In this document: positions 1 through 64,000 of the stretch, one piece after another
How the letters are laid out: every line of letters begins with the position of its first letter
How positions within the stretch are numbered: the stretch's first letter is position 1
Source: an uncultured Flavobacteriaceae bacterium
Lineage (GTDB): Bacteria; Bacteroidota; Bacteroidia; Flavobacteriales; Flavobacteriaceae
Assembly: GCA_947493535.1 (NCBI GenBank)
Contig: CANLRK010000001.1
Span: 1 to 64,000 of the forward strand
Direction of reading: 5' to 3'
Length of the DNA stretch: 64,000 nt
Notes under the pieces: model-generated
Database searches by the model: none
What the model saw: only the letters and a program-made list of their open reading frames with translations
What the model was told of the DNA's origin: nothing
Position numbers and translations under genes: made by a program

Positions 1-842
1 GTGTAATCTCTGGAATGACTGTAGGTACTTCGTATACTGTAACAGCAGCTAATGCCGACTGTACGTCTGCAGCTTCTACGGTTTTTTCAAGCTTAGCTTC
101 TATCGCAATTACAGAAACACCTGTAGCAACAGTAACTTTACAACCATCATGTACTAATTTACTTGGTACAATTACTGCTACATCACCAATATTAGCTGCA
201 GATGAAGAATTTGTGCTTGAAGGACCAGATGCTTCAGGAACTATACAAACAAATTCTACAGATGCTATATTTTCTAACTTAGAATCTGGTGATTATACTC
301 TTTATATCAGCAATACATCTACAGGATGTACATCTAGCACTATCACACTAACCGTAGATACAATAACTATAATACCGAATTTCACTATAAGTAGTGGTTG
401 TAACGGTATTGATTATGTTATTTCAGTTGACACACCAAATACTAGTTATACATATAATTGGTATGACTCAACAGGTACGTTAATTGGTTCAAATGATCAA
501 GTCATTGTTACTCAAGCTGACACTTATGAAGTTCAAGCTTCTTTAGGTTCTTGCATAACTTCAGAATATATTACAGTCAATAACGCCTTTTGCTCAATAC
601 CAAAAGGAATATCTCCTAATGGAGATGGATTGAATGATACTTGGCAATTATCAAACTTAGATGTTAAACAAGTAAAAATTTACAACCGATATGGCACAGA
701 AGTTTATTCAAAAGAAAATTACACTAATGAGTGGGGAGGAGTGTCTAATAAAGGAGATGAACTACCTGACGCTACTTATTATTATGTTATTTGGTTTAAT
801 AATGGTAAAACAAAAACCGGTTGGGTATATATAAACAGATAA
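1..842 (+). CDS. Gliding-motility-type secreted protein, C-terminal part (T9SS type B sorting domain)
   Basis: Only the C-terminal 280 or so residues are in the window; the frame is open from base 3 with no stop, so the start lies upstream. The visible part is Thr/Ser/Asn-rich with Cys-containing, Ig-like repeat modules, as in adhesins such as SprB. The last about 85 residues form a gliding-motility-associated C-terminal domain: a Cys followed by IPKGISPNGDGLNDTW, then VKIYNRYGTEVY, and an ending in GWVYINR. In this family the domain directs export by the type IX secretion system (type B CTD). The gene sits 3 bases before a PorP/SprF gene, the usual partner for type B substrates. The domain call is firm; the function of the passenger is unknown. 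Confidence 0.9.
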   Translation, partial: VISGMTVGTSYTVTAANADCTSAASTVFSSLASIAITETPVATVTLQPSCTNLLGTITATSPILAADEEFVLEGPDASGTIQTNSTDAIFSNLESGDYTLYISNTSTGCTSSTITLTVDTITIIPNFTISSGCNGIDYVISVDTPNTSYTYNWYDSTGTLIGSNDQVIVTQADTYEVQASLGSCITSEYITVNNAFCSIPKGISPNGDGLNDTWQLSNLDVKQVKIYNRYGTEVYSKENYTNEWGGVSNKGDELPDATYYYVIWFNNGKTKTGWVYINR

Positions 843-845
843 GAC

Positions 846-1772
846 ATGAACACTATCAAAAAACTAATCACAATAGCTCTGCTTGTTTTAATTGCTAATT
901 CTGGTATGGCACAGCAAGACCCTCACTATACACAATACATGTATAATATGAGTTTAATGAACCCTGCCTATGCTGGAAGTAAAGAAACTTTATCTACGGG
1001 GTTACTTTACAGAAAACAATGGGTGCAGATAGAGGACTCTCCTACAACAGCTACCTTCTTCGGACATCTACCGGTTGGGAAAAATATTGGAACAGGATTA
1101 TCTTTAAGTTCAGATAAAATAGGCCCCGTAAATGAAACTAATATTTATGGAGATGTATCTTATACTTTAAAAATAGGGGGTGAACATAAGTTGTCTTTTG
1201 GTGTAAAAACAGGGATAACATTACATAAAGTAGGATTATACGACGATGTATACAATACGTTACCTGATGCTAATGACCCAGCGTTTTCAGAAAACACTAG
1301 TAATACTTATTTTAATTTTGGTGCTGGAATATTTTACCACACTAAAAAGTATTACGCAGCTATTTCTATTCCAAATTTTTTAAAATCAAAACATTTAGAT
1401 TTTAATGGTCGTGAATACGGTTCCGAATTTTCACATTATTTCGCTACAGCTGGATACGTATTTGATTTAAGTTCTTCTTTTAAACTAAAACCTTTCTTTA
1501 TGGTAAAGTCTGCTTTTAATGCTCCAACTTCTGTTGACATTTCATTAAATGCGCTATATAAAGAAAAAGTTGAATTTGGAGCTACATACAGACTTGAAGA
1601 TAGCTTTGGCGCCATGGTTAATTTTGCAATTACACCGCAACTACGGATCGGTTACGCCTATGATCATATTGTATCCGATTTAAATGTTACAACTCCAGCG
1701 TCTCATGAATTTATTTTACTGTATGATATCAGGTTTACCAAAAAAGTATCTGAATCACCTAGATTTTTCTAA
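846..1772 (+). CDS. PorP/SprF family type IX secretion membrane protein
   Basis: 308 residues with a signal peptide (hydrophobic segment ending near residue 22, ...GMAQQDP). The mature N-terminus has the family hallmark YTQYMYNMSLMNPAYAGS, followed by alternating amphipathic strands typical of an outer-membrane beta-barrel. PorP/SprF proteins are known to partner type B CTD substrates in export and surface attachment, and this gene starts just after the stop of such a substrate. With the OmpA gene downstream it forms the common CHU_C / PorP-SprF / OmpA triad. The family has many paralogs per genome, so this is probably a dedicated partner of the upstream adhesin and not the general translocon subunit PorP. 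Confidence 0.93.
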   Translation: MNTIKKLITIALLVLIANSGMAQQDPHYTQYMYNMSLMNPAYAGSKETLSTGLLYRKQWVQIEDSPTTATFFGHLPVGKNIGTGLSLSSDKIGPVNETNIYGDVSYTLKIGGEHKLSFGVKTGITLHKVGLYDDVYNTLPDANDPAFSENTSNTYFNFGAGIFYHTKKYYAAISIPNFLKSKHLDFNGREYGSEFSHYFATAGYVFDLSSSFKLKPFFMVKSAFNAPTSVDISLNALYKEKVEFGATYRLEDSFGAMVNFAITPQLRIGYAYDHIVSDLNVTTPASHEFILLYDIRFTKKVSESPRFF

Positions 1773-1790
1773 ACTTAAATCAATTAACAC

Positions 1791-3317
1791 ATGAAAAAAG
1801 CATCTCTACTTATATGTTGTATTATTAGTATAAACACATTAATTGCACAACAAAAAAACAACGTTATCGACAGTCTTTTTAGTTTAAAAAAATGTGAACT
1901 AAGTACTGACAATACAGAGTTTTCTGCCGTATTAACTAACGATAATACTGTGTATTATACAAATGCTAAAACGAATCTAACTACAGATAACAAAAATGAT
2001 TCTGATCTTGATATTTATCAAGCTGTTTTAAACTCTGACAATTCTATTTCAGACATTAAATCTCTAGAAGAGATTAACACAAAATGGCATGATGGCCCAG
2101 TTGCAATAACTTCTGATGGCAACACCATGTATTTTGCAAGTGAAAGTTTTAATGTTAAAAAAGGGTTTGAAAAAGAAAAAACACCAATTAAAATATATAA
2201 AAAAGGTAGAGTATACCTTTTTAAAGCAACAAAAATAAATGGTAAATGGACTAATGTAACAGCACTACCTTTTAATAACATTTCCTATTCTACTAGAAAC
2301 CCAAGTATAAGTGCCGATGGAAACACATTATACTTTTCTTCTGATATGCCTGGAGGGCATGGAGGTGAAGATATTTGGAAGGTAACTATTAATTCTGATT
2401 CATTTGGCACACCTATAAACTTAGGCACACCTATAAACACTATAGCGAACGAAAGTTTCCCTTTTATTAGTAATAAAAATGTTTTGTATTATTCTTCTGA
2501 TAATGAAAATGGATTTGGAGGAATGGATGTTTATAAATTAGATTTAAACGTAAAAAATGCAACAATAGTAAATATTGGCGCCCCAATAAACTCTGACAAA
2601 GATGATTTTGCTTTTACTTTAAATGAAGCTAAAAAAACAGGTTTTATTTCTAGTAATAGAGACGGTAGTGATGACGTTTATTTAATACATTCCATTTGTA
2701 ATTTAATCACATCAATAACAGTAACAGATATAACTACTGGCGCATTAATTAACAATGCTAAATTAGAAATTTTAAAAAACTCAGAGTTACAACAAAGTAT
2801 AAACACAACTCAAGAGCCAATACTTTCAAACTTAAAATGTGAAACTGAATATAACTTAACTGCATCAAAAGAAGGTTATGAAAATGAAACTTATAAAATA
2901 GAAGCATCTACTGAAGGTGGTGAATTAGCTATTAATATTGCTTTAACACCAATCAAACCAATTATAACAGAAACACAAGTCATATTACAACCAATATATT
3001 TTGAGTTTAACGAAAGTGACATCACACCACAAGGAGCTAAGGAACTTGATAAACTAGTTACTGTTATGAATGAAAATCCAGAAATAATAATTCTAGTAAA
3101 ATCACATACCGATAGTAGAGGTACTGATGAGTATAACAAAACATTATCTAACCTAAGAGCACAAGCTACAGTTGATTATGTTGTTTCTAAAGGTATCTCA
3201 GAAGACAGAATATTTGGGAAAGGATTTGGCGAATCTGAACTTAAAATTAATTGTACAGAATGTACTGAAGAAGAAAATAGTCAGAATAGAAGATCTGAAT
3301 TTATTATAAAGAGATAA
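1791..3317 (+). CDS. OmpA family protein with PD40-like repeats
   Basis: 508 residues with a signal peptide ending near residue 19 (...TLIAQQ). Residues about 40-300 contain PD40/beta-propeller-like repeats (SADGNTLYFSSD, SNKNVLYYSSD, GFISSNRDG). Residues about 305-385 look like a carboxypeptidase-regulatory-like Ig domain, and residues about 395-508 are an OmpA C-terminal domain with the peptidoglycan-binding Asp and Arg in HTDSRGTDEYN and LSNLRAQ. The protein probably anchors the T9SS partner complex to the cell wall from the periplasm. It is the third gene of the triad, 18 bases after the PorP/SprF gene, and a strong terminator follows. A short tandem duplication (2406-2438) repeats GTPIN within the propeller. 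Confidence 0.92.
   Translation: MKKASLLICCIISINTLIAQQKNNVIDSLFSLKKCELSTDNTEFSAVLTNDNTVYYTNAKTNLTTDNKNDSDLDIYQAVLNSDNSISDIKSLEEINTKWHDGPVAITSDGNTMYFASESFNVKKGFEKEKTPIKIYKKGRVYLFKATKINGKWTNVTALPFNNISYSTRNPSISADGNTLYFSSDMPGGHGGEDIWKVTINSDSFGTPINLGTPINTIANESFPFISNKNVLYYSSDNENGFGGMDVYKLDLNVKNATIVNIGAPINSDKDDFAFTLNEAKKTGFISSNRDGSDDVYLIHSICNLITSITVTDITTGALINNAKLEILKNSELQQSINTTQEPILSNLKCETEYNLTASKEGYENETYKIEASTEGGELAINIALTPIKPIITETQVILQPIYFEFNESDITPQGAKELDKLVTVMNENPEIIILVKSHTDSRGTDEYNKTLSNLRAQATVDYVVSKGISEDRIFGKGFGESELKINCTECTEEENSQNRRSEFIIKR
2406..2438 (+). repeat. 18-bp in-frame tandem repeat inside the OmpA-family gene
   Basis: GGCACACCTATAAACTTA is followed at once by a second GGCACACCTATAAAC, so the codons for Gly-Thr-Pro-Ile-Asn appear twice with a period of six residues. 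The repeat keeps the frame and lies at the start of a propeller blade. It is a small local duplication, not a mobile element. Confidence 0.75.
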
Positions 3318-3338
3318 TATACCTTATTACCATAAATA

Positions 3339-3379
3339 AACCCTTGACTTCATTAAAAAGTCAAGGGTTATATTTTTTT
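3339..3379 (+). terminator. Intrinsic terminator after the T9SS triad
   Basis: A perfect 12-bp stem (AACCCTTGACTT at 3339-3350 with AAGTCAAGGGTT at 3358-3369) and a 7-base loop are followed by ATATTTTTTT. It lies 22 bases after the OmpA-family stop codon. Confidence 0.9.
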
Positions 3380-3426
3380 AAAATCATTAACATACTATCA
3401 ACTATAAACCTTTTTTAAGCAGCAAT

Positions 3427-3463
3427 AAAAAACCCTTGAAAATCTTTTGACAATCAAGGGTTT
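3427..3463 (-). terminator. Intrinsic terminator of tRNA-Phe
   Basis: Read on the minus strand, AAACCCTTGA (3463-3454) pairs with TCAAGGGTTT (3439-3430) and runs into a T tract. It sits about 10 bases beyond the tRNA 3' end. Its stem core is the same as that of the plus-strand terminator at 3339-3379. Confidence 0.85.
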
Positions 3464-3473
3464 ACAATTTTAA

Positions 3474-3549
3474 TGGTGGTGCCTCCAGGAATCGAACCAG
3501 GGACACAAGGATTTTCAGTCCTTTGCTCTACCAACTGAGCTAAGGCACC
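3474..3549 (-). tRNA. tRNA-Phe (anticodon GAA)
   Basis: A 76-base cloverleaf can be drawn by hand. The acceptor stem is GGTGCCT/AGGCACC, the D arm GCTC...GAGC, the anticodon arm AAGGA-CTGAAAA-TCCTT with anticodon GAA, and the T arm CCTGG-TTCGATT-CCTGG. The discriminator is A, and the CCA end is encoded (3476-3474). It is a single tRNA gene on the minus strand between two plus-strand operons, with its own promoter and terminator. Confidence 0.97.
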
Positions 3550-3565
3550 AGTGCTATTGCGGGGG

Positions 3566-3596
3566 CAAATATAAAACGGATTTTTAGATACGCAAA
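3566..3596 (-). promoter_or_regulatory. Promoter of tRNA-Phe (TTTG-N19-TATATTTG)
   Basis: On the minus strand TTTG (3596-3593) and TATATTTG (3573-3566) are separated by 19 bases. This fits the Bacteroidota primary sigma factor consensus (TTTG near -33, TAnnTTTG near -7) exactly. It ends 16 bases before the tRNA 5' end. Confidence 0.85.
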
Positions 3597-3621
3597 ACAT
3601 TTTTTTGTTTTTTTTCTTTAC

Positions 3622-3629
3622 TACCTTTG
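3622..3629 (+). promoter_or_regulatory. Probable -7 box for the coaX operon
   Basis: TACCTTTG matches TAnnTTTG and lies 18 bases before the coaX ATG, giving a very short leader. A TTTG occurs upstream, but with only a 14-base spacer, so the -33 element is unclear. Confidence 0.5.
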
Positions 3630-3647
3630 CTTCATACCTATTTTTAT

Positions 3648-4379
3648 ATGAATCTAATTATTGATATTGGAAACACACGCGTGAAACTTGCTGTTTTTAA
3701 ACACAATAGCATCTTATCACGAAAAACAGTTCAAAAAAACTTTTTTATAAAAGAAATTGAAAAAATAATTTTAGCCCAGCCAACAATAACTAAAGCTATT
3801 GTTTCTTCGGTAGATAATTTTTCTAAAGAAGAAGAAGAACAATTAAAAAACTTAATTCCCTGTTTAGTTCTCGTTTCTAAAAACATTCAGCTGCCATTTA
3901 TCAATAAATATAGTACTCCTTCAACCCTTGGAGTAGATCGTATTGCTTTAATTGCATCTGCTGCTGTGCAATACCCAAAGCAAAATGTTTTAGTTATTGA
4001 CGCAGGAACCTGTATTACTTATGATTTTTTAACCACAAAAAACGAATATCTTGGTGGAGCAATTTCTCCAGGTTTAACAATTCGTTATGAAGCGCTTCAT
4101 AATTTAACCGCTAAATTGCCTCTGTTACAGCCAAAGGACACCACTGTTTTAATAGGAAACTCTACTGAAACAAGTATCCATTCAGGAATAATTAACGGCA
4201 TTATAAATGAGATAGACGGTGTGATTAAGCAATATCAATCTCAATATGCAGATTTAACAGTTATTTTAACAGGAGGCGACACTAATTTCTTGGCAAAAAG
4301 ATTAAAAAGTAGCATATTTGCCAACGCAAATTTCTTATTAGAAGGTTTGAATTATTTATTAAAAATCAATATCGATTAA
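3648..4379 (+). CDS. coaX: Type III pantothenate kinase
   Basis: Phosphorylates pantothenate to 4'-phosphopantothenate, the first step of coenzyme A synthesis, in the cytoplasm. The 243-residue ASKHA-fold protein shows IDIGNTRVKLAVF at the N-terminus, TPSTLGVDRIALIASA (the TLGxDR motif), VIDAGTCITYDF with the conserved Asp, GGAISPGL, and ILTGGD near the C-terminus. The start is placed at the ATG at 3648: an in-frame TTG at 3627 overlaps the probable -7 box, and homologs begin with the MNLIIDIGN stretch. It is the first gene of a five-gene operon toward LptC, with the next ATG immediately after its stop. Confidence 0.95.
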   Translation: MNLIIDIGNTRVKLAVFKHNSILSRKTVQKNFFIKEIEKIILAQPTITKAIVSSVDNFSKEEEEQLKNLIPCLVLVSKNIQLPFINKYSTPSTLGVDRIALIASAAVQYPKQNVLVIDAGTCITYDFLTTKNEYLGGAISPGLTIRYEALHNLTAKLPLLQPKDTTVLIGNSTETSIHSGIINGIINEIDGVIKQYQSQYADLTVILTGGDTNFLAKRLKSSIFANANFLLEGLNYLLKINID

Positions 4380-5642
4380 ATGCTAAAACATATTTTATTA
4401 CTATTTGTAGCGCTTTTTTCTATAAAAGCAATAGCTCAAGAAGGGTCTGCTTCACCATATTCTTTTTATGGTATAGGTGAATTAAAATTTAGAGGGACCG
4501 TAGAAAACAAAAGTATGGGAGGTATTAGTGTTTATGCTGATAGCATTCACTTAAATATTTTAAACCCTGCTTCTTTAGGAAAATTAAAGCTTACTAACTT
4601 TACCATTGGAGGAAATCAAAAATTTACCACTTTAAAAACCAACGATGACTCTGCTAAAGGTTCTACTACAACTTTAGATTATATAGCTGTGGGTTTGCCT
4701 ATGGGAAAATTATCTATGAGTTTTGGTTTAATGCCGTATAGTTCTGTAGGGTACAAAACAGGATTTAAAAACCCTTTCACTGCTGAAGTTGGTGATGGTC
4801 GTTTTGAAGGTTCTGGAGGGGTAAACAAAGCATACCTAGCAGCTGGATACCAAATTACTGATAACTTTTCACTTGGTTTAGATGTAAATTATAATTTTGG
4901 TAAAGTAACTACAGATGCTATTGAGATTACTGGTACAGAACCGGATCAATACCACTCTCGTGAAACTAACGAAACTAAACTTTCCGGAGTTGGCATTAAC
5001 TTAGGGGCCTTATATAGCGCTAAACTAAAAAATAACTTAGAGCTCGTGACTGGTTTAACATACAGCCCTAAAGTAAACTTAAGCGCTGAGAATTTTAGAC
5101 GTATTTCTTCTATCCGATTCAACTCGAACGGATTGGTAGCAGGAGAACGTGATGTAATTGAATCTGACGCAAAAATCTTAGATATCGAATTACCATCAAA
5201 ACTAACTATTGGCGCGGGTATAGGTAAATCAAAAAACTGGTTTGCAGGAATAGACCTTACAACACTAAGCACAAGTAAGTTAAACAACCGTACATTTAAC
5301 AATGATGAAACCGAATTTAAAAACGCAACAAAGTTTGCTTTTGGTGGTTTTTACATTCCTAAATACAATTCTTTAACAAATTATTTTTCAAGAGTTACCT
5401 ACCGTACTGGTTTCAGGTATGAAAACACTGGTTTAGTTATCAAAAATGAAGACATAAATGAGTTTGGCATATCTTTTGGAGTTGGACTACCTGTAGGACG
5501 TAAATTCTCAAATGTTAATATCGGATTTGAATACGGAACACGCGGAACCACAAATAGTAATTTAGTTAAAGAAAACTTTGTAAACCTTAACGTTAGTTTA
5601 TCACTAAACGACAGATGGTTCCAAAAAAGAAAAATTGATTAA
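4380..5642 (+). CDS. Outer-membrane beta-barrel protein, unassigned
   Basis: 420 residues. The signal peptide (MLKHILLLFVALFSIKAIAQ) is followed by a protein rich in alternating Gly/aromatic amphipathic strands (for example YTFGGFYIP-like and VGLPVGRKF segments), as in FadL/OMPP1-type barrels. No specific family motif is recognised. It starts directly at the coaX stop and is followed 15 bases later by the TPR gene, so it is co-transcribed with coaX and lptC. The position suggests an envelope role, possibly in transport or as an OM component, but that is inference from neighbours. Confidence 0.75.
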   Translation: MLKHILLLFVALFSIKAIAQEGSASPYSFYGIGELKFRGTVENKSMGGISVYADSIHLNILNPASLGKLKLTNFTIGGNQKFTTLKTNDDSAKGSTTTLDYIAVGLPMGKLSMSFGLMPYSSVGYKTGFKNPFTAEVGDGRFEGSGGVNKAYLAAGYQITDNFSLGLDVNYNFGKVTTDAIEITGTEPDQYHSRETNETKLSGVGINLGALYSAKLKNNLELVTGLTYSPKVNLSAENFRRISSIRFNSNGLVAGERDVIESDAKILDIELPSKLTIGAGIGKSKNWFAGIDLTTLSTSKLNNRTFNNDETEFKNATKFAFGGFYIPKYNSLTNYFSRVTYRTGFRYENTGLVIKNEDINEFGISFGVGLPVGRKFSNVNIGFEYGTRGTTNSNLVKENFVNLNVSLSLNDRWFQKRKID

Positions 5643-5657
5643 CCTTAACCTAATATT

Positions 5658-7019
5658 ATGAAACTTAAAATAACTTTAATACTCGCTTTATTTACTTTAT
5701 TTGCTGCCAATGCTCAAAACGAGCAATGTATGGAAAAATTATCCATATTTACTGAAGCAGCAAAAGTAAAAAATTACGATGCAGCTTATGAACCATGGAT
5801 GCATGTTCGTAAAACTTGCCCAAAGTTAAACAACGCTATATACGTATATGGTGAGCGTATTTTAAAGTCTAAAATTAAAAAGAGTGCTGGTGCAGAAAAA
5901 ACAGCTTACACCAATGATTTAATTGCTTTATATAGAGAAAGCATGACTCATATGCCGAACAAATTCCCTTGTGGTAAAACAGAAGCAAAAATTGGTCAGT
6001 TAATGTTTGATGAAAACATCGGAACTCCAGAAGCGCAATTCAACACTTTTGATAAAGCATATAATACAGATGCTAAAACTTTTAACAACCCTAAAGCACT
6101 ATATACCTATTTTAAATTAATGGTAGGCTTATTTGATTCAGGGAAAAAAGATTTTCAAAGCTTAATTGATCTTTACAGCACAATTACTGATAAAGTTGAG
6201 GCTGAACAAAAAAATTACTCAGGAAAAAAAGATGCGCTTTTACTTAAAGAAGAAAAAGGAACTTTAAGCAGTAAAGATGCGAAAAGGTTAAAAAGTTACG
6301 ACTCTTTCTTAGTAGCTTATGATCAAATTTCTGGTGGAATCGATAAAGATTTAGGAGATAGAGCAAACTGTGATAAACTAATCCCTTTATTTGAAAAGAA
6401 TTTTGAAGAAAATAAAACAAATGCTTCTTGGTTAAAGAGCGCAGCTAGCAGACTAGCAGGAAAAGATTGTGACGATGCTCCTATTTTTGTGAAATTAGTT
6501 GAGGCATTCCATAACATCGATCCATCTGCTAACTCGGCTTATTACTTAGGTAGATTAAACGAGAAAAAAGGAAGTTTATCAGAAGCTGAAAAATTCTATA
6601 ATGAGTCAGCTGCTTTACATACAGAAGGATTTGAAAAAGCTAAACTATACTACCGTTTAGCCTTAATGAACAAAAAAAGAGGTAGAGTAGGTCAAGCATA
6701 TAACTATGCTAACAAAACTTTAAATGCTCAACCTTCATTTGGTAAAGCTTATTTATTAATTGCTGGTTTATACGCAAGTTCAGCAAACAACTGCGGAACA
6801 ACTCAATTTGAAAAAAGAGCTACGTTTTGGTTAGCTGCTAACACGGCAGAAAAAGCTGGTAGAGCAGATAGTTCTTTAAAACGTTCTGCTGCTAAAACAG
6901 CTGCTAACTACCGCGCAAAAGCACCAAGCAAGCAAGATATTTTTACCGAAGGAATGGCAGGTAAATCAGTAACTATTAAATGTTGGATTAACAAAACTGT
7001 TACAGTACCTACCTTATAA
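5658..7019 (+). CDS. Secreted tetratricopeptide-repeat protein
   Basis: 453 residues with a signal peptide ending ...FAANAQNEQ. It is largely helical. Clear TPR-like helices lie around residues 290-370 (SAYYLGRLNEKKGSLSEAEKFYNESA, then KLYYRLALMNKKRGRVGQAYNYANK, split here by the repeat boundary), and a Lys/Glu-rich helical part precedes them. It has several Cys residues, consistent with a periplasmic location. The stop overlaps the lptC start (TAATG), indicating translational coupling. The molecular function is not known; a scaffold in LPS transport or envelope assembly is possible from context. Confidence 0.8.
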   Translation: MKLKITLILALFTLFAANAQNEQCMEKLSIFTEAAKVKNYDAAYEPWMHVRKTCPKLNNAIYVYGERILKSKIKKSAGAEKTAYTNDLIALYRESMTHMPNKFPCGKTEAKIGQLMFDENIGTPEAQFNTFDKAYNTDAKTFNNPKALYTYFKLMVGLFDSGKKDFQSLIDLYSTITDKVEAEQKNYSGKKDALLLKEEKGTLSSKDAKRLKSYDSFLVAYDQISGGIDKDLGDRANCDKLIPLFEKNFEENKTNASWLKSAASRLAGKDCDDAPIFVKLVEAFHNIDPSANSAYYLGRLNEKKGSLSEAEKFYNESAALHTEGFEKAKLYYRLALMNKKRGRVGQAYNYANKTLNAQPSFGKAYLLIAGLYASSANNCGTTQFEKRATFWLAANTAEKAGRADSSLKRSAAKTAANYRAKAPSKQDIFTEGMAGKSVTIKCWINKTVTVPTL

Positions 7020-7579
7020 TGGTTAAGTTTACACATAACATATACACAAAGGCTATTGCGTTATTTTTCGCAATAGTCTTTTTTTCTTGCCAAGGTAACA
7101 TTGATGACATCAACCGTATGCAACGCGTATCGTTAGAACCTGCTGGTATTGCAGAAAACATCAACTTAAAACATACCGACTCTGGAAAAGTAGTTTTACA
7201 TCTTATTAGTAATAAAATGGTTGATTTTTCTAATAAAGACTTTTCCTACACTACCTTTCCAAAAGGTTTAGAAGTGCATATTTATGACGATAAACAACAA
7301 AAAACTACCATTACCTCTGATTACGCAATAATTTATTCTGATACTGATTTAATTGACCTTAGAGAAAATGTTAAAATTGTAACTCATGATGGTAAAGTTT
7401 TAATCGCAAAACAACTGTACTACGATCAGAAAACAGAATGGATTTTTACCAATGATGAATACAAATATGAAGCAGAAGACGGCGGTTACAATATTGGTAA
7501 AGGAGGTTTTGATGCCAACCAAGACATGAGTATTTTTAGTTCATTAGACAATGACGGACAACAATATATAGACGATTAA
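7019..7579 (+). CDS. lptC: LPS export periplasmic protein LptC
   Basis: 186 residues. The N-terminus has a lipoprotein-like signal (ALFFAIVFFSC, Cys near residue 24). The rest is one domain with repeated beta-strand segments (KTTITSDYAIIYSDTDLIDLRENVKI, broken by the family's conserved DYA and LRENV positions), the pattern of the LptC/LptA/OstA beta-jellyroll. LptC passes lipopolysaccharide from the LptBFG transporter to the periplasmic bridge. The start overlaps the upstream stop in TAATG. The family is divergent in Bacteroidota, but the domain and length fit well. Confidence 0.85.
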   Translation: MVKFTHNIYTKAIALFFAIVFFSCQGNIDDINRMQRVSLEPAGIAENINLKHTDSGKVVLHLISNKMVDFSNKDFSYTTFPKGLEVHIYDDKQQKTTITSDYAIIYSDTDLIDLRENVKIVTHDGKVLIAKQLYYDQKTEWIFTNDEYKYEAEDGGYNIGKGGFDANQDMSIFSSLDNDGQQYIDD

Positions 7580-7584
7580 TAATT

Positions 7585-7806
7585 ATGAATAAATTAGGAA
7601 ACTTATTTCAAGCTGCTTACATTGGTTTTGCTGTATTATTTTTATATCAAGCCATTGTAAACTGGGGAGTACCTGGGGGAAAATCATATTTATACTTAGG
7701 TATTGCAGCAGTAGCAATATTCAAGTTTTTCTTTAATAGGAAATATCGAAAAAGATTTGAATCACATTATAAAAAACGTGAAGAAGAAAAGGAAAAACAA
7801 TCGTAG
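7585..7806 (+). CDS. Small two-helix membrane protein, unknown
   Basis: 73 residues with two hydrophobic segments (about 8-27 and 36-51) and a strongly charged C-terminal tail (RKYRKRFESHYKKREEEKEK). It starts 5 bases after the lptC stop and closes the operon before the terminator at 7827-7875. I know of no function; small proteins of this type often follow lptC in Flavobacteriaceae, which argues that it is a real gene. Confidence 0.7.
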   Translation: MNKLGNLFQAAYIGFAVLFLYQAIVNWGVPGGKSYLYLGIAAVAIFKFFFNRKYRKRFESHYKKREEEKEKQS

Positions 7807-7826
7807 TTTTTCTTTAATAATTAACA

Positions 7827-7875
7827 TTAAATTAAAAAGCAGTTAATGAATAGCATTAACTGCTTTTTAATTTAA
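7827..7875. terminator. Bidirectional terminator between convergent operons
   Basis: A perfect 22-bp inverted repeat (7827-7848 and 7854-7875, loop AATAG) with A/T-rich flanks ends both the lptC operon and the GHMP kinase gene. The right arm covers the kinase stop codon (7867-7869) and its last codons. Confidence 0.92.
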
Positions 7876-8787
7876 CAACATTTCATCAAAACTGAATATG
7901 TTTGTATAGCCTTTATTGGTAAAATACGTCAAATCTGACTTGGTTTCTACAGTTACCAACACAAAGTCTCCTCCCCATGCCCCTAAGCTTTTTACAACTC
8001 CAGAGTAATCAGCAAATAACAACTGCTTTACCGTTTTCATCTGTAAGACCTCAGCAACCACTTCTTCATGTTCAATTAACAATTGTCTAAACTCAACTAC
8101 AGAGCTACAAGTAAACATTGTATTCGTTAATATATTAATTTTATTTATAGCCTCAATTTTAACCTGTTCTGGTACACTTTTGTAGTGCGCTATCCCTTCT
8201 CTACTACTCTGCTTTTTATTTAAATACACAAAATACAATTGTTCTTTAAACCCTGGGTTAAACATCACTGGTGTTACTTTAGGAATACCTTTTAATATTT
8301 GATACACCAACGCTCCGTTTAAGTGATTCGCACAAGCAATATCATAACCGCTGCCAGGAAAAGACTTAAATAATAATTCATACGGATTAACCTCAGCCCA
8401 TTTAGCAATATTAGCTATTAGCGTTGATGAAGAACCTAACCCAAAATCCTTGTTAAACGTAAGTCTTGTATTTACCTGATACCCTATAGATTCTTTTAAA
8501 AAATTAGGGTTTAATTGCTGAGCCGCAAAAAGTATTCCTATTAACACCTCCGACTCTTGCTTAACAGCCTTTGTTTCTTTTAAATCTTTTAGTTCAAAAC
8601 TATCTTCAAACCAAACCGATGAATCTTCATCATAACTTCTCCAAATAAGTTTTGGTATATCAATTGACTTTACTGTTAAATACTGGCCTTTGTTAGTGGG
8701 TACAGCTATAGCCTTAGCTCCATCTAACACTAGGTATTCTCCAGTAAGCAACAACTTACCATTGCTATAAAAAACTTTTGTTGCCAC
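7867..8787 (-). CDS. GYDIA-family GHMP kinase
   Basis: 306 residues. The N-terminal GEYLVLDGAKAIAVP and central GLGSSSTLIANIAKW (the ATP-binding GLGSSS motif) place it in the GHMP kinases, and SGYDIACANHLNGALVY contains the GYDIA signature of the flavobacterial subfamily. The start is GTG at 8787, overlapping the upstream HMG-CoA reductase stop as TAGTG. Co-transcription with that reductase supports a role in the mevalonate pathway (mevalonate, phosphomevalonate or related kinase), but the substrate cannot be read from sequence. Its 3' end lies inside a terminator hairpin. Confidence 0.88.
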   Translation of the reverse strand: MATKVFYSNGKLLLTGEYLVLDGAKAIAVPTNKGQYLTVKSIDIPKLIWRSYDEDSSVWFEDSFELKDLKETKAVKQESEVLIGILFAAQQLNPNFLKESIGYQVNTRLTFNKDFGLGSSSTLIANIAKWAEVNPYELLFKSFPGSGYDIACANHLNGALVYQILKGIPKVTPVMFNPGFKEQLYFVYLNKKQSSREGIAHYKSVPEQVKIEAINKINILTNTMFTCSSVVEFRQLLIEHEEVVAEVLQMKTVKQLLFADYSGVVKSLGAWGGDFVLVTVETKSDLTYFTNKGYTNIFSFDEMLLN

Positions 8788-10106
8788 TATTTTGTCCTTA
8801 ACTCTTTAAAAGTTTCTACAACATCACTATGCACAACTGTTTTCCCTTCGTAATGATTGACTAAAGTTATTTTCTCTTCTGAGGTTGCCCCCAATTGGTT
8901 TAAAATATTCATTAAGTGCATTTTCATGTGACCTTTTTGAATACCTGTAGTTGTTAAAGACCTTAATGCTGCAAAATTTTGCGCTAAACCTGCCACTGCT
9001 ACAATTTTCATTAAGTCTTTAGCTGAAGGTTTCTCTAACATTTCCATAGCTAATTTTACCAACGGGTGCAAATTAGTCAGTCCACCAACAGTTCCTAGAG
9101 CCAATGGCAATTCAATCCAGAACTTAAAGATACCGTCTTCAACCGAGGCATGTGTTAAACTACTATAATTTCCGTTACGTGAGGCATAAGCATGTACTCC
9201 CGCTTCAATAGCTCTAAAATCATTTCCTGTTGCCAACACTACTGCATCTATTCCGTTCATTATCCCTTTATTGTGTGTAACAGCTCTATACGGCTCTACT
9301 TGAGCAATTTCTACCGCTTTCACAAACTTATCAGCAAACTCTTCTGCACGAACTCCTTTATCTTCATTTAACTCAGCTACCGGACAAGATACCTCAGCAC
9401 GCACAATACAATCAGGCACATAATTAGACAAGATACTCATTACAATTTCGATGTTTTTCTCCCTTGCTGAAAAAGCATCAAAAAGCTGAGCTTCTTCCTT
9501 AAAAGTTTTAGCAAACTGTTCTAGACATGAGTTAATAAAATTAGCCCCCATAGCATCTAGTGTTTCAAAAGAACAATGCAACTGATAGTAATTTGACATT
9601 ACAGCTGTTTTATCCACCAACTCAATATCAGAAATACCTCCGCCACGTTTGTTCATATTTGCCGTGATAGTATTGGTCGCAGCTATCAGTTTAGGCTTTA
9701 CCTCTGCAAAAAAATCTTTAATTTTTTCAGAATTACCCTCATACAAAAAGTGCACATGCCCAATTTTAGTAGTAGAAATTACTTCCGCTTTAAAACCTCC
9801 CCTATCATACCAAAATTTTGCAGCTTTACTTGCAGCAGCAACTACAGAACTCTCTTCAATAGCCATAGGAATTGCATAAAGCTTATCATTTATCAAAAAA
9901 TTTGGCGCTATTCCGAAAGGTAAATAATAATTGGTAATCGTATTTTCAATAAACTCATCATGCAATTGTTGTAAAGCATCATCATCATTCCAATATCTTT
10001 TAATCAAAGTTGCTGCATCTGAGTTATCTTTAAAAAATGTCCTAATAACCCAAGCCACTTTTTCTTCTTTAGTTAGCTTAGAAAATCCTTTTACCGGCTC
10101 CATCAT
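8787..10106 (-). CDS. Hydroxymethylglutaryl-CoA reductase (class II type)
   Basis: 439 residues, the length of class II bacterial enzymes. Motifs seen are EESSVVAAASKAAKF (catalytic Glu region), DAMGANFINS, HNKGIMNGIDAV (catalytic Lys), GTVGGLTNLHPL, and GHMKMH near the C-terminus with the catalytic His. It converts HMG-CoA to mevalonate for isoprenoid synthesis. Class II enzymes are often annotated as degradative, but in Flavobacteriaceae, which use the mevalonate route, biosynthesis is the likely direction. I start it at the ATG at 10106: an upstream in-frame TTG (10133) lies inside the TATATTTG promoter box. It is followed by the GHMP kinase with a one-base overlap. Confidence 0.93.
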   Translation of the reverse strand: MMEPVKGFSKLTKEEKVAWVIRTFFKDNSDAATLIKRYWNDDDALQQLHDEFIENTITNYYLPFGIAPNFLINDKLYAIPMAIEESSVVAAASKAAKFWYDRGGFKAEVISTTKIGHVHFLYEGNSEKIKDFFAEVKPKLIAATNTITANMNKRGGGISDIELVDKTAVMSNYYQLHCSFETLDAMGANFINSCLEQFAKTFKEEAQLFDAFSAREKNIEIVMSILSNYVPDCIVRAEVSCPVAELNEDKGVRAEEFADKFVKAVEIAQVEPYRAVTHNKGIMNGIDAVVLATGNDFRAIEAGVHAYASRNGNYSSLTHASVEDGIFKFWIELPLALGTVGGLTNLHPLVKLAMEMLEKPSAKDLMKIVAVAGLAQNFAALRSLTTTGIQKGHMKMHLMNILNQLGATSEEKITLVNHYEGKTVVHSDVVETFKELRTK

Positions 10107-10130
10107 TGTTTTGTAATCTTGTATAAAAGG

Positions 10131-10138
10131 CAAATATA
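10131..10138 (-). promoter_or_regulatory. -7 box for the HMG-CoA reductase operon
   Basis: TATATTTG on the minus strand, 24 bases before the ATG at 10106, matches TAnnTTTG exactly. No clear TTTG lies about 19 bases upstream. The box decides the start choice, since the alternative TTG start would lie within it. Confidence 0.6.
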
Positions 10139-10227
10139 CTATAAATGCTATTATTTAACAGATTGCTTAACTTTTAGATTCATTAGTTTTTGTTATATTG
10201 TCGGCTATTAAAAATTGACTTAGGGAT

Positions 10228-12429
10228 ATGATAAGAAAACTTACTTTTTTTATTGTGCTTTTTATTACTACAACAAGTACTATAACAGCACAAAAACAAG
10301 TTACTTTAGAAGAAATATGGTCAGGCGCATTTCGTACTCAAGGTATGGACGAGCTTAATGCAATGAAAAACACAAACCAATACACGGTTTTAAACTTCAA
10401 TAGAGCAACACGCTCAATGAAAATTGATTTATACGACTATGCTACATTAAATAAAGTTGCAACTTTAATAGATTCAAAAGACTTTACAGCGTTAAGAGGT
10501 ATCGATTCTTATATTTTCAACAAAAAAGAGAATCAAGTTTTAATCGCGAATAATTCAAATCAAATTTTTCGTCATTCTTTTACAGCAGATTATTTTCTGT
10601 ATGATTTAGCTTCTAAAAAACTGACAAAAATAGCCGATTATGAAATCCAAGAACCTACATTTTCACCTGATGGTACTAAAATAGCGTATGCTTATCAAAA
10701 CAACCTATTTATTTATGATATTGCGGCAAAAAAACATTCGCAAATTACTACTGATGGGAAGAAAAATGAAATTATAAATGGTATTGCCGATTGGGTTTAT
10801 GAAGAAGAATTTTCTTTTAACAAAGCAGACAAGTTAATTGCATACGTTCGCGCTTTTGATTGGAATAAAACCAGTGATAAATTAGCATTCATCCGTTTTG
10901 ATGAATCACAAGTCCCTGAATTTTCAATGGATTTATATAATCAAGGTTTGTATCCCACCCAACAAGTATTTAAGTATCCTAAGGCAGGTGAAAAAAATTC
11001 TGATGTTTCATTGCATATTTTTAACTTAAAATCTAATAACACAAAACAAGTTGATTTATCAAAATACAACGATTTTTATTTACCAAGATTAGATTGGACA
11101 AATGAAGCTAACGTATTAAGTGTTCAGGTTTTAAATCGCCATCAAAACAATTTAGATTTATTGTTTGTTGACGGAAATACGGCTGACTATAAAGTTGTTT
11201 TAAACGAAAAAGATAAAGCATATATCGATTTAACGGTTAGCTTAACGTTTTTAAACGATAATAGCTTTATTTGGACATCTGAGAAAGATGGGTTCAATCA
11301 TATTTATCATTACGATAAAAACGGAAAATTAAGAACGCAAGTTACGAGCGGTAACTGGGAAGTTTCAGAATATTATGGCTTTGATGATAAAACAAAAAAA
11401 GTCTTTTATCAATCCGTTGAAAACGGATCAACCAATAGAGATGTATACTCTATTGGAATTAATGGAAAAGGAAAAAGAAAATTAACATCTAGAAAAGGAT
11501 GGAATGAAGCAATTTTTAGCCCGAATTTTAAATATTTCATCAACTCATTTTCAAGTGCAACTTCAGCACCTGTTTATACGTTAAACGAGTCAAAAAAAGG
11601 AACTGAAGTTAAGAAAATTGTTTCAAACGAAGCTTTAGAACAACGATTAGCAGAATATAGTTTACCTCAAAAAGAGTTTTTTGAATTAACTACAGAAAAA
11701 GGGCATAGTTTGAACGCTTGGATAATTAAACCAACTAATTTTGATGCTGCTAAAAAATACCCATTGTTCATGTATCAATATTCTGGACCAGGTTCTCAGG
11801 AAGTTATGAATAAGTGGAATAATTATAATGATTATTGGTTTAAAATGTTGGCTCAAAAAGGTTATGTAGTAGCTTGTGTAGATGGTAGAGGAACTGGCTT
11901 TAAAGGAGCCGAATTTAAAAAATGTACGTATAAAGAATTAGGGAATAAGGAAGTTGAAGATCAAATTGATGCTGCAAAAGCACTAGCTAATTATGATTAT
12001 ATAGATGGCTCAAGAATAGGAATTTTCGGCTGGAGTTACGGGGGCTATATGGCATCAAACTGTATATTTAGAGGTGCTGATGTATTCAAGACAGCAATAG
12101 CAGTTGCACCGGTTACAAATTGGAGATTCTACGATTCTGTTTATACGGAGCGTTATATGCAAACACCACAAGAAAATGCTAATGGATATGACGACTGGGC
12201 TCCTCTTACACATGTTGATAAGTTAAAAGGAAGCTTTTTACTAATACATGGTACAGGAGATGATAATGTGCATGTGCAAAATACAATGAAAATGATTGAA
12301 GCGTTAGTACAAGCTAACAAACAGTTTGACTGGGCAATTTACCCCGATAAAAACCACGGAATTTACGGCGGAAAAACACGCCTTCAATTATATACAAAAA
12401 TGACCAACTTTATTCAAAACAACTTATAA
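10228..12429 (+). CDS. Dipeptidyl-peptidase IV-like S9 family peptidase
   Basis: 733 residues with a signal peptide (about 1-21, ...TITAQKQ). An N-terminal eight-blade propeller (about 40-480) contains DWVYEEEF, the Glu-Glu motif that binds the peptide N-terminus in DPP-IV. The C-terminal alpha/beta-hydrolase domain has FGWSYGGYMASN (nucleophile Ser), GTGDDNVHVQN (Asp) and KNHGIYGG (His). It should release Xaa-Pro or Xaa-Ala dipeptides in the periplasm. Two POT-type di/tripeptide transporters follow 43 and 1645 bases downstream on the same strand, so peptide cleavage and uptake are probably encoded together. Confidence 0.94.
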   Translation: MIRKLTFFIVLFITTTSTITAQKQVTLEEIWSGAFRTQGMDELNAMKNTNQYTVLNFNRATRSMKIDLYDYATLNKVATLIDSKDFTALRGIDSYIFNKKENQVLIANNSNQIFRHSFTADYFLYDLASKKLTKIADYEIQEPTFSPDGTKIAYAYQNNLFIYDIAAKKHSQITTDGKKNEIINGIADWVYEEEFSFNKADKLIAYVRAFDWNKTSDKLAFIRFDESQVPEFSMDLYNQGLYPTQQVFKYPKAGEKNSDVSLHIFNLKSNNTKQVDLSKYNDFYLPRLDWTNEANVLSVQVLNRHQNNLDLLFVDGNTADYKVVLNEKDKAYIDLTVSLTFLNDNSFIWTSEKDGFNHIYHYDKNGKLRTQVTSGNWEVSEYYGFDDKTKKVFYQSVENGSTNRDVYSIGINGKGKRKLTSRKGWNEAIFSPNFKYFINSFSSATSAPVYTLNESKKGTEVKKIVSNEALEQRLAEYSLPQKEFFELTTEKGHSLNAWIIKPTNFDAAKKYPLFMYQYSGPGSQEVMNKWNNYNDYWFKMLAQKGYVVACVDGRGTGFKGAEFKKCTYKELGNKEVEDQIDAAKALANYDYIDGSRIGIFGWSYGGYMASNCIFRGADVFKTAIAVAPVTNWRFYDSVYTERYMQTPQENANGYDDWAPLTHVDKLKGSFLLIHGTGDDNVHVQNTMKMIEALVQANKQFDWAIYPDKNHGIYGGKTRLQLYTKMTNFIQNNL

Positions 12430-12472
12430 TCAAAAAATATAAATACCAAGAAACACTTTAAAAAAAATTAAT

Positions 12473-14041
12473 ATGGACTTTTCATTAGGATTAATAATTT
12501 TTGGATGGCTCTTTTGCTTAATATGGATACCGCTTGTAATAAAAGCAAATAGCAAAATGCACCCAAGAGCACTCTTTGTTTGTTTTTTCGCAGAAATGTG
12601 GGAACGTTTTTCGTATTACGGAATGAGGGCTCTACTTACCTTGTATATGGTAAAAATTGTCTTTCAACAAATAGCAAGTGGTGAAGCAGATGTAAAATCC
12701 CTTGCCATTTATGGAACCTATACGGCCTCTATTTATCTTGGACCTATTATTGGAGGAATGATGGCCGATAAATACTTAGGTTTTAGAAAGTCTATTCTAC
12801 TAGGAGGTATTTTAATAAGTTTAGGACATATTGTATTAGCCGCACAAGGCTTAATAGCAGAAACCAATGAGTTCTTCTTCTTTGTAGCCTTATCTTTTAT
12901 AGTAGTTGGTACAGGTTATTTTAAACCAAACATATCAAGTTTCTTAGGTAAATTCTATGATCAAGACGACCCTAGAAAAGATCCTGCATACAACATCTTT
13001 TACATGGGTATTAATGTTGGTGCTTTCTTATCTGCATTAACATGTGGTTATTTAGGGGAATCTGTTGGTTGGCACTGGGGATTTGGGCTAGCAGGGATAG
13101 GAATGTTTGTTGGATTGTTTGTTTTCTGGAAAAACCTTAAACACTTTGGCGATAAAGGTCTTGTTCCTGATGAAAAATACGATACTAAAAGTCTTTTTGC
13201 TGGACTTAGCTTAAACAAAATAATTATTCTTTTAAGTTTTGTAGCTGTGCCTCTATGGGCAGTGCTATTTAGCTATGATGATATTTTTAAAGTTGGTCTT
13301 ACCGGTATTACTATTGCAGTTTTAGGCTACTTAATTTACTTGAGCACTCAATACGAAAACGGTTCCCGTCTTTTAGTGGTTCTTGTATTATTCATATTTC
13401 ATGCTATGTTCTGGGCTTTATTTGAACAGGCAGGAGGGACACTAACATTAATTACTGATAGATTTGTAGACAGGACCATTGGCGGATCTGAAATTCCAGC
13501 ATCACAATTCCAGGCATTAAACGCTCTTTTTATTATACTTTTCGCACCAGTTTTTGCATGGTTATGGACAAAACTAAACAAGCTCAAGTTAGAACCTAGT
13601 ACACCTTTAAAATTTGTATACTCATTGGTATTGTTAGCTTTAGGGTTTTTAATTATTGTATTAGGAGCAAAAACAGCAATGGCATCAGGTGAAAAAATTA
13701 TAGTTTGGGCTATCATTTTTATGTATTTATTCCATACGTTAGGAGAATTGTGCTTATCTCCTGTTGGACTATCAATGATAACTAAACTATCACCATCTCA
13801 TATTGTTGGATTTACCATGGGTGCTTGGTTTTTATCCTATTCTGTAGGTAATAAAATGGCTACTGAAATCGGAAAACTAATAAGTGTTGGTGACGTAGGA
13901 GAAAATGCTACTATGGCTGAGCAAATAAGCCCATATGTTGATGTATATTTACAATGGGGAGTGTATGTTGTATTAGGGTGCGCTGCTGTATTACTAGGTT
14001 TAGTGCCATTATTAAAGAAATTAATGAAAGGGATACATTAA
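12473..14041 (+). CDS. POT/PTR family proton-coupled peptide transporter
   Basis: 522 residues with about 12-14 hydrophobic segments. The first helices carry the POT signature EMWERFSYYGMRALL (ExxERFxYYG), and the middle has FYMGINVGAFLSALTCGYLG, the PTR2 signature. It imports di- and tripeptides with protons across the inner membrane. It has an extra N-terminal hydrophobic stretch (about residues 1-22) before the usual start of the fold, unlike its neighbour. It lies between the DPP-IV-like peptidase and a second POT gene, an arrangement that suits use of dipeptides released by the peptidase. Confidence 0.93.
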   Translation: MDFSLGLIIFGWLFCLIWIPLVIKANSKMHPRALFVCFFAEMWERFSYYGMRALLTLYMVKIVFQQIASGEADVKSLAIYGTYTASIYLGPIIGGMMADKYLGFRKSILLGGILISLGHIVLAAQGLIAETNEFFFFVALSFIVVGTGYFKPNISSFLGKFYDQDDPRKDPAYNIFYMGINVGAFLSALTCGYLGESVGWHWGFGLAGIGMFVGLFVFWKNLKHFGDKGLVPDEKYDTKSLFAGLSLNKIIILLSFVAVPLWAVLFSYDDIFKVGLTGITIAVLGYLIYLSTQYENGSRLLVVLVLFIFHAMFWALFEQAGGTLTLITDRFVDRTIGGSEIPASQFQALNALFIILFAPVFAWLWTKLNKLKLEPSTPLKFVYSLVLLALGFLIIVLGAKTAMASGEKIIVWAIIFMYLFHTLGELCLSPVGLSMITKLSPSHIVGFTMGAWFLSYSVGNKMATEIGKLISVGDVGENATMAEQISPYVDVYLQWGVYVVLGCAAVLLGLVPLLKKLMKGIH

Positions 14042-14068
14042 ATTATAAATTAATTATAACTATTATAT

Positions 14069-15832
14069 ATGAACACAGATATCGAAAATCTATTTAAAGA
14101 CAAAGTTTTAGGTCACCCTGCAGGACTATTTGTTTTATTCTTTACAGAAATGTGGGAACGTTTCTCTTATTACGGGATGCGTGCATTGTTAATTTTATTT
14201 TTCACAGCTTCGTTGTTAGATGAAGGCTGGGGATGGCCAAGAGAATGGGCGTATGCAATTTTCGGTACATATACCTCATTAGTATATCTGTCTACAATGG
14301 TTGGAGGATATTTTGCCGATAATGTTATTGGTATTAGAAAAGCAGTAGTATGGGGAGCAGTATTAATGACTTTAGGTCATGGATGTATGGCAGTTGAAAC
14401 GCCTTTCTTTATCTACGCAGGTTTAGGTTTATTAGTAATTGGTAGTGGTTTCTTTAAACCAAACATGACATCAATTATCTCTGAAATGTACAAAGGTAAA
14501 GAAGAGAAAAAAGATGGTGCCTATACTATTTTCTACATGGGAGTTAATGCTGGTGCCTTTTTAGGAATTCTTTTATGTGGTTATTTAGGAGAAAAAGTTG
14601 GATGGTCATGGGGATTCGGAGTAGCTGGAATTTTTATGTTATTCGGAATGTTACAATTTTGGTTTGCACAAGGAATTTTTGGTCAAATAGGTGATGGACC
14701 AAAAAATAAAAACATTGACCTTATTGACGATATAACTAGTACTGAAGAATCAGAAGAAGAGGGACGTAATCCTTTTACAAGTATCCAAAAAATAATGATA
14801 GCTATTTCTTCTGTTTTAGGGTTAGCATGGATTTTTAACGATCCTATTTCTAAAATATCTGAAGGAAAATACAATCTTTTCCCTTTTGAATTTGCTGGAT
14901 TATCTGGTTCAGATTTCGCAATATTTACAGCTTTAGGATTATTTGTAGCGCTATTAATAATTAGAATTCCTAAGTACACTCCGGTTTTAAGAGACCGAAT
15001 GTTAGCTGTAATATTTTTTGCTTTTGTAACTATATTTTTCTGGGCAATTTTTGAACAATCACCAAGTTCATTAACCGTTTTTGCAAAAGATTATACGCAG
15101 AGAACCTTAGTAGGTAGCGCAGGAACTATCTTTAAAATAGTAAACTCTTTAATGACAATAGTACCTTTAGGTATCATTACATGGGTTTTATACCTTTTAT
15201 TCAAAAAAACATTTGCTAAGTATGCACTTTCAAATATATTTTTAGCATTAAGTTTTGTTATTGTATGGGCCATTGCGCTTTGGATGCTATACACTGAATT
15301 TTTAAAAGATTCAACTGAAGTACCTGCCTCATGGTTTTCTATATTAAACTCTTTGTTTATTATTACGCTTGCACCTTTATTTTCAAAATGGTGGGAATCT
15401 AAATACAACCCAAATGCAAATATGAAATGGGCCATAGGAATGGGGTTATTAGCTTTAGGTATGGCCTGTGTAGCTATTGGTTCTGCGGGAATTCCTGTTG
15501 GAGCAAAAACAGCCTCCGTTAGTATGATATGGCTAATCTTAGTGTACCTATTCCATACGATGGGAGAATTATGTGTTTCTCCAGTAGCTTTATCTTATGT
15601 ATCCAAGCTAGTTCCTGGGCGAATGATAGCTTTTATGTTTGGTATATGGTATTTAGCAGTAGCAATAGGTATGAAACTTGCTGGTGTATTTGCGGAATCT
15701 TCTGAAGCTATTGCTCAAGAAAAAGGATTAAGTAGTTTCTTTTGGCTACTGACTTTTGTTTCTTTAGCTCTTGCGGTATTATCTGCTGTATTATACCCAG
15801 TAATTAAAAAACTGATGCATGGTGTGCGATAA
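14069..15832 (+). CDS. POT/PTR family peptide transporter, second copy
   Basis: 587 residues. It shares the EMWERFSYYGMRALL and FYMGVNAGAFLGILLCGYLG signatures with the preceding gene but is 65 residues longer. It carries a polar acidic insertion around residues 205-235 (DLIDDITSTEESEEEG) in a cytosolic loop and an enlarged region around 400-430. It begins 27 bases after the previous stop, so the two are co-transcribed. The divergence suggests different peptide preferences and not a recent duplication. Confidence 0.93.
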   Translation: MNTDIENLFKDKVLGHPAGLFVLFFTEMWERFSYYGMRALLILFFTASLLDEGWGWPREWAYAIFGTYTSLVYLSTMVGGYFADNVIGIRKAVVWGAVLMTLGHGCMAVETPFFIYAGLGLLVIGSGFFKPNMTSIISEMYKGKEEKKDGAYTIFYMGVNAGAFLGILLCGYLGEKVGWSWGFGVAGIFMLFGMLQFWFAQGIFGQIGDGPKNKNIDLIDDITSTEESEEEGRNPFTSIQKIMIAISSVLGLAWIFNDPISKISEGKYNLFPFEFAGLSGSDFAIFTALGLFVALLIIRIPKYTPVLRDRMLAVIFFAFVTIFFWAIFEQSPSSLTVFAKDYTQRTLVGSAGTIFKIVNSLMTIVPLGIITWVLYLLFKKTFAKYALSNIFLALSFVIVWAIALWMLYTEFLKDSTEVPASWFSILNSLFIITLAPLFSKWWESKYNPNANMKWAIGMGLLALGMACVAIGSAGIPVGAKTASVSMIWLILVYLFHTMGELCVSPVALSYVSKLVPGRMIAFMFGIWYLAVAIGMKLAGVFAESSEAIAQEKGLSSFFWLLTFVSLALAVLSAVLYPVIKKLMHGVR

Positions 15833-15923
15833 AACCATGTTAAAACAAAACAACAGCTAAATAAAATTTAGTATTTTGTAATTGTGGCAAGTAATTTGCG
15901 ACTGTATTAAAAAAATTAAACAA

Positions 15924-16388
15924 ATGAAAAGAATTGTAATAGCACTCTTACTATTAATCAGTTATAGTAGTATCCAAGCACAAGAAGCTAAATGGTATGA
16001 CAGTTTTGAAGAAGCTTCTAAAATAGCTAAGAAAACTAACAAACCTATATTAGCAAACTTTACTGGTAGCGATTGGTGCGGATGGTGTATCCGCTTAGAC
16101 AAAGAAGTTTTTAGTAAAGCTGAATTTCAGAAATGGGCTAAGGAAAATGTTGTGCTATTAACTGTTGATTTTCCAAGAAGAAAAAAATTACCAGAAGATA
16201 TTGCTTCGCAAAATAATGCCTTGCAACGCGCCTTTCAAGTTAGTGGGTACCCTACTATTTGGCTAATGAACCCTGGCCAGGGAGATATGCCTACAAAAGG
16301 TATTGTACCTCTAGGGAAAACTGGATACGTGCAAGGAGGGGTTGAAAAATGGATTGCTAGTATTGCGCCTTCATTACCTAAGCAATAA
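15924..16388 (+). CDS. Secreted thioredoxin-fold protein (CGWC)
   Basis: 154 residues from the ATG at 15924; an upstream in-frame GTG would add 14 residues before an otherwise normal signal peptide, so it is rejected. The signal peptide ends ...SSIQAQ. The mature protein is a thioredoxin fold with SDWCGWCIRLDKEVF (Cys52-Gly-Trp-Cys55) and the cis-Pro segment SGYPTIWLM. It is probably a periplasmic thiol-disulfide protein of the DUF255/thioredoxin-7 kind. It lies 91 bases after the second POT gene and ends at a bidirectional terminator. Its substrate is unknown. Confidence 0.9.
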   Translation: MKRIVIALLLLISYSSIQAQEAKWYDSFEEASKIAKKTNKPILANFTGSDWCGWCIRLDKEVFSKAEFQKWAKENVVLLTVDFPRRKKLPEDIASQNNALQRAFQVSGYPTIWLMNPGQGDMPTKGIVPLGKTGYVQGGVEKWIASIAPSLPKQ

Positions 16389-16412
16389 ACCCCAACATAA
16401 ACTTATACACAC

Positions 16413-16447
16413 AAAAGCTTCTTTTTGCAAAACAAAAAGAAGCTTTT
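16413..16447. terminator. Bidirectional terminator (thioredoxin-fold / comEC)
   Basis: A perfect 15-bp stem (AAAAGCTTCTTTTTG at 16413-16427 with its complement at 16433-16447) and a CAAAA loop separate two convergent genes. The far arm reaches the comEC stop codon at 16446. Confidence 0.92.
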
Positions 16448-18455
16448 ACTTTTCTAATACATAAGCCCCCTTCTCACTTATAGCATAAAACACTATCGAC
16501 TTTGAGGCACAAGTTTCCCGCCATCTATCCACATAACTTTTATAATTGTTTGTAGTAGCTATAACTTGTTTTGGCTGTATATCTCTTATCAAACGCTCTA
16601 AATTAACTTTTGGAGAAGCTGTTAATAATACTAGGTCTGGATTAAACCCTTCTAAATAAACTGCTCGTTCATCTATAATAAGTATTTGTTTATCATGGAA
16701 TACATATACATTTTGTAATGAATCTTGACGTATTTTTTTTATAAATTCATTAGTTAAGTAGGTAGTTACAGGTAGTTTTGAATATTCACCTTTTACTGCA
16801 TAAACAAACTCATTTCCTTTTTTAACACCTAATAACGTAGCATTATACTGATTAAAAACAACAAAGGCTTGCTTTTTATCATACACTGAACTATTATACA
16901 GCACGGCCACTTGAACACTCATCACTCCAATTAATAAAAAAACAACCCTCATATAGGTGAAATTTTTGCATAACAACACACCACTAATTATAAGTAAATA
17001 GCAGGCTAACATACTTACCCAATTAAACGAAATATTTGTAAACACAAAATCTTCTTTACTAGATATAAACTGAACAAATTGTAGCAATAGAGAAATTGAA
17101 CCATTAAAAACTTCAAACATTAAACTTGGAATATGTCCAAAGTATCCAAAAACTAAACAAGCTAGACCTAAGCATAATAGAAACCCTAAAAGTGGAATAA
17201 TTACCAAGTTTGTTATAAAAAAAAGCCCTGGAAATTGATGAAAATAAAATAGGGCTACTGGTAAAATTCCTAACTGAGCTGCAACGGATACACTAAACAC
17301 ATCCCAAAATTTCTTTAAAACATAATTCTTTGGCGTCCAAAATTTATCAAACACAGGTTTTATCCATATTATAGCAAACACCGCTAAATAACTTAGCTGA
17401 AAACCAATGGCATGCACATAGAATGGATTATACAACAGCAATAAAAAAGCAGAAATTGTTAGCACATTATAAGTATTAGTAATCCTGTTGGCATACATTG
17501 CAATAGTTATTAACGAAAACATGGTTACAGCCCTAACCACTGAAGGGGAAAACCCTGTAATAAATGCATAGATCCACAATAAAAAAATTATAGCTAACGA
17601 GGCTATAACTTTACCGTGCTTTAGATACGTTATTGGTTTAAAAAAAGCACGTAATACCAACAACAACAAACCAATGTGCAACCCGGAAATAGCCAATATA
17701 TGTACTGCCCCAGAATTGATAAAACTCTTATAAGTAGCTTTAGTTACTTCCTGGCGCTGGCCAAGTAGCAATGCATTGATTATACTTAAATTTTCATCAG
17801 AAACATTATGCTTGTTTAGGGTTGAATTAATTTTATTTCTAATGGTTTCAGCATAACCAAAAACAGTTTTCTTTGAAGTCAGCTTAATTGTATTTGCAGA
17901 AGTTACATACATTTGTTTACATACTTGCTGATTTTTCATATACCTACCATAATCAAATTGATATGGATTTTTAGGAGGTGTATAATTCATAAATATTCCT
18001 TTTGTATAAAGCACATCATCTATGGCAACATGTAATAATGTGTCTACATTTATCAATAATTTCCCACTCGTTTTTAACGAGTTAACCGTCATTACTTGAG
18101 CTAAAAATTTGTTATTGTACTTACTCGCTTTTAATTTTTTATATACATGTATCCGAATTAAAGCTTCGTCGTTTAATGGAATATGGTTGACATAATGAGA
18201 GTCATGATTTGTTTCTGTATGAAAAACTACTGTTAATACACCTAACACAATAAATGTTATATAGGTAATTACACTTAGGTAAACCGTTTGAATAACTTTA
18301 AAATGTTGTGTAAGAAAAGTAACACCCCATAAAGCTAAACAAACACCAAAAATCAGCAATACAGCTTGGTATTGTACTAAAGTTGCAAAACCAATCACAA
18401 TACCCAGCAACAAACAAAGTGTGAGCTTTATCAATAAAAAATTGAGTAACTTCAT
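16446..18455 (-). CDS. comEC: ComEC/Rec2 family DNA-uptake channel
   Basis: 669 residues from the ATG at 18455 (an in-frame upstream start adds 10 polar residues). The order is N-terminal hydrophobic segments, a soluble OB-like DUF4131 region (about 90-210) and the Competence membrane domain with HILAISGLHIGLLLLVL and ITGFSPSVVRAVTMF, both family hallmarks. ComEC carries single-stranded DNA across the inner membrane during natural transformation. The C-terminal about 150 residues are at the place of the metallo-beta-lactamase nuclease domain, but I see no HxHxDH motif there, so this part is reduced or degenerate. It stands alone between convergent and divergent neighbours. Confidence 0.9.
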   Translation of the reverse strand: MKLLNFLLIKLTLCLLLGIVIGFATLVQYQAVLLIFGVCLALWGVTFLTQHFKVIQTVYLSVITYITFIVLGVLTVVFHTETNHDSHYVNHIPLNDEALIRIHVYKKLKASKYNNKFLAQVMTVNSLKTSGKLLINVDTLLHVAIDDVLYTKGIFMNYTPPKNPYQFDYGRYMKNQQVCKQMYVTSANTIKLTSKKTVFGYAETIRNKINSTLNKHNVSDENLSIINALLLGQRQEVTKATYKSFINSGAVHILAISGLHIGLLLLVLRAFFKPITYLKHGKVIASLAIIFLLWIYAFITGFSPSVVRAVTMFSLITIAMYANRITNTYNVLTISAFLLLLYNPFYVHAIGFQLSYLAVFAIIWIKPVFDKFWTPKNYVLKKFWDVFSVSVAAQLGILPVALFYFHQFPGLFFITNLVIIPLLGFLLCLGLACLVFGYFGHIPSLMFEVFNGSISLLLQFVQFISSKEDFVFTNISFNWVSMLACYLLIISGVLLCKNFTYMRVVFLLIGVMSVQVAVLYNSSVYDKKQAFVVFNQYNATLLGVKKGNEFVYAVKGEYSKLPVTTYLTNEFIKKIRQDSLQNVYVFHDKQILIIDERAVYLEGFNPDLVLLTASPKVNLERLIRDIQPKQVIATTNNYKSYVDRWRETCASKSIVFYAISEKGAYVLEK

Positions 18456-18568
18456 ACTTAAAGTTACAGAATACTCAGTTATCACTAATAAGAGTTAACT
18501 AAAAACAACTAGCTGGATTAGCCCTAAAACATTAGCTATTACTTAACAATCATCTGCTGATTTTAGTG

Positions 18569-18576
18569 TATTTTTG
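18569..18576 (+). promoter_or_regulatory. Probable -7 box for the AsmA-like gene
   Basis: TATTTTTG matches TAnnTTTG, 34 bases before the ATG at 18611. No -33 TTTG is visible at the usual distance. Confidence 0.5.
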
Positions 18577-18610
18577 TTAAACATCTTATTTCTTGAAAGA
18601 ATTCAATTGT

Positions 18611-21262
18611 ATGAAAAAGCTATTAAAAATATTTGGGGTATTGTTTTTATTAATTGTAATTGCTGCGGTAACGATTCCGCTGCTTTTTAAAGATAAATTT
18701 GCTGAAATTATTAAAGAGCAAATTAATAAAAACATAAATGCTACTGCTAATTTTTCAGCAATTGACATTAGCCTTATCAGTAGCTTTCCTAAAGCAGGTC
18801 TTACCATTGAAAACCTAAGTATCATAAACCAAGAACCTTTTAAAGGCGATACATTATTTTTTGCTAAAGAAATTTCTTTAAAAATGCCTATTAGTAGTTT
18901 AACAAAAACTGCTAATGAAACCATTGCTGTAGATGCCTTTAGTATAGAAAACGCATTGGTAAATATTATTAGCAACAAAAACGGTGTTAGCAATTATGAT
19001 ATTGCTAAAAAAAACGAACAAACACCTAATGATGACGCTAATAGAACAGAAAAAGGATTTTCTTTTTCTGTGAAGGAATATGAAATTTCAAATACTAACA
19101 TTAATTATACTGATGAAGCCTCATTAATGAATATCAACTTAACCGAGTTTAATCATTCGGGATCAGGAGATTTATCTGCAGTATTATCTAAATTAGTTAC
19201 CAAAACCACTTCAAACATATCTGTAAGTAAAGAAGATACAAACTACTTAAACAATAACGCTATAGCATTAGACGCTGCAATAGAAATAGATCAAGCACAA
19301 AACAAATATACTTTCTTAGAAAACACCTTTACTATAAATCAGCTTCAGTTGATTTTTGACGGTTTTGTTAAACAACAAAACAACGCTACCGAAGTTGATT
19401 TAAAATTCAATACGCCAACTACCGATTTCAAAAACTTTTTAGCGCTTATGCCTGAGGCCTATTCAAAAAACATTAAAGATGTTAAAACAAACGGTAGCTT
19501 CGCTATTAATGGCTATGCAAAAGGAGTTGTTACAGAAACAACCATTCCTAAATTCAACATTAATGCAATTTCGGAAAACGCCTCTTTTAAATATCCTGAT
19601 TTACCCAAAGGAGTAAAAAACATTAACCTAAAAGCTGCTCTAGCTAATACCACTGGAAAAAGTACCGACACCTACTTAGACATTAACAAACTATCATTAA
19701 AAATTGATGAAGATGTGTTTAATGCCAACGGAAAAATTAATAGTATTACTGATAATCGATTTGTGAATATGAATTTACAAGGAACCCTAAACCTTGGCAA
19801 TATTACACAAGCATACCCTGTTAAACTTGATAAAGACTTAAAAGGAATTTTAAAAGCAAATTTACATACTGCTTTTTCGCAAAATGCTATAGACACCAAC
19901 AATTATCAACAAATAAAAAACACCGGGAATTTTACCATTACAAATTTTGAATTTGCCTCAAAGGACATTGTAAACCCTATATATATAACTGATGCTACCG
20001 TAGATTTTACACCTCAAAAAGTTTATTTAAAAAAACTAGATGCTAAAAGCGGGAGTAGTGACATTAATGGCACGGGAACCATTAATAACTTAATGGGATT
20101 TTTATTTAGCGACAAAAAACTAACTGGTGATTTCAACGTTACATCTAATCACTTTAATGTAAGTGACTTTATGGTTGATAATACTACCGAAGAAGAAAAC
20201 ACCAATAAAGAATCTGAAAAAGGAGATGCCTTAAAAATACCTGCTTTTCTTGATACCAAAATTGCCGCTAATGCCAAAACCGTAGTTTATGACAATCTGA
20301 CCCTAACTAATGTAACTGGTAATGTTATTATAAAAGATGAAACAGTTACACTAAACAATGTAACTTCTGAGTTATTTGAAGGAACCATGAAGCTTAATGG
20401 TAATATGTCTACCAAAAATGAGACACCTAACTTTACCATGAACTTAGGAATGGATCAATTTGATATTGCAAAATCTTTTAACGGAATGGACCTGTTAACC
20501 AGCCTAGCTCCTATTGCAAAAGTTTTACAAGGAAAACTCGACACCAACATAAACTTAAAAGGAAAGCTTAACAACTCATTTGATTTAGACCTAAACTCTT
20601 TAACCGGAAATGCATTAGCTGAAATATTTACGACAAAAGTAACTACTGAAAACGCACCTGTGATCAATAAATTAGATAGTAAATTATCATTTATTGACTT
20701 GAGTAAACTTGATTTAAAAGACCTAAAAACGGCCTTGTCATTTGATAACGGAAAAGTAGCTATAAAACCATTTACACTAAAATATGACGATATAGATATA
20801 CAAGTAGGTGGCGCACATGGCTTTAATAATGAACTAGGGTATACCGCAACCTTTAACGTACCTGCAAAATACTTTGGTAATGAAGTGGGGGGACTTTTAT
20901 CAAAATTAAGTGAAGAAGATATTAAAGAGGTTAGTGTGCCAGTAATTGCTACAATTGGAGGCTCTATAAACAACCCACAAATAAAAACCGACATGAAACA
21001 ATCGGTAAACAATTTAACCAAGCAACTAGTAGACATTCAGAAAAAGAAATTACTTGGTCAAGGTACTGACGCCGTTGAAGAAGCTATAGGTGGAAGTACA
21101 GGAGGAGTTATTGGTGATGTACTAGGAGGTGTTTTAGGCGGTAACAACGATACCCCAAAAGATAGTACCAACACAAACTCAAATAACACCGTAACCGACG
21201 GGGTTAAAAACGTATTAGGTGGCTTATTAGGTAATAAGAAAAAAGACACCGTTAAAAAATAA
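18611..21262 (+). CDS. AsmA family envelope protein
   Basis: 883 residues from the ATG at 18611; a TTG at 18593 is in frame but less likely. An N-terminal membrane anchor (KIFGVLFLLIVIAAVTIPLL, about 5-25) is followed by an AsmA N-terminal domain and long beta-rich stretches with the AsmA C-terminal pattern (PNFTMNLGMDQFDIAKSF, GKLDTNINLKGKL). The C-terminus is a Gly-rich tail (GGVIGDVLGGVLGG) and a Lys-rich end. AsmA-like proteins are thought to bridge the periplasm and move phospholipids between membranes. It faces comEC head to head. Confidence 0.88.
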   Translation: MKKLLKIFGVLFLLIVIAAVTIPLLFKDKFAEIIKEQINKNINATANFSAIDISLISSFPKAGLTIENLSIINQEPFKGDTLFFAKEISLKMPISSLTKTANETIAVDAFSIENALVNIISNKNGVSNYDIAKKNEQTPNDDANRTEKGFSFSVKEYEISNTNINYTDEASLMNINLTEFNHSGSGDLSAVLSKLVTKTTSNISVSKEDTNYLNNNAIALDAAIEIDQAQNKYTFLENTFTINQLQLIFDGFVKQQNNATEVDLKFNTPTTDFKNFLALMPEAYSKNIKDVKTNGSFAINGYAKGVVTETTIPKFNINAISENASFKYPDLPKGVKNINLKAALANTTGKSTDTYLDINKLSLKIDEDVFNANGKINSITDNRFVNMNLQGTLNLGNITQAYPVKLDKDLKGILKANLHTAFSQNAIDTNNYQQIKNTGNFTITNFEFASKDIVNPIYITDATVDFTPQKVYLKKLDAKSGSSDINGTGTINNLMGFLFSDKKLTGDFNVTSNHFNVSDFMVDNTTEEENTNKESEKGDALKIPAFLDTKIAANAKTVVYDNLTLTNVTGNVIIKDETVTLNNVTSELFEGTMKLNGNMSTKNETPNFTMNLGMDQFDIAKSFNGMDLLTSLAPIAKVLQGKLDTNINLKGKLNNSFDLDLNSLTGNALAEIFTTKVTTENAPVINKLDSKLSFIDLSKLDLKDLKTALSFDNGKVAIKPFTLKYDDIDIQVGGAHGFNNELGYTATFNVPAKYFGNEVGGLLSKLSEEDIKEVSVPVIATIGGSINNPQIKTDMKQSVNNLTKQLVDIQKKKLLGQGTDAVEEAIGGSTGGVIGDVLGGVLGGNNDTPKDSTNTNSNNTVTDGVKNVLGGLLGNKKKDTVKK

Positions 21263-21309
21263 TATAAACAAATTGTGTTTATAAAATAGTTGTACATAAT
21301 TAAAAAACA

Positions 21310-22059
21310 ATGAAATTAGCTCTGCTTCTCATATTTTTTAGTATTAATATACATTCTCAAAATAATAAAAGAGATAAAAATTTGTTTGATTACTTTAGAA
21401 GTTACTCCAAAGCAATTGTTGATGAAGATTTAAATTCCGAACTAGACTTAATGCATCCGTCTTTATTTCAAAATTATACTAAAGAAGAAGTTCTTAATGA
21501 TAGGCAAAAAGTTCTTTTATATTTTCAACAACTTAAGAAAAAGAACACATCTGTTGTATTAAAAAATGAAAATTATTTGTTAGCTATAAAAGAAACCTCA
21601 AAATCATATAAAAAACATAATAAAGAATTTAGAATCATAAATTATATCTTATTAAAGAAAGTCTATTTTAATTCAGAATTTTTAAACTCAGAAAAAACAA
21701 AAGATTCTTTAAATAATATAAAAGGCCAAAAAATCGCATCTAGTATTAGCAACTATATACGTGATGATTGGAGTATTCAGACTATTTTTTTTGATAAAGA
21801 AAAAAGTTTAGCTATTAATTCATACCATTTAAAGATATTAGCTGTCAGAGAATTAGATTCGGAAATATGGCATTTTATTTCAAATAGATGGTGGAACTTA
21901 AACAAAAAGACAAAAGGATTAAAAAGATTAAAAAGAGTAACTCATTGGAAAATATTTAAAACAAAGTATAAACCAATAAATATTTCAGATATTGGTTTTA
22001 AAATCCCAAAGAAAGTTTTAAAATCATTGAGAGAAAAAAAAGGTTACAACAAAATATAA
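21310..22059 (+). CDS. Secreted protein of unknown function
   Basis: 249 residues. The hydrophobic N-terminus (MKLALLLIFFSINIHSQ) is a probable signal peptide, with the cleavage style (S-Q) common in this genome. The body is very rich in Lys, Asn and Ile, with a predicted helical start (FDYFRSYSKAIVDEDLNSELDLMHPSLFQ, broken by polar residues) that resembles the NTF2-like/DUF4440 style of small secreted folds, but no motif settles this. It is the first of four loosely spaced plus-strand genes after the AsmA gene, with no terminator between them. I do not recognise a family. Confidence 0.6.
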   Translation: MKLALLLIFFSINIHSQNNKRDKNLFDYFRSYSKAIVDEDLNSELDLMHPSLFQNYTKEEVLNDRQKVLLYFQQLKKKNTSVVLKNENYLLAIKETSKSYKKHNKEFRIINYILLKKVYFNSEFLNSEKTKDSLNNIKGQKIASSISNYIRDDWSIQTIFFDKEKSLAINSYHLKILAVRELDSEIWHFISNRWWNLNKKTKGLKRLKRVTHWKIFKTKYKPINISDIGFKIPKKVLKSLREKKGYNKI

Positions 22060-22189
22060 AATGCATGCTTAGGCTAGGTTTTAATCATCAAAAGTAAGCG
22101 TACATTTACTTGTGGATTCTCTACTACCCACTTTTGTCCGACTGTGTCGCAAGGCATTTTATATAAACTTTAAGTGTAATTGAAAAAAA

Positions 22190-23074
22190 ATGAATCGATT
22201 TGATTTCATAAAAACTTTGGCGCTATTGCCATTAATTTCTAAATCTATGAAAGTACAAACTCTTAACAAGCTAAGTAGCGTTTTAAGTAATACAGATAGA
22301 ATGCCTCTCTTATTCTTAGGACACGGAAGCCCAATGAATGCTATTGAAGAAAATGAATTTGTTAAAGGATTTAGAAATGTTGGAAAAGAGATTCAAAAAC
22401 CCAAAGCAATCCTATGTATTTCTGCTCACTGGGAAACTAAAGGAACATATGTCACTGCTATGGATTATCCTAAAACTATTCATGATTTTGGTGGTTTTCC
22501 GAAGGAATTATTTAACGTTCAATACCCAGCACCAGGAAGTCCCGATTTAGCCAATAAAACTAAAAGTATTGTTCAGAAAACTGAAATAGGACTTGATGAT
22601 AAATGGGGGCTTGATCATGGTGCTTGGAGTGTAATCAAACATTTATACCCTAATGCAGATGTGCCAGTGATTCAATTGAGTTTGGACTATACCAAACCTG
22701 CCCAATATCATTTTGAATTGGCCAGAGAATTATCCGTTTTAAGAAAAAAAGGAATTCTAATAGTTGGTAGTGGGAACATGGTTCATAATTTAAGCATGGT
22801 TGCTTGGGACAAATTAAAAGGTAGTCCCTTCGCCTTTGATTGGGCCACAGAAGCAAATGAAAAAATGAAGTCATTCATATTAGAAGGTAATTTTCAAAGC
22901 CTGATTAATTATGATAAACAAGGAAAAGCTTTTGATTTGGCAATACCAACACCAGAACATTACTTGCCCCTGATTTATACTTTAGCATTAAAAGATGAAA
23001 ACGATACAACAAAAATATTTAATGACCAACCAGTGGGTGGTTCATTATCCATGACTTCTGTCAAGTTTGAGTAA
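22190..23074 (+). CDS. 4,5-DOPA dioxygenase extradiol-like protein (LigB family)
   Basis: 294 residues. LigB-type extradiol dioxygenase motifs are present: FLGHGSPMNAI (His45), CISAHWET (His80), IHDFGGFPKELF, LDHGAWSVI (His143) and VGSGNMVHN (His199). Homologs such as E. coli YgiD open the ring of catechols including L-DOPA using a divalent metal. The N-terminus, MNRFDFIKTLALLPL, resembles a twin-arginine signal in which the second Arg is Phe, so export by Tat is doubtful. The gene is preceded by 130 bases without a clear promoter box, and its neighbours do not suggest a catechol pathway. Confidence 0.88.
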   Translation: MNRFDFIKTLALLPLISKSMKVQTLNKLSSVLSNTDRMPLLFLGHGSPMNAIEENEFVKGFRNVGKEIQKPKAILCISAHWETKGTYVTAMDYPKTIHDFGGFPKELFNVQYPAPGSPDLANKTKSIVQKTEIGLDDKWGLDHGAWSVIKHLYPNADVPVIQLSLDYTKPAQYHFELARELSVLRKKGILIVGSGNMVHNLSMVAWDKLKGSPFAFDWATEANEKMKSFILEGNFQSLINYDKQGKAFDLAIPTPEHYLPLIYTLALKDENDTTKIFNDQPVGGSLSMTSVKFE

Positions 23075-23122
23075 AAACAAAATAGTAGTTAACAAAATCT
23101 AACCCTTGTACTTAATTGAATT

Positions 23123-23767
23123 ATGAGCGTAAAAGAAATTTTAATTAATGTTATAGCTATATGTATCATTGTCATTTTACCACATGCTGAACTAATTCCC
23201 TTTTTCGGATATAGCATTCCTATTTTGCTTTTTGTCTGGATGACTTTAAAGTATTCTAAGGAGACTTTTTCCGATATTGGTTTTAGCTTTAAACTATTTA
23301 AAACAAACTCAATTTTAATAGGTATCCTTGTTGCAGTTGCCTCATTAAGTTTTATGCAACTAATCTTTTTTCCTACCCTAGAATATTTTGCAACTTTTGA
23401 AGAGCCGGATGTGGGAATTTATAACTTTATTAAAGAAAATAAATGGCACTATCTTTTCATCCTTATTATGGGATGGTTAATAGGCGGATTTTATGAGGAA
23501 GTTGTTTTTCATGGATTCATTTTCACACGTTTAGAAAAAATGATTCAGGGAAGATATTCCACTCATATAAGTTTCTTTTTAACTGCTTCTCTTTTTGGAG
23601 TTTATCATTTTCAACTAGGTACCCTAGGACTTATTAATGCGTTAATAATAGGGGCTGTATATCTCACCCTATTCTTGTTCTTTAAAAGAAATTTGTGGTA
23701 TTCAATCATTTGCCATGGCGTCTATAATACAATTGTAATAACTATGATTTATAATGGTTATTTATAA
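23123..23767 (+). CDS. CPBP family intramembrane protease-like protein
   Basis: 214 residues with about six hydrophobic segments. The three Abi/CPBP motifs are seen: FYEEVVFHG (Glu125-Glu126), FGVYHFQLG (His162) and CHGVYNT (His198, Asn202). The first motif is usually EExxxR; here the Arg position is His130. CPBP proteins are glutamic intramembrane endopeptidases related to CAAX prenyl protease 2 (Rce1), and in bacteria they often act in self-immunity or signalling, but the target here is unknown. No bacteriocin-like gene is adjacent. Confidence 0.88.
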   Translation: MSVKEILINVIAICIIVILPHAELIPFFGYSIPILLFVWMTLKYSKETFSDIGFSFKLFKTNSILIGILVAVASLSFMQLIFFPTLEYFATFEEPDVGIYNFIKENKWHYLFILIMGWLIGGFYEEVVFHGFIFTRLEKMIQGRYSTHISFFLTASLFGVYHFQLGTLGLINALIIGAVYLTLFLFFKRNLWYSIICHGVYNTIVITMIYNGYL

Positions 23768-23837
23768 AAAAGACAACTAACAAAATTATATAAACAGTGT
23801 TAAAACATACTTTACACGAACCATTAAATCTATTCTA

Positions 23838-24650
23838 ATGAAAAAACTTTTTACTATTATTTTTTCTGTTTTTATTTTCTATAGCTGTACAAACAAAAGA
23901 ACTGAAGTAATTCTTCTCGGAACTGTTCATCAGCCTGTTAAAAACTTTACTCCAGATAGCCTATACAACATCTTGGTTAAGATCAAGCCAGATTTGATAC
24001 TTTTTGAAGTTGACTCTTCCTTTTTCACAAAAGAATTTGAGTTTAAAAAAACTTGGGGTAGTAATGAGAATGTTGCAACTGTAAAGTATATGAATAACTT
24101 TAATGTAGATGTAAGACCATACGAATTCACAGGAAGAAATGACTATAGAATAAAAATAGGGTCCAGACCAACAGATAGTAAAGCCTTAGCATTATTAGAC
24201 AGCCTTTACAAGAATGATAAATTAGATTCTTTAAACAAACAAACTTACCAAACCTTTCTTAAGGTGAATGACAGCCTTAATTCATTCGCCTATTTAGGAG
24301 CAAAAGGTTTTAATAATTCTAAAACAGATAAAACTGCAGAAATAAGACAAGAATATCAGTATAAAGAGCTTTTAAAAATAATGACTGAATATTCTGTTTT
24401 CTCTAACACATATTACGTTAAAAACGAAAGAGACAGCATTAGTTATATAGATGGTTATAAAAAAGCGGCTGAATTTTGGGACTTAAGAAATCGTACCATG
24501 TCTAATAACATTTTACATTTCATTAAAGAATATAATTATAAGAAAATAATAGTGCTAAATGGTTATTTTCACAGGTATTATTTAAATTCTTTAATTACAC
24601 CTAAACAAGATGAATTTAATTTCACTGTAAAAGAATTTTACGAATATTAA
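23838..24650 (+). CDS. TraB/EreA-like lipoprotein, unknown function
   Basis: 270 residues. The N-terminus is a lipoprotein signal (FSVFIFYSC, Cys16). The first strand reads EVILLGTVHQP, and KPDLILFEVDS follows, a pattern found in TraB/PrgY and erythromycin-esterase-like (ChaN) folds where GxxH and an acidic residue lie near the active site. Later segments include RNRTMSNNILHFIKEY and KIIVLNGYFHRYYL, which fit the same fold (an RN..M segment and a final GxxH-like element). The assignment is by pattern only; it may be a surface or periplasmic metal-dependent hydrolase. It is the last gene of the accessory-looking stretch. Confidence 0.65.
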   Translation: MKKLFTIIFSVFIFYSCTNKRTEVILLGTVHQPVKNFTPDSLYNILVKIKPDLILFEVDSSFFTKEFEFKKTWGSNENVATVKYMNNFNVDVRPYEFTGRNDYRIKIGSRPTDSKALALLDSLYKNDKLDSLNKQTYQTFLKVNDSLNSFAYLGAKGFNNSKTDKTAEIRQEYQYKELLKIMTEYSVFSNTYYVKNERDSISYIDGYKKAAEFWDLRNRTMSNNILHFIKEYNYKKIIVLNGYFHRYYLNSLITPKQDEFNFTVKEFYEY

Positions 24651-24691
24651 ATACAACTTATCGCCTCTTATATTAACTATATAAGGTAGTT

Positions 24692-25495
24692 TCAGTCTTG
24701 TTTTTCTAGAGTCATTGTTACCACTAACCCTTCATTATTACGCACATTAAACACTGTATTATCTTCAAAAATTAAATATTGCCCTTTAACACCTTTCAAC
24801 ACACCTGTATAATTGGGTGTTTTCAGCAAGTTTAAACTCTTAATTTTTGTAGGGTACTGCTCGACTGGAAAGTTGAGTGTCGTTACAGGAACATCCTCCA
24901 AAACATACTGCTGTACTTCTTCTGGTAAAAAAGCAGTTAATGTTTTCCTTACCATATTTAAATCGTCAGTAGCCACCTCGTTTTTAAGCATCGCACGCCA
25001 ATTGGTTTTATCGGCTACATGCTCTTTTAAGGCAACTTCAGTTATTCCTGCCAAATACCTATTTGGCACCTCAACAATAGGTAGCGCTTGTACAGCTCCT
25101 TGATCTATCCAACGTGTAGGCACCTGGCTTTTTCTAGTTACACCTACCTTTACGTTACTGCTTAAAGCTAAATACACAATGTGTGGCTGCAATTGTACTT
25201 GTTGTTCAAAAGCTAAGTCTCTATCGGCTATTCCTAAATGAGCAGTTGACTTTTCTGGATGCATAATCCACTCTCCAGCTAAAGGAGTTTCATAAAAACA
25301 CGATTTACAAAATCCTTGGCGGTATATTTCTTTATCCTCAGAACAGTTTAAACATTGATACTTTTTAAACGCTAGTGTTAACTTTTTATCTAATAACTGG
25401 TTCATATTCAACACATCATTATCAAAAAGAAGATAATACTGTATGACCTCTTGTAAATCAGTTTGCATTTTTTGTAGAACACCTTGGTATTGCAT
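24692..25495 (-). CDS. DUF2797 domain protein
   Basis: 267 residues. The N-terminal third has a zinc-ribbon-like pair of knuckles (CLNC and CKSC, about residues 38-61), and the rest is the conserved DUF2797 core (HIVYLALSSNVKVGVTRKSQVPTRWIDQGA, broken here by the motif boundary at VTRK). No biochemical function is established to my knowledge; the GVTR...QVPTRW region recalls GIY-YIG-like folds. It is divergent from the GH3-type gene, with starts 43 bases apart, and transcription ends near the TraB-like gene without an obvious hairpin. Confidence 0.82.
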   Translation of the reverse strand: MQYQGVLQKMQTDLQEVIQYYLLFDNDVLNMNQLLDKKLTLAFKKYQCLNCSEDKEIYRQGFCKSCFYETPLAGEWIMHPEKSTAHLGIADRDLAFEQQVQLQPHIVYLALSSNVKVGVTRKSQVPTRWIDQGAVQALPIVEVPNRYLAGITEVALKEHVADKTNWRAMLKNEVATDDLNMVRKTLTAFLPEEVQQYVLEDVPVTTLNFPVEQYPTKIKSLNLLKTPNYTGVLKGVKGQYLIFEDNTVFNVRNNEGLVVTMTLEKQD

Positions 25496-25510
25496 ATCAA
25501 TTTTTTATAG

Positions 25511-25518
25511 TAAATTTA
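25511..25518 (+). promoter_or_regulatory. Possible -7 box for the GH3-like gene
   Basis: TAAATTTA differs from TAnnTTTG only at the last base and lies 20 bases before the ATG at 25539, in the short divergent gap with the DUF2797 gene. Confidence 0.35.
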
Positions 25519-25538
25519 GCGCTAAAGATAATTTATTT

Positions 25539-27059
25539 ATGCCAATTCCTTTAGTTAATTCTGTAGTCTCTTGGTTTTTAAAGAAACGAATTCATCAAAT
25601 AGAATTCTTTACCAAATACCCCAATGAGGTACAACACGAGCTACTTTTTAATTTATTGCAGCAAGCAAAAAATACAGCAATTGGCAAAAAATATGATTTT
25701 GTGTCTATAAGAACTTATGAAGATTTTATAGCACGAGTACCAGTAGTAAACTATGAAGAAATAGAGCCTTTAATTTCTAAAACAAGAAAAGGAGATCAAC
25801 AATTATTTTGGGGTTCGCCCATCAAATGGTTTGCAAAATCTAGTGGTACTACTAATGCAAAAAGTAAATTTATTCCTGTTAGCCAAGAATCATTGGATGA
25901 TTGCCATTATAAAGCTAGTAAAGATTTATTGTGTTTATACCTAAACAATAACGAAAACTCTCAGTTATTTACAGGTAAAGGTTTACGTCTTGGGGGGAGT
26001 AAAGAACTCTATCAGGAAAACGGAACTGTTTTTGGCGATTTATCTGCCATACTTATAGATAATATGCCTTTTTGGGCAGAATTCAGCTCAACGCCTAGCA
26101 ATAAAGTATCCTTAATGGATAATTGGGAAACCAAACTACAGGCCATTGTTGATGAAACTGTAAAAGAAAATGTTACTAGCCTAGCGGGAGTGCCGTCATG
26201 GATGCTCGTCTTACTTAATCAAGTTTTAGAAACTACCCAAAGGCAGCACCTTTTAGAAGTATGGAATAATCTAGAAGTTTATTTTCATGGCGGTGTAAGT
26301 TTTGACCCTTACCGCGACCAGTATAAAAAACTTATTCCTAAAAATAGTTTTAAATACTATGAAATATATAATGCCTCAGAAGGTTTTTTCGCTATTCAAG
26401 ATAGGAATGACTCCTCTGAGCTATTACTAATGCTTGATTATGGTATTTTTTATGAGTTTGTAGCTATGGATACTTTTGGCACAAGTCAACAAAAGTTTAT
26501 ACCCTTAAGTGAAGTTACTACAAATGTAAACTACGCCGTTATTATTACTACAAATGCTGGGTTATGGCGCTACCAGATTGGTGATACTATTCGGTTTACC
26601 TCAACAAGTCCTTACCGCATAAAAGTTACCGGCAGAACCAAACACCATATTAATGTTTTTGGTGAAGAATTAATGATTGAAAACACCGATGCTGCATTAA
26701 AAATTGCTTGCGAAAAAACCAATGCAGAAGTAAAGGATTATACGGCTGCACCTATTTTTATGAACGGAAAAGACAAAGGTGCGCATGAGTGGATTGTAGA
26801 GTTTAAAAAAACACCTAATAATATTGAGTATTTTTCAGAACTATTAGACAATGCCTTAAAATCATTAAACTCTGATTATGAAGCTAAGCGTTTTAATAAT
26901 ATAACCCTAAATGCTCCCTCAGTGCATGTAGCCAAGCCGAATTTATTTTACAATTGGTTAAAAAACAACAATAAACTAGGTGGGCAAAACAAAATAGCTC
27001 GATTATCTAACTCAAGAAATTTCCTTGAAGAACTACTTCGTGAAAATTACTGTGATTGA
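25539..27059 (+). CDS. GH3-family acyl-adenylating enzyme
   Basis: 506 residues from the ATG at 25539; the longer open frame reaches back into the divergent gene and is rejected. Motifs of the ANL/GH3 family are KSSGTTNAKSKFIPVS (ATP-binding loop), YNASEGFFAIQD, GLWRYQIGDTIRFT and HHINVFGEELMIEN. Plant GH3 enzymes couple acyl acids (auxin, jasmonate) to amino acids through an adenylate; bacterial members are mostly uncharacterised, so the substrate is unknown. The 3' end overlaps the convergent epimerase gene by 13 bases, with no terminator between them. Confidence 0.88.
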   Translation: MPIPLVNSVVSWFLKKRIHQIEFFTKYPNEVQHELLFNLLQQAKNTAIGKKYDFVSIRTYEDFIARVPVVNYEEIEPLISKTRKGDQQLFWGSPIKWFAKSSGTTNAKSKFIPVSQESLDDCHYKASKDLLCLYLNNNENSQLFTGKGLRLGGSKELYQENGTVFGDLSAILIDNMPFWAEFSSTPSNKVSLMDNWETKLQAIVDETVKENVTSLAGVPSWMLVLLNQVLETTQRQHLLEVWNNLEVYFHGGVSFDPYRDQYKKLIPKNSFKYYEIYNASEGFFAIQDRNDSSELLLMLDYGIFYEFVAMDTFGTSQQKFIPLSEVTTNVNYAVIITTNAGLWRYQIGDTIRFTSTSPYRIKVTGRTKHHINVFGEELMIENTDAALKIACEKTNAEVKDYTAAPIFMNGKDKGAHEWIVEFKKTPNNIEYFSELLDNALKSLNSDYEAKRFNNITLNAPSVHVAKPNLFYNWLKNNNKLGGQNKIARLSNSRNFLEELLRENYCD

Positions 27060-28054
27060 CGGAATAGCTTTGAGGTTTGTTTAAGAACATTCGCTATAGG
27101 CTCAAAATTAATATCTATTGCTTTTTCTACCTTTTCACTACTATAATTCAATTCTTTAAATGCTGAATTGATATTGGCTTTATATAATGATCTATTCGAA
27201 CCGAAAATTAAACTTTTAAGAATATCTATTTGCAAGTATACCAACAGATGCCAGCGCTTAATTTCTTTCAGTTGCTTTACGTTATTCACCCCATTAGCTA
27301 TAATTCGGATGAGTTCTTTATAGCTCTTATTTTCCGAAACTAAAATATATTGCTCATTTACGCACTCAGCATTTATTAAGCGCATCATAGCCGTTACAAC
27401 ATCATTTACCCCAACAACACCTACAGTCCCAGATGTATAAAAACTAAATCCTTTACTTACTTTAGTAAACAATTCACCTGTGCCTGATTTCCAATAACCC
27501 GGACCAAATATTACCCCTGGATTAACAATTACTACCGATAAACCTTCTTGAGTACCACGCCACACTTCCAATTCAGCATTATACTTGGTTATGGCATAAA
27601 TATTTTGTTTGTTATTTTCAGGATTCCAACGTGTAGTTTCGGTGATGGGTTCATTAAAGTTTTCTCCTAATGTAGCTATAGAACTTACATGACATAATTT
27701 TTTTACATTATACGCAAGGCACAAATTAACAATATTAGCAGTACCAACCACATTTACTTCTTGCGATTGTTTGTAATTTTTAAAATTAAAACTCACATCT
27801 GCCGCACAATGATATACAAAATTCACCTCCTTAAAAGCGAGCTCTAAAGCAGGTACATCTGTAATATCTGCCCGTACCCATTCTATTTTATCAAAAAGCT
27901 CTTCAACATTAGCTGTATAATATGAAAATACTTTTTTTACTGTAGTAAATTTTACAGCATCTCTATAAATAGCCCTAACATTTACTTCTTGTTCAAGCAA
28001 TTTATACAACAAATGAGCTCCTAACAACCCTGTACCTCCTGTAACTAAAATCAT
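27047..28054 (-). CDS. NAD-dependent epimerase/dehydratase-type protein
   Basis: 335 residues, an extended short-chain dehydrogenase. The Rossmann loop is VTGGTGLLGAHL at the N-terminus, HCAADVSF carries the usual cofactor-side segment, and the catalytic pair is in YAITKYNAE (Tyr-x-x-x-Lys). VIVNPGVIFGPGYW is also typical. The substrate could be a nucleotide sugar or a dihydroflavonol/steroid-like ketone; sequence alone does not decide. It is transcribed away from tyrS, and its 3' end overlaps the GH3-type gene by 13 bases. Confidence 0.87.
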   Translation of the reverse strand: MILVTGGTGLLGAHLLYKLLEQEVNVRAIYRDAVKFTTVKKVFSYYTANVEELFDKIEWVRADITDVPALELAFKEVNFVYHCAADVSFNFKNYKQSQEVNVVGTANIVNLCLAYNVKKLCHVSSIATLGENFNEPITETTRWNPENNKQNIYAITKYNAELEVWRGTQEGLSVVIVNPGVIFGPGYWKSGTGELFTKVSKGFSFYTSGTVGVVGVNDVVTAMMRLINAECVNEQYILVSENKSYKELIRIIANGVNNVKQLKEIKRWHLLVYLQIDILKSLIFGSNRSLYKANINSAFKELNYSSEKVEKAIDINFEPIANVLKQTSKLFRQSQ

Positions 28055-28088
28055 AGAGCTAATTTATGCTTTTTTTAAGCGATAACTG

Positions 28089-28096
28089 TATATTTG
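28089..28096 (+). promoter_or_regulatory. -7 box for tyrS
   Basis: TATATTTG, an exact TAnnTTTG match, lies 20 bases before the tyrS ATG at 28117. No clear -33 TTTG is present. Confidence 0.6.
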
Positions 28097-28116
28097 TGAC
28101 CGTTAAATTTACTGCG

Positions 28117-29409
28117 ATGAAAAATTTTATTGAAGAGTTAAAGTGGAGAGGAATGTTGCACGACAGCATGCCAAATACAGAAGAACATCTAATGGAAAGT
28201 ATGCGAAGTGCTTATGTTGGAATTGACCCTACTGCCGATTCGTTACACATTGGACATTTAGTTGGTGTTATGGGCTTAAAACACTTCCAATTAGCCGGAC
28301 ATAAACCTGTAGCCTTAATCGGAGGCGCAACTGGCATGATTGGTGACCCTTCAGGAAAATCTGCCGAGCGAAATTTACTAGATGAAAAAACATTACGCCA
28401 CAACCAAAATGCTATTAAAGAACAATTGTCTCGTTTTTTAGATTTTGATAGTGATGCTAATAATGCAGCCATTGTAGTAAATAATTACGATTGGATGAAA
28501 GAGTTTTCTTTCTTAGAATTTATCCGAGATGTAGGGAAACACATTACAGTAAATTATATGATGGCTAAAGATTCTGTGAAAAAGCGTTTAAGTTCAGAGT
28601 CATCCGTAGGAATGAGTTTTACAGAATTTACTTATCAATTAGTACAAGGCTACGACTTTTTACATTTATACCGTGAAAAAGAATGTACCTTACAAATGGG
28701 CGGTTCCGACCAATGGGGAAATATTACAACAGGAACAGAATTAATACGTCGTATAGATGCTGGTAAAGGTTACGCTTTAACTTGGCCGTTAATTACAAAA
28801 GCTGACGGTACTAAATTTGGTAAAACAGAAGGAGGTAATATTTGGTTAGACGCCAACAGAACATCACCCTATAAATTTTATCAATACTGGTTAAACACTA
28901 GTGATACTGATGCAGAAAAATACATCAAAATTTTCACCTTTTTAACCAAAGAAGAAATCACCGGTTTAATTGAGCAACATCAAGAAGCACCACATTTACG
29001 TGTGCTTCAAAAACGTTTAGCCGAGGAAATCACAACCATGGTACACTCTAAAGAAGATTTAGAAAATGCTGTAAAAGCCTCTAACATATTATTTGGAAAA
29101 TCAACTTCTGACGATTTAAAAAAGCTTGATAAACAAACATTTTTAGATGTTTTTGATGGAGTACCACAAGCAGAAATTTCCATAGAAACAGTTAATAGTG
29201 GTATGGATATGATTGCTGCTCTAGCAGCTGATACTGGATTTTTAAAATCTAATGGCGAAGCTCGAAGAGCTTTAAAAGAAAATGCTATTTCTGTAAATAA
29301 AGAAAAAGTAAAAGAAGATTTTACTATTACTACTGATAACTTAATTAACAACAAATTTGTGTTGTTGCAACGAGGTAAGAAAAACTATTATGTACTCGTA
29401 GTAAACTAA
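28117..29409 (+). CDS. tyrS: Tyrosyl-tRNA synthetase
   Basis: Charges tRNA-Tyr. 430 residues from the ATG at 28117; an upstream in-frame start would place the promoter box inside the gene. Class I motifs are HIGHLVG and TKFGKT (the KMSKS equivalent). The tyrosine-binding parts [14 protein letters not shown] and [14 protein letters not shown] are both clear, and a C-terminal S4-like RNA-binding domain starts near residue 360 ([15 protein letters not shown]). The length matches bacterial TyrRS (about 420-430). It is a single-gene unit ended by a bidirectional terminator. I saw no T-box leader, which is expected for this phylum. Confidence 0.97.
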
Positions 29410-29431
29410 CTTTACAAGTCATACAGTATTA

Positions 29432-29470
29432 AAAAAGGCTCTGTCTATATTTTTTAGACAAAGCCTTTTT
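29432..29470. terminator. Bidirectional terminator (tyrS / deformylase operon)
   Basis: AAAAAGGCT-C-TGTCTA (29432-29447) pairs with TAGACA-A-AGCCTTTTT (29455-29470) with one mismatch, and the A/T-rich ends serve both directions. It lies between the convergent tyrS and peptide deformylase genes. Confidence 0.9.
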
Positions 29471-29486
29471 CATTTAGCGTAATCGG

Positions 29487-30113
29487 TTACTCTTTGGCAT
29501 CCTGGATTTCTTGTTTTAAATGATCGAGGTATAAAATTCCGTTTAAATGATCAATTTCGTGTTGAAAAATTACTGCTGTAAAAGCCTCAATAAGTTCGGT
29601 ATGATGTGTGCCATCCATTTTATCGTATTCCAAAACAATAGCATAGGCACGTGTAGTAGTTTTATCTCTTCTGTTAGGGATGGATAAACAACCTTCCATG
29701 CAGTCTTGCTTTTGCTTTGTGAAATGGGTTATTACTGGGTTTAAATACACTTCAAAAGGAAACCCCTCTTTATCAAAACGTTGTACCCAAATAATATTTT
29801 TTAAAACTCCAACTTGTGGTGCTGCAATACCTACTCCCATCGACATTTTATCCGTAACCGTTTTGTACAATCTACTTACAAAATGCTTTAACACCCGATC
29901 ATGGGGGTTAGCTACTACTTTTTTACTTGCTGTTCTAAGTACTATAGAATCTTTTTTATTGGTTATTTTTAACACCCTCATAGGCATTACGCTATCTTTT
30001 TCAAGAATCATGTCTTGCTCATGAACTGAAAAATTAGCTAGTACTTTTTTCATCCCTCCACAAGAGTTTAACACAACAACACCTATCACTAGCAACAAAA
30101 CCTTTTGCATCAT
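29487..30113 (-). CDS. Peptide deformylase-family lipoprotein
   Basis: 208 residues. All three deformylase motifs are intact: GVGIAAPQ (93-100), EGCLS (140-144, metal ligand Cys142) and QHEIDHLNG (184-192, with His185, Glu186 and His189). Unlike cytosolic Def, the N-terminus is a hydrophobic signal ending LNSC (Cys18), a lipobox, followed by about 30 linker residues. The protein is therefore predicted to be lipidated and to act outside the cytoplasm, where it cannot serve nascent chains at the ribosome. It begins 2 bases after the QEGLA gene and is the last gene of a four-gene operon that also holds an N-formylglutamate amidohydrolase homolog. Whether it deformylates anything is unknown. Confidence 0.88.
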   Translation of the reverse strand: MMQKVLLLVIGVVVLNSCGGMKKVLANFSVHEQDMILEKDSVMPMRVLKITNKKDSIVLRTASKKVVANPHDRVLKHFVSRLYKTVTDKMSMGVGIAAPQVGVLKNIIWVQRFDKEGFPFEVYLNPVITHFTKQKQDCMEGCLSIPNRRDKTTTRAYAIVLEYDKMDGTHHTELIEAFTAVIFQHEIDHLNGILYLDHLKQEIQDAKE

Positions 30114-30115
30114 AC

Positions 30116-31267
30116 TTACTTTAAATTTTCTAAAATGAAATTTATAGTTTCATTGGTATTTTTATTCATTTTATAATCTGGGTTTGAATATCTAATTGTA
30201 TTTGCTAAACCTAATGCTTGTAAATGCTCTATTTGTTGCAGATAGTTAATTGACACTTTGCCTGTTAACAGGTTATCTAATTTATTATCTTTTTTATAAA
30301 ACTGGTATATTTTTTTCAAGCCAGTTAAATACAAATAATCTTTGGTAAACCCTCCTCCGCGATGAACGCGAACAGTAATGTTATAAGCACTATCACGATC
30401 TAGTTTATACTGTGTATGTAGTAAATCAAACGTATCAGCAAAAGTATATCCTTTAGCCAGAGAATCTACCGCTATCACTCGATAAGCTAATTGTTTTAAT
30501 CGTTTCATTGTTAAACAACCTGAAGTGTATTCACTTAAAACGGCTAAACCTTCTTGAGTTTCTACATTTTTAGGCAAACCATGAGAAAATATTCTTAATG
30601 GGTGCTCCACACCATTAAATGTAGTAACCATATGTACTCCTATTTCATGTGTACATAAAGTGTCTATTTCATTTTGGCTGTATCGGTAGTTTTTATTCAA
30701 CACCAAAGTTTTTGTATTGTTCAACACCATTGCCGCTGCTGAAATTTTGTTTGATTTTTTAATCTGAAAATCAAAATCAAATGGAGCCGTATAGTTTTTA
30801 AATTGAATAATAGCTTCATCAGCACTATATTTTGGCAGCATGGTTTCGTCTTCAAAATCATTTTGAAAATGAAGTATAAACTCGGCATTTTTCACGTCTT
30901 TTTCTGTTGGCGACCCAAAAGAACGTAAAGAGTTGTAATAAAACTTATCGCCTTTTCCGATTGTTTTTATGCATTGTACTAATCCAGAATAATCATAAAT
31001 AACATCTTCATACAAATCATGCACCTGCTCATCTTTTATACGTTCTAACCGTTGTGAAAAAAACAAGCGTTGCAGTTTATAGGGATTGAAGTCTAGCTTT
31101 GGGTATGTGAACTTGGGGTTTAAAGTGTACTTAGAGGCGAAAAACTCTTTTTTACACTTTTGCACATTAGTTGGGTTTACATAATTGAGTAATTCTATCT
31201 TATGTACAAACCTATTAATATTTGCATCAATAGCTAACACCTCATCAAAACTAGTATTTGTATTCAT
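30116..31267 (-). CDS. QEGLA-motif (DUF1704) metallopeptidase-like protein
   Basis: 383 residues from the ATG at 31267; a TTG six bases earlier abuts the upstream stop and is the alternative. HEIGVH (207-212) is the HExxxH zinc motif of the DUF1704 family, and TQEGLA (237-242) supplies the likely third ligand Glu239. Bacterial members are named flavohemoglobin expression-modulating QEGLA proteins. The eukaryotic members of DUF1704 (MATCAP) are tyrosine carboxypeptidases that remove the C-terminal Tyr of tubulin. No signal peptide is present, so it is cytosolic. It sits between the formylglutamate amidohydrolase homolog and the lipoprotein deformylase in one operon. Confidence 0.88.
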   Translation of the reverse strand: MNTNTSFDEVLAIDANINRFVHKIELLNYVNPTNVQKCKKEFFASKYTLNPKFTYPKLDFNPYKLQRLFFSQRLERIKDEQVHDLYEDVIYDYSGLVQCIKTIGKGDKFYYNSLRSFGSPTEKDVKNAEFILHFQNDFEDETMLPKYSADEAIIQFKNYTAPFDFDFQIKKSNKISAAAMVLNNTKTLVLNKNYRYSQNEIDTLCTHEIGVHMVTTFNGVEHPLRIFSHGLPKNVETQEGLAVLSEYTSGCLTMKRLKQLAYRVIAVDSLAKGYTFADTFDLLHTQYKLDRDSAYNITVRVHRGGGFTKDYLYLTGLKKIYQFYKKDNKLDNLLTGKVSINYLQQIEHLQALGLANTIRYSNPDYKMNKNTNETINFILENLK

Positions 31268-31273
31268 ACGCAA

Positions 31274-32092
31274 TTAACTAGAGTATTTTTTAGCATGACG
31301 TTGTATTCGTGTTGATAATTCCTGCTCAATAGCATCAACTACTTCTGGAAAAACAATTTCTTCAAGTTCATCACAATAAATTTTCTTTACTTCAGTAGCT
31401 AATACCAAGGTGTTTTTAAAATTTTTAGTAATATATTTTAGAAAATATCCATTACCTTGAAAGGTATCGTTAATAGCTGCTGTTGATTTTATATTATTAG
31501 GCAACTTCATTTGCGAAAGTGAATTTTTCCAATCGTTAATAGCGCTTGCAAATCGAGATTCATCTACATTTTTTGTTCCTAAATTCCATGTAGGCACTTC
31601 TCTTTCCCAGCGTTTCCAATTGTAAGAATGCATATCGTAAACCAAACATGTTTTATGCATGCTTTCTAATTTTTTAATTAGGGCATGAACTACTTTATAA
31701 AAACTTTCATGTTTGTTTAAACTTTCTTTACGTTCATCATCATGTAGAGGTTCTTTCCATAGTTTTTTCCCCCAAGCATCCGTATATATTGCATCTTCAG
31801 GAGCTCTATTTAAATCGTACTCAAACCTAGAATCGCAACCAGAAATAACTATCGGATGTGTTTTTACCATGTTTAAGGTTTCTGGGTCTTCTTCATACCA
31901 ACGTTCATAAGCTGTATGCAAGCATTTTTTTTCTAAAGATTTTCTAAACTGATTTCCGTTATGAATTGCGGCACACACATAAGGCACATACCTATCAATC
32001 TTTATTATAAAAGAGTAATCAGGGCTTACCGCATTAAAACACTCACCCTTTTCTATTTTATTAATTATTTCAGCTACTGATGCCTTAATCAT
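31274..32092 (-). CDS. N-formylglutamate amidohydrolase family protein
   Basis: 272 residues. Family motifs are VPYVCAAIHNGNQF, SGCDSRFEYDLNR and VYDMHSYNW. The fold is related to zinc carboxypeptidases/phosphorylase-hydrolase enzymes. Classical members hydrolyse N-formyl-L-glutamate at the end of histidine degradation, but no hut genes are near, and the partners here (ATP-grasp ligase, QEGLA metalloprotein) suggest a different amide substrate. The start overlaps the ATP-grasp stop by 8 bases (ATGATTAA), and the next gene follows almost directly, so translation is likely coupled. Confidence 0.86.
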   Translation of the reverse strand: MIKASVAEIINKIEKGECFNAVSPDYSFIIKIDRYVPYVCAAIHNGNQFRKSLEKKCLHTAYERWYEEDPETLNMVKTHPIVISGCDSRFEYDLNRAPEDAIYTDAWGKKLWKEPLHDDERKESLNKHESFYKVVHALIKKLESMHKTCLVYDMHSYNWKRWEREVPTWNLGTKNVDESRFASAINDWKNSLSQMKLPNNIKSTAAINDTFQGNGYFLKYITKNFKNTLVLATEVKKIYCDELEEIVFPEVVDAIEQELSTRIQRHAKKYSS

Positions 32093-33116
32093 CTAACAAT
32101 GTTTTTCTTAATCTTGTTCTACGCTCTAAATGCTTGTTGCGCACATCTACCTCTGCTTCTAAAGCGTCTATAACTTTTTCTTGCAATCGCAACTTTCCTG
32201 CTTTATTAATATTGGTGATTCCTCCTGGGCTCATTACGTTTACTTCCACCAACATTCCGTTTATAACATCAATACCTACAAAAAAGAGTCCATCTTTTAG
32301 CAATTTAGGTCCAATGCGTTTGCATAATTCTTTTTCTTTTTTGGTAAGCTTATGCTTCACTATAGTTCCTCCTGCCGAAACGTTTGATCTATGGTCGTCT
32401 TCACTAGGCACTCTCCTCATAGCTCCAATAACCTCACCGTTTAATAACAATATTCTTACATCTCCTTTGTCGGCTCCTTCAATGTAATCTTGGAGAATCA
32501 CATAATTTGATGATCCGTCTTTATTATCTATATAAAAATCTAATAACGAATTAATATTAGAGCGTGCGCTTTTCTCAAGCATAATTACTCCTGAACCTCC
32601 ATATCCATTGAGCGGTTTCATAATCATTTTTTCACTATCTGATTCACGTATTATGCGTTTTAAATATTCTTTATTTTTAGACACATGTGTAGCAGGAATG
32701 ATTTCATTATTAGGATCATCAAACACTGCAGTGTACAATTTATTATTTGCTTCGCGAAGCCCATCTACGCTATTTACTATAAAAACATCTTCCTTAACAG
32801 AATCTAAAAAGTTTAGCGCTATAGGGTCCAACGGTGGATTTGCTCTCATAAATATCACATCAAAACCAGCTAGCGGCAACATTTTTTCCGTTAATATAGC
32901 CGATTTGTAAAATGATTTTACTGAACGAGATATTGGTCCTTTAGTGCTTATTACTTTTCCAAAACCATAAGCTATACTATTACGTATTGTTAAATTTTCA
33001 GGAGTTGCAACAACTACTTTATGGCCTCTTTTTACACATTCATGTATTAATGTTAATGTACTATCTTTTTCAGGGACTATTTTGTTCCAAGGGTACATTA
33101 AAAAACAAATTTTCAT
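32085..33116 (-). CDS. Glutathione synthetase-like ATP-grasp ligase
   Basis: 343 residues from the ATG at 33116; the longer frame begins within the promoter region. The N-terminus MKICFLMYPWNKI resembles GshB pre-ATP-grasp domains. The ATP-grasp parts are MKPLNGYGGSGVIML (glycine-rich loop), DYIEGADKGDVRILL, NVSAGG, and GIDVINGMLVEVNVMSPGGI with the metal-binding Glu and Asn. Such enzymes join a carboxylate to an amine through an acyl phosphate. No gshA-like gene is close, so glutathione is not the assured product. It is the first gene of the operon with the formylglutamate hydrolase-like, QEGLA and deformylase genes. Confidence 0.88.
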   Translation of the reverse strand: MKICFLMYPWNKIVPEKDSTLTLIHECVKRGHKVVVATPENLTIRNSIAYGFGKVISTKGPISRSVKSFYKSAILTEKMLPLAGFDVIFMRANPPLDPIALNFLDSVKEDVFIVNSVDGLREANNKLYTAVFDDPNNEIIPATHVSKNKEYLKRIIRESDSEKMIMKPLNGYGGSGVIMLEKSARSNINSLLDFYIDNKDGSSNYVILQDYIEGADKGDVRILLLNGEVIGAMRRVPSEDDHRSNVSAGGTIVKHKLTKKEKELCKRIGPKLLKDGLFFVGIDVINGMLVEVNVMSPGGITNINKAGKLRLQEKVIDALEAEVDVRNKHLERRTRLRKTLLDD

Positions 33117-33144
33117 ATGGCTTTTTCGGATTATATTATACAAT

Positions 33145-33152
33145 CAAATATA
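33145..33152 (-). promoter_or_regulatory. -7 box for the ATP-grasp/QEGLA operon
   Basis: TATATTTG on the minus strand, 28 bases before the ATG at 33116, is an exact TAnnTTTG match. The -33 element is not evident. Confidence 0.6.
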
Positions 33153-33177
33153 AATAAATAAAACTATTATCAGCCAT

Positions 33178-33213
33178 AAAAAAAAAGCCCGAAATAAAAA
33201 TATTTCAGGCTTT
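33178..33213 (-). terminator. Terminator after the LuxE-like gene
   Basis: On the minus strand AAAGCCTGAAATA (33213-33201) pairs with TATTTCGGGCTTT (33196-33184; one G-T type mismatch) and runs into a long T tract. It lies about 105 bases after the LuxE-like stop, just upstream of the next promoter. Confidence 0.85.
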
Positions 33214-33318
33214 TAAACTAACTAACTTTATGAAAAAAGTACTCCTTCTTCACAATGTATTTGACGTAAAAAAATCGATTTTATTACATTAACTCATAAA
33301 TTTTAACATTTTTAACAC

Positions 33319-34296
33319 TCACAAAACCATTAAGTTACACCCTCTTACATCTGAATTATCAAACCTACCCAATATCTCAAAGCTTCTTTCGTTTAATGTT
33401 TTTCCTAAATCTTGTGTGGCTATAAATGCGCAGGAGTTTATGTTTGCTAAATCAATTACATTAACACCTCCCGTCTTTCCTTGTTTTTGAATAGTCAAAG
33501 GGTCTTCAGTATCACGTGTCAGTACTTTCATCCAAGGAGGACATTTAAATACACCTTTCTCTTTTGAATAGGCTTGAGATAATAGCTCTGTCATTCCGTA
33601 TTCTGAATGTATTACATCAACGCCAAATCCATTTGCTAAAAGTTCATGTAGCTCTGCTCTTATCATTTCTTTTCTCCTACCTTTCATCCCTCCTGTTTCC
33701 ATTACTACTGTGTGCTTTAAGCTAAACCTATATTGTTCGATTAAGTCTAAGAGAGCAAATGAAACCCCAATTAGTAACACTTTTTTTCCAGCCTCATCAA
33801 AACGTTTTAACTTTTCTGCGATTTCTTTAAGATTATCTAAATAAAATCCACTTTCTATATTATTTGATTTATTAATCAAATCATTTACCATATAAATCAA
33901 AGAAGATCCCTTACGTTCTAAGTAAGAAGGTAATAATGCCAAAACGATATATTCTTCTATATCTCCATAAAAATGACTAAACCCTTTTAAATAACTCTTC
34001 TCATAAACAGCCAAATTTGTTACATGATGCTTGCTAGTAACCACTCCTGTTGTTCCTGAGCTAGAAAAGGTTTCTTGAACAGGTTTACCTGAAGTCAATA
34101 TCCTTTTACTTTTAAAAAACTCTATTGGCAAAAAAGGAATGTCCTCAATACATTTTATATCACTTGGATGCCTATACAATAAATCGCAATATGAACGATA
34201 TACTTTATTATTTTCAAACTGAAGCTTAAAAACCTGAAGCGCTAACCTTGTAAACTCTTCCTGAGACGTAATGTTAAAAATTTCTTCTTGAAGCAT
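33319..34296 (-). CDS. LuxE-type acyl-adenylating protein
   Basis: 325 residues from the ATG at 34296. It has the ANL ATP-binding loop FSSSGTTGVVTSKH, a GMKGRRKEMIR segment and IHSEYGMTELLSQAYS, all typical of the LuxE acyl-protein synthetase family. LuxE proteins activate fatty acids for a reductase in bioluminescence; in Bacteroidota they occur without luxCDAB and their role is unknown. No LuxC-like reductase is in the window. The start lies only a few bases after a TACTTTTG promoter box, so the mRNA may be leaderless. Confidence 0.85.
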   Translation of the reverse strand: MLQEEIFNITSQEEFTRLALQVFKLQFENNKVYRSYCDLLYRHPSDIKCIEDIPFLPIEFFKSKRILTSGKPVQETFSSSGTTGVVTSKHHVTNLAVYEKSYLKGFSHFYGDIEEYIVLALLPSYLERKGSSLIYMVNDLINKSNNIESGFYLDNLKEIAEKLKRFDEAGKKVLLIGVSFALLDLIEQYRFSLKHTVVMETGGMKGRRKEMIRAELHELLANGFGVDVIHSEYGMTELLSQAYSKEKGVFKCPPWMKVLTRDTEDPLTIQKQGKTGGVNVIDLANINSCAFIATQDLGKTLNERSFEILGRFDNSDVRGCNLMVL

Positions 34297-34299
34297 ACT

Positions 34300-34307
34300 C
34301 AAAAGTA
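34300..34307 (-). promoter_or_regulatory. -7 box for the LuxE-like gene
   Basis: TACTTTTG on the minus strand matches TAnnTTTG and ends 3 bases before the ATG at 34296. A TTG about 21 bases upstream could be the -33 element. Transcription would start at or next to the start codon. Confidence 0.5.
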
Positions 34308-34310
34308 GCA

Positions 34311-34340
34311 AAAAAAAGCACGCTTAAACAAGCATGCTTT
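34311..34340 (-). terminator. serS terminator
   Basis: On the minus strand AAAGCATGCTT (34340-34330) pairs with AAGCGTGCTTT (34325-34315; one G-T type mismatch) and is followed by a T tract. It ends directly upstream of the LuxE-like -7 box. Confidence 0.85.
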
Positions 34341-34362
34341 TGTAGTATTTATTTTTTACAAA

Positions 34363-35634
34363 TTAATTTATAATATCAAAACCTGTATATTTTACTAAAC
34401 AATCTGGCACTTTAATCCCGTTTGGTGTTTGATAGTTCTCTAAAATACCTGCCAACACCCTTGGTAAAGCTAAAGCACTTCCGTTTAAGGTATGAGCAAG
34501 ATGCTTTTTATTATTTTCATCTTTGTAACGCAACTTCAATCTATTTGCCTGATAAGCTTCAAAATTTGATACTGAACTAATTTCTAACCATCTATCTTGT
34601 GCTGTTGAGAATAACTCAAAATCATAAGTCATAGCTGCAACAAAACCTGTATCACCTCCGCATAAACGCAAAATTCTATATGGTAATTTCAATTCTGCTA
34701 AAATACCTTTTACATGATCTACCATGCCTTCTAATGCCTCGTAAGATTTATCTGGGTGCTCAAAGCGTACTATTTCTACTTTATCAAACTGGTGCAATCT
34801 ATTCAAACCTCTTACATGTGCTCCATAGCTACCTGCTTCCCTCCTAAAACAAGGTGTATACGTTGTATAACATATTGGAAAGTCTGACTCTGAAATCAAC
34901 TCATCTCTTAAAATATTTGTTACAGGAACCTCACCTGTTGGTATTAGGTATAAATCGTCTTGCGCATCATGATACATTTGCCCTTCTTTATCTGGCAATT
35001 GCCCCGTACCAATAGCTGAAGCTTCGTTTACTAAATGTGGAACTTGAACCTCTGTATATCCTGCCTCAGTATTTTTATCTAAAAAATAAGAAATTAATGC
35101 ACGTTGTAAACGAGCCCCTTTTCCTTTGTATACAGGAAAACCTGCCCCTGATATTTTATTTCCTAACTCAAAATCAATAATATCATACTTCTTTGCCAAT
35201 TCCCAATGAGGCAAAGCGTTTTCTGACAACACAGGTATTTCTCCTGCCGTAAAAACCTCTTCATTATCTTCTTCATTAGTTCCTGCTTTCACCAACTCAT
35301 GCGGTACGTTTGGAATAGTATATAGCAATTCAGTTAAAGCGGCTTGGGTTTGATTAACAATTTCACTCAACTCTTTAGCTTTTCCTTTTAACTGTACTGT
35401 TTTTTCTTTTAACAAGTTTGCCTTTTGAGCTTCACCATTTTTAAATAAAACTCCAATTTCTTTAGACAGTTTATTTGATTCAGCTTGTGTATCATCAAAC
35501 AGCACTTGAGTGCTTCTCCTTTTATCATCTAAAGCAATTACCTCTTTTAATACTGAAGTAGCATCGAAATTTCTTTTCTTTAGACGCTCAATAATTAATT
35601 CGGTGTTTTCTTTAATAAACTGTACCTGTAACAT
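34363..35634 (-). CDS. serS: Seryl-tRNA synthetase
   Basis: Charges tRNA-Ser and tRNA-Sec-type acceptors. 423 residues, the usual length. The N-terminal long antiparallel coiled coil (about 30-100, Lys/Glu-rich) precedes a class II core with motif 2 (YTTYTPCFRREAGSYG), DKVEIVRFEHPD, and motif 3 in the C-terminal LAHTLNGSALALPRVLAGILE segment (the ALPR part). The gene is a single unit with a promoter box at 35658-35665 and its own terminator. I saw no unusual features. Confidence 0.97.
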   Translation of the reverse strand: MLQVQFIKENTELIIERLKKRNFDATSVLKEVIALDDKRRSTQVLFDDTQAESNKLSKEIGVLFKNGEAQKANLLKEKTVQLKGKAKELSEIVNQTQAALTELLYTIPNVPHELVKAGTNEEDNEEVFTAGEIPVLSENALPHWELAKKYDIIDFELGNKISGAGFPVYKGKGARLQRALISYFLDKNTEAGYTEVQVPHLVNEASAIGTGQLPDKEGQMYHDAQDDLYLIPTGEVPVTNILRDELISESDFPICYTTYTPCFRREAGSYGAHVRGLNRLHQFDKVEIVRFEHPDKSYEALEGMVDHVKGILAELKLPYRILRLCGGDTGFVAAMTYDFELFSTAQDRWLEISSVSNFEAYQANRLKLRYKDENNKKHLAHTLNGSALALPRVLAGILENYQTPNGIKVPDCLVKYTGFDIIN

Positions 35635-35657
35635 TATTTTTAATATTTAGTAAAGAG

Positions 35658-35665
35658 CAAAAATA
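35658..35665 (-). promoter_or_regulatory. -7 box for serS
   Basis: TATTTTTG on the minus strand, 23 bases before the serS ATG at 35634, matches TAnnTTTG. No clear -33 box. Confidence 0.55.
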
Positions 35666-35686
35666 CATATTTTGAGTTTGAAACAT

Positions 35687-35716
35687 AAAAAAAACCTCCC
35701 TAATTTGAGAGGTTTT
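35687..35716 (-). terminator. Terminator of the universal stress protein gene
   Basis: AAAACCTC (35716-35709 on the minus strand) pairs with GAGGTTTT (35698-35691), followed by a T tract. It lies 29 bases after the stop at 35745. Confidence 0.85.
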
Positions 35717-35744
35717 CATAATCTATAATATTATGTGTAACAGT

Positions 35745-36569
35745 TTAAATTTTAAATGTTACTACTGGTCTTTTTGCGTGATTTACTAAATCCTCGCTAA
35801 TACTTCCATTAAAGAAGTGTGACAACCCTTTTCTTCCGTGTGTACTCATAGAAATAACATCCGCGTTTATTGAGCTAGAAAAGTTCAATATTCCTTTTTC
35901 TACACTTACATCGTTATAAATATTTAACGTATAATCTTCTAATGGTATACCCAATAAAAATGCATTCATTCTATCTTCAGACTCTGCAGTTGTCATAAAA
36001 TTAGATGGTGTATTTACCATCAATAAATGCATTTTCGCTCCTGATTTTTTTGCAAACTCAACAGCGTTTAAAAAGGAAGCTCTATACTCTTCAGTAAACT
36101 CACTAGCAAACACTAAATCGTTTATACTAAAGTTATCATTATCACCTTTAATTACCAAAACAGGTACTTCAGAAGTACGTACAACTTTTTCAGTATTTGA
36201 ACCGATAACCATTTCTTTAAATCCTGACGCCCCTCTTGACCCCATTACAATTAAATCAATTCCTTTATCTCGTGCCGTATCTACAATTCCTTCAAAAGCG
36301 ACATTATTTTGTACTCCTTCAAATACATCAACACCTTCTAAATAATCTTTATCTAAGAATTCTTGAAATTTTTGATGAGCCAATTTCATGAAAAACATTG
36401 CCTCAGGCAATTCACTTGTTTCATGCATAGGATCTACCATATCAAAAGGCAATTCTATTAAGTGTAATACATGTAACTCACTTTTATGTTTTTTTGCTAA
36501 TTGTGCGGCTACTTTTAAAGCTGATTCTGCTCCAGAAGAGAAATCCGTAGGGACTAATATTTTTTTCAT
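35745..36569 (-). CDS. Universal stress protein with two UspA domains
   Basis: 274 residues holding two tandem Usp domains (about 1-145 and 148-274). The first begins KKILVPTDFSSGAESALK and has the nucleotide-binding segment VMGSRGASGFKEMVIGSNTEKV (G-2x-G-9x-G-S, shown only up to its key residues). The second ends with MSTHGRKGLSHFFNGS, a similar but variant loop. Tandem Usp proteins bind ATP and help cells survive stress or growth arrest; the specific role is unknown. It is a single-gene unit divergent from the rimP operon. Confidence 0.92.
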   Translation of the reverse strand: MKKILVPTDFSSGAESALKVAAQLAKKHKSELHVLHLIELPFDMVDPMHETSELPEAMFFMKLAHQKFQEFLDKDYLEGVDVFEGVQNNVAFEGIVDTARDKGIDLIVMGSRGASGFKEMVIGSNTEKVVRTSEVPVLVIKGDNDNFSINDLVFASEFTEEYRASFLNAVEFAKKSGAKMHLLMVNTPSNFMTTAESEDRMNAFLLGIPLEDYTLNIYNDVSVEKGILNFSSSINADVISMSTHGRKGLSHFFNGSISEDLVNHAKRPVVTFKI

Positions 36570-36648
36570 AGTAAAATTTAAAGATTAGTTGTTTTAAAAC
36601 ATAAATATACAAAAAATAGTCATAAATATTGGCTTAAGTTAATTTAGT

Positions 36649-36679
36649 TTTCGTTGTTACAAAAAAAGATGTATATTTG
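36649..36679 (+). promoter_or_regulatory. Promoter of the rimP-nusA-infB operon
   Basis: TATATTTG (36672-36679) is an exact TAnnTTTG box. TTTC at 36649-36652, 19 bases upstream, fits the -33 TTTG with one mismatch. Transcription would start near 36686 and give a leader of about 57 bases before rimP. Confidence 0.65.
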
Positions 36680-36692
36680 CAGTGCATTTTTT

Positions 36693-36743
36693 ATGTTTGA
36701 TATGATAAATGAGGGGACGGAAGTCCCCTCTTTTTATAACTAA
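36693..36743 (+). CDS. Putative 16-residue leader peptide of the rimP operon
   Basis: An ATG at 36693 opens a 16-codon frame (MFDMINEGTEVPSFYN) whose TAA at 36741-36743 shares a base with the rimP ATG (TAATG). It begins about 7 bases after the expected transcription start, and the whole terminator hairpin lies within it. Translation of the frame would unfold the hairpin. This is an open frame with suggestive placement only; there is no coding evidence beyond that. Confidence 0.3.
   Translation: MFDMINEGTEVPSFYN
36711..36735 (+). terminator. Leader terminator (attenuator candidate) before rimP
   Basis: GAGGGGAC (36711-36718), loop GGAA, GTCCCCTC (36723-36730) and then TTTTT. This GC-rich perfect 8-bp stem with a GNRA-like loop is a canonical intrinsic terminator, yet it lies between the promoter and the rimP start codon, ending 8 bases before the ATG. 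It therefore probably attenuates the operon. It cannot serve the upstream gene, which is on the other strand. Confidence 0.85.
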
Positions 36744-37216
36744 TGGCAACTATGTTTAAGGAAAAGGTTACTAATTTATTACAAGCAGGATTAGAAGAAA
36801 AACCCGATTTGTTTTTAATCGATTTTTCTATTGGCGCTGGTAACAAAATAGCTATCACATTAGATGGGGACAACGGTGTTACTGTTGAAGACTGCATATT
36901 TATCAGTCGTGCTATAGAACACAACCTAGATCGTGAAGAAGAAGATTTTTCACTAGAGGTAGCTTCTTGTGGAGCTACGAGTCCTCTTAAAACAGTTAGA
37001 CAATACAAAAAAAATGAAGGACGTACCTTAGCTATAAAATTACAATCTGGTAAAACTATAGAGGGTAAACTAACTAATGTGACTGAAGAAACAGTAACCT
37101 TAGAATGGAAAGCAAGAGAACCTAAACCTGTAGGAAAAGGAAAGGTTACAGTACAAAAAATAGAAGAAATAGCTTACAACAACATTGTTGAAGCAAAAGT
37201 TGTGATAAAATTTTAA
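36743..37216 (+). CDS. rimP: Ribosome maturation factor RimP
   Basis: Assists maturation of the 30S subunit. 157 residues (or 154 from an ATG at 36752). The N-terminal domain has DFSIGAGNKIAITLDGDNGVTVEDC, here cut at the conserved D-G-V-x-D/E-C positions, and EDFSLEVASCGATSPL matches the LEVSSPGxxRPL element. A C-terminal SH3-like barrel follows (GKTIEGKLTNVTEETVTLEW). It starts the conserved rimP-nusA-infB operon; nusA begins 14 bases later. Confidence 0.95.
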   Translation: MATMFKEKVTNLLQAGLEEKPDLFLIDFSIGAGNKIAITLDGDNGVTVEDCIFISRAIEHNLDREEEDFSLEVASCGATSPLKTVRQYKKNEGRTLAIKLQSGKTIEGKLTNVTEETVTLEWKAREPKPVGKGKVTVQKIEEIAYNNIVEAKVVIKF

Positions 37217-37230
37217 TTTAGATAAATGTT

Positions 37231-38463
37231 ATGGAAAACATTGCATTAATAGAGTCTTTTTCTGAGTTTAAGGATGATAAAATGATAGATCGTGTTACAT
37301 TAATGGCGATCTTAGAAGATGTATTCAGAAATGCTTTAAAAAAGAAATTTGGTGATGATGATAATTTTGACATTATCATTAACCCTGACAAAGGTGATTT
37401 AGAAATCTGGAGAAACAGAATTGTTGTTGCTGATGGTGAGGTAGAAGAGCCAAATCAGGAAATTTCATTATCTGAAGCTCGAAAAATTGAACCAGATTTT
37501 GAGGTTGGTGAAGATGTATCCGAAGAAGTTAAGTTAATTGATTTAGGACGACGCTCAATTTTAGCTTTACGTCAAAACTTAATTTCAAAAATTCACGAGC
37601 ATGACAACACTAACATTTACAAGCAATTTAAAGATTTAATTGGAGATCTTTATACTGCAGAAGTTCATCATATTCGTCATAGAGCAATCATTTTAGTTGA
37701 TGATGAAGGAAACGAATTAATACTTCCTAAAGAAAATCAAATCCCATCAGATTTTTTCAGAAAAGGAGAAAATGTAAGAGGTGTTATTGAAAGTGTGGAA
37801 TTAAAAGGTAACAAACCAATTATAAAACTTTCAAGAACTGCCCCTGAATTTTTAGAAAAATTATTTGAACAAGAAATTCCTGAGGTATTTGACGGTTTAA
37901 TTAATGTGAAAAAAGTAGTCCGTATTCCTGGAGAAAAAGCAAAGGTAGCTGTAGATTCTTATGATGATAGAATTGATCCTGTAGGAGCTTGTGTAGGAAT
38001 GAAAGGTGCACGTATACACGGTATAGTGCGTGAGTTAGGAAATGAAAATATTGATGTTATTAACTACACTAACAACCCACAATTATTTATTACCAGAGCA
38101 TTAAGCCCTGCCAGAGTAAGTTCTGTGAAAATTGATGATGAAAACGGAAGAGCAGAAGTAATGTTACGCCCTGAAGAAGTTTCTAAAGCAATTGGTAGAG
38201 GAGGTCAAAATATACGTTTAGCAGGAAAGCTAACAGGTTATGAAATTGACGTATTCAGAGAAGGTGTGGAAGAAGATGTAGAATTATCAGAATTCTCAGA
38301 CGAAATTGAACAATGGATTATTGATGAATTTGCAAAAGTTGGTTTAGATACTGCAAGAAGTGTATTAGATCACGATGTAGAAGACTTAATAAAAAGAACA
38401 GATCTTGAAGAAGAAACTGTACTTGATGTAATTAGAATATTAAAAGAAGAATTTGAAGACTAA
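37231..38463 (+). CDS. nusA: Transcription termination/antitermination factor NusA
   Basis: 410 residues with the NusA N-terminal RNA polymerase-binding domain (about 1-130), an S1 domain (about 135-205) and two KH domains (about 230-355; GACVGMKGARIHGIVRELGNE with the GxxG loop, and AIGRGGQNIRLAGKLTG). The long acidic C-terminal repeats of E. coli NusA are absent, as in most bacteria. NusA promotes pausing and hairpin-dependent termination, which is notable because its own operon carries a leader terminator. Confidence 0.97.
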   Translation: MENIALIESFSEFKDDKMIDRVTLMAILEDVFRNALKKKFGDDDNFDIIINPDKGDLEIWRNRIVVADGEVEEPNQEISLSEARKIEPDFEVGEDVSEEVKLIDLGRRSILALRQNLISKIHEHDNTNIYKQFKDLIGDLYTAEVHHIRHRAIILVDDEGNELILPKENQIPSDFFRKGENVRGVIESVELKGNKPIIKLSRTAPEFLEKLFEQEIPEVFDGLINVKKVVRIPGEKAKVAVDSYDDRIDPVGACVGMKGARIHGIVRELGNENIDVINYTNNPQLFITRALSPARVSSVKIDDENGRAEVMLRPEEVSKAIGRGGQNIRLAGKLTGYEIDVFREGVEEDVELSEFSDEIEQWIIDEFAKVGLDTARSVLDHDVEDLIKRTDLEEETVLDVIRILKEEFED

Positions 38464-38520
38464 GATATAATTCTATATTATAACTTAGTATATTAAAAAA
38501 GTTGAGGTAAATTAAATTGT

Positions 38521-41343
38521 ATGGCTGAAAAAAAAGTAATGAGGCTTAATAAGGTGTTAAGAGAATTAAATATTTCTCTAGACAGAGCTGTTGAGTTTTT
38601 AGACTCCAAAGGAATTCAAATCGAAGCTCGTCCTACAACAAAAATATCTGGTGATATTTACCAGGTATTATCTGATCAGTTTCAGGTGGATGCAAATAAA
38701 AAAGTAGCATCAAAAGAAGTAGGAGAAGAAAAACGTAAAGAAAAAGAAGCGCTTCGTCTAGAGCGTGAAAAAGAAGAAGAGCGTAAAAAGGCTGAAGAAG
38801 CAAAAAAGCAAGAAATTATCAAAGCTAAAGCTTCTTTATCAGGCCCTAAAACTGTTGGCTCAATTAATTTAGATGCAGACAAATCTCAGCCAGAACAACC
38901 TCAAGAAACTGCAACTAAAGAAGAGCCGAAAGAAACTACTTCAGCACCAGAAGTAGTTGAAACCCGTAAAACAGAAGTTCAAAAGCCAAAAGTCCTAAAG
39001 ACTATTGATTTAGACAAGCCTAAAACTTCTTCTAAAAAGAAAAAAGAAGCCACTAAAAAATCAGCTGAAACACCTCAACAAAAACCAGCTGACAAAAAAA
39101 TAGAGAAAAAAGAAGCTACTAAAGTTGCCGATAAAATAAAAGACACTTCTAGTGAAGAACCTATAGCGGACGAAAAGGTGACTACACAATATCAAAAGTT
39201 ATCTGGACCTAAAATGACAGGTCAAAAAATAGATTTATCTCAGTTTAATAAAACCAAAAAGAAAACTGATTCTAAAAAATCAGGTAGCACCGATAAAAAA
39301 CCAAAACGTAAACGAATTAGTAAGGCAGGCGCTACCGATTCAAACACCGGAAACAACAACCGAGGAAATAACAAACACCACCAAAGAGGCGGAAAAGGAA
39401 GAAGAGCTCAGGTTGTAAAAGAAGAGCCGTCTGAAGCAGACGTACAAAAACAAGTACGTGAAACCTTAGAAAAACTTCAAGGAAGATCAAACAAATCAAA
39501 AGGAGTTAAAAATCGTCGTGACAAAAGAGACTTACACCGTCAGAAAAGACAAGACGAGATGGAAGCTCAAGATGCAGAAAGCAAAGTATTAAAGGTAACA
39601 GAATTCGTTACCGTTAATGAAGTTGCAACCATGATGAATGTTCCTAACACCAAAATCATTGGAGCTTGTATGTCTTTAGGGATTATGGTAACCATGAACC
39701 AACGTCTTGATGCCGAAACATTAACTATTGTTGCTGAAGAATTTGGATACGAAGTAGAATTTGTTTCTGCAGACTTAGAAGAGGCAATTGTTGAAATAGA
39801 AGACAAACCAGAAGATTTAAAATCAAGAGCCCCAATTGTAACTGTAATGGGACACGTTGACCATGGTAAAACATCTTTATTAGATTATATTCGTAATGAA
39901 AATGTAATTGCTGGTGAATCTGGTGGTATCACACAGCATATTGGAGCTTATGGTGTACAATTAGATAACGGACAAAAAATCACATTTTTAGATACACCTG
40001 GTCACGAGGCCTTTACTGCAATGCGTGCACGTGGAGCTCAAGTTACCGATATAGCTATTATTGTTATTGCCGCTGATGATGATATTATGCCGCAAACAAA
40101 AGAAGCAATTTCACATGCTCAAGCTGCTGGTGTACCAATTATTTTTGCTATAAACAAAATAGATTTACCAACTGCAAACCCTGATAAAGTTAAAGAACGT
40201 TTAGCAGGTATGAACTTACTTGTTGAAGACTGGGGTGGTAAAATTCAATCGCATGATATTTCAGCAAAAAAAGGAACAGGTGTAAATGAATTATTAGAAA
40301 AAGTATTGCTTGAAGCGGAATTACTAGACTTGAAAGCAAACCCTAATAAGATTGCCTCTGGAACTGTTGTTGAAGCTTTTCTTGATAAAGGGCGTGGTTA
40401 TGTGTCTACCATTTTAGTTGAAGCTGGTACCTTAAAAATTGGTGATTACTTATTAGCTGGTAAACACACCGGAAAAGTTAAAGCCATGCAAAATGAACGT
40501 GGTGATAATGTAGAAGTAGCAGGACCATCAACACCAGTTTCAATATTAGGTTTAGATGGTGCACCACAAGCTGGTGATAAATTTAATGTTTTTGAAGACG
40601 AAAGAGAAGCAAAACAAATTGCCTCTAAGCGTACTCAATTACACCGTGAGCAATCTGTAAGAACACAACGCCATATTACACTTGATGAAATAGGACGTCG
40701 TATTGCCTTAGGCGACTTTAAAGAACTTAACATAATTCTTAAAGGAGATGTGGATGGTTCTGTAGAAGCCTTAACTGATTCGTTCCAAAAACTTTCTACA
40801 GAAGAAATTCAGGTAAACATCATTCACAAAGGAGTTGGTGCTATTACAGAATCTGATGTTTTATTAGCTTCTGCTTCTGAAGCGATTATTATCGGATTTA
40901 ATGTTAGACCAGCTGGTAAAGCTAGAGAAGTAGCCGACACAGAAGAAATTGACATCAGAACTTATTCGATCATCTATGATGCTATTAACGACTTAAGAGA
41001 CGCTATGGAAGGAATGCTTTCTCCTGACATTAAAGAAGAAATTACTGGTACCGCAGAAGTTCGTGAGTTATTTAAAATCTCTAAAGTAGGTACGATTGCT
41101 GGTTGTATGGTAACTTCAGGTAAAATTATAAGAAACGGAAAAATACGTATCATACGTGAGTCTGTAGTAATTTTTGACGGAGAACTTGCTACCTTAAAAC
41201 GTTTTAAAGATGATGTAAAAGAAGTTGCTAAAGGATATGATTGTGGTATGCAAATTAAAAATTATAACGACCTTAAAGAAGGTGATATTTTTGAATGCTA
41301 CCAAGAAGTAGAAATTAAAAAAACTTTAAAAAAGCAACGCTAA
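38521..41343 (+). CDS. infB: Translation initiation factor IF-2
   Basis: 940 residues, a GTPase that places fMet-tRNA in the P site. An N-terminal IF2N module (about 1-55) is followed by a long Lys/Glu-rich linker (about 60-350) with three related motifs: [13 protein letters not shown] (106-118), [13 protein letters not shown] (155-167) and [16 protein letters not shown] (227-242). A second IF2N-like domain lies around 360-420, then the G domain with GHVDHGKTS (444-452), DTPGHEAF and NKID, then domains II-IV. It closes the operon with a strong terminator. Confidence 0.97.
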
Positions 41344-41366
41344 TCAGAAACTGATTATTTGTTATA

Positions 41367-41407
41367 AAAAAATCCCTTTAAATTGATTAAAGGGATTTTT
41401 TGTTTTT
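41367..41407 (+). terminator. Terminator of the rimP-nusA-infB operon
   Basis: A perfect 15-bp stem (41367-41381 and 41387-41401, core ATCCCTTTAA/TTAAAGGGAT, loop ATTGA) ends in a T tract. It starts 24 bases after the infB stop. Confidence 0.92.
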
Positions 41408-41466
41408 AATAATGTTTCACTTAATTTGAACTAAAAATCACACAAAGTTTTTAGTACATTTACATT

Positions 41467-42756
41467 ATGCTAATACAGGTCATTATAATTATCTCTATGC
41501 TTTTGCTATCCGCTTTTTTTTCGGGTATGGAAATGGCTTATGTGTCTTCTAATAAAATACATATAGAGTTAGAAAAGAAAAAGGGAGGTCTTCTTGCCAA
41601 AATATTAAGTAAAATAACAGAAAATCCTTCAAAATTTATTGCAACTATGCTAGTAGGAAACAATATAGCCTTAGTTGTATATGGGCTGTATATGGGTGAT
41701 TTTATAATGGACTGGTTAAACGGTATGTTACCACTGGCTAATGAACAACTCAATTACATTATTACTCATTTCGGATTACTAATACAAACTCTAATATCTA
41801 CATTAGTTATTTTATTTACCGCAGAGTTTTTTCCAAAAGTATTCTTTCAAATCTATGGTAATACGCTCTTAAAATTTTTCGCTCTACCAGCCTATATATT
41901 CTACATACTATTCTATTTCATATCTACTTTCGTAATGCAAATTTCAGACTTCGTCTTAAAGAAATTCTTTAAAACTGAGGGAGATGAAATCCAACTAAGT
42001 TTTTCTAAAATAGAACTTGGAAATTATATTTCAGAACAAATGGAATCTGTAAATAATGATGAAGAAGTTGATTCAGAAATTCAACTGTTTAAAAATGCTC
42101 TAGAGTTTGCTGAAGTAAAAGCCAGAGAAGCCATGGTGCCTCGAACAGAAATAATGGCTGTAGAGCTACATGAAAGCACTCAAAATTTAACCAAACTCTT
42201 TACAGAAACTGGGTATACCAAAATCTTAATCTACAAAGATACTATTGATGACATTATAGGATACATACGTGCCTTTGATATGTTTAAAAAACCCAAAAGC
42301 ATTAAATCTATAATACACCCTATTGAATTTGTACCCGAAACTATGCTTATTAGTGACGTGCTTGACACATTAACAAAAAAAAGAAAAAGTATCGCTGTGG
42401 TATTAGACGAGTATGGAGGTACTTCAGGCATGCTTACGGTTGAAGATATTATTGAAGAATTATTTGGTGAAATTGAAGACGAACACGATACCATTGAACT
42501 TATCGAAGAACAAATAACTCCTACTAGCTTTCATTTTTCTGCGCGACAAGAAGTAGATTATATTAATGAAAATTACAAACTTAATCTACCAGAAGCCGAA
42601 CAATATGAAACTCTAGGCGGTCTAATTGTAAATTATACCGAAGAGATTCCTGATAAAGGAGAACACGTTCATATTGAAGGATTTACTTTTACTATACTAG
42701 AAGCCTCAAACACAAAAATTGACCTTGTAAAGCTGGAAATTAACGAAAATGAATAA
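41467..42756 (+). CDS. CNNM/CBS-domain membrane protein (HlyC/CorC, GldE-like)
   Basis: 429 residues. An N-terminal CNNM (DUF21) membrane domain with about four hydrophobic segments (1-165) is followed by a pair of CBS domains (about 205-335; REAMVPRTEIMAV and VVLDEYGGTSGMLTVEDIIEELFGEI, the latter split at DEYGG) and a CorC/HlyC C-terminal domain (about 345-428). Homologs act in Mg2+ or Co2+ transport, and the gliding protein GldE belongs to the same family, but GldE usually neighbours gldD, which is not here. It is followed by the PpiD-like foldase gene. Confidence 0.9.
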   Translation: MLIQVIIIISMLLLSAFFSGMEMAYVSSNKIHIELEKKKGGLLAKILSKITENPSKFIATMLVGNNIALVVYGLYMGDFIMDWLNGMLPLANEQLNYIITHFGLLIQTLISTLVILFTAEFFPKVFFQIYGNTLLKFFALPAYIFYILFYFISTFVMQISDFVLKKFFKTEGDEIQLSFSKIELGNYISEQMESVNNDEEVDSEIQLFKNALEFAEVKAREAMVPRTEIMAVELHESTQNLTKLFTETGYTKILIYKDTIDDIIGYIRAFDMFKKPKSIKSIIHPIEFVPETMLISDVLDTLTKKRKSIAVVLDEYGGTSGMLTVEDIIEELFGEIEDEHDTIELIEEQITPTSFHFSARQEVDYINENYKLNLPEAEQYETLGGLIVNYTEEIPDKGEHVHIEGFTFTILEASNTKIDLVKLEINENE

Positions 42757-42911
42757 GTCTGTTTTTTCTTGTAACAACAGGTGAAAAAAGCATTGCAATA
42801 CATCTAAAATATAGCTACAACTAATTTATCGTATAAATAGTTAAAAACTACTTTTATTTTATGCAATAAAATACTATTTTCGCTCACTTAATTATACTAA
42901 ATAGAATCAAG

Positions 42912-44963
42912 ATGGCAATCTTAAGTAAGATACGTGAGAAATCAGTTTTTTTAATTTTTATTATCGCATTAGGGTTATTTGCATTTCTAATAGACCCTAC
43001 TAAATTGATCGATTTTTTCGCTAATGGTGGAACAAAAGAATATTTAGCAAAAGTTAATGATGAAGTTATTTATAATGATGCCTTTGCTAGACAAATAGAA
43101 GCTGCTCAAAGAGGCGGACAGCAAAGTACTATGCAAGTAGCTAATAGAGTTTACAACCAAGAAGTTACTAGAATATTATTATCAGATGAGCTAGATAAAC
43201 TTGGTATTACTGTTGAAAAGGACCAAATGTGGGAACTTTTCAAAAATAACTATGGACACTTAAACGAGTTTAAAAATGAAGATGGTGTTTTTGACGAAGG
43301 GAAACTTAAAGAATTTATAGAAACTCAGGTACAAGCCAACCCTAAGGCTTGGGAAAACCAGGAAGAAAGTATTGCCTTTTCAGGTAAACAACAATTATAC
43401 TACGCATTAATTAAAGCGGGTTCATTACCAACTGAAAAAGAAGGAGAAATTGCATATAAAATGCAAAACGATATGGTAGACATGAAATATGTGTATTTAC
43501 CATACACTTCCATTGCAGATTCTACAATTACTATTTCTAAAGATCAGATTAAAGCATACATCAATGCTCACAAAAGCCAATTTGAAGAAGAAGCAAATGC
43601 TTCAGTGCAATATGTGTACTTTGAGGAAAAACCATCTTTAGAAGATGAAAATGAATTCAAGCAAAAAATGAATGCTCTTTTGCCTGACTTTAAAAACACT
43701 ACTAATGTAGCTGATTTTATTAATGAAAACTCAGCAATTAAATACGATAGTATCTATAAATTAAAATCTGCTTTAGAAGCTCCAATCCAAGCTTTGGTAG
43801 ACTCTATGCAAATTGGTGAAACTTACGGACCATACGCTGCTGATGGGTTTACTAAAATAATCAAATTAACAGGAAAAAAGACGGCTCCTTCTGTAAAAGC
43901 TAGCCATGCCTTAATTGCTTATAAAGGTGCTTTAAGAGCAAACCCAGAAGTAACAAGAACAAAAGAAGAGGCACAATCTTTAGCTGAAGAACTATTGATA
44001 AAAGCAAAAGCTGCAGACACTGATTTTGCTGCATTTGCAACTGAAAATTCCGACGGACCTTCTGCTTCAAAAGGTGGAGATTTAGGATGGTTTTACGAAG
44101 GACAGATGGTACCAAAGTTTAACGACTATGTTTTTAGTAACGACAAAGGTTCTATAGGAATGGTAGAAACCGATTTCGGATTCCACATTATTAAAGTTAT
44201 TGACACAAAAGAAGAGCAAAAGTACCAAGTAGCTACTTTAGCCAAGCAAGTAGAGCCTTCACAAAAAACAATTGATGCATTATATGCAGAAGCAAGTCAG
44301 TTTGAAGTTGAAGTTAACGACGGAACATTTACTGAAATTGCTGAAACTAAAAACTATACTACAAGGCCTGTTAGTAAAGTAACTAACTTATCAGAAAACT
44401 TACCAGGCTTACAAGGGTCACAGCGCCAAATAGTAAGATGGATGTTTGATGAAGAAACTAAAGTTGGTGACATTAAACGTTTTGACATAAATGGTAGCTA
44501 TGCTGTAGTTCAAATTACAGGAAGAAAAGAAAAAGGATTAATGTCTGCTGACGATGCTTCTTTTACCGTATTACCTATTCTAAGAAATCAAGAAAAAGCA
44601 AAACAATTAAAAGATAAAATGACTGCTGCTACAATAGCTGATATTGCTTCTAACAATAATACTACTGTTAAAACTGCTAGTGCGATATCAATGGCTAACC
44701 CTACGCTTCCTGGAGCAGGTAGAGAGCCTAAAGTGGTTGGTACTGCATTCGCTTTACAAAACGGAGAAACTTCAAATATTATTGAAGGTGAAAAAGGACT
44801 TTATAAAATTGAAGTTATAAAACACACCGAAGCTCCTAAAATGGACTCTTATAAAACTTTTGCTAAAGACCCAACAAACAATATTAATGCAGTGGGTTCA
44901 AAAGTAATGGATGCTTTAAAAAACAAAGCAGTAATTGAAGATAATAGAGCTGACTTTTACTAA
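42912..44963 (+). CDS. PpiD-like periplasmic peptidyl-prolyl isomerase
   Basis: 683 residues. A membrane anchor near the N-terminus (SVFLIFIIALGLFAFLI, about 11-28) leads into a SurA-N-like chaperone region (about 40-230), then a parvulin domain (about 330-430; KGGDLGWFYEGQMVPKF and VETDFGFHIIKVID) and a long C-terminal chaperone part. It should assist folding of outer-membrane proteins at the inner membrane. The gene lies 155 bases after the CNNM gene; a TATTTTCG box at 42875-42882 could be its -7 element. It ends at a perfect 20-bp hairpin. Confidence 0.92.
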   Translation: MAILSKIREKSVFLIFIIALGLFAFLIDPTKLIDFFANGGTKEYLAKVNDEVIYNDAFARQIEAAQRGGQQSTMQVANRVYNQEVTRILLSDELDKLGITVEKDQMWELFKNNYGHLNEFKNEDGVFDEGKLKEFIETQVQANPKAWENQEESIAFSGKQQLYYALIKAGSLPTEKEGEIAYKMQNDMVDMKYVYLPYTSIADSTITISKDQIKAYINAHKSQFEEEANASVQYVYFEEKPSLEDENEFKQKMNALLPDFKNTTNVADFINENSAIKYDSIYKLKSALEAPIQALVDSMQIGETYGPYAADGFTKIIKLTGKKTAPSVKASHALIAYKGALRANPEVTRTKEEAQSLAEELLIKAKAADTDFAAFATENSDGPSASKGGDLGWFYEGQMVPKFNDYVFSNDKGSIGMVETDFGFHIIKVIDTKEEQKYQVATLAKQVEPSQKTIDALYAEASQFEVEVNDGTFTEIAETKNYTTRPVSKVTNLSENLPGLQGSQRQIVRWMFDEETKVGDIKRFDINGSYAVVQITGRKEKGLMSADDASFTVLPILRNQEKAKQLKDKMTAATIADIASNNNTTVKTASAISMANPTLPGAGREPKVVGTAFALQNGETSNIIEGEKGLYKIEVIKHTEAPKMDSYKTFAKDPTNNINAVGSKVMDALKNKAVIEDNRADFY

Positions 44964-44983
44964 TAAAAAGTCGTTTATTCCCA

Positions 44984-45026
44984 ACACAAAAAGAGTTCTT
45001 ATGATACATAAGAACTCTTTTTGTGT
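44984..45026 (+). terminator. Terminator of the PpiD-like gene
   Basis: A perfect 20-bp inverted repeat (44984-45003 and 45007-45026, core AAGAGTTCTTATG/CATAAGAACTCTT) with a 3-base loop starts 20 bases after the stop codon. The T-rich part lies in the 3' arm. Confidence 0.88.
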
Positions 45027-45047
45027 ATATCATAAATAGCAAACAAT

Positions 45048-45078
45048 AAAAAATCCCTGCCATTACAGCAGGGATTTT
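45048..45078 (-). terminator. Minus-strand terminator (NlpC operon or candidate small RNA)
   Basis: On the minus strand AAAATCCCTGC (45078-45068) pairs with GCAGGGATTTT (45060-45050), loop of 7, then TTT. It is 125 bases beyond the NlpC/P60 stop at 45203, a long distance for this genome. Confidence 0.88.
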
Positions 45079-45117
45079 ACCCCAAAAAAACTTACTTTTA
45101 TCTGTAATTACTTACAG
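45048..45117 (-). ncRNA. Candidate small RNA
   Basis: A TATATTTG box on the minus strand (45131-45124) precedes, by about 7 bases, a segment with a small hairpin (CTGTAA...TTACAG, 45117-45102) and the strong terminator at 45078-45048. A transcript of about 70 bases is possible. No -33 box is evident, and the segment could equally be the 3' untranslated end of the NlpC operon. No family is recognised. Confidence 0.2.
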
Positions 45118-45202
45118 ACTATACAAATATACGAAATAAACATTTGTTAATACATAGCTATAAGTAGGTATTTTTTATCCCCAGTTATGGGTATACTTAT
45201 TT

Positions 45203-45970
45203 TTAAGGAATTAATAGCAACATACCAGGCTTTAAATCGGTAGAGCTTAGTTTATTGTACGACATGATTGCTGATACAGAAACACCCGGATATTTTCGCG
45301 CTATAGCGTAAAGCGTATCACCACTTTTAACAGTATATGTTTTAGTTTTTGATGTTGATGAAGTGGCTTCAAACTCCTCAGAAGGCGTTCCTAAATCCAA
45401 TCGTCTCGCCTGAACAAAAGCACTAGACCAATACCCTTCACGTAAAGATGAAATCATAACGCCTCTAGAAGAAGACGCGTGTACAAATTTAACATTCCTA
45501 CTATCTTTACTAACAACCAAACCAACATGGTTTATACGTCTACCCCCATTAGTTTTAAAAAAAACCAAATCTCCTTTTTGAATTTTAGTTCTTGCAACTC
45601 GATTTCCTTTTGTTGCTTGAGCCAATGAAGTTCGAGGTAACACAACATTAGCCGACTTAAAAGATGCAAACATTAACCCAGAGCAATCCATTCCGGATTT
45701 TGTTGTGCCTCCATATTTATATCGCGTCCCTTTAAAACTTAATGCCTTATGAATAACTTTATCCATCTGATTACTCGTTACGAACGATGACTCCGTTTCT
45801 TTAACCTCATCAGACGGAGTAGTGATAAATGGGGTGGACTTTTTTGTAGTATATTTATTCTCTGTCCTATTCTTTGTATGAGATTTAGAAGTGACTACTT
45901 TGTGTTTTGACTTGCAAGACAAAAGTATAATTGAGGCTAAACTTATTACCAACAACCCTTTATTTTTCAT
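45203..45970 (-). CDS. NlpC/P60 lipoprotein with LysM domain
   Basis: 255 residues. A lipoprotein signal (SIILLSC, Cys19) is followed by a Lys/Thr/Ser-rich linker, then an NlpC/P60 cysteine peptidase domain (about 70-185) with MDCSGLMF (Cys96) and RINHVGLVVS (His148), and a C-terminal LysM (about 208-255; TVKSGDTLYAIARKYPGVS). It should cleave D-Glu-diaminopimelate-type bonds in peptidoglycan stem peptides at the outer membrane's inner face. It is the last gene of the surE-lpxB group, starting 7 bases after lpxB. Confidence 0.93.
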   Translation of the reverse strand: MKNKGLLVISLASIILLSCKSKHKVVTSKSHTKNRTENKYTTKKSTPFITTPSDEVKETESSFVTSNQMDKVIHKALSFKGTRYKYGGTTKSGMDCSGLMFASFKSANVVLPRTSLAQATKGNRVARTKIQKGDLVFFKTNGGRRINHVGLVVSKDSRNVKFVHASSSRGVMISSLREGYWSSAFVQARRLDLGTPSEEFEATSSTSKTKTYTVKSGDTLYAIARKYPGVSVSAIMSYNKLSSTDLKPGMLLLIP

Positions 45971-45977
45971 ACTATCC

Positions 45978-47087
45978 TTATTTTGAAGTTACGATAAGTG
46001 AAGCTGTTTTATCACTCGCGCCAACACCACCTAGCTTTTGCTCTAATTCATAATAATCGTTAAATAATTGAGCTCTGTGTGATGATGATAATATTTTAGA
46101 CAACTCTTTTTTTAAGTTTTTTGTATTAAACTCACCTTGAATTAGTTCTTTAACCACTTCTCTATTCATTATTAAATTAACTAATGAAATATAGTCAAGT
46201 TTAATAATACGTTTAGCGATGTGATATGATATCGCGCTACCTTTATAACATACCACCTGTGGTACTTTAAACAATGCTGTTTCAAGAGTTGCTGTACCCG
46301 AAGTAACTAATGCCGCTGTGGCTAAGCTTAATAAATCATATGTTTGATTAGCAACAAAGCTGATGTTTTTTTCTTTAATAAATTGTTTATAAAACTCATA
46401 TTCTTGACTAGGTGCACCAGCTATAACAAACTGATAGTCTTTAAAATCATCTACCACATCAAGCATTATAGCTAGCATTTTCTTTATCTCCTGTTGTCTA
46501 CTTCCGGGCAATAATGCAATTATAGGCTGATTACTTAGTTGGTGTTGTTTTCTGAAATTGTTCTCGTTTACTATTTGTCTATCAGCAATTGCATCTAATA
46601 ATGGATGACCTACAAAATGTACAGGAAAATTATGCTTGTCTTCATAAAATCCTTTTTCAAAAGGCAAAATAACATACATTTCATCTACATCACGTTTAAT
46701 TGCTTTTATCCTATTTTCTTTCCAAGCCCAAATTTGCGGAGAAATATAATAATGAGTTTCGATACCTAAAGGTTTAGCCCATTTCATTATTCTAAAATTA
46801 AATCCTGGATAATCAATAAATATTAATTTATCAGGTTGAAATGCGGCGATGTCTTTTTTACATAATGAAATATTTTTTATAATAGTACGTATGTTCATTA
46901 AAACCTCAACAAACCCCATAAAAGCAAGCTCTCTATAATGCTTTACAAGTGTTCCTCCTACTTGTTGCATTAAATCTCCTCCCCAAAAACGAAATTCAGC
47001 AGCTGGATCTTTCTTTAACAATGCCTTCATTAGGTTTGACGCATGCAAATCACCTGATGCCTCTCCTGCTATAATGTAATACTTCAT
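45978..47087 (-). CDS. lpxB: Lipid-A-disaccharide synthase
   Basis: 369 residues, glycosyltransferase family 19. It condenses UDP-diacylglucosamine and lipid X to the lipid A disaccharide. Motifs are YYIIAGEASGDLHASNLM at the N-terminus, FRFWGGDLMQ, IDYPGFNFRI, ISPQIWAWKENRI, LPFEKGFY, LLPGSRQQEIKKM and VTSGTATLETALF. It lies between a small membrane protein and the NlpC lipoprotein in an envelope-related operon led by surE. Confidence 0.96.
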   Translation of the reverse strand: MKYYIIAGEASGDLHASNLMKALLKKDPAAEFRFWGGDLMQQVGGTLVKHYRELAFMGFVEVLMNIRTIIKNISLCKKDIAAFQPDKLIFIDYPGFNFRIMKWAKPLGIETHYYISPQIWAWKENRIKAIKRDVDEMYVILPFEKGFYEDKHNFPVHFVGHPLLDAIADRQIVNENNFRKQHQLSNQPIIALLPGSRQQEIKKMLAIMLDVVDDFKDYQFVIAGAPSQEYEFYKQFIKEKNISFVANQTYDLLSLATAALVTSGTATLETALFKVPQVVCYKGSAISYHIAKRIIKLDYISLVNLIMNREVVKELIQGEFNTKNLKKELSKILSSSHRAQLFNDYYELEQKLGGVGASDKTASLIVTSK

Positions 47088-47096
47088 TAATATAAA

Positions 47097-47390
47097 TTAT
47101 AAAAAATAGATAGCGTAAGCAATAAAAGCAGCTAGTAGTGTAGCTAAAACCACCCCTCGAGCTGTATACTCTTTATTTTTTTGTAACAATAGGAAAAACA
47201 CCCCTAAATTAGGTAAAGTTCCTAATGCCAACAACATCCATAAATTACCTTCACGCCTAAAACTGGTGAACGTATTCACAAAATCTGCCGATTTTACTTG
47301 CGCAATAATCAATGTACACAATACCACTCCGACAAGGATGGTGAGTACACCTATAAAAAAACCTTTAAAAACTAGTTGCTTAATTTTCAA
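47097..47390 (-). CDS. Small membrane protein, unknown
   Basis: 97 residues with three hydrophobic segments (about 8-30, 50-67 and 78-97). Its start overlaps the surE stop by 11 bases, and lpxB starts 9 bases after it. The tight packing makes it a real gene in the surE-lpxB operon. It has no motif I recognise. By context it may relate to lipid A or the envelope. Confidence 0.7.
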   Translation of the reverse strand: MKIKQLVFKGFFIGVLTILVGVVLCTLIIAQVKSADFVNTFTSFRREGNLWMLLALGTLPNLGVFFLLLQKNKEYTARGVVLATLLAAFIAYAIYFL

Positions 47391-48147
47391 AATTCCACGT
47401 ATTTAAGTTTTGTATAAAATGATGAGCCGTCATATCAAAATGAACAGGAACTACGGTGGCATAACCATTCTTTAACGCGTACAAATCAGTATCCTCTCCT
47501 TTATCAAGATTTACAAAATTCCCAGTTAACCAATAGTATTCTTTTCCTTGCGGACTTGTACGTTTATCAAACTCTTCAATCCAATTAGCTTTTGCTTGCC
47601 TGCACACTTTAATACCTTTAATCTCTTCCTTAGGAAAATTTACATTAAGTACAACCCCACCTGGCAATCCTTCCGTTAATACATTTTCAGTTATCGTACG
47701 TATATGCTTTTTTAGTGGCTCAAAATCTGCATTCCAGGAATGATCTAACAATGAAAATCCAATTGACGGAATTCCTTCAATACCCGCCTCTATAGCTGCA
47801 CTCATAGTTCCTGAGTAAATTACATTAATAGACGAATTAGAACCATGATTAATTCCTGAAACACATAAGTCTGGTTTTCGATTTAAAATTTCATTTACCG
47901 CTAACTTTACACAATCAGCAGGTGTACCCGAACAACTATACTCCACTTGTGCTCCATCATCATTATTAATTGTTTCTATATGTAACGTAGAGTCTAATGT
48001 TATGGCGTGACCCATTCCACTTTGTGGACTATTAGGAGCTACAACAAAAACATCTCCAAACTCGTTCATCACTTCAATTAAAGCACGTATACCTGGTGCA
48101 GTAATACCATCATCATTTGTTACTAAAATAAGAGGTTTTTCACTCAT
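47380..48147 (-). CDS. surE: 5'/3'-nucleotidase SurE
   Basis: 255 residues from the ATG at 48147; the longer frame starts with TTG seven codons earlier. The metal-binding N-terminus LVTNDDGITAPGI and the segments SGINHGSNSSINVIYSGTMSAA (cut at GINHGSN, key Asn/Ser) and NVNFP are typical. SurE dephosphorylates nucleoside monophosphates and is linked to stationary-phase survival. It leads the minus-strand operon surE, small membrane protein, lpxB, NlpC. Confidence 0.95.
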   Translation of the reverse strand: MSEKPLILVTNDDGITAPGIRALIEVMNEFGDVFVVAPNSPQSGMGHAITLDSTLHIETINNDDGAQVEYSCSGTPADCVKLAVNEILNRKPDLCVSGINHGSNSSINVIYSGTMSAAIEAGIEGIPSIGFSLLDHSWNADFEPLKKHIRTITENVLTEGLPGGVVLNVNFPKEEIKGIKVCRQAKANWIEEFDKRTSPQGKEYYWLTGNFVNLDKGEDTDLYALKNGYATVVPVHFDMTAHHFIQNLNTWNFEN

Positions 48148-48179
48148 TTTTATATATTTGTTATTCAATTGCTAAAGTA

Positions 48180-48187
48180 CAAAAATA
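48180..48187 (-). promoter_or_regulatory. -7 box for the surE-lpxB operon
   Basis: TATTTTTG on the minus strand, 32 bases before the surE ATG, matches TAnnTTTG. The -33 element is unclear. Confidence 0.5.
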
Positions 48188-48283
48188 GCTTTTATAAACA
48201 GTCACCCTACTTTTAAGAAAAATTTAGGAGCACCATAACTACTTTGGTCTGATTTTTTCACTAACTTACATCCATAAGTAACT

Positions 48284-50437
48284 ATGAAACGATTCATGAT
48301 GAAGAATTTTAAAATAGCCGTAATTGTATGCCTTATTGCAATTACCTCATGCAGCTTTACCACTAAAACTTTTGAAAACTCAGACAAAGACAAACTATTG
48401 TTAGATTTAATTAGTTATGTATTAGAAGGCTTGCATTATAGCCCCAAAGATTTAAACGATGATTTTTCAAAAAATGTGTATGCTGATTTTATAGACTCTG
48501 TAGACCCATTAAAAAGATATTTTTATCAATCGGACATTGAAGAGTTTAAAAAATTTGAAACTTTAATTGATGATCAGATAAAGAATAAAGAGCTTACTTT
48601 TTTCAACTTAGTCTATAATAGACTAATGAAACGTATGGATGAAAGTGAGAGTATGGCACTATCAATTATAGGAAAACCTTTTGATTACTCTAAAGAAGAA
48701 AATATTAATCTTGATTACGAAGCATTAACCTTTGCTGTTTCAAAAAAGGAGTTGAAAGAACGATGGAGACTACAACTAAAATATTCTACTATTGATAACT
48801 ACGACGACTTACTAAACACGAATACAAAATTTACAGACAGTAGTAACACTAAAGCAAACAAACCATTATCAAAAAAAGAGGCAGAAATAGAAGCGCGTAA
48901 AAAAACTAAAGAATTTTTAGTTGATTATTATGCAATTATGGATGATTTGGAGCGCAAAGATTGGTTCTCAAACTATATTAACGCCATTGTTGAAGAGTTT
49001 GACCCACATACTTTTTATTTTGCGCCACAAGACAAAGAACGTTTTGACCAAAATATTTCTGGTAAACTAGAAGGTATTGGTGCTCGCTTACAAAAAAGAA
49101 AAAACGAAGTGAAAATTTTATCACTAATCTCTGGTGGACCAGCATGGCGGGGTCAAGAATTAGAAGCTGGAGATGTTATTTTAAAAGTAGCTCAAGAAAA
49201 CGAAACAGAACCAACAAGTATTGTAGGAATGCGTTTAGACGATGCGATAAAATTAATTAAAGGACCTAAAGGAACTATTGTAAAATTAACTGTTAGAAAA
49301 GTAGATGGATCAACGAAAGTTATTCAAATAAAAAGAGACATTGTTGAACTTGAAGAAACTTATGCAAAATCCTCTTTAATTAAAAAAGAAAACAACACTT
49401 TTGGGATTATTAATTTACCAAAGTTTTATGTAGATTTTGATGATTATAGCGAAAGCCGTAACGCAGCGTCAGATGTTAAAAAAGAAATCATTCGCCTTAA
49501 AAAAGAAGGAATGCAAGGTTTAGTTATGGATTTGAGAAACAACGGAGGAGGTTCTTTACAAACCGTAGTTGATATGGCCGGACTGTTTATTAAAGATGGC
49601 CCAATTGTTCAAGTAAAACACTCTGGTAAACGTAAAGATGTTTTAAAAGATACAGACTCTAATATTATTTGGGATGGTCCTTTAGTAATATTAGTTAACG
49701 AGTTATCGGCTTCAGCTTCAGAAATTTTAGCAGCAGCACTTCAAGACTATAAGCGAGCAATTATTATAGGTAGCGCACAAACTTTCGGAAAAGGAACGGT
49801 GCAAAATGTAGTAGACTTAAATAGATTTGTGCGAAACAATACCTTAGGCGATGTAGGTGCCTTAAAAGTAACTACTCAGAAATTTTATCGAATTAATGGT
49901 GGATCAACTCAACTTGAAGGAGTTAAAAGTGATGTGGTAGTGGTAGATAGATACAGTTTTATTGATATAGGAGAAAAAGACCAAGAAAACCCACTTCCTT
50001 GGGATAAAATTGACCCTGCCAGTTACAGTGCCTGGGATGGTTTTATAAACTATGAAGAAACTATTAGCAAAAGTAAAACTCGAATGAGTAATAATGCACA
50101 ATTGCAACTTATCGAAAAACAAGCACGTTGGATAAAAAGTCAATCAGATGAAAAGATTGTTTCATTAAACTATACCAATTATTTAGCTGAAAAAGAAAAA
50201 GTTGAAACAACAGGAAAACAATTTGAAGCTATTAACGATTATAACACAAATTTAACCTTTAGCTCTTTACCTTATGAAATGGAAATGATTAAAACTGATT
50301 CTGTGCTTGGTAAAAAAAGAGAGGCATGGCATAAATATTTGGCCAAAGATGTTTATGTAGAAGAAGCCGTACACGTTTTAGAAGACTTGAAAATAAATAA
50401 CATTAAAATTAAACCTAAAGTAGCTTTAAAAGATTAA
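48284..50437 (+). CDS. prc: Tail-specific (C-terminal processing) protease
   Basis: 717 residues. The lipoprotein-like signal ends AITSC (Cys near residue 23). After an N-terminal helical domain come a PDZ domain (about 245-340), an S41 protease domain with NELSASASEILAAAL (catalytic Ser) and QTFGKGTVQ (catalytic Lys), and a DUF3340-type C-terminal region. Tsp/Prc enzymes degrade or trim periplasmic proteins with nonpolar C-termini. Start codons at 48284, 48296 and 48299 are all possible; the first gives a good positive N-region. The permease gene follows 6 bases later. Confidence 0.94.
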   Translation: MKRFMMKNFKIAVIVCLIAITSCSFTTKTFENSDKDKLLLDLISYVLEGLHYSPKDLNDDFSKNVYADFIDSVDPLKRYFYQSDIEEFKKFETLIDDQIKNKELTFFNLVYNRLMKRMDESESMALSIIGKPFDYSKEENINLDYEALTFAVSKKELKERWRLQLKYSTIDNYDDLLNTNTKFTDSSNTKANKPLSKKEAEIEARKKTKEFLVDYYAIMDDLERKDWFSNYINAIVEEFDPHTFYFAPQDKERFDQNISGKLEGIGARLQKRKNEVKILSLISGGPAWRGQELEAGDVILKVAQENETEPTSIVGMRLDDAIKLIKGPKGTIVKLTVRKVDGSTKVIQIKRDIVELEETYAKSSLIKKENNTFGIINLPKFYVDFDDYSESRNAASDVKKEIIRLKKEGMQGLVMDLRNNGGGSLQTVVDMAGLFIKDGPIVQVKHSGKRKDVLKDTDSNIIWDGPLVILVNELSASASEILAAALQDYKRAIIIGSAQTFGKGTVQNVVDLNRFVRNNTLGDVGALKVTTQKFYRINGGSTQLEGVKSDVVVVDRYSFIDIGEKDQENPLPWDKIDPASYSAWDGFINYEETISKSKTRMSNNAQLQLIEKQARWIKSQSDEKIVSLNYTNYLAEKEKVETTGKQFEAINDYNTNLTFSSLPYEMEMIKTDSVLGKKREAWHKYLAKDVYVEEAVHVLEDLKINNIKIKPKVALKD

Positions 50438-50443
50438 TTGTAT

Positions 50444-51553
50444 ATGGCAAAAACTTCAAACTCATTAAGTAGTTTAGCGCTTCAGAAATTCAAAAAAAAT
50501 TTCTGGGGCGTTTTAAGTTTAATTTATATTGCATTATGTGGAATCACAGCAATTTTTGCTTATAGTTTTGCCCCTGACAGTTCGCAAAACGCCAACCAAA
50601 TGCACCTGTCTATTCATTCAAAATCACCAGGATTTAAAGTAATGTTGCTTACCATTCCTTCTGAGCAATACACTACTCAATCTACTTTTAATAAGTTTTT
50701 CTTCGGAAAAAAAAACTTAACAACAGAAATACCTATTACCGCTTATCGTTTTAAAAACAATCAACTATACATTACCCCTTACTCAGAATTAAAAGAAACT
50801 ACTTTAGAGAAAAAAATTGATTTGAATTTATATCCTGCTTCTATTAATGAAGCAAAAATACAAGCCAATTACATACATGAAAAAACTTTTATTTTAGGTA
50901 CAGATAAATATGGTCGCGACTTATTAAGTAGAATATTAATTGGTACAAGAATTTCATTCTTTATTGGTTTTATAGCAGTTTTTATTTCCTTGATTATAGG
51001 CATTACTCTTGGCGCTATGGCAGGGTATTACGGTGGGAAAATTGATGCATTTATTATGTGGGTTATTAACATATCATGGTCTATACCTACACTTTTATTA
51101 GTAATCGCAATTACACTTGCCTTAGGAAAAGGTTTTTGGCAAGTATTTATTGCCGTTGGACTTACAATGTGGGTAGAAGTAGCCCGTGTAGTACGAGGGC
51201 AAGTATTAGGCACTAAAAAAATGCAGTATGTTACAGCAGCTAGAGCTCTTGGTTATACTGATTTCAGGATAGTTTTCAAGCACATCATCCCAAATATATT
51301 AGCTCCTGTAATTGTAATTTCAGCTGCAAATTTTGCCGCAGCAATACTTATTGAAAGTGGCCTTAGTTTTTTAGGTATTGGAGCACAACCACCCATGCCT
51401 AGCTGGGGCGGTATGATTAAAGATCATTACTCTTACATCATACTAGGCAAACCTTACCTAGCAATTATTCCTGGAGTAGCAATTATGAGTTTAGTTATGG
51501 CTTTTATGCTAATTGGCAACGCTCTGCGAGACGCCCTAGATGTAAAAAATTAA
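50444..51553 (+). CDS. ABC transporter permease (OppC/DppC type)
   Basis: 369 residues from the ATG at 50444 (the stop of prc is at 50437). An N-terminal transmembrane segment (about 20-38) is followed by a large extracytoplasmic part (about 40-165). The BPD_transp_1 domain then holds the EAA-like loop ARALGYTDFRIVFKHIIPNI. The segments GTDKYGRDLLSRILIGTRIS and PSWGGMIKDHY are typical of OppC/DppC peptide-transporter subunits. No OppB, ATPase or binding protein is adjacent, so partners must be encoded elsewhere. It is probably co-transcribed with prc. Confidence 0.92.
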   Translation: MAKTSNSLSSLALQKFKKNFWGVLSLIYIALCGITAIFAYSFAPDSSQNANQMHLSIHSKSPGFKVMLLTIPSEQYTTQSTFNKFFFGKKNLTTEIPITAYRFKNNQLYITPYSELKETTLEKKIDLNLYPASINEAKIQANYIHEKTFILGTDKYGRDLLSRILIGTRISFFIGFIAVFISLIIGITLGAMAGYYGGKIDAFIMWVINISWSIPTLLLVIAITLALGKGFWQVFIAVGLTMWVEVARVVRGQVLGTKKMQYVTAARALGYTDFRIVFKHIIPNILAPVIVISAANFAAAILIESGLSFLGIGAQPPMPSWGGMIKDHYSYIILGKPYLAIIPGVAIMSLVMAFMLIGNALRDALDVKN

Positions 51554-51555
51554 TC

Positions 51556-52362
51556 ATGAAACGAAAACAAGTATATACCTTATTAAGTGTTTTAACAATA
51601 ATTATTTTTTACTTTTTAAATGATTATATAGATCAGAAAAAAATAGAAAAAAGCTACAAAGAAAAATCTGCTCCTTCAGCGACTACCAACACTTATTTTT
51701 TACCAAGCTCCACCACTGGTTACGTTGTGCATCACAACTACTATTCCTTATCATACAGTGAATCTCATGAACAGGCTGAATGGGTAGCCTATGAGCTTAA
51801 AAAAGAACATCTTTCTTCTAATAATTTTAAACGCCCTTATTTTATTAACGATGTTAGTATTACAACAAAATCTGCTGATTGGAGAAATTATAAAAATTCA
51901 GGATATGACAAGGGGCACTTATGCCCTGCAGGAGATAGAAGATTTAGTAAAAAAGCTCACGATGAAACTTTTTTAACTTCAAATATTAGTCCGCAAAAGC
52001 ACGATTTTAATTCTGGCATATGGAATAAATTAGAGCAAAAAGTTCGTTTCTGGGCAAAAAAACACAACGGTATTTATGTTGTAACTGGAGGTATTTTAAG
52101 TAACAGCTCCAAATCTATTGGTAATGAAAATGTAACTGTTCCTAATTATTTTTATAAAATTTTACTAGACAATAATAATGGGAAAATTAAAATGATTGCA
52201 TTTCTAATACCTCATAAAGAAACCAATAAATCCTTAAAAAAATTTACTGTTCCTGTTGATAAAATTGAGGCGTTAACAGGTATTGATTTTTTTGAAAACA
52301 TCGATGATTCAATAGAAAATAAACTAGAATCTAATGTTAATTATAATGCTTGGCGTTTTTAA
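51556..52362 (+). CDS. DNA/RNA non-specific endonuclease (NucA type)
   Basis: 268 residues. An N-terminal hydrophobic segment (about 7-22) is a signal anchor or signal peptide. The beta-beta-alpha-metal nuclease core has YDKGHLCPAGDRR (the DRGH motif, general base His121) and SNISPQKHDFNSGIWNKLE (metal-binding Asn152), with spacing like that of Serratia nuclease. It should cut DNA and RNA outside the cytoplasm with Mg2+, for nutrient use or biofilm DNA. It starts 2 bases after the permease stop and ends 8 bases before the convergent rodA gene, with no terminator between. Confidence 0.92.
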   Translation: MKRKQVYTLLSVLTIIIFYFLNDYIDQKKIEKSYKEKSAPSATTNTYFLPSSTTGYVVHHNYYSLSYSESHEQAEWVAYELKKEHLSSNNFKRPYFINDVSITTKSADWRNYKNSGYDKGHLCPAGDRRFSKKAHDETFLTSNISPQKHDFNSGIWNKLEQKVRFWAKKHNGIYVVTGGILSNSSKSIGNENVTVPNYFYKILLDNNNGKIKMIAFLIPHKETNKSLKKFTVPVDKIEALTGIDFFENIDDSIENKLESNVNYNAWRF

Positions 52363-52370
52363 CAACCTCC

Positions 52371-53627
52371 CTACCATTCATTTATTTTATTCGCATCTAA
52401 TTTAATGAAGATAAATAATAGAATCGTAAACCCCCATAACCCAGAACCTCCATAACTAAAAAAAGGAAGTGGAATTCCAACGGTAGGAAAAACCCCCATT
52501 ACCATAGCAATATTTATTAAAAAGTGGAAAAATAAAATTGCTGCTACTGAATATCCGTACACCCTACTAAACTTCGATTTTTGTAATTCAGCTCTATGCA
52601 AAATTCTTAATATTAACGCTACAAACAGAAGTACAACAAAGCTACTTCCTAGAAACCCCCACTCTTCGCCAACAGTACTAAAAATATAATCTGTATGCTG
52701 TTCAGGCACAAACCCCCCTTTGGTTTGAGTTCCTTGCAACCAACCCTTTCCGGTCCAACCACCATTTCCTATAGCAATTTCTGATTGTGCCGTGTTATAT
52801 CCTATCCCTTTAGTATCTACTTCTTTACCTAAAACGATATTAAAACGATCTCGATGACGCTGCTCAAATACGTTTTCAAAAATATAATTCACAGAATAAG
52901 ATAAACCAACACAAGCAGAAAGTACTGTTATATACAATAACTTGCTAGGCTTTTTCTTTCTGTTTTTTAAAAAGAATAATACGGCTAAAACAAAACAAAT
53001 TATAGATATTATTAAAGGATCAAGTACCAGTGTTAACACAAATAATGTTGCTGCTGAGAAACCTAATAAAAGATACACAGGTGAAAGTCCCTCCCTATAT
53101 AGCACAAAAAAGAATGCCGCATACACTAGTGCACTACCAGGATCAGGCTGTGGCACAATAATTAATGCTGGTAAAAAAATGATTACAAATATTTTAATCA
53201 AATCATTAAGTGATTTGATATTGGTTTGTGTATCACTTAAAAACTTAGCCAATGCTAATGAAGTAGCAAACTTCGCAAACTCACTTGGTTGTATACTAAA
53301 CCCTCCAAAGGCATACCATGAGGTAGCCCCTGATATTGTTTTACCAAACACAAATAAACCTAATAATGACAGTAGTGAAACTAAATATATAATACTTGAA
53401 AAACGTTCGTAAAACTTAGCTTCTATAGATAGTATTAAGATTATCAAAACAATGCTTAATCCAATAAATATTTGTTGCCTGCCATGAGGTTGAGACAACA
53501 TACTTAAAGTGGTATCACTAGAGTATGAAGCAGAATATATACTCATCCATCCTATTATTACTAGTGCAAAATAAAGCACTATTAGCAACCAATCTAATCT
53601 TACTAATATGTTTCCTTTATTACGCAC
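52371..53627 (-). CDS. rodA: Rod-shape peptidoglycan polymerase RodA (SEDS)
   Basis: 418 residues with about ten transmembrane segments. SEDS-family landmarks are GGFSIQPSEFAKFATSLALA, cut here at QPSE, PQPDPGSALVYAAFF (catalytic Asp region), GNGGWTGKGWLQGTQTKGGFVPEQHTDYIFS (key parts GWxGKG and PEQHTDFIF), and VGIPLPFFSYGGSG near the C-terminus. It polymerises glycan strands in the elongasome with PBP2. It is the last gene of the mreB-mreC-mreD-mrdA-rodA operon. Confidence 0.96.
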   Translation of the reverse strand: MRNKGNILVRLDWLLIVLYFALVIIGWMSIYSASYSSDTTLSMLSQPHGRQQIFIGLSIVLIILILSIEAKFYERFSSIIYLVSLLSLLGLFVFGKTISGATSWYAFGGFSIQPSEFAKFATSLALAKFLSDTQTNIKSLNDLIKIFVIIFLPALIIVPQPDPGSALVYAAFFFVLYREGLSPVYLLLGFSAATLFVLTLVLDPLIISIICFVLAVLFFLKNRKKKPSKLLYITVLSACVGLSYSVNYIFENVFEQRHRDRFNIVLGKEVDTKGIGYNTAQSEIAIGNGGWTGKGWLQGTQTKGGFVPEQHTDYIFSTVGEEWGFLGSSFVVLLFVALILRILHRAELQKSKFSRVYGYSVAAILFFHFLINIAMVMGVFPTVGIPLPFFSYGGSGLWGFTILLFIFIKLDANKINEW

Positions 53628-53629
53628 TA

Positions 53630-55498
53630 TTACTTATTAATTGTAAATGGTTCTCCACTAATATATTTATCATACTCTTCTTGCAAACTACCTGTGAGCA
53701 TTCGTGTTTCTAAATCTGTTCTGGTAATTTTTCCTTTCAAATATTTTTCTATCATTAAACTGGCCATAGGTGCGGCCCAACGCCCTCCCCAATAACCATG
53801 TTCAACAAAAACGGCTAATGCAATTTTTGGATTATCTTTTGGAGCAAAAGCAACAAATATAGAGTGATCAGTTAATTGAGTAGTTACTCCGTTAATTTTT
53901 CCTTTAACTTCAGCTGTACCTGTTTTTCCACAAATTTCTATTCCTTTTACTCTTGATCTATACCCAGTTCCTCCTGGTTGTTCATATACATCAAACATTC
54001 CTTGTATTACTGGTGCAAAATGCTCTTTACTAATTGTAGTAACCCTTTTAGTAGTATACTTTTTCGCTATTTTTTCTCCTTTAATCTCTTTTATAATATG
54101 TGGTGTAAAATAATACCCTTTATTTGCTATTGCTGCAGTCATATTTGCCAACTGTATAGGTGTTGTAAGAACTTCTCCTTGCCCAATTGCGTTAGAAATA
54201 GTAAATGTACTATACACTCTATTTTTTCCATACCAACGCTCATAGAATTTGTCATCTGGTATTCTTCCTTTACTCCCTACAGATAGGTCATTATTCAAAA
54301 AATTTCCTAAGCCGAAACTTTTGGCATGGTCACTCCAATGTTTTAATCCAATTGTTGCATTTGGATACTTATCTATTATTTTTTTATATGTACTCCCGAA
54401 ATATGCATTACATGAAGCAAAAATAGCTTTATTTAAATCATTTGATGCTCCATAACTACAATGGCAGCCAAGTGGTTTTTTTGCTCCATAATGAAAACCG
54501 TTTCTACAGGTTACTCTACCAGTTGTATTAATAACTCCCTCTTCTAGACCAATTAACGCATTTAATAATTTAAATGGCGAGCCTGGAGGATATTGCGCTT
54601 GTAAACCTCTATCGTATAAAGGCCTTGCAATAGTATCTAAATACAACTTTGTAAAGTTTTTTGAACGTTGCCTACCTACTAATAATCCTGGGTTATAACT
54701 TGGTGCGGATACTAACGCTAAAATTTCTCCAGAGCTAGGTTCGATAGCAACAATACCACCACGTTTATTTACCATTAAAGCCTCTCCGTACTCTTGTAAT
54801 TTAGCATCAATTGTAATTTTAATATCGTTTCCATTAATAGGCATCGTATCTAGAGCACCTTGTTTATAGGAGCCTATATCTCTATTAAATTTATCCTTTT
54901 GTAAATATTTTACTCCTTTTACTCCTCGCAGAATCTCTTCATAAGACTTTTCAACACCTGATTTTCCGTATAAATCTCCTGATTGATAATAAGGATTTTC
55001 TTTTACTTTCTGTGGGGTCACTTCTGCAATATATCCTAAAACATTTGCTCCTATTGTAGTTTGATAGTCTCTGGTTGATCTTTTTTGGATATAAAACCCT
55101 TCAAATTTTCTGATTTTTTCTTGTAATGAGGCGTATTCTATTTTTGACATTTGCCCTACAACTAAAGAAGGTAATCGTGGTGAATAATGCCTTGCTTTTT
55201 CTAATTTTTTAATTAAATCTTGTTTTGAAATACTTAATAATTCGCACAACATTAAAGAATCAAAAGGCTTTACTTTTCTAGGTATTACCATTAAGTCATA
55301 CGAAGGTTGGTTTGCCACCAACAACTGCCCATTTCTGTCATAAATGTGCCCCCGCTCTGGATAAACTTTAATTCTTTTATAGGCGTTGCTTTCAGACTGT
55401 AATTTGAAGCTGTCATCATAAATTTGCAAATAGAAAAGTCTTCCTATAAAAAGAATTCCTGTTAAAATTACCAACAAGTACAATAACGCTTTTCTCAC
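53630..55498 (-). CDS. mrdA: Penicillin-binding protein 2 (elongation transpeptidase)
   Basis: 622 residues. One N-terminal transmembrane helix (about 5-25) is followed by a dimerisation domain (from about 45; RGHIYDRNGQLLVANQP) and a transpeptidase domain. Its active-site motifs are YPPGSPFK (Ser-x-x-Lys), SCN (in FASCNAYFGS) and CGKTGTAEV (KTG). It cross-links new peptidoglycan along the cell cylinder and activates RodA, encoded 2 bases downstream. The start overlaps the mreD stop by 4 bases. Confidence 0.96.
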   Translation of the reverse strand: MRKALLYLLVILTGILFIGRLFYLQIYDDSFKLQSESNAYKRIKVYPERGHIYDRNGQLLVANQPSYDLMVIPRKVKPFDSLMLCELLSISKQDLIKKLEKARHYSPRLPSLVVGQMSKIEYASLQEKIRKFEGFYIQKRSTRDYQTTIGANVLGYIAEVTPQKVKENPYYQSGDLYGKSGVEKSYEEILRGVKGVKYLQKDKFNRDIGSYKQGALDTMPINGNDIKITIDAKLQEYGEALMVNKRGGIVAIEPSSGEILALVSAPSYNPGLLVGRQRSKNFTKLYLDTIARPLYDRGLQAQYPPGSPFKLLNALIGLEEGVINTTGRVTCRNGFHYGAKKPLGCHCSYGASNDLNKAIFASCNAYFGSTYKKIIDKYPNATIGLKHWSDHAKSFGLGNFLNNDLSVGSKGRIPDDKFYERWYGKNRVYSTFTISNAIGQGEVLTTPIQLANMTAAIANKGYYFTPHIIKEIKGEKIAKKYTTKRVTTISKEHFAPVIQGMFDVYEQPGGTGYRSRVKGIEICGKTGTAEVKGKINGVTTQLTDHSIFVAFAPKDNPKIALAVFVEHGYWGGRWAAPMASLMIEKYLKGKITRTDLETRMLTGSLQEEYDKYISGEPFTINK

Positions 55499-55998
55499 TC
55501 TTTCCTATTTTTAAACAAATTAATCAAAAGTAAACATATGAAAATAGTATAAATACTACTAAACAGTATACTCTTTAATGTAAATAGTATAAAATTAAAA
55601 TTGAAAGTTTCTAAAAAAAATAGGATAAAATGATGTATGAAAACTAAAATTGAAATGTAGGCTATCCTAGAACTTTGCGAAACCTTTGTTAATTTTAGTG
55701 ATTGGTATTCATAATTCCTACCAAAAGAAAAACGCAAAGCCTGAGGACGCATAAAGGCTATAAACGTACTTGCTGCTGCATGAACTCCCCCTGAATTGAA
55801 AAAAAAGTCTAAACTTAACCCTAATAAAAAACTAATAAAAACTAGTAATGATTTATTATACCGAATAGGAAATCGTAAAATAAACAACACATAAACAAAA
55901 GGCACATACCCTTGAATACTCATTTTACTAAACAACAATACCTGCAGGAATATCATTCCAAAAAAAAAGGCTACACGTAATGTTATGTCTTTATTCAT
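55495..55998 (-). CDS. mreD: Rod shape-determining protein MreD
   Basis: 167 residues with about five hydrophobic segments and no soluble domain. Sequence motifs in MreD are weak; the call rests on size, membrane topology and position between mreC and mrdA. It overlaps mreC by 8 bases and mrdA by 4. FVYVLFILRFPIRYNKS and DFFFNSGGVHAAAS resemble bacteroidetal MreD. Confidence 0.88.
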   Translation of the reverse strand: MNKDITLRVAFFFGMIFLQVLLFSKMSIQGYVPFVYVLFILRFPIRYNKSLLVFISFLLGLSLDFFFNSGGVHAAASTFIAFMRPQALRFSFGRNYEYQSLKLTKVSQSSRIAYISILVFIHHFILFFLETFNFNFILFTLKSILFSSIYTIFICLLLINLFKNRKE

Positions 55999-56800
55999 TT
56001 GCAGATTTATTTAACAATTGCTCAACCTCTTTTTTAGCTTTATTTTTTATAACATATACATAGCCTATGTTACTCATATCATTAAATGTGGCAATATCTA
56101 TTTTATAAAAATTTTCTGTTTGATCCAATTGCGCGTTAATTACTATACCTACATCAATTCCTTGTGGGAAAACAGAATAGTTTCCGGTTACAATGGTATC
56201 ATTCACCTGTATAGGTGCTACTTTAGTAATATCCTCAAGTTGAACTTTATATATTGATTTACCATTCCACACTAATGAACCTATATGATTGGTCTTCTTT
56301 AATTGAGCATTAACCCTTGACTCAGTGTGCAAAATTGATAGGACTGTTGAGTAGTTTTCTCCTACACTCTCTATAATTCCAACTACTCCATTTGTGGTAA
56401 TTACCCCCATATCTGGTGCAACACCATGTTTCGCTCCTCTATTAATTACTAATATGTTTTCTTTCTTATCAAAACTATTATGAATTAATTTTGCGGGTAT
56501 TAAATCATAGGGTGTATCTACTGGAAAGTCAGAAGCTTCATGAAAAGAATAATTACTCAATTCTTTTCTAAGTTTTGCATTTTCTTTTAATAATCGTTCA
56601 TTATACTCATCTAGATGAATAAACTCGTTAATATGATTGGTGTATTCATACAACCCTCCAGTAACGTTATTAGCAGCATTTACAAACTTGCTTTTATGAT
56701 AGCTGTGTGATTGTATGGTTAAACCTAATGATACCACCATTAATAGCAAAAACAACAGCAAATTCTTTTTCTTAATTAAATACGAAATTACTTGTTGCAT
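55991..56800 (-). CDS. mreC: Rod shape-determining protein MreC
   Basis: 269 residues. One N-terminal transmembrane helix (about 12-30) is followed by a coiled coil (about 55-85; EYNERLLKENAKLRKEL) and a double beta-barrel domain (about 100-255) with INRGAKHGVAPDMGVITTNGVVGII, cut here at the conserved GxxxGV and GVVG parts. It links the periplasmic PBP2-RodA to cytosolic MreB. It starts 8 bases after mreB. Confidence 0.94.
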   Translation of the reverse strand: MQQVISYLIKKKNLLLFLLLMVVSLGLTIQSHSYHKSKFVNAANNVTGGLYEYTNHINEFIHLDEYNERLLKENAKLRKELSNYSFHEASDFPVDTPYDLIPAKLIHNSFDKKENILVINRGAKHGVAPDMGVITTNGVVGIIESVGENYSTVLSILHTESRVNAQLKKTNHIGSLVWNGKSIYKVQLEDITKVAPIQVNDTIVTGNYSVFPQGIDVGIVINAQLDQTENFYKIDIATFNDMSNIGYVYVIKNKAKKEVEQLLNKSANE

Positions 56801-56808
56801 TAGCTATG

Positions 56809-57837
56809 CTATTTTATAAGAATACTTTTATACTTCGTGATGTTTTTTAAGGTAATTCCTGTTCCTCTAACTACTGCTCTTAACGGATCTTCGGCTATAT
56901 AAACAGGTAAGTCTGTTTTTTTCGATAAACGTTTATCTAAACCTCTTAACATAGATCCTCCACCAGCTAAATAAATACCCGTATTATAAATGTCTGCCGC
57001 TAACTCTGGCGGTGTTTGAGATAAAGTTTCCATAACAGCATCTTCAATTCTTAATATTGACTTATCTAATGCTTTGGCTATTTCTCTATAGGATATCTGT
57101 ACTTGTTTTGGTTTTCCTGTTAATAAATCTCTACCTTGAACCGACATGTCTTCTGGCGGGGTTTCTAAATCTTCAGTAGCTGCTCCTATTTGGATTTTTA
57201 TTTTTTCAGCTGTTCTATCACCAACATATAAATTATGCTGAGTACGCATAAAGTAAATTATGTCATTGGTAAAAACATCTCCAGCTACTTTAACCGATTT
57301 ATCACATACTATTCCTCCTAATGCAATTACAGCAATTTCAGTAGTACCACCTCCAATATCAATAATCATGTTTCCTTTTGGCTGCATAATATCAACTCCA
57401 ATACCTACAGCTGCGGCCATTGGCTCATGTATTAAATACACTTCTTTTCCATTAACACGCTCAGCAGACTCTTTAACCGCACGCATTTCAACCTCAGTAA
57501 TTCCTGATGGAATACAAATTACTAAACGTAATGCAGGTGGAAATAATTTTTTCTTTAATGCTGGTATGTTTTTAATAAACATAGTAAGCATTTTTTCTGA
57601 CGCATCAAAATCAGCAATTACACCATCTTTTAACGGACGAATTGTTTTAATATTTTCGTGCGTTTTTCCTTGCATCATATTAGCCTCCTGACCTACAGCA
57701 ATTATTTGCCCAGTAACTCTATCTCTAGCTACAATTGAAGGGGCATCTACCACTACTTTTCCATTGTGGATTATCAGCGTGTTAGCTGTACCTAAATCGA
57801 TTGCTATTTCTTCAGTTAGGAAGTCAAAAAATCCCAT
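56809..57837 (-). CDS. mreB: Rod shape-determining protein MreB (bacterial actin)
   Basis: 342 residues. Actin-fold motifs are EIAIDLGTANTLI (phosphate 1), RPLKDGVIADFDA, HEPMAAAVGIG, NMIIDIGGGTTEIAVIALGG (phosphate 2, cut at DIGGGTTE), and GIYLAGGGSMLRGLD (adenosine site). MreB filaments guide lateral wall synthesis. It leads the five-gene rod-shape operon, with a promoter box at 57889-57896. Confidence 0.97.
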   Translation of the reverse strand: MGFFDFLTEEIAIDLGTANTLIIHNGKVVVDAPSIVARDRVTGQIIAVGQEANMMQGKTHENIKTIRPLKDGVIADFDASEKMLTMFIKNIPALKKKLFPPALRLVICIPSGITEVEMRAVKESAERVNGKEVYLIHEPMAAAVGIGVDIMQPKGNMIIDIGGGTTEIAVIALGGIVCDKSVKVAGDVFTNDIIYFMRTQHNLYVGDRTAEKIKIQIGAATEDLETPPEDMSVQGRDLLTGKPKQVQISYREIAKALDKSILRIEDAVMETLSQTPPELAADIYNTGIYLAGGGSMLRGLDKRLSKKTDLPVYIAEDPLRAVVRGTGITLKNITKYKSILIK

Positions 57838-57888
57838 ATAATTTTACGTGTTTTAAAGGGTGATACTCTACTCTTTCTAGCGGTTAAC

Positions 57889-57896
57889 CAAAGGTA
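57889..57896 (-). promoter_or_regulatory. -7 box for the mreB operon
   Basis: TACCTTTG on the minus strand matches TAnnTTTG and lies 51 bases before the mreB ATG, giving a leader of about 45 bases. It follows the purH terminator. Confidence 0.55.
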
Positions 57897-57921
57897 CTAA
57901 AAATAAGGAAAAAATTAGATT

Positions 57922-57963
57922 AAAAAAGGAAACTCCATAAAAAATATTTTTATGGAGTTTCCT
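57922..57963 (-). terminator. purH terminator
   Basis: A perfect 17-bp stem (57963-57947 with 57943-57927 on the minus strand, core AGGAAACTCCAT) and a 3-base loop run into a T tract at 57926-57922. It lies 20 bases after the purH stop. Confidence 0.9.
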
Positions 57964-57982
57964 AATTTTTATAATTAAGTTT

Positions 57983-59512
57983 TTAATGTTTAAAATGACG
58001 GGTTCCTGTAAACACCATGGCTATATTATTTTCATTACAATAGTCAATACTTAATTGATCCTTAATAGAGCCTCCTGGTTGAATAACTGCCGTAACCCCT
58101 GCCTTATCTGCAATTTCCACACAGTCTGGAAACGGAAAAAACGCATCACTTGCCATAACCGCCCCCTTTAAATCAAACGAAAACTTGTTAGCTTTTTCTA
58201 TTGCTTGATTTAAAGCATCTACACGTGATGTTTGACCTGTACCACTTGCACATAATTGCTTGTTTTTTACTAACACTATAGTGTTAGACTTTGTATGCTT
58301 ACATATTTTAGATGCAAAAATTAAATCTTCTTTCTGTTCATTTGTAGCTAATGTAGTTGTTTTATCTTCCAACCCTTCTACAGTATCTGTAACAGAATTT
58401 CTATCTTGAACTAAGATGCCATTTAAACATGTTCTTACATTGGTTTCTGGCAACTGTGTGTTTTTTTGCACCAATAAAATTCTGTTTTTCTTCCCTTTTA
58501 ACACTGCTTCTGCTTCAGCATCAAAACCTGGAGCAATAACAACTTCACAGAATAATTTATGTATTTCTTCCGCCGTCGCAGCATCAATAGTTGTATTAGC
58601 AATTAAAACACCTCCAAAAGCCGATGTTGGATCACCTGCTAAAGCATCTAAATATGCCTGTTTTATGGTTGGTCTTTGTGCAAACCCACAGGCATTATTA
58701 TGTTTTAAAACGGCAAATGTTGGAGCCTCACCTACAAACTCATTCATTAAGTTAACTGCCGCATCTACATCTAATAAATTATTATAACTTAACTCTTTAC
58801 CATGAAGTTTGGTAAACATTGCATTAAAATCACCAAAGAAAAATCCTTTTTGATGTGGGTTTTCTCCATAACGCAATGTTTTTCCGTTAGTTTCACTAAT
58901 TTTTAGTGTAGCTTCATCGGTTTCTTTATTAAAATAATTAAAGATGGCTGTATCATAATGTGATGAGATATTAAATGCCTTAGCCGCAAACTTTTTTCTT
59001 TCATTTAAAGTTGTTGCACCATCATTTTCTGATATTGTGTTTAAAAACTCATCATATTGTTCCATTGAAGAAACAATTACAGTATCTTTAAAGTTCTTAG
59101 CGGCTGCTCTTATTAAAGAAATACCTCCAATATCTATTTTTTCAATTATATCTTGCTCTTCAGCTCCTGAAGCTACTGTTTTTTCAAACGGATATAAATC
59201 AACAATAACTAAATCTATTTGTGGTATATTATATTCTTGCATCTCTGCAACATCGCCTTGATGGTCTTGACGATTCAATATTCCTCCAAAAACTTTTGGG
59301 TGTAATGTTTTAACTCTACCACCTAAAATAGACGGGTAAGATGTAGTTTCTTCTACAGGAACCACATTTATACCTAACTCATTAATAAATTTTTCGGTTC
59401 CTCCAGTTGAATAAATTGTTACTCCTAATTCATCTAGTTTCTTTACAATTGGTGCTAATCCATCTTTGTGAAATACGGAAATTAACGCCGACTTAATTGC
59501 TTTTGTAGTCAT
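57983..59512 (-). CDS. purH: AICAR transformylase / IMP cyclohydrolase
   Basis: 509 residues, bifunctional, last two steps of purine synthesis to IMP. The N-terminal MGS-like cyclohydrolase domain (about 1-145) has STGGTEKFI and GGRVKTLHPKVFGGIL. The transformylase domain has RYGENPHQKG, LDVDAAVNLMNEF, LKHNNACGFA (the catalytic Lys-His) and KHTKSNTIVL. The C-terminal TGTRHFKH is typical. It is a single-gene unit with a promoter box at 59549-59556 and its own terminator. Confidence 0.97.
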   Translation of the reverse strand: MTTKAIKSALISVFHKDGLAPIVKKLDELGVTIYSTGGTEKFINELGINVVPVEETTSYPSILGGRVKTLHPKVFGGILNRQDHQGDVAEMQEYNIPQIDLVIVDLYPFEKTVASGAEEQDIIEKIDIGGISLIRAAAKNFKDTVIVSSMEQYDEFLNTISENDGATTLNERKKFAAKAFNISSHYDTAIFNYFNKETDEATLKISETNGKTLRYGENPHQKGFFFGDFNAMFTKLHGKELSYNNLLDVDAAVNLMNEFVGEAPTFAVLKHNNACGFAQRPTIKQAYLDALAGDPTSAFGGVLIANTTIDAATAEEIHKLFCEVVIAPGFDAEAEAVLKGKKNRILLVQKNTQLPETNVRTCLNGILVQDRNSVTDTVEGLEDKTTTLATNEQKEDLIFASKICKHTKSNTIVLVKNKQLCASGTGQTSRVDALNQAIEKANKFSFDLKGAVMASDAFFPFPDCVEIADKAGVTAVIQPGGSIKDQLSIDYCNENNIAMVFTGTRHFKH

Positions 59513-59548
59513 TGTGTTGTGTTTGTTGTGTTGTTATTTTGAAAGATG

Positions 59549-59556
59549 CAAAAGTA
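59549..59556 (-). promoter_or_regulatory. -7 box and unstructured leader of purH
   Basis: TACTTTTG on the minus strand matches TAnnTTTG and lies 37 bases before the purH ATG. The leader just before the ATG (59536-59513) consists almost only of A and C (AACA/CAAC repeats), with no Shine-Dalgarno. Confidence 0.55.
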
Positions 59557-59593
59557 ATTGTAATAGCTGAAAGCACCATGTTTTTTTAGAAGA

Positions 59594-60082
59594 TTATTTT
59601 AAGTACAACTCTTCAAGGTTAATTCCTGTAAGTAATACTGAAACTTCTTCATTTACATAAGCCAAAAACTCTTCATCTTCGTTTGTAAATGGATCTATCG
59701 TTTTAGAATCAATATCTATTTGCCCAACATTGAGTCCATTAATAAATAGTGGAACTACTATTTCTGCCTTAACAGTAATGCTACACGCTATATAATTATC
59801 TTGGGCTTTTACGTCAGGAACAACAAAGTTTGCATTACTTTCTGCCACTTGACCACAAATCCCTTTTCCAAAAGGAATCACCCAATGATCCGTTGGTTCA
59901 CCAACATAAGCACTTAAATGCAATGTTTTATTATCATGATTTGCGAAATAAAACCCTACCCAATCATAGGCAGCTAAATTATCTTGTAATAACTGACATA
60001 TTCCTTTTAAACGGTCAAAAACAGATAAGGTAATATCTTTTGCAATTGTTGATACTAAAGGTTTTAAGTTTTCAAATGTCAT
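59594..60082 (-). CDS. GAF-domain protein, free methionine-(R)-sulfoxide reductase type
   Basis: 162 residues, one GAF domain. The fRMsr signatures are YDWVGFYF, IPFGKGICGQVAES (Cys76), DNYIACSITVKAEIVVPLF (Cys100) and GQIDIDS. Cys76 and Cys100 are 24 residues apart, as for Cys94 and Cys118 in the E. coli enzyme; a third Cys at the E. coli Cys84 position is not seen. The family reduces free methionine-R-sulfoxide with thioredoxin. It has its own promoter box and lies upstream of purH on the same strand. Confidence 0.88.
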   Translation of the reverse strand: MTFENLKPLVSTIAKDITLSVFDRLKGICQLLQDNLAAYDWVGFYFANHDNKTLHLSAYVGEPTDHWVIPFGKGICGQVAESNANFVVPDVKAQDNYIACSITVKAEIVVPLFINGLNVGQIDIDSKTIDPFTNEDEEFLAYVNEEVSVLLTGINLEELYLK

Positions 60083-60110
60083 TTTTATAGCTAATTAATT
60101 ATAATGCATG

Positions 60111-60118
60111 CAAAAGTA
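60111..60118 (-). promoter_or_regulatory. -7 box for the GAF-domain gene
   Basis: TACTTTTG on the minus strand, 29 bases before the ATG at 60082, matches TAnnTTTG. The -33 element is not clear. Confidence 0.5.
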
Positions 60119-60168
60119 CCCAATTAATAAAAGAATTAAGTCCTAAATGTTGTTAATTTGTACTATTA

Positions 60169-60696
60169 ATGAAAGAACTATTTATAAAATACAAAGGAGT
60201 CTTAAAGTTTTTAAGTGTTTTTATTGGGAGTTATATTTTACTAACACTTCTATATGCTTTTTACTTAAAATCAAGTACAACTCCTGATAGTTATACCAAA
60301 CATGTATCCAACCAAGTAATTTACTGGTTAAATTTTGTGGGGTATCAAGCAACAAGCACTACTAATAACCTTAACGGCTATATAGATTTATTTATTCAAA
60401 ATAAATTAATTGCTGGTATTGCAGAAGGATGTAATGCAATAAGTATTAAAATATTATTTACTGCTTTTGTTGTTGCTTTTGCTAAAAATTTAAAAACAAC
60501 TTTATTGTTTATTTTTTCCGGCTTAATTGGAATTTATATAATGAATATTATCAGGATTATTATACTTGTTATCTGTATTTACCATTTTCCAAAATATACA
60601 GAACCTTTACATAGTTATATTTTCCCCGGAATGATTTACACGGCAGTTTTTTTATTATGGATGTTATGGGTAAAATCTTTTAAAAAACGAGCATAA
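60169..60696 (+). CDS. xrtF: Exosortase F (XrtF)
   Basis: 175 residues with about five transmembrane segments. The exosortase triad is visible: Cys88 in AEGCNAISI, Arg129 in NIIRIIIL and His148 in PLHSYIFPG. Exosortases are membrane cysteine proteases/transpeptidases that process proteins with C-terminal sorting tails (PEP-CTERM-like). The F type is typical of Flavobacteriia and is paired with a small associated protein, which follows 4 bases later. No substrate with a matching tail was noticed in this window. Confidence 0.9.
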   Translation: MKELFIKYKGVLKFLSVFIGSYILLTLLYAFYLKSSTTPDSYTKHVSNQVIYWLNFVGYQATSTTNNLNGYIDLFIQNKLIAGIAEGCNAISIKILFTAFVVAFAKNLKTTLLFIFSGLIGIYIMNIIRIIILVICIYHFPKYTEPLHSYIFPGMIYTAVFLLWMLWVKSFKKRA

Positions 60697-60700
60697 TAAA

Positions 60701-61135
60701 ATGTCTACGAAATTAATAAAAATAGCAATCCTAAGTGGCTTATTTATCTTATTAGCCATGGTGAGAATTTTTGAAAACGAGCTGTTTTATGACCCTTTTA
60801 TCCAATTCTTTAAGCAGCAGTATTCTACTATGACGTCCCCCAACTATAGCACCACTAAATTATTGTGCAATATTGGAATTAGGTATTTTTTAAACTGCAT
60901 TATTTCGCTAGCAATATTATACATAGCATTTAAAAATATTGGAATTCTAAAATTTGCCGTTGTTTTTTACAGCATAGCTTTTTGTATACTTCTAACTGTT
61001 TTTAGTATTCTTTTAGCTCAACTCAATGAGAATAATTATCAATTATTCTTCTACACAAGAAGGTTTTTAATACAACCTATTTTTGTATTACTATTACTGC
61101 CAGCGTTCTACTACCAACGAATTCATAAAGCATAA
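60701..61135 (+). CDS. Exosortase F system-associated membrane protein
   Basis: 144 residues with about four hydrophobic segments (about 6-20, 50-85, 88-108, 120-137) and the N-terminal ENELFYDPFIQFF segment found in this partner family. It starts 4 bases after xrtF and ends in a shared terminator. Its role beside the exosortase is not known; it may help substrate handling or membrane assembly. Confidence 0.83.
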   Translation: MSTKLIKIAILSGLFILLAMVRIFENELFYDPFIQFFKQQYSTMTSPNYSTTKLLCNIGIRYFLNCIISLAILYIAFKNIGILKFAVVFYSIAFCILLTVFSILLAQLNENNYQLFFYTRRFLIQPIFVLLLLPAFYYQRIHKA

Positions 61136-61167
61136 AAAAAGCCAGTACTTAAAGTACTGGCTTTTTT
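61135..61167. terminator. Bidirectional terminator (exosortase pair / OmpH)
   Basis: GCCAGTAC (61141-61148), loop TTAAA, GTACTGGC (61154-61161), flanked by six A and six T that extend the stem. It serves the convergent xrtF pair and the OmpH gene. Confidence 0.93.
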
Positions 61168-61186
61168 ATAGTATTAGTGTAAAGTA

Positions 61187-61696
61187 TTACATTCCTAATT
61201 CAGATTTAACTGCAGCTAATAAGTCTGGCCCGTCTGCTAAAATTAATCCAGATCCAGCTGTAGAGTCAATTACATATTGATAGCCTTTAGCTCTTGCAAC
61301 TTTTTGAATAGCCACACGTGCTTTTTCCATAATTGGCTTAATTAACCCTTCTTGCCTTTTTCCCATTTCTTGCTGTGCATTTTGCTCATACTTTAATACG
61401 TTATCACGCATTCCTTGTACTTCTTGTGCTCTACGCGCATTTTCTTCATCTGTTTTTGATGAAGCTTCAGCCTGGTACTGCTTCATTTTATTTTGAAGTT
61501 CTGTAGCCATAGTTTGAATATCAGCTTCGTAAGTTTTCTGCAATTTTTCTAATTGATTTTGAGCTTCTTTCATTTCAGGCATTGATGCAATTAATGCTTG
61601 AGTATCAATGTGAGCCACTTTACTTTGAGCCGTTGTTAAACTTGTAGCTCCTAAAAATAATATTGCTGCAACTAATAGCGTTTTAATTTGTTTCAT
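61187..61696 (-). CDS. OmpH/Skp-family periplasmic chaperone
   Basis: 169 residues. The signal peptide ends ...SLTTAQ. The Skp fold is a small beta body (KVAHIDTQALIASMPE and YQYVIDSTAGSGLILADG) with two long charged helices (about 40-120) that form the jellyfish tentacles. Such trimers hold unfolded outer-membrane proteins on the way to BamA. It lies 24 bases after a longer OmpH paralog, in an operon beginning with bamA. Confidence 0.93.
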   Translation of the reverse strand: MKQIKTLLVAAILFLGATSLTTAQSKVAHIDTQALIASMPEMKEAQNQLEKLQKTYEADIQTMATELQNKMKQYQAEASSKTDEENARRAQEVQGMRDNVLKYEQNAQQEMGKRQEGLIKPIMEKARVAIQKVARAKGYQYVIDSTAGSGLILADGPDLLAAVKSELGM

Positions 61697-61720
61697 TTTT
61701 TGTAGTTATTAAGTGTTAAT

Positions 61721-62542
61721 TTATTTTTCTTCTTCTTTATTTTCTTCTGCTGGGGGTGAAGGTGGGCCTGCGTTTCTATTGTTTTTTTTAGCCTCTCTTT
61801 CTTCTAGCATTTTTTTACGTTTTTCTTCAAACGCCTTTTTTCTTGCTTCTCTAGCTTCTAATGCTTTTTGTTTACGTTCTTCTATTAACTGTTGTCTTTT
61901 TGCTCTACTTTCTTCTTGAGCTTTTTTTCTAGCATCAAGTTCTTCGTTAATTACTGGTACAACTTCTTCTTCCTCTGCTTTCTTTTTTGCTTTTTTATTT
62001 TTTGCTTGTTCACGTTTAGCTGTACGCGTTATAGTACGCACAATATAATCACTCAAATCATACCTTTTATTAGAATACAACATTACAACATCGGCCGATT
62101 TATCAAAAATAAAATCGTATTTTTTTGCTTTAGCTAGCTCCTGTACAGCTGTTAACACTTGATCTTGAATTGGCTCAATTAGTCTTTGCTTTTGAACTAT
62201 TAAATCGCCGTTAGGACCAAATCTCTTTTGCTGATATTCTAATATTTCTGCTTCTTCTGCACTTATCTCTTCTTCTTTCTCTTCAATCAATTCTTTTGTT
62301 AATAAAACTCTTTCATTTCTGAGATCTAACTTTTTCTTTTCAATATCACGAAGTTTTAAGTCAATCTCTCCTTTCCATTTTTGCACTTTGTTATCTAACT
62401 GATTTAATGCTTCTGTATACTCTGGAATATTTTCAAGTATATATTCTGTATCAATATATCCTATTCTAATATTACTTCGTTGCGCATTGCTCGTGTAAGC
62501 TACAAATGCTAAAATAATTACTAAAAGAACTCTTGTTTTCAT
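61721..62542 (-). CDS. OmpH/Skp-family protein with long charged tail
   Basis: 273 residues. The signal peptide ends ...YTSNAQ. The Skp-like part (about 22-175) has IGYIDTEYILENIPEY and YDFIFDKSADVVMLYSNKRYDL, cut at its DKSADV turn. The last about 95 residues are a Lys/Glu/Arg/Ala-rich, probably helical or disordered tail (KKAEEEEVV, EERKQKALEAREARKKAFEEK pattern) ending in Pro and Glu. This tail is absent from the next paralog. Position between bamA and a short OmpH gene supports a chaperone role for outer-membrane proteins. Confidence 0.92.
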   Translation of the reverse strand: MKTRVLLVIILAFVAYTSNAQRSNIRIGYIDTEYILENIPEYTEALNQLDNKVQKWKGEIDLKLRDIEKKKLDLRNERVLLTKELIEEKEEEISAEEAEILEYQQKRFGPNGDLIVQKQRLIEPIQDQVLTAVQELAKAKKYDFIFDKSADVVMLYSNKRYDLSDYIVRTITRTAKREQAKNKKAKKKAEEEEVVPVINEELDARKKAQEESRAKRQQLIEERKQKALEAREARKKAFEEKRKKMLEEREAKKNNRNAGPPSPPAEENKEEEK

Positions 62543-62577
62543 AACTTATGGTGTTTATTGAAAATATCGTGCCAAAA

Positions 62578-64000
62578 TTAAAAATCTCTTCCAAGAATGA
62601 AATGTGTTTCCCATCCATGTCGCCCAACTTCTCCTGGTAAACCATCAAATCCGTGAGCAAAATCAATTCCTAATAATCCGAATGCTGGCATAAATATACG
62701 AATTCCTAACCCAGCCGAACGATACATATTAAACGGATTATAATCAGAATAATTGTCAAATGAATTACCTGCCTCAGCAAAAGCCAAAGCATAAACACTA
62801 GCAGCGGATGATTTCATTGCAATTGGATGGCGCAGTTCTAAAGAAAATTTATTATAAATAACACCTCCATTAATACTTGATAGCGATTGATTTGGATAAC
62901 CTCTTAATCGAATAGCTTCTCTACTATCCAAGCTATAAGTTCCTAATCCGTCACCTCCTACATAAAAACGCTCAAAAGGGACTATTCCTCTATCACTATT
63001 ATACGCTCCTAAATATCCGAAACCTACATTGGTACGCAACACCAATCTTTTATATAAGCTCGTATACCAGTCTCCATCAAATTTAATCTTATAAAACTCT
63101 AACCATTTGTAACGTTCTTGATCTACTTTACTTAAATCAGCAGTAGCATCTCTAAAATCTGATACAACATTATTGTTTTCATCTACATAGTTACCATGAC
63201 TATTAGTTAACTTATAAGCTTCAAGATTTTCTAAATTTTTATAATCTACCCCATTTACTAATGAATAAGGGAACGTAAATTTAGCAGTTAAAGCAAATCT
63301 CGACCCTCTTTCTGGATAGATAGGGTTTATACCTTTACTATCTCTTGAAAGCCCAACATTAAACGCCAAGTTATTAGAGTAACCATTACTTATATTTCTA
63401 AAAATACCAACGTTGTAATTTTTCAAATTATAATGTTGAAAAGATATAGAGTTACTTAGCATAAAGTAGTCATCTGGAACTTTTAATCGTTTTGCTAAAC
63501 CAACCGATACTGCAGAAATTAAGAAACGTTGATCCCTATCTACTTCTCTATTTCTAAAATCATACTGATAATTTTGGGAGTGCGATAAAGAAACTGAAAA
63601 CTGTTGTGGCCTTTTACCTCCTAACCATGGCTCCATAAACGAAAAGCTATAGGATTGAAACGATTGACTGGCTTGAGCTCTTAACGATAAACTTTGACCA
63701 TCTCCCATAGGTAACGGGTGATAAGCATCTTTATTAAAGATATTCCTTATTGAAAAGTTATTAAATGAAAGTCCTAAAGTACCTACAAAACCTCCTCCTC
63801 CGAAACCTCCTTGAAGCTCTACCTGACTCGACCCTTTTTCTACAACAGAATACTCTACATCAACAGTTCCTTCATTTGGATTAGGGTTTTTAATATTTGG
63901 CACTAACTGTTCTGCATCAAAAAAGCCCATCTGACCAAGTTCACGTAAACTTCTAATAATATTTTGCTTACTATATACTTGCCCTGGTTTTGTACGCAAC
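62578..64000 (-). CDS. bamA: Outer-membrane protein assembly factor BamA, C-terminal part
   Basis: The 473 residues in the window are the C-terminal part; the start lies beyond base 64000. The beginning is the last POTRA domain (YSKQNIIRSLRELGQMGFFD, NEGTVDVEYSVVEK), then a 16-strand barrel with the conserved loop-6 motif in IRLRGYPNQ (VRGF-like) and a terminal Phe (LGRDF), the beta-signal. BamA folds and inserts outer-membrane proteins. Two OmpH/Skp chaperone genes follow on the same strand, the usual order in Bacteroidota. Confidence 0.95.
   Translation of the reverse strand, partial: LRTKPGQVYSKQNIIRSLRELGQMGFFDAEQLVPNIKNPNPNEGTVDVEYSVVEKGSSQVELQGGFGGGGFVGTLGLSFNNFSIRNIFNKDAYHPLPMGDGQSLSLRAQASQSFQSYSFSFMEPWLGGKRPQQFSVSLSHSQNYQYDFRNREVDRDQRFLISAVSVGLAKRLKVPDDYFMLSNSISFQHYNLKNYNVGIFRNISNGYSNNLAFNVGLSRDSKGINPIYPERGSRFALTAKFTFPYSLVNGVDYKNLENLEAYKLTNSHGNYVDENNNVVSDFRDATADLSKVDQERYKWLEFYKIKFDGDWYTSLYKRLVLRTNVGFGYLGAYNSDRGIVPFERFYVGGDGLGTYSLDSREAIRLRGYPNQSLSSINGGVIYNKFSLELRHPIAMKSSAASVYALAFAEAGNSFDNYSDYNPFNMYRSAGLGIRIFMPAFGLLGIDFAHGFDGLPGEVGRHGWETHFILGRDF

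Follow-up and report, generated by a model that had tools for sequence, protein, structure and literature searches.

The window, by which we mean the whole 64,000-nucleotide stretch analysed here, carries rimP, nusA and infB in succession on its forward strand, preceded by a short leader, and the features of this locus are as follows.

36672-36679, forward strand: TATATTTG, read in the sequence and matching TAnnTTTG, the -7 element of housekeeping promoters in Bacteroidota
36693-36743, forward strand: 16-codon open reading frame (ORF) MFDMINEGTEVPSFYN, earlier proposed as a leader peptide and judged here to be a chance frame, being neither conserved nor enriched against shuffles
36711-36730, forward strand: terminator stem-loop GAGGGGAC-GGAA-GTCCCCTC, 8 bp with 6 G-C, computed at -15.7 kcal/mol
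36731-36739, forward strand: imperfect U-tract TTTTTATAA, five U and then A-U-A
36743-37216, forward strand: rimP (Pfam RimP_N and DUF150_C), its conserved start probably the ATG at 36752
37231-38463, forward strand: nusA (Pfam NusA_N and KH_5)
38521-41343, forward strand: infB, encoding IF-2 (Pfam IF-2 and GTP_EFTU)
41367-41401, forward strand: terminator-like hairpin of ordinary type 3' of infB, the probable operon end

A preliminary description of this DNA had reported the promoter, a GC-rich terminator (36711-36735) and an ATG at 36693 whose frame closes with a TAA overlapping an ATG, and all of these were recovered at the same positions. It had also taken the ATG at 36743 as the rimP start, and the overlap with the TAA at 36741-36743 is indeed present in the window, but this start is not conserved: the sister species G060 has TCA at the codon matching 36743 and its rimP begins at the ATG matching 36752, which makes 36743 doubtful and 36752 probably the true start. 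Upstream of rimP lies a gene of the universal stress protein family (35745-36569, assigned with Pfam) in divergent orientation, so the leader hairpin cannot end a transcript coming from upstream, and a role as terminator of the upstream gene is ruled out for the window. In 79 of 80 named loci rimP has nusA after it, and in the 80th the contig stops right behind rimP. Elsewhere in the window (61136-61186), a near-perfect AAAAAGCCAGTACTT(A/T)AAGTACTGGCTTTTT hairpin sits between two convergent ORFs and serves both strands.

Both arms of the leader stem (36711-36718 and 36723-36730) are perfectly paired around the GGAA loop, and the elements follow one another as promoter, GAGGGGAC-GGAA-GTCCCCTC-TTTTTATA and rimP-nusA-infB, with 12 or 21 nt between hairpin and rimP depending on whether the ATG at 36743 or that at 36752 is used. 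Transcription probably starts at about 36684-36688, and the 59-nt leader from this putative start to rimP folds at -18.8 kcal/mol, compared with a shuffle mean of -8.5 (z -3.83), a stability matched by none of 200 shuffles. When the leader is truncated inside the stem its fold reaches only -4.7 kcal/mol, and across three lengths of the window leader no fold other than the terminator occupied the G-rich arm. The U-tract has six U in nine bases, while 14 other terminator-like hairpins that follow genes in the window have a median of seven (range 6-8), which places the leader at the low end of the range but still inside it.

We then compared the rimP upstream regions of Flavobacteriaceae, using a sample of 149 genomes of which 140 gave a rimP match and could all be read upstream, with the nine lacking a match excluded. 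A hairpin followed by a U-tract stands ahead of rimP in 140 of the 140, recognised in 122 by a regular-expression motif (GA[GC]4AC...GT..T[CT]), in 8 by a hairpin and U-tract detector, and in 10 by eye; used on all regions, the detector was positive in 130 of 140 and in none of 20 base-shuffled sets. The exact palindrome occurs in 109 of the 149 genomes, once in each, against 1/149 for a reversed-pattern control; 109 of the 140 rimP upstream regions contain it, and a relaxed GGG(R0-2)C...G(Y0-2)CCC+TT pattern was found in 116 of 140 regions and in 0/140 reversed controls. The 18 stems outside the motif, which include AGGGGGGAC/GTCCCCCCT, GAGGGGAT/ATCCCCTC, GAAGAC/GTCTTC, AGAGAC/GTCTCT and a bulged variant, GAGG[C]GAC/GTCCCTC, with the stem-loop of L220 being poor, were left out of the position and spacing statistics (n=122). 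Among these 122 leaders TAnnTTTG, described as the flavobacterial -7 box (PMC9723704), lies upstream of the stem in 121, at a median TTTG-to-stem distance of 27 nt (10th-90th percentile 25-29), and in the family the end of the stem is a median of 15 nt (range 10-108) from the rimP ATG. Likewise, all 80 named loci match the motif, 67 with exact GAGGGGAC/GTCCCCTC arms and 12 with GAGCGGAC/GTCCGCTC; these loci had been selected because their rimP is close to that of the window, and at least four of their genomes, recognised by identical upstream DNA, recur among the 140 family regions.

A separate phylum sample contained 11 family genomes in which we searched with model R1, and 9 of these gave a match at rimP. 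The two that were missed, G203 and G230 (loci L304 and L305), carry a GAGGCACGC/GCGTGCCTC stem at the same place, with the same TTTTTATA and the flanks AATGAGG...CCTCTTTTTATA kept, although the GGG/CCC-type relaxed letter pattern of the rimP-leader is absent from them; a further family genome (G344) has the usual stem. The two replaced stems indicate that the inner letters can be exchanged without loss of place, pairing, stem foot or U-tract. The hairpin is, on this comparative evidence, real and strongly conserved, and the leader peptide is not conserved. A promoter-proximal intrinsic terminator ahead of rimP-nusA-infB, as first described, is supported.

Beyond the family, rimP regions were read in 42 of the 57 genomes with rimP in the order sample and, from the phylum sample, in all 16 that belong to the class and in 22 of the 84 that do not. 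The exact palindrome was present in 17/42 regions from other families of the order, 5/16 from other orders of the class and 0/22 from the wider phylum, while the detector found a hairpin with U-tract in 36/42, 15/16 and 15/22, respectively. The 15/22 figure comes without a chance control, and GC-rich genomes could yield some of it by chance; the regions that the detector missed (6/42, 1/16 and 7/22) include hairpins, judged by eye, whose loops exceed its limit; and among the 36 order matches that in L251 is a different hairpin, the exact motif being present there too. Variants of the form GGGGGC/GCCCCC, which occur in related families, and GGGAAC/GTTCCC are also seen. When 198 genomes of the class were scanned, 41 had the palindrome with TTT after it (control 0). 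Of these 41, 37 do not belong to the family, and in 35 of the 37 it lies just upstream of rimP (5/5 by reading, 30/32 by coordinates); the others are G399, in which the exact palindrome lies away from rimP, and G441 (81% complete), which has no rimP match. Model R1, a looser tool than the exact palindrome, also matches away from rimP in G158 (38.9 bits), G235 (36.6 bits) and the window's own genome (29.8 bits), and G187 has a second match of 36.1 bits away from rimP.

Three side observations concern other lineages. In six loci from several families outside the class, one of them (L296) judged by eye, a different stem, with GTGGG in one arm and CCCAC in the other and T behind it, lies ahead of rimP and is possibly a second form of the same leader. 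In six loci from three genera of another family of the order (f2), the stem is replaced by a hairpin of AAGGC...GCCTT or GGC...GCC type which, by eye, has a loop of ~10-12 nt and is followed by TTTT. Finally, none of 10 sampled genomes of 0.3-0.6 Mb from a further family of the order (f44) gave a rimP match, making rimP loss in these reduced genomes possible.

Among the 122 motif leaders the loop is 3-7 nt long (5 nt in 94), stem pair 4 is G-C in 111, G-U in 8 and C-G in 3, and pair 1 is G-C in 112 and G-U in 10. In covariation alignment A1 (140 rows, 132 distinct, with about nine longer-loop rows out of register and partly scored as unpaired), 6 of 8 pairs change on both sides, a number reached by 0 of 500 shuffles, and there are 13 such cells compared with 1.9 in shuffles. 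Pairing holds in 94.3% of cells, against 46-74% (at most 73.8%) when the alignment is slid, and its covariation score of 0.127 lies above the slid maximum of 0.103; slid versions did match or exceed A1 in the number of both-side-changed cells (17 at -2, 13 at -1 and 21 at +1), of pairs changed on both sides (6 at -2) and of further pair types (17 at +1 and 15 at +2). A second alignment, A4, which is model-fitted from the 61 best of 100 chosen sources, includes other families and leans towards structure, contains 15 both-side-changed cells, where shuffles give 1.9 and slid versions no more than 5, with its further pair types reached by 13 of 500 shuffles. Alignment A3 was left out of the counts because it contains opposite-strand matches. 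Compensated stems, G-U pairs and loops of variable length point to an RNA element rather than a DNA operator. Promoter, stem and U-tract stand in fixed order, with both conservation and covariation behind them.

The U-tract is conserved together with its imperfection. Positions +1 to +4 after the stem are T in at least 120 of 122 family leaders, and the interruption that follows is nearly as constant, with A at +6 in 99, T at +7 in 121 and A at +8 in 108. Among 202 motif loci (122 and 80), 19 (two of them identical) are separated from the rimP match by over 45 nt, measured from the hairpin, and all 19 keep the TTTT[AG]TT interruption, which is therefore not a by-product of the start-codon region. 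On the other side of the stem, position -1 is T or C in 103 of 122 leaders and A in only 9, whereas each of positions -2 to -7 is A in 45 to 74 of 122; with A so rare at -1, the stem does not extend into the U-tract. The weaker the stem, the more U there is among the first nine bases (Spearman 0.56), and the uninterrupted U run also tends to be longer, though this is less clear (Spearman 0.25), both over 140 leaders with kinship ignored, and in one group a single C-to-T change alters both partners of this trade-off.

Taken together, we consider it likely that this intrinsic terminator represents the rimP-leader in Bacteroidota. It would end a fraction of transcripts before rimP, and its leakiness would make it the site of NusA-dependent feedback. 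RNA polymerase would start ~25-30 nt before the stem and then make the hairpin, and a fraction of rounds would release an RNA of ~50-55 nt ahead of rimP. A strong stem with a G-C base and a distally interrupted U-tract could make the terminator leaky and NusA-dependent, so that at high NusA there would be more termination and less rimP-nusA-infB expression, whereas at low NusA the polymerase would pass through; such a circuit would require neither an antiterminator nor a leader peptide. In a model built on B. subtilis, NusA acts where the U-tract is suboptimal and interrupted in its distal part, and dependence on NusA alone is proposed for terminators whose stem base is G-C (PMC8060035). However, the window stem is strong and its U-tract lies within the range of the other window hairpins, so it may terminate well without NusA. 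NusA feedback is our best guess for the mechanism, by analogy with other bacteria, and the anatomy would equally suit RimP, IF-2, NusG or constitutive damping. In most lineages the stem letters are conserved more closely than pairing needs; one possibility is a factor that reads the stem, with NusA as the published candidate, although two genomes have replaced the inner letters.

Among the other readings the one that survives best, while still unlikely, is a constitutive damper in which the terminator sets a fixed low read-through without feedback. It would account for the lack of a visible antiterminator and the weak fold of the leader cut inside the stem, for a strong stem offset by an imperfect U-tract, and for the changeable stem letters of G203 and G230. 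However, retention through the whole class ahead of the same operon favours regulation, as does the NusA autoregulation of nusA in B. subtilis, as reviewed in PMC12288461.

Binding of the GAGGGGAC/GUCCCCUC duplex by an RNA-binding operon product other than NusA (RimP or IF-2), controlling either termination or rimP translation, is improbable. The excess conservation of the stem letters, the single copy of the palindrome wherever it is present, and the fact that RimP is also mentioned by Naville and Gautheret (PMC2965389) would all suit such a factor, but family stems with other letters exist (GAAGAC/GTCTTC, AGAGAC/GTCTCT, and GAGGCACGC/GCGTGCCTC in G203 and G230), and we lowered our estimate of this reading slightly because of the last two.

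A further reading arises from the foot of the stem. Counts of frames and stem-foot bases were made on 119 leaders (the 122 minus three without a promoter or start), or on 117 after removal of two with short spacing. AT stands immediately before the stem in 56 of 117 leaders compared with 11.8 +/- 3.2 in shuffles, so that an ATG ends on the base with which the stem begins (36709-36711 in the window). The frames that follow this ATG are not conserved. A Shine-Dalgarno role for GAGG was also considered. An AUG placed in this way (AUGAGG...) might let a 30S initiation complex block the hairpin, giving an attenuator that senses initiation, and this would involve IF-2, which the same operon encodes, would require no conserved peptide and could operate in many lineages; the AATGAGG is also kept in G203 and G230 despite their changed inner stem letters. 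Against it, the AT excess partly reflects, in our estimation, the pyrimidine preference at -1, and it may largely come from this need together with A-richness and shared ancestry, and outside the family only 6 of 27 stems have an ATG at the foot. We regard initiation sensing as very unlikely.

The preliminary description had also proposed a leader-peptide attenuator, in which ribosomes on the ORF beginning at 36693 would open the hairpin and so make the operon respond to translation capacity, and it had suggested aligning rimP upstream regions for both hairpin and frame. That alignment bore out one half of the proposal, since the hairpin is kept with compensatory changes, and went against the other, since the frame is broken. 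In the window the frame does span the stem and its stop overlaps an ATG. In G060, however, the first ATG is followed directly by TAA and the second opens a 20-codon frame that runs past the rimP start, all with the hairpin intact, and the window's frame-0 ATG ORF across the hairpin is found in only 8 of 117 leaders, the window included. ORFs that span the hairpin and end within 4 nt of the rimP start number 11 of 117 against 7.4 expected, and 43 of 300 shuffles scored as high. Some ATG frame crosses the hairpin in 69 of 119 leaders, 12 of which end within 4 nt of rimP, and in 6 of 119 a frame ending there begins from an ATG other than that at the stem foot. Frames of any kind across the hairpin are enriched (67/117 against 39.1, with 0/300 shuffles as high), but the AT excess before the stem can account for most of this. 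In addition, the window ATG would lie only ~5-9 nt past the putative transcription start; for F. psychrophilum, PMC9723704 gives a median 5' UTR of 24 nt and 5.5% of leaderless mRNAs. The leader ORF contains no run of regulatory codons. The comparison refutes the leader-peptide reading, with the frame broken or unconserved while the hairpin is kept, and we give the 16-codon ORF scarcely any credence as a regulator. The least credible reading, in which a dimeric repressor would bind the palindrome as a DNA operator near +25, is rejected: the dyad is perfect at the DNA level in the window and would suit it, but the spacer can be anything from 3 to 7 nt, the symmetry of the DNA is lost wherever the stem has a G-U pair, and a U-tract follows on the sense side.

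Returning to NusA-dependent termination, the closest known system is the rimP-leader of Naville and Gautheret (2010), which they call the most ubiquitous transcription attenuator and for which NusA feedback is their favoured mechanism (PMC2965389). The window element fits a mode of action like that of the rimP-leader, and it has the anatomy described in that paper: a terminator ahead of rimP-nusA-infB with a G-rich 5' arm, a C-rich 3' arm and a T stretch, a distance to the gene (12 or 21 nt in the window, 10-108 nt in the family) within their 4-130 nt, and, among the three lengths of the window leader that were folded, no visible antiterminator. Their stem motif is specific to the leader, and here the palindrome is present in one copy in 109 of 109 palindrome-bearing family genomes; outside the family it lies at rimP in 35 of 37, G399 being an exception. 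The published motif reads GGGc...gCCC (c and g printed in lower case); the family stem GAGGGGAC/GTCCCCTC reads GGGGAC...GTCCCC in the window, with no literal GGGC...GCCC, and related families have GGGGGC...GCCCCC. The words Bacteroidetes and Flavobacteri- are absent from the main text of PMC2965389, whose supplementary species lists may include Bacteroidota. Using the Rfam model RF01770 (rimP) with its 47-bit gathering cut-off, we found 0 of 31 family genomes and 1 of 14 named control genomes above the threshold; it was not among the matches to 36400-37400 of the window up to E = 1, and among the matches listed for the family it was below threshold only. Other Rfam models with sub-threshold scores in 36400-37400 are sraA, L20_leader and STnc50 at the leader and, within nusA, two snoRNA models; all of them look like chance matches or matches to a terminator in general.

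Within the family, the text of PMC9723704 places a 5' element upstream of rimP in F. psychrophilum, also present in other Flavobacteriaceae genera and without an Rfam hit. Like the window element it is structured and transcribed, and the text describing it gives no mechanism, sequence or link to the rimP-leader. This was the one prior mention found in main texts among the matches listed, and no further title on a rimP element in Bacteroidota appeared among the matches listed for open-licence papers, so the earlier remark that such leaders are little described in Bacteroidota looks fair. What is new here is the spread of the element through the class Bacteroidia, its conserved imperfect U-tract and the rejection of the leader ORF. 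The mechanism of the rimP-leader is still mostly a proposal, and the stem is nearly fixed in most Bacteroidia lineages; NusA feedback in the phylum is directly testable via one short leader, for which compensated stems, replaced stems, bulged stems with long U-tracts and G-U forms are on offer as natural variants.

For B. subtilis, a review states that NusA stimulates termination in the leader of its own gene and thereby autoregulates nusA (Mondal 2016, cited through PMC12288461), and termination-based autoregulation reported there would be the counterpart of what we propose for the window. In S. agalactiae, the rimP leader gives a short terminated RNA and a long transcript from one start, with termination placed 31 nt downstream (PMC4448216), whereas ~50-55 nt would be expected here. 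For E. coli, two terminators, t1 and t2, are described upstream of rimP (PMC6511841), and its sequence reads GGGC-TTTAG-GCCC-TTTTTTT directly before the gene, so that compared with the window its rimP-proximal terminator has a shorter stem, a longer U-tract and a further terminator-like hairpin upstream. The suggestion that NusA-promoted termination is the likeliest feedback agrees with PMC2965389, PMC4448216 and PMC12288461, as far as these sources describe it, the NusA dependence in the window being drawn by analogy. The attenuator is real, widely conserved and already conceived, and most likely it acts as the feedback brake already known from the rimP-leader, not as a novel switch based on a leader peptide.
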